A program made the translations under genes and the position numbers. Below, piece by piece: positions 1 through 11,239 of a stretch of DNA of 11,239 bases. The DNA comes from Candidatus Latescibacterota bacterium (lineage in GTDB: Bacteria > JAAXHH01 > JABIQT01), in the NCBI GenBank assembly GCA_018667995.1, contig JABIQT010000545.1, positions 1-11,239 of the forward strand, given 5' to 3'. Below the pieces are notes generated by a model. That model had not been told where the DNA came from, did not search any database, and worked only from the letters and a program-made list of their open reading frames with translations. Numbering within the stretch: the first letter of the stretch is position 1; every line of letters starts with the position of its first letter.

Positions 1-75
1 ATCCAGTACTTCGGTCCTCAACAGGTCGTCCACGCATCCCGAGTGATGATTCTTGTCTTTGGTGTTATTATCCAT
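1..75 (-). CDS. 5' end of an unidentified gene, cut by the window edge
   Basis: An ATG at 75-73 opens a frame that stays open for 25 codons to the left edge. It lies three bases after the TAG stop (81-79) of the upstream minus-strand gene, so it would be the next gene of the same operon. The visible residues begin MDNNTKDKNHHSGCVDDLL; they are polar, with no signal peptide or membrane segment, and I recognise no family. The region upstream of the ATG has only a weak GGAG-like sequence at a long distance, so translation may be coupled to the preceding gene. The tight spacing and open frame support a real start, but 25 codons are too few to exclude chance. Confidence 0.5.
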   Translation of the reverse strand, partial: MDNNTKDKNHHSGCVDDLLRTEVLD

Positions 76-78
76 GGT

Positions 79-1275
79 CTATACCACAGCTCCACAGAAG
101 GATGAAGAATTCGGTGACCGATAGCAGACGTTCAATTCAGGAGTTGCCAGCCGTTGATGCCCATTGAGACGCGAGTCGAGGCACCTATCGAGGATGCCGC
201 TGGTGAGTAGTGTCCGCTCCGCAGGCCAAGGCGCACGGCCTGTGGTGAACATCTCCTCGGCGGCAGCCATGAGACAGGCCGAGTAGGTCACATTAGGCGC
301 TGGCGGAAGCAGAAACTGTGTGGACCGTACCGCACGAACGCCCCGCAACCGCGCAGCAAAGGTATAGTCCTGCACGGCACCGTCCAGCATCAGTAGTGTG
401 GCCCGCAGCCCGTCGTTGTACTCGATAAGATAGGCCGCTGGATTCTCCGCCAACGCTTCCAGTTCGCCATTGTGGACCAGGTCCTGAGGCCGGCCGTCAT
501 CCAGGGCGATGCCACCTCGCGAGTCGGAACGGGCCAGGGCCGCTTCAAGAAGGCGTCGCGACCAGCGCTTGTCCTCACCGGCACGCCATACTTCGTCGCC
601 ATCGATCAGCTGCACAGACCGAACGCCGGTTTCTCCACCGGATCGGCGTTCGACCATACACTGCATGGCTTCAAGAGCGTGGAAGTCCATAGCATCCGAA
701 CCTCCCACACCGACCATGAGGGCTTCCTCCATTTCACATTCCAGAGGAAGCTCCAGCGCCGGTAATCGAAAGGTAACCGGCAAGGACGAGCCTGCCAACA
801 GAGGAAAATCCAGTTCCTGTGCCGAGGCCACCATGGTAAGGGCACTATCGAAGCTGTAGGATAGATGTTTGTCGTTGAAGACAGGCACGGCGCATCCGTC
901 CTGACGGAACACCTCGACGATCTGTGAAAAGAACTCGAAACGTGGGTAGAGCTTCTGGCTTTTTTCGTTCACCGGATAGTCGCCGTGCTCCGCAATGAGG
1001 AGTACCGCGTCCACAGCCAACTTGTTCGACCCCATCCGCAAGGCTTCGGCGATGGTGGGATACACGTTGAACCCGTGTTCACGCGCTCTCTGACCGCTCA
1101 GATCGGCCTCGGGACGTTGATCCACGTAGGCAGAGACGATGTCCATTTCCGGTCGATGCCAGTGGCCATTTCTCGGATATCCGCTGAAGAAGCGCTCGCT
1201 CATATGATTGGCGTGGCTGCGCCAGTCCCAGAAGGTCGTTATGATCGCCAGTTTTTTGCGAGCCGGTTGCATCAT
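79..1275 (-). CDS. Uncharacterised protein, paralogue A of an overlapping pair
   Basis: This 398-residue protein has no function I can name. It is a clear paralogue of the gene immediately upstream (1275-2492). Shared blocks, in order, are YPTIAEAL (72-79), VDxVLxIxEHGDYP (88-101), LYPRxEFF (109-116), VPVFNDKHLS (130-139), AGSSxPV (161-167), VGVGG (188-192), FHALE (198-202) and ERRxGGETGV (209-218). The conserved His, Asp, Asn, Lys and Glu residues suggest a catalytic or metal site. The alternating strands of the first half suggest a Rossmann-like core, but that is inference. There is no signal peptide, so it is probably cytoplasmic. The start is ATG ATG with GGAGG five to eight bases upstream. 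The start overlaps the stop of the upstream gene as TAATG, which implies translational coupling. I recall similar unannotated proteins in planctomycete-like and poribacterial genomes. Confidence 0.85.
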   Translation of the reverse strand: MMQPARKKLAIITTFWDWRSHANHMSERFFSGYPRNGHWHRPEMDIVSAYVDQRPEADLSGQRAREHGFNVYPTIAEALRMGSNKLAVDAVLLIAEHGDYPVNEKSQKLYPRFEFFSQIVEVFRQDGCAVPVFNDKHLSYSFDSALTMVASAQELDFPLLAGSSLPVTFRLPALELPLECEMEEALMVGVGGSDAMDFHALEAMQCMVERRSGGETGVRSVQLIDGDEVWRAGEDKRWSRRLLEAALARSDSRGGIALDDGRPQDLVHNGELEALAENPAAYLIEYNDGLRATLLMLDGAVQDYTFAARLRGVRAVRSTQFLLPPAPNVTYSACLMAAAEEMFTTGRAPWPAERTLLTSGILDRCLDSRLNGHQRLATPELNVCYRSPNSSSFCGAVV

Positions 1276-2492
1276 TACGTCCTCCGGAAGGTCGACTTAT
1301 CGTCGATCTGATAGGTTACATCCAGGTGTGGTGTTTGTAGTACGATACCGCCCTGATGCAGAGATTCGACACCGGCGATACTCAACCCCGTAGTCAGCAG
1401 ATTTCGATCGATGGGGTAGGGCGCAGAACCCGTTTCCATTAAGGCTTCGATGTGTTGGCACAGGGGATTAAAGAAGTTGGGTTGCATTTCATGGCCTGAG
1501 CCCAGATAGTACAGCAACGACAACGGTTCGGATTGCCCTTTGATCCGGGCCGCGACGGTAATATCACGGACGAGGCCGTTCAGCAGCAGCATGGTCGCGC
1601 GGAGTCCGTCGGTGTATTGGATTCGGTAGGCCACCGGCGGTTTCTCGACCAGATTGGGCAACTCCTCTCTCGTGGGAAAGGTGTGTCGGCGGCTCTCGTC
1701 GGCTGGCTTGAGCGTGTGGCTGCGACACAGACATGCTTCAAGCAACGACGGATCCCAGGCGCCGTCATCCAAAGCCTGCCAGACGCTGTCGCCCCGCAAA
1801 GCCTCAACGGACGCCACACCTGTCTCACCTCCGGCACGACGCTCCGCCAGACATTGGATTCCTTCAAGAGCGTGGAAGTCATAAGTGTCGATTCCACCCA
1901 CACCCACACTTACGATCTCTTCAATTTCTGAGCCGAACGGTACGTCAATTGACGGTACCCGCCAGCAGACAGGGATGGAGGATCCCGCCATAAACGGAAA
2001 GCCGAGTTCACGGCTGGTCTGCACCATTTCATGGGCCCATGACCAATTCCACGAGAGGTGCTTATCGTTGAATACCGGTACACTATTTCCGCTGTTTCGG
2101 AACACCTCCATCGCTTCCTGGAAGAACTCATAGCGGGGGTATAACATCTGGCCCCGTTCGTTCAGTGGATAGTCTCCGTGTTCGCCAATGATCAGGACAC
2201 CATCGACACTCAACTGATCGCCTCCAAGTGTCAGCGCCTCGGCGATAGTCGGGTAGATCGTCAAACCGGGATACCTTGACGCGCGTTCGCGACTGAGGTC
2301 GTTCTCCGGAAACTGATCCACATACAGTGAAACGACATCTATGGCCGGGTAATGCCATTGGTCCTCCCAACCGTAGCCGCCCATGAGCCGATCGACAATA
2401 TTCTGTCCGTGGGAATACCTGCGGTATTCGGAAACAAGCGCCGCGAGACGAGGGCGCTGATCGGGTGACGCGGGTGTTGAATGACTCATCAT
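1275..2492 (-). CDS. Uncharacterised protein, paralogue B of an overlapping pair
   Basis: This is a 405-residue paralogue of the next gene. It carries the same blocks: IYPTIAEAL (79-87), VDGVLIIGEHGDYP (96-109), LYPRYEFF (117-124), VPVFNDKHLS (138-147), then AGSSIPV, VGVGG, FHALEG and ERRAGGETGV. An ATG at 2546 is also in frame but has no ribosome binding site. I chose the ATG at 2492 because GAGGA (2506-2502) lies nine bases upstream and because this start matches the N-terminus of the paralogue. The residues between the two ATGs share nothing with the sister protein. There is no signal peptide or membrane segment. The gene ends in TAA, which shares its last base with the ATG of the following gene. 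The function is unknown; an oxidoreductase-like or isomerase-like sugar enzyme is possible but unproven. Confidence 0.85.
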   Translation of the reverse strand: MMSHSTPASPDQRPRLAALVSEYRRYSHGQNIVDRLMGGYGWEDQWHYPAIDVVSLYVDQFPENDLSRERASRYPGLTIYPTIAEALTLGGDQLSVDGVLIIGEHGDYPLNERGQMLYPRYEFFQEAMEVFRNSGNSVPVFNDKHLSWNWSWAHEMVQTSRELGFPFMAGSSIPVCWRVPSIDVPFGSEIEEIVSVGVGGIDTYDFHALEGIQCLAERRAGGETGVASVEALRGDSVWQALDDGAWDPSLLEACLCRSHTLKPADESRRHTFPTREELPNLVEKPPVAYRIQYTDGLRATMLLLNGLVRDITVAARIKGQSEPLSLLYYLGSGHEMQPNFFNPLCQHIEALMETGSAPYPIDRNLLTTGLSIAGVESLHQGGIVLQTPHLDVTYQIDDKSTFRRT

Positions 2493-2501
2493 TTCTTTTC
2501 G

Positions 2502-2506
2502 TCCTC
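2502..2506 (-). promoter_or_regulatory. Ribosome binding site GAGGA deciding the start of paralogue B
   Basis: The minus strand reads GAGGA followed by nine bases and then ATG ATG at 2492-2487. The alternative in-frame ATG at 2546 has no purine-rich sequence at a suitable distance. This supports the shorter protein. Confidence 0.6.
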
Positions 2507-2686
2507 GTTGTTCTGATTGATCAAAAGACAAACCAAGTCTATCCATGTGGAATGCTGATATTACATCCCGCTTAGGGTCCTATTCAGAGCCAGAATTCAA
2601 CCTATGGACACGATTGTGATGGGGCAGATCCACCTTCATTAGGGACGATCTACTTTGTCCATGTCAGTAGGGCCTCCCGGTACGGC

Positions 2687-3463
2687 TCAGATGCCCTGCC
2701 CATTCTTGTGTGCGATTACCCAAGTCATATAGCGTTGTTTCATGGATGGCGAGAAATTGTGTCCCACGGACTCATCTATATACTGCTGCGCCTGCCCACC
2801 AGCGTTGTTGATTAATCGGACTGTCTCGGTATTTGTAGCAGCTGGGCAGTCTGTGTCCTGGCCGCCGTCCAGAAACAGGAGGGGGCGGTCCACGAATCGT
2901 TCGGGATGAGATTGAGTGGCGTGCTCAGCACAGAATGCGTCACACCAGGTGCCCTCTTGCGCCTTCCGACACCACGGATCTGCCTGGTAAAAGCTGGACC
3001 GTCCCACGATCGAAACGAGGGAAGCCCAGCGCTTGTCCTGAGCGAACACCAACTGTGCGATTACCCCGCCCATGGAAATGCCGGTTACTTGCGGGTTCAT
3101 AGCGGTGGTATTAGGAAGCGCCAATGCCGCATCCAGGAGTGCAGGTGCTTCAAGCCGCGTCTGATTCCCGAGTTCCATTATGAAGGCCCACCCGTTGAAG
3201 GTGGCGCGAGACCAGGCATCCGTCCTGCGTTCGCCGTGTTCCGCACAATCGGGTGCGATTACGGTGAATCCTGCGGATGCGGCTTCAACGAGGATTCCGT
3301 CCGGTGCGTTGACGTCGCCCTTATGGCTTGTCCAGCCGTGGTAATATAGGAGCAGAGGGCTTGCCGTCGAGTCATCGTCTTGAAGAACGAGGCAGGGGAT
3401 ATCAGCAAGGATTTCTCGATTGACTGTCAACACAGGATGCGGACCTTTCGCGTGGAGGTGCAA
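2687..3463 (-). CDS. Alpha/beta hydrolase, probable esterase of the prolyl-oligopeptidase-like type
   Basis: The 258-residue protein has an intact alpha/beta-hydrolase layout. It has an oxyanion strand LLLYYHGWTS (37-46), a PDCAEHGER segment (71-79), the nucleophile elbow GISMGG with Ser130, an acid in DGGQDTDCP (Asp203 most likely), and the catalytic His235 in GHNF. Length and motifs fit small YitV/YjfP-like esterases; the substrate is unknown. There is no signal peptide, so it is probably cytoplasmic. The start is uncertain: TTG at 3463 gives the longest frame but has no good binding site, while GTG at 3433 has AAAGG ten bases upstream and would remove ten residues before the first strand. 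No in-frame ATG exists upstream before a stop. The gene lies about 195 bases upstream of the overlapping unknown pair, so it may or may not share their transcript. Confidence 0.85.
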   Translation of the reverse strand: MHLHAKGPHPVLTVNREILADIPCLVLQDDDSTASPLLLYYHGWTSHKGDVNAPDGILVEAASAGFTVIAPDCAEHGERRTDAWSRATFNGWAFIMELGNQTRLEAPALLDAALALPNTTAMNPQVTGISMGGVIAQLVFAQDKRWASLVSIVGRSSFYQADPWCRKAQEGTWCDAFCAEHATQSHPERFVDRPLLFLDGGQDTDCPAATNTETVRLINNAGGQAQQYIDESVGHNFSPSMKQRYMTWVIAHKNGQGI

Positions 3464-4079
3464 GACTTCATGTGGCTGTAAAAGAGAGAAGAGAATCCCG
3501 TCTTAGGGTAGAAACTGGTGGCTTCGAGGCTGCGTATCCCCAATCTCCGGTTGCTAATATCCGAAAGAGGTACCGATCGGCACCTCAAACTGCCCCAGCC
3601 TGTATAAGTCTGCAGCCTGCAGCATACGGTAGAGATGTATCCCAGGCCAGATATCAAACAGGTCTGTACCGGCCGCATGATCTGATGGGCGCTTAGAGGA
3701 GCCCAAAAGGTAGCGATTGCATTTCCCGGTGTCAAGATTGAGCATCCGTCACGGGCACGGGAAATCGGATTCAATCACACGCAAAAGACGGGCTGCGATG
3801 TGGCGATCGCTCAGGTTTGCTGTGGTCGCTACCCATGCAGCCTATCCATCGCCCGTCCTCACACCTTTATCTGCGGTACTCTCAGTGGAAGAGCGGCTGT
3901 ATGCCTGTCAATCATTGTTGATCTTTGTACAGGTTCAGGGCCTCCAAATCGCAACTTCTGAGGTCCTGATCGACGCATCCTCTCACCCGATTTCGTTTGG
4001 AGTTCATTCACACAGTAGGCTTCTTATAGGATCAGGTTTGATCTGCTTCACGATTCTGAAGTCCCCGGAGGCTGGCATC
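3464..4079. other. Non-coding stretch between two divergent genes
   Basis: This 616-base stretch separates the divergently transcribed hydrolase and the plus-strand secreted-protein gene, so promoters for both should lie here, but no convincing -35/-10 pair stands out. Frames that are open on either strand give low-complexity or unremarkable translations without binding sites. A 63-codon minus frame (3554-3745) looks somewhat protein-like but has no ribosome binding site and no recognisable motif. The frame of the plus-strand gene stays open through 3717-4079, but that translation looks non-coding. The stretch could be decayed sequence left by a lost gene. Confidence 0.5.
4067..4071 (+). promoter_or_regulatory. 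Ribosome binding site GGAGG fixing the start at 4080
   Basis: GGAGG is followed by eight bases and ATG at 4080-4082. The protein then begins directly with a signal peptide, whereas the longer frame from 3717 would bury that signal inside the protein. Confidence 0.75.
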
Positions 4080-5132
4080 ATGTTCGTCAGAGTAACAATG
4101 TGTGTCCTGGTCCTCTGCTTCGGCAGAGGAGCCCAGTTGTATGCACAAGACCGAACCCTCCCCGGCGACCTTTACGGTTTTCTTGAGGACTATGTCGAGC
4201 TTTCGTCCCGCCAGATTGCCGCAGTGCGAGCGGGCAAGGCAGTCACCATACTGCCAGATACCGAAGTAGCCTATGAGGTGGCCACGTTTGGTATCGTACG
4301 CGTCAATGTACCGAAACAGACATTTATTGACCGCGTGTCGCTGCACGATATGACCGTTCAGCATTCCCTGTCGATAGAGAAAGGCATCATCAGCGATCCA
4401 CCTCAGATAGACGATTTTGACAGCCTGAGTGTCGATGAGGGCGATATAGAAACGCTGCAAGGAAGCCAAGCTGGTGACAGTGCTATCAAACTCTCTGAGG
4501 AGTCTATATCCCGTGTACACAGGCAATTACTCAGGACTCCGGACGACGCGGGCCATTCTCTGGCGAATACCTACCGATCCATACTGATGGATTATGCGGG
4601 CTTATACCGTAACGGCGGCAGTCCGACTATGATGGTGTATGTGGATAAGGACGAGTCGCTGAACATGGAGCAGGAATTCAAACACCTGGAGCGGGAGGCG
4701 TCATTTCTGGCGGACTACTACCCCAAGTTTCACGACTATCTCAGAGATGCTACCCCAGACAGCGCGTTACAGATAGCGGATGAAATTCTGTGGGCCAAAG
4801 ATGATTTCGGCACCAAGCGTACCGTGATCAGCCTGACACACGTGTTCACGTATCGTCCGGCTACTCCAATACTCTCCGATTACCTGGTCGTGTCAAAACG
4901 TTTGTACGGCAGTCACTATGTGGAAGCATCGATGGGGATCACCGCTCTCGTGGATGATCCTGACGGTGATTCAAATCACTTTTACCTGGTACATATGAAC
5001 CGGGTACGCATAGATGGGCTGCGAAGGCGATTGTTCCGTTTCTTTACAAAGGGACGCATAACAGACGGTTGGGTGAAACGGCTGGAAACTGAGCTGCTGC
5101 ATGTGAAAACGGATGCTGAGGCAGCCAATTGA
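4080..5132 (+). CDS. Secreted protein of unknown function
   Basis: The 350-residue protein starts with a short signal peptide: Arg4, then a hydrophobic stretch MCVLVLCFG (7-15), and a likely cleavage after LYA (20-22) before QD. The mature part is soluble-looking, mixed alpha/beta, and rich in acidic residues, with no membrane segment. It includes a GKAVTILPDT block near residue 50, an EVATFGIVRVNVP block, a cluster DDFDSLSVDEGDIETL in the middle, and a late strand pair SKRLYGSHYVEASMGI with HMNRVRIDGLR. I recall unannotated secreted proteins of similar length and block order in proteobacterial and acidobacterial genomes, but I know no function. It is the only plus-strand gene. It ends 40 bases from the convergent stop of the glycosidase-like gene, so it is transcribed alone and probably unrelated to the neighbouring catabolic genes. 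Confidence 0.8.
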   Translation: MFVRVTMCVLVLCFGRGAQLYAQDRTLPGDLYGFLEDYVELSSRQIAAVRAGKAVTILPDTEVAYEVATFGIVRVNVPKQTFIDRVSLHDMTVQHSLSIEKGIISDPPQIDDFDSLSVDEGDIETLQGSQAGDSAIKLSEESISRVHRQLLRTPDDAGHSLANTYRSILMDYAGLYRNGGSPTMMVYVDKDESLNMEQEFKHLEREASFLADYYPKFHDYLRDATPDSALQIADEILWAKDDFGTKRTVISLTHVFTYRPATPILSDYLVVSKRLYGSHYVEASMGITALVDDPDGDSNHFYLVHMNRVRIDGLRRRLFRFFTKGRITDGWVKRLETELLHVKTDAEAAN

Positions 5133-5172
5133 AGCTGGTGAATCGGTAAAATGAGTCAACCGTGATTTGAGC

Positions 5173-6696
5173 TCAGGTCGCCATGTAAGGTCCCCCCGGC
5201 GTGGCGCCTACAATCTCGTCTCCGCGCCAATTGAAAGTCACTACTTCTCCAGTAGCAGACTTGTCCTGCCATACTTCTGTATCGGAAAACTCCGGCAACG
5301 CATAATGCACCGCGACATCCTGCTGTGAGCCCGTCGCTGCAATAGTAATGAACCCGTTTTTCAACGCTACGTCCACGCTCTTGCTGTTCGCTGTTACCTG
5401 CAGCGAGTCAGTCGGCACCCATCCTGGTATGCGTATCAACAAATCCTTTTGTGCGGCTTTCGACTGGACAGTGACATGAGCCGCGGTTCCGGTACGCATA
5501 GATCTCACTCGGACCGCTGCGTTGTCGTAGTCAAGGTGGAGGTTGACGCGTACCTGTGTCGCATTTTCGTCCACGCCGCGCTTCCACAGTTCGATCACGT
5601 TGTGCAGCGCCGACGCCGTCCAGTCGGTGACGCAGGTCTTGCCTTGCACGTGGCCGACATTCCCGCCGATGGCGCCCACAAAGCGATGGGGTAGCTCGTG
5701 GAATGCGTCGGTGGTTTCATTCCTGAGCGGGACGAGAGGCGGTGGCGTTGATACCTGCGCAGGCACCAACCGGGCACGCATGAGACGCTCCACATCGTCC
5801 AGTAGCGAGGGATCCTCGAACTGGTCCCAAAGCAGGATAGCGATTTGAGCGATATCACCTGTGGAAGCGATGTCCCCGCTGAAGCGGGCGCCGATGTCGT
5901 GTGTGACAAAACCGGAGCGGGTTATCATGGCACGTAATGTATTCTTATATGTGCGGTAGAGTGCCTCCAACCAGTTCTGGCGGTTCTGTTGAGATGCCAG
6001 GAGAACGAGTCCCCTCAATGTGTTCAGGTAGGAATGGGTGTGGTCTCCGCATCCCGCTGCCAGGCTACCGTCAGGACCGACCGTATGCGCCATGTGGTAC
6101 TCGGCCAGGCGTTCGGCCTCTTCAAGAGCAGCGCTGAAACCAGTCGCCTCATAGAAGCAGAGCAGGCCTTCGATGGCACGGCCGTGGGTGTAGGCGGGCC
6201 TCGTCGGTGTCTTTACGAGCTGGGGTACATCGCGACCGTACGAGAAATCCCAACGGTCCAGATCCTGGCAGGCCCGTGACATCTGGGCTATAGCCAGCAG
6301 GCCGCCTTGTTCCGCCCGCTGGTCCCCTCGATACTGCACCAGAAGTCCATAGGCCAACATGGTCTCCCGGTAGGAGTGTATATACCAGGTCGCGGCATCG
6401 TTCAGGTCGATGTCCTCGAGAAAGATGCCACTGGGATTGTCGGCGAGTCGCCATGAGTTTTCGAGCATGGCGCACTCTATGGCCCCGGGAATCTTGAATC
6501 CGATGTTTGCCTCCAGGCGTAGCATGGCATTCCACCAGCGGCCGATATTATGGCCGGTGCAGTGCTTCCTGAAACAGTATTCGGCTCGATTTTCCGGGTC
6601 CACCGTCATATGCCAATAGGGTAGGTAATTTGCTTCAGGGTTGAGACAGTTGAGCAGATTCTGTCCAGCCAGGTGCAAGTAAGGTTGCAGATCCAT
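5173..6696 (-). CDS. GH127-like six-hairpin glycosidase-family protein with an altered active site
   Basis: This 507-residue protein has the layout of the GH127 (former DUF1680) beta-L-arabinofuranosidase-like family. A long helical part (about 1-370) suggests an (alpha/alpha)6 barrel, followed by a beta-sandwich tail. Family-like blocks are GRAIEGLLCFYEATG (172-186), GDHTHSYLNTLRG (217-229), a DDVERLMR helix (300-307), and in the tail LLIRIPGW followed near the end by FNWRGDEIVGATP. In GH127 enzymes a Glu-x-Cys and a Cys-Cys pair bind zinc and supply the nucleophile. Here the matching positions appear to read D275-I-A277 and T354-C355, so only one cysteine remains. There is no signal peptide. 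The start is ATG at 6696 with AGGA five to six bases upstream. It may be a divergent glycoside hydrolase or lyase, or a non-catalytic relative. It is the last minus-strand gene of the right block, 238 bases after the SGNH gene. Confidence 0.75.
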   Translation of the reverse strand: MDLQPYLHLAGQNLLNCLNPEANYLPYWHMTVDPENRAEYCFRKHCTGHNIGRWWNAMLRLEANIGFKIPGAIECAMLENSWRLADNPSGIFLEDIDLNDAATWYIHSYRETMLAYGLLVQYRGDQRAEQGGLLAIAQMSRACQDLDRWDFSYGRDVPQLVKTPTRPAYTHGRAIEGLLCFYEATGFSAALEEAERLAEYHMAHTVGPDGSLAAGCGDHTHSYLNTLRGLVLLASQQNRQNWLEALYRTYKNTLRAMITRSGFVTHDIGARFSGDIASTGDIAQIAILLWDQFEDPSLLDDVERLMRARLVPAQVSTPPPLVPLRNETTDAFHELPHRFVGAIGGNVGHVQGKTCVTDWTASALHNVIELWKRGVDENATQVRVNLHLDYDNAAVRVRSMRTGTAAHVTVQSKAAQKDLLIRIPGWVPTDSLQVTANSKSVDVALKNGFITIAATGSQQDVAVHYALPEFSDTEVWQDKSATGEVVTFNWRGDEIVGATPGGPYMAT

Positions 6697-6934
6697 GTCA
6701 TTCCTATTGTCTATTGCTGTTATGAGCGTGAGTCAATTGGAGTGTGATGGTTGTCGGGGCTTAGAGAACGAGAAATGTGGGTCTCTGACTCAAAGGTGGT
6801 GCCTTGAATCGCGGAACGTGCAGATCTCTGTCTTCGCCGTATCCCGCCTAAACTGACTCTCAGATAACTTCATATTAGTGCCTGTGACAAGCCATGCTGT
6901 GCGCTACCCGTGGAAATCCCGAGAGTACTCAGCC
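6697..6934. other. Intergenic gap between the SGNH and GH127-like genes
   Basis: I see no gene here on either strand. The gap is long enough for a promoter for the GH127-like gene. A TTGACT at good -35 quality is present on the minus strand near its start, but the matching -10 would place transcription start inside the ribosome binding site, so I do not call it. No strong terminator hairpin follows the SGNH stop codon. Confidence 0.4.
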
Positions 6935-7843
6935 CTATGGTTTTGGCAGCCCCGCGAGGCTATCCCTTATTACGGGGTCCCACAGCGTATATCCCAGAGC
7001 ATTCAGATGCATTCCATCCGATATGAAAATGTCTGACCGCAAGGTCCCACCCTGGTTCAGCATCGGATTAGTGATATCGACAAAGTGTAGATTCTCTTCA
7101 CCGTTGCACCACTCCAACAGCTTCTCATTGGTGATGATCTTGTTCTTCCGCACATCTTTACCCAGGAAATCATCAATCAAGGTAGGTTTCATAGAAAGTA
7201 GGAGGATCTGCGTGGTGGGGAAATCTGTCTTAACTCTTTCTATCAGTTCTTCGAACGCATGGACGGCCACCTCTGGTGATTTTCCACCTTCAACATCAAT
7301 ATCACTGTAGAGAATGAGAACCGAAGGCGCGTGTTTTTTGATCACATCGTCGTAGTAGTGAATGATTTCGGGAAGACTTGCGCCACCAAACCCTCGATTA
7401 ATCACTGGGAGACCGGGAAATGACTTTGCTGTTTCCCAGAATACAATACTTGAGCTTCCCACGAAAAGTATAGGGTCTTTTGCCAGTGCATTTCGACTGT
7501 CAAACCTACGAAAGCTCTCTATGGCCTTCTCATATCTATCGATCTTTATCTGTCTGTCGCTCTTGAATTTTTGCTGGTTTTGGTGAAACAAAGATAGCGC
7601 GGCTTCATATTTCTCGGGATGGATGTTGTAGTCCATCTTTCGGTCGGACCAATAGGTCCACGATCTCCGGGTAAACGCACGTCTCGTCTCTGGATTTACG
7701 GCTTCGTTTTTCAGGGTGTTGTCAAGGAAGTCTACAAACTGTTGATCGCTGTCAACGACAGGAAGCTCCTGCGCAAACGCGACAGTCATAGTTGCGCTTG
7801 AGATCAGAATAGTGGCAATTGAACGAAGATATCTCTTAAGCAA
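6935..7843 (-). CDS. Secreted SGNH/GDSL-type hydrolase with an altered block III
   Basis: This 302-residue protein has a signal peptide (basic KRYLR, hydrophobic 9-23, likely cleavage AFA/QE at 24/25) and so acts outside the cytoplasm. A charged helical segment (about 30-118) precedes the SGNH domain. Block I is LFVGSSSIVFW (126-136), with Ser131 the likely nucleophile. Block II is INRGFGGAS (148-156), with Gly in the oxyanion hole. Block V is SDGMHLN, with Asp276 and His279. Block III should read roughly YxGxNDI, but here it is YSDIDVEGGK (179-188), one residue shorter and with Ile in place of Asn. Esterases of this fold commonly remove acetyl or other acyl groups from glycans or lipids; the substrate here is unknown. 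The start is TTG at 7843, chosen because AAAGGA lies seven bases upstream and the signal peptide begins there. Confidence 0.85.
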   Translation of the reverse strand: MLKRYLRSIATILISSATMTVAFAQELPVVDSDQQFVDFLDNTLKNEAVNPETRRAFTRRSWTYWSDRKMDYNIHPEKYEAALSLFHQNQQKFKSDRQIKIDRYEKAIESFRRFDSRNALAKDPILFVGSSSIVFWETAKSFPGLPVINRGFGGASLPEIIHYYDDVIKKHAPSVLILYSDIDVEGGKSPEVAVHAFEELIERVKTDFPTTQILLLSMKPTLIDDFLGKDVRKNKIITNEKLLEWCNGEENLHFVDITNPMLNQGGTLRSDIFISDGMHLNALGYTLWDPVIRDSLAGLPKP

Positions 7844-7850
7844 GGTTCGG

Positions 7851-7856
7851 TCCTTT
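7851..7856 (-). promoter_or_regulatory. Ribosome binding site AAAGGA before a TTG start
   Basis: The minus strand reads AAAGGA, seven bases, then TTG at 7843. A nearby ATG (7859-7857) is out of frame. The next in-frame ATG would cut into the signal peptide, so this site supports TTG as the real start. Confidence 0.6.
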
Positions 7857-7910
7857 CATCTTATTGGATGGCGTGGTAATTGATGGCGCCATTGCTGAGG
7901 CCGATGCGAT

Positions 7911-7947
7911 TGAAAAAGTCTCAAGTGGAATTGGATGTTTCACTTGA
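7911..7947 (-). terminator. Possible weak Rho-independent terminator after the sulfatase gene
   Basis: Arms TCAAGTGGAA (7921-7930) and TTTCACTTGA (7938-7947) form an imperfect ten-base inverted repeat with a seven-base loop. Read on the minus strand, the hairpin starts 25 bases after the sulfatase stop and is followed by GACTTTTT. The stem is A+T-rich and has an A:C mismatch in the minus-strand RNA, so it may only attenuate transcription into the SGNH gene. Confidence 0.35.
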
Positions 7948-7971
7948 TTCCAGATGGACATTTGGTGCTTC

Positions 7972-9465
7972 TCACTCGAACTCTTCCACCCATTTCCTAT
8001 GGTAGGCGTTCTGAACTGGGAAGCTGTTTGCAGGGAATTTTGCGCATTTGCTTCGGTGGTGCTCTTCTGTCTCACCGGGGTTTACAAATACTTCGGAATC
8101 GGTTCGGGCTTCGGTAAACACCTTCTCAATCATCTGGACCGTGTCTGGATGACTGCCGGCAACGTCTTGTGCTTCGGACGAATCGGTCTCCAGGTTGTAC
8201 AGCTCCGTCTCATCGTCCGGGTGTGGACGAAATCCCTTCCAACTGCCCATGCGGACGGCTTGCTGGTGCCCCTGCTCGAAATACAGGTAGTCGTGTTGAG
8301 GTTGTTTTTCACCAGTGAGTGTGGGCAAGAATGATATCCCATCCGTCTCGACCGATGCACTGATCCCTCCAATGTCGGCCAGGGTGGGGAGCAAGTCCCA
8401 GAAGGCGATGACTTGATTGGATATGGTTCCGCTGGTTTTGCCCGGCCAGCTTACAATGAATGGTACTCGGATCCCGGCCTCACCGTCCAGCGAAAATTTA
8501 CTGCCGCGAAAGGGCCCTTTGTGGTCAAAGAACGGGACCTCCTCTGTTCTATCGACCCCGAAGTATCCCCAGGCGCTGTAGCCGTTGTCGCTGGCGAACA
8601 TGATGATGGTGTTATCGTCGATCTGTAGAGACTCCAACAGTTCAACGATTCTACCGATTCCCGTGTCCATTCGCGTAATGATTGCGCCCCACTCCTTATG
8701 TCGTTGGCTGGGCCAATCGGCATCTGTGTAGGGCTCCAGGCTGGGTACAATCAGGGGGCCATGAGGATTCTGATAGGCCAGATATAGAAAGAAAGGATCC
8801 TCGGCGCTATCTTTGATAAATTGGAGGGCTTCCTGCTCGCAGAGATCATAGGTGTTCTGCACCTTGCTCGGATCGGCAACTCCTTTGGCAATAAGCCTGC
8901 CCTGCTCATCGTACGTGTTCTTGTCCGGATTGTCGCTGTCAAAGCGGCGGGAATTGCTGCGATAGAGGCCATCCATATCGAAACCGATGTTCCCTGACAG
9001 CACCACCGGATTCTCATTTCGCCACACGTAGTCCGGGTAGAAGGAATGGGCGCGGATCTGGTCGTAAAATCCAAACGCGTGATCAAATCCCTTTTTATAG
9101 GGCACCCCTTCCGTACCCGGTAATCCCACAGCCCACTTGCCGATCGCCGCAGTCTTATAGCCCGCTTCTTGCATGACATCGCCGAGCGTTTTATCCTCAG
9201 GAAGCAGGCTATGCTGGTATGAGCCCCCGGGCACCGGTTGGCCGTGTTCTCGTATTCGGGCATGTCCCATGTGTTTTCCCGTTAATAAACTACATCGGCT
9301 CGGTGCGCATATTGACGTACCCGCGTATGCCTGAGCGAAGCGCATGCCTTCCGCTGCCAACCTATCGATGTGAGGTGTCTGGATTTTCTCTTGCCCATAG
9401 CACCCCAGGTCGCAGAGGCTCAGGTCATCCGATAGGATCAGTATGATGTTTGGTTTCTTCTTCAT
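7972..9465 (-). CDS. S1-family sulfatase (arylsulfatase-like), cytoplasmic
   Basis: This 497-residue sulfatase hydrolyses a sulfate ester, probably on a carbohydrate. The N-terminus runs straight into the first strand and metal site, NIILILSDD (Asp13, Asp14), with no signal peptide. The maturation motif CAPSR (53-57) makes Cys53 the residue converted to formylglycine. Other family residues are Lys110 in GKW, His235 in NPHGP, Asp293 and Asn294 in SDNG, Lys316, and a GIRVPFI strand (331-337). The tail has the usual LYNLETDSSEAQDV motif. The His normally following GKW is Ala112 here, a change I recall in a sulfatase subfamily with GKWxLG. The length is normal for the family. The ATG at 9465 has AAGGA eight bases upstream, and the gene sits 16 bases after the FGE-like gene, so the two should be co-transcribed. 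No enzyme able to make formylglycine is evident in the window. Confidence 0.95.
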   Translation of the reverse strand: MKKKPNIILILSDDLSLCDLGCYGQEKIQTPHIDRLAAEGMRFAQAYAGTSICAPSRCSLLTGKHMGHARIREHGQPVPGGSYQHSLLPEDKTLGDVMQEAGYKTAAIGKWAVGLPGTEGVPYKKGFDHAFGFYDQIRAHSFYPDYVWRNENPVVLSGNIGFDMDGLYRSNSRRFDSDNPDKNTYDEQGRLIAKGVADPSKVQNTYDLCEQEALQFIKDSAEDPFFLYLAYQNPHGPLIVPSLEPYTDADWPSQRHKEWGAIITRMDTGIGRIVELLESLQIDDNTIIMFASDNGYSAWGYFGVDRTEEVPFFDHKGPFRGSKFSLDGEAGIRVPFIVSWPGKTSGTISNQVIAFWDLLPTLADIGGISASVETDGISFLPTLTGEKQPQHDYLYFEQGHQQAVRMGSWKGFRPHPDDETELYNLETDSSEAQDVAGSHPDTVQMIEKVFTEARTDSEVFVNPGETEEHHRSKCAKFPANSFPVQNAYHRKWVEEFE

Positions 9466-9481
9466 GGTCTTATTCCTTTTC

Positions 9482-10891
9482 TCAGTTCTTTGCTACCCGG
9501 AAGCCGATGTGATCCCGTTGGCGTTGAGGAAAACTCGATGACCTCGAAGCGCAGCGGATATAGCTCTCACTGGGACTGTAAAAGGAGCCGCCTTTCAAGA
9601 CTCGGTGCGCTCGTGACGTGAGATCCTCACGGCCGTCTTCGGCGTGATAGGGATAGTCTTGCAGGATAGTGCTCGTCCATTCCCATACGTTGCCGGCCAG
9701 ATCCAGCACCCCGTAGGGACTGGCTCCGCACGGGTATTCGTCAACCGGTGTTGTGGAGCGAGATTTACCGTCCTGCCCATAATTTGCACAGGGGGCCTTG
9801 GGCATCTCATTGCCCCAGGGATAGACCGCTCCCATATCCGCGCCAGCGCCTCGCGCTGCCAGCTCCCACTCGGTTTCCGTCAATAGCCGTACGTTAGCCC
9901 ACTGACAGAATTTCTGGGCATTGTCCCATGATACGTTCGTCACGGGATGGTCTTCTATTTCAAGAGCCATTCTTCCGTCGATCCAGTGGCCCGGCGGCTG
10001 TGAATGGGCGGCATGCACAAATGTCTCATACTCGGCATTGGTTACGGGCGTCTGGGCGATAGAAAAGGCGTCCACTGAGACCACGTGGGCCGGATATTCA
10101 TTGGGCAAGGCCAGGTCGTGAAAGTGTCGGGTATCATTGCCCATGAGGAAATCGCCCTCGGGAATGTGGACCCAGTCGAAGGCAACAGGCGTGACCTCAG
10201 ATTCATTCCTTCGGGCTACCCGAAAGCCCAGATATACGTCCGTTGTAGATGGTACAAACGAATGCCGGTCGGCAACGCGAATATCCCGCGCACCGTGGAT
10301 GTAGGAACCGCCGCGGACGATCCGGGCTCCGCCACCTGCATCGCTCTCTCGCCCGTCCTGGGCATCATAGGGATAATCGCCCGCCAGGGACTGTGTCCAC
10401 TCCCAGGCATTTCCGGCCATGTCCAAAACACCATAGGGACTGGCGCCGCAGGGGTATTGCGATATGGGATTGGTCGTGGTCAGGTGGTTTTCGAAATTAC
10501 AGTGTTGCGCGCCTGGGGGCTGGTTTCCCCAGGGCCAGATTCGCGCGTCCGTGCCCCGTGCCGCCTTCTCCCATTCGGCTTCCGTCGGCAGTCGGACACC
10601 CGCCCACTGGCAAAATGCGCGTGCGTCATGCCAGTCGACGTAGGTGACCGGGTGTTCGGCCAGTTCCTCGGGCATGCGGCCATCCAGCCAATGTCCCGGT
10701 GGCTGATGTCCAGATGCGGTGACGAATTCCGCGTACTGTGCATTGGTTACGTGCGTGCGCGCCAGCTGGAACGCATCCACATGAACGCGGTGCAAGGGCG
10801 TTTCATGATCATAGGGCACCACGTCGTCTGCCGGATCGCTCCCCATTCGAAACGAGCCCGAGGGGATAGTTATCCAGGATGGATCGTACAT
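9482..10891 (-). CDS. Tandem double FGE-sulfatase (SUMF1-like) domain protein lacking the catalytic cysteines
   Basis: The 469-residue protein is two FGE/SUMF1-fold domains in a row (about 6-227 and 240-468). Each has the family blocks: IPxGxFxMG at the start, THVTNAQY or TPVTNAEY, HPVTxVxW, FCQWAxVRLxTExEWExAARG, PWGN, CGASPYGVLDxAGNxWEW and GFRVA at the end. True formylglycine-generating enzymes oxidise the sulfatase cysteine with two cysteines in the segment after GGS. Here domain 1 has GGSYIHGARDIRVADR (no Cys), and domain 2 has GGSFYSPSESYIRCASR, with only the structural-position Cys447. So it is unlikely to be a classical maturase despite its position just upstream of a sulfatase. Other uses of this fold include non-haem iron enzymes such as EgtB, and binding domains. 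There is no signal peptide. The start is ATG at 10891 with AGGAG nine bases upstream; a longer frame to 11101 is open but looks non-coding. Confidence 0.9.
   Translation of the reverse strand: MYDPSWITIPSGSFRMGSDPADDVVPYDHETPLHRVHVDAFQLARTHVTNAQYAEFVTASGHQPPGHWLDGRMPEELAEHPVTYVDWHDARAFCQWAGVRLPTEAEWEKAARGTDARIWPWGNQPPGAQHCNFENHLTTTNPISQYPCGASPYGVLDMAGNAWEWTQSLAGDYPYDAQDGRESDAGGGARIVRGGSYIHGARDIRVADRHSFVPSTTDVYLGFRVARRNESEVTPVAFDWVHIPEGDFLMGNDTRHFHDLALPNEYPAHVVSVDAFSIAQTPVTNAEYETFVHAAHSQPPGHWIDGRMALEIEDHPVTNVSWDNAQKFCQWANVRLLTETEWELAARGAGADMGAVYPWGNEMPKAPCANYGQDGKSRSTTPVDEYPCGASPYGVLDLAGNVWEWTSTILQDYPYHAEDGREDLTSRAHRVLKGGSFYSPSESYIRCASRSSSFPQRQRDHIGFRVAKN
9491..10876 (-). repeat. Gene-internal tandem duplication of the FGE-like domain
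   Basis: The two halves of the FGE-like gene still resemble each other at the base level, for example TAGGGACTGG at both 9714-9723 and 10434-10443, exactly 720 bases (240 codons) apart. At the N-terminal ends the register differs by 234 codons because of small indels. Protein blocks such as QPPGHWxDGRM (63-73 and 298-308) and CGASPYGVLD (148-157 and 388-397) are nearly identical. This points to an in-gene duplication rather than fusion of distant paralogues. Confidence 0.8.
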
Positions 10892-10900
10892 AGATTGGTT

Positions 10901-10905
10901 CTCCT
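10901..10905 (-). promoter_or_regulatory. Ribosome binding site AGGAG of the FGE-like gene
   Basis: AGGAG is followed by nine bases and ATG at 10891. The first conserved FGE block begins within five residues of this ATG, which supports it over upstream in-frame starts at 11101 and between. Confidence 0.65.
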
Positions 10906-10952
10906 GCGTCTTGATTTGACGAGGGATGTAGTTCGGGTGTGCAGGTTTCCCT

Positions 10953-10981
10953 ATAATGATGCCATGCCTTTTGCAGGTCAG
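10953..10981 (-). promoter_or_regulatory. Possible sigma70-type promoter for the FGE-like/sulfatase operon
   Basis: On the minus strand CTGACC (10981-10976) and CATTAT (10958-10953) are 17 bases apart, each matching the -35 and -10 consensus at four of six positions. This would give a leader of roughly 55 bases before the ATG at 10891. The match is modest and could be chance. Confidence 0.25.
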
Positions 10982-11239
10982 GGAGGCCATTGTTCCCATT
11001 CGGGTAGTCGATTGCTCCCAGCGTACTCTTCTTGCTGAAAACCGCAGTTTTGGTGCGCTGGGCAGGGCGCAGCAAAGATGTCTCCTCGGTACTTGCCACA
11101 TAACTTTTCATCAGAATGGCTGCCGCTGGTGCCCAATTGGTATCAGCGTCTGGCAATGAGTTTCAGTATTCGATTTTCTGCCTGAGCGGTGATGCGTCCG
11201 GGAATATAGCTTGATGCTGATTATCCTTCGCTCAATTCG

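Follow-up and report, generated by a model that had tools for sequence, protein, structure and literature searches.

The question raised by this locus is whether two overlapping genes, encoding related proteins of a family without a name, specify the subunits of a single enzyme, and which kind of enzyme this would be. The genes were found in a stretch of 11,239 nucleotides from Candidatus Latescibacterota bacterium (contig JABIQT010000545.1 of assembly GCA_018667995.1), hereafter called the window, and both occur on the minus strand. Gene A (1275..2492), the first of the pair, encodes a protein of 405 amino acids as counted from the ATG chosen in the initial annotation, the mechanical open reading frame beginning at 2546, and gene B (79..1275) encodes its paralogue of 398 amino acids. 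They are joined by the sequence TAATG (1273..1277, minus strand), in which base 1275 is common to the TAA stop codon of A (1277-1275) and the ATG start codon of B (1275-1273), giving an overlap of one base. A putative ribosome-binding-like GAGG precedes A (2503..2506, minus strand), and a GGAGG of the same putative function (1281..1285, minus strand) is located inside the 3' end of A, five nucleotides before the ATG of B. Because B disposes of such a site of its own, translational coupling between the two genes is possible, albeit not required. A scan for promoters and terminators gave a result no better than that obtained with shuffled sequences. The two proteins share 47% identity over 394 residues (BLASTP, E 2e-121), far beyond chance, and the stretches YPTIAEAL, EHGDYP, LYPRxEFF, VPVFNDKHLS, FHALE and ERRxGGETGV, listed in the initial annotation as common to A and B, are all present in both; the open reading frames, the sequence and the BLASTP comparison thus bear out the overlapping paralogous pair that it had described.

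Searches of family libraries leave this pair without a name. Scans of A and B against Pfam and NCBIfam yielded no significant match, those to DUF2849 (E 0.041) and YeiB (E 0.22) being non-significant and taken as chance, and phmmer retrieved no sequence match to A in the PDB, so that none of these sequence searches connected the pair to a characterised family. The Pfam profile of the Gfo/Idh/MocA family, PF01408, matches neither A nor B even at E 1; in the window's own genome (G000, 6 Mb) it matches at 78 places, which represents a strong expansion. A profile built from the family itself gives weak matches in the PDB, the best being Gfo/Idh proteins with an E-value of about 0.1 over the segment containing the conserved Lys, to be considered as a lead only. 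In a plasmid collection the single match, to an open reading frame of an Arthrobacter plasmid (34%), is uninformative. Among titles and abstracts, mostly of papers open without subscription, no publication appears to describe the A/B family. It is a real and well conserved family, unannotated in the libraries searched, whose fold is known by prediction.

The AlphaFold2 models of the single chains, for which 27 relatives of A and B were aligned as input, are confident for both A (pLDDT 87.3, pTM 0.89) and B (pLDDT 89.4, pTM 0.90), and both adopt the two-domain fold of the Gfo/Idh/MocA proteins. Towards Gfo/Idh/MocA structures, Foldseek E-values go down to 1e-12 and VIA Z-scores reach 25.1 for A, with GenD2 (6nor) as the best PDB structural match, and 26.2 for B. 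The matches cover residues 9-395 of A and 3-385 of B, i.e., an N-terminal Rossmann domain and a C-terminal alpha/beta domain containing a large sheet, and nearly all of the top rows among the PDB matches listed for A and B appear to be Gfo/Idh/MocA proteins. An alignment of 152 family members with Gfo/Idh proteins, taken mostly from the genome of the window, reached a probability of 94% in hhalign (P 1.5e-7), as compared with 0.1-0.5% for the control sets of SDR, sulfatase, UxuA/AP-endonuclease-like, lactonase and MR_MLE proteins. The end-to-end fold match and the hhalign homology together identify the family as a remote branch of the Gfo/Idh/MocA fold, and A and B are, according to the models, divergent members of that fold. 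The earlier statement that no function is known for the family accordingly holds at the level of the reaction, but no longer at the level of the fold, which structure and profile comparisons recognise.

Several groups of Gfo/Idh/MocA proteins may be compared with this branch. The aminoglycoside dehydrogenases GenD2 and KanD2 (6nor, 6jw6), which were solved with NAD bound, offer the best structural match (Z 25-26 for GenD2) and are related to A and B at the fold level only. The inositol-dehydrogenase type, represented by BsIolG (3nt2), LcIDH (4mie) and Pl-scyllo-IDH (5yab), shares the two-domain fold from end to end, with Z-scores of 22-26 in the top rows, together with an Asp after strand 2, a Lys at the place of EKP and, by a weaker alignment, a His of the C-terminal domain. 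However, A and B display about 9-17% identity with these enzymes, lack GxGxxG, read NDKH instead of EKP, and are about 60 residues longer with two segments of their own. The fold is also common to the DgpA-type 3-oxo-glycoside oxidoreductases and to NAD-dependent glycosidases (7xre, 8qc5, 8zn9, and 6t2b of GH109).

The conserved and lost residues show how far this branch has departed from its relatives. Trees calculated by FastTree, in which long branches are present, divide the family into groups A, B, C and D, the last two consisting of solo genes. The GxGxxG motif expected after strand 1 is absent, and residues 21-29 of A, according to the profile alignment, correspond to a group consensus T/S-x-Y-x3-S-H-A/G, which contains the invariant His28 (2409..2411, minus strand, as are all codons given below; 97-100% in groups A, B, C and D). 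A search for GxGxx in the first 35 residues gave 39 matches, all of A type, which by eye correspond to a later GYGW segment after helix 1 and not to strand 1. A helix-to-strand insert precedes strand 2, and after strand 4, at the place of the nicotinamide-side loop, occurs a new segment EHGxYPxNxxGQxLYPR, whose Glu104 and His105 (2178..2183) replace the TP..H of Gfo/Idh proteins and are conserved at 100% and 91-100%, respectively, in all groups. Other features are retained. The acidic residue of NAD ribose-binding type at the end of strand 2 (Asp59 in A, Asp52 in B) is kept at 89-100% in every group in the profile alignment. Lys144 of A (2061..2063), with Lys136 of B (868..870) as its counterpart, aligns by profile with the Lys of the EKP motif and is 97-100% conserved, but the motif itself is not kept and reads DKH (NDKH). 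His207 of A (1872..1874), with His199 of B (679..681) as its counterpart, is likewise 97-100% conserved and aligns, at lower confidence, with the His of catalytic type found in the C-terminal domain. The catalytic residues of inositol dehydrogenases are Lys97, Asp172 and His176 (PMC9603128). His207 aligns with His176 of BsIolG in a weak C-terminal alignment (P 2e-4), with no Asp four residues before it and Asp202 five residues before it.

The loss of GxGxxG throughout the branch argues against an ordinary use of NAD(P). A protein in which GxGxxG is incomplete and Asp179 missing has been considered inactive as an inositol dehydrogenase (PMC9603128). It is conceivable, with odds short of even, that A and B form a heteromer that is no longer a dehydrogenase, the cofactor site having been rebuilt as a metal site or a cofactor-free site serving a lyase, hydrolase, isomerase or epimerase reaction on a sugar acid or a glycoside. 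The invariant His28, Glu104 and His105 would be candidates for such a rebuilt site, with Asp143, His207 and Glu210 possibly nearby. The replacement of the glycine-rich loop by T-x-Y-x3-S-H, the insert ahead of strand 2 and the new segment at the nicotinamide-side loop all speak for this conversion; what speaks against it is that the Asp following strand 2 and the Lys of catalytic type are retained.

Whatever the reaction, conservation supports a catalytic role for both copies. Among the 152 family members, the invariant residues of one copy are nearly all invariant in the other as well, and the invariant polar residues recur in A, in B and in the two groups of solo genes (C and D). As had been claimed from the shared motifs, decay is not apparent in either copy, and both look functional; the pattern of His, Asp, Asn and Lys residues from which catalysis had been suggested is in keeping with an enzyme, as judged from the sequences. 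Gal80 is a non-enzymatic protein with the Gfo/Idh fold. It is very unlikely that only one of the two copies is catalytic and that the other plays a regulatory or scaffolding role comparable to that of Gal80, which resembles A and B in fold, since both proteins of the window, like almost all ordinary A and B members, keep Glu104, His105 and Lys144; A and B retain active-site-type residues and display no sign of a regulatory role. In two genomes a possibly non-catalytic partner is tolerated: the A-type gene is followed there, in the position of B (L117:7389-8465 and L110:1274-2452), by a highly divergent relative in which the counterparts of these three residues have been lost.

Indirect support for A and B working together comes from their distribution. 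For all 65 B-type genes with readable upstream DNA (38 genes, without L112, which lies at a contig edge, and 27 additional ones; many of the 38 belong to genomes that are closely related to each other within the order of the window), an A-type gene is located directly upstream on the same strand. The intergenic distances are mostly under 150 bases, with frequent overlaps and a few wider gaps. Groups A and B each contain a subclade of the window type (A1 and B1, to which the window genes belong), and subclades largely match between partners. The distances within A and within B correlate in 24 non-redundant pairs (r 0.93, 0 of 2000 permutations), a correlation also expected from the linked inheritance of any two genes. 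In genome G368, an in-frame fusion of 874 amino acids connects A to B through a Pro-rich linker (L259:2695-5319, minus strand). These observations, namely the 65 of 65 B-type genes preceded by A, the matching subclades and the natural fusion, favour the heteromeric enzyme that the initial annotation had proposed from the gene pair. As to the independent occurrence of the two types, B was never encountered without A in the testable cases, but subclades of A without B occur in about 20 loci (12 in a first set and about nine in a second one, some limited by contig ends). In these lineages A can be functional alone, which counts against the heteromer. The latter point, together with the full invariant set in both copies, which may both be catalytic, and one pair (L114) in which another open reading frame occupies a gap of 876 between A and B, would suit two separate homo-oligomeric enzymes whose substrates, related or successive, belong to one pathway, and which are held together by operon selection only. 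This arrangement is considered unlikely in view of the constant order of the genes, the dependence of B on A and the fusion. Because B never occurs without A, the order is the same and a natural fusion exists, a heteromer is the best reading of the pair, although this does not amount to proof. As separate observations, the genome with the fusion also has a separate A-B pair, and the window's own genome contains on contig C777 a second A-B pair (L002/L003) of the other subclade, in which the B copy consists of two open reading frames; the in-frame TAA reported there points to a broken gene or an assembly error.

With a probability of roughly 60%, A and B together make up a single carbohydrate-active enzyme, a hetero-oligomer whose two subunits have the Gfo/Idh/MocA fold. 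As suggested by the overlap, both chains would be translated from one message with overlapping ends and, we infer, would pair as Gfo/Idh subunits do, via their C-terminal sheets, each active site being formed between the N-terminal and C-terminal domains of its own chain. The retained Lys (A144/B136) and His (A207/B199) would ensure proton transfer on a sugar-type substrate. Positions that are conserved within A and within B but differ between them cluster in part at residues 340-343 of A (FF-P) and 331-334 of B (YSAC), where A has a four-residue insert, in a region adjoining a lower-confidence loop before a late helix of the A model. Either the A-specific NFF-P loop or the B-specific YSAC loop might reach into the site of the neighbouring chain. 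This fold offers a precedent for a residue that binds the substrate of a neighbouring subunit, namely His318 of Pl-scyllo-IDH, which is located in a late loop of its chain (PMC5969746). The ribose-binding-type Asp being kept, the odds are marginally in favour of a dinucleotide still bound, tightly and differently, and the Tat-type leaders found on some members of all four groups are in keeping with a protein that is exported once it has folded with its cofactor. Our guess is that a sugar, a sugar acid or a lactone is oxidised or epimerised via a transient keto form. In contrast to the obligate A-B pair, the reported structures of the inositol-dehydrogenase type are homo-dimers or homo-tetramers (PMC5969746), and in the NAD-dependent DgpA-type systems the heteromer is the cleaving enzyme and not the oxidoreductase.

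The branch is distributed well beyond the window. Every one of the 16 genomes searched within the phylum of the window contains it, as do 51 of the 64 genomes of a second phylum (Gemmatimonadota or Latescibacterota records). Among sampled genomes, it occurs in 21 of 294 from the phylum of a planctomycete genome and in 23 of 201 from the phylum of a record titled Actinomycetota; in these two sampled phyla only six to nine candidates were scored per genome, so that the counts per genome are lower bounds. A broader proposal, which we hold to be rather doubtful, would see here a large unnamed Gfo/Idh/MocA branch, spread over several phyla with up to 20 paralogues per genome, in which the dinucleotide site was converted to another chemistry and an obligate two-gene heteromer evolved. 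With this branch, the repertoire of poorly cultured bacteria would gain a whole series of enzymes that probably act on sugars. The branch also lends itself to a clean test of what happens to an NAD-binding fold once its signature loop is lost, and to a test of heteromer formation within a family whose reported structures are homo-oligomers.

The neighbouring genes of the window pair and of its relatives point to carbohydrate metabolism without naming a substrate. Upstream of the pair, on the same strand, occur genes for an alpha/beta hydrolase, a GH127-like protein, a GDSL lipase-like protein, a CxPxR-type sulfatase and a two-domain FGE-type protein. Near the relatives, genes of 7-bladed lactonases occur in five loci, two of them overlapping by 8 bases, and three of the UxuA/AP_endonuc_2 genes overlap by 4 bases; SDR, sulfatase, Gfo/Idh, MR_MLE and amidohydrolase genes are also found. 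The UxuA/AP_endonuc_2-type neighbours recall the action of DgpA before a sugar-isomerase-like cleaving complex (PMC8563793). However, no gene accompanies all of the pairs in a survey of conserved neighbours, and this neighbourhood, not conserved beyond the pair itself, counts against A and B as subunits of one carbohydrate-active enzyme.

Some minor observations concern other genes of the window and of the relatives. At 7972-11101 (minus strand) of the window, a sulfatase with a CAPSR motif adjoins a protein with two FGE-sulfatase domains, possibly a sulfatase and its maturation factor, and a 471-amino-acid open reading frame without significant family match occupies 3717-5132 on the opposite (plus) strand. 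Four solo D-type genes (L105:211-2652, L096:1-2667, L208:2696-5176 and L094:1441-4110) encode members fused behind a further N-terminal stretch of about 430-500 residues, which on visual inspection resembles a propeller in L105 and L096, with just a weak Reg_prop/SGL match in L105, and a glycosidase in L094, without Pfam match. In four genomes, a gene (L177:1788-2375, L185:1-459, L124:7550-8473 and L121:5801-6394) for a protein of about 200 residues (307 amino acids in L124), for which Pfam gave no match in the two members searched, overlaps or just precedes solo A-type genes. Finally, a 619-residue open reading frame of the Arthrobacter plasmid pHiyo8-1 (L077:11443-13302) matches MFS transporters in its N-terminal part and the A/B family in its C-terminal part, and possibly results from a frameshift joining two genes.
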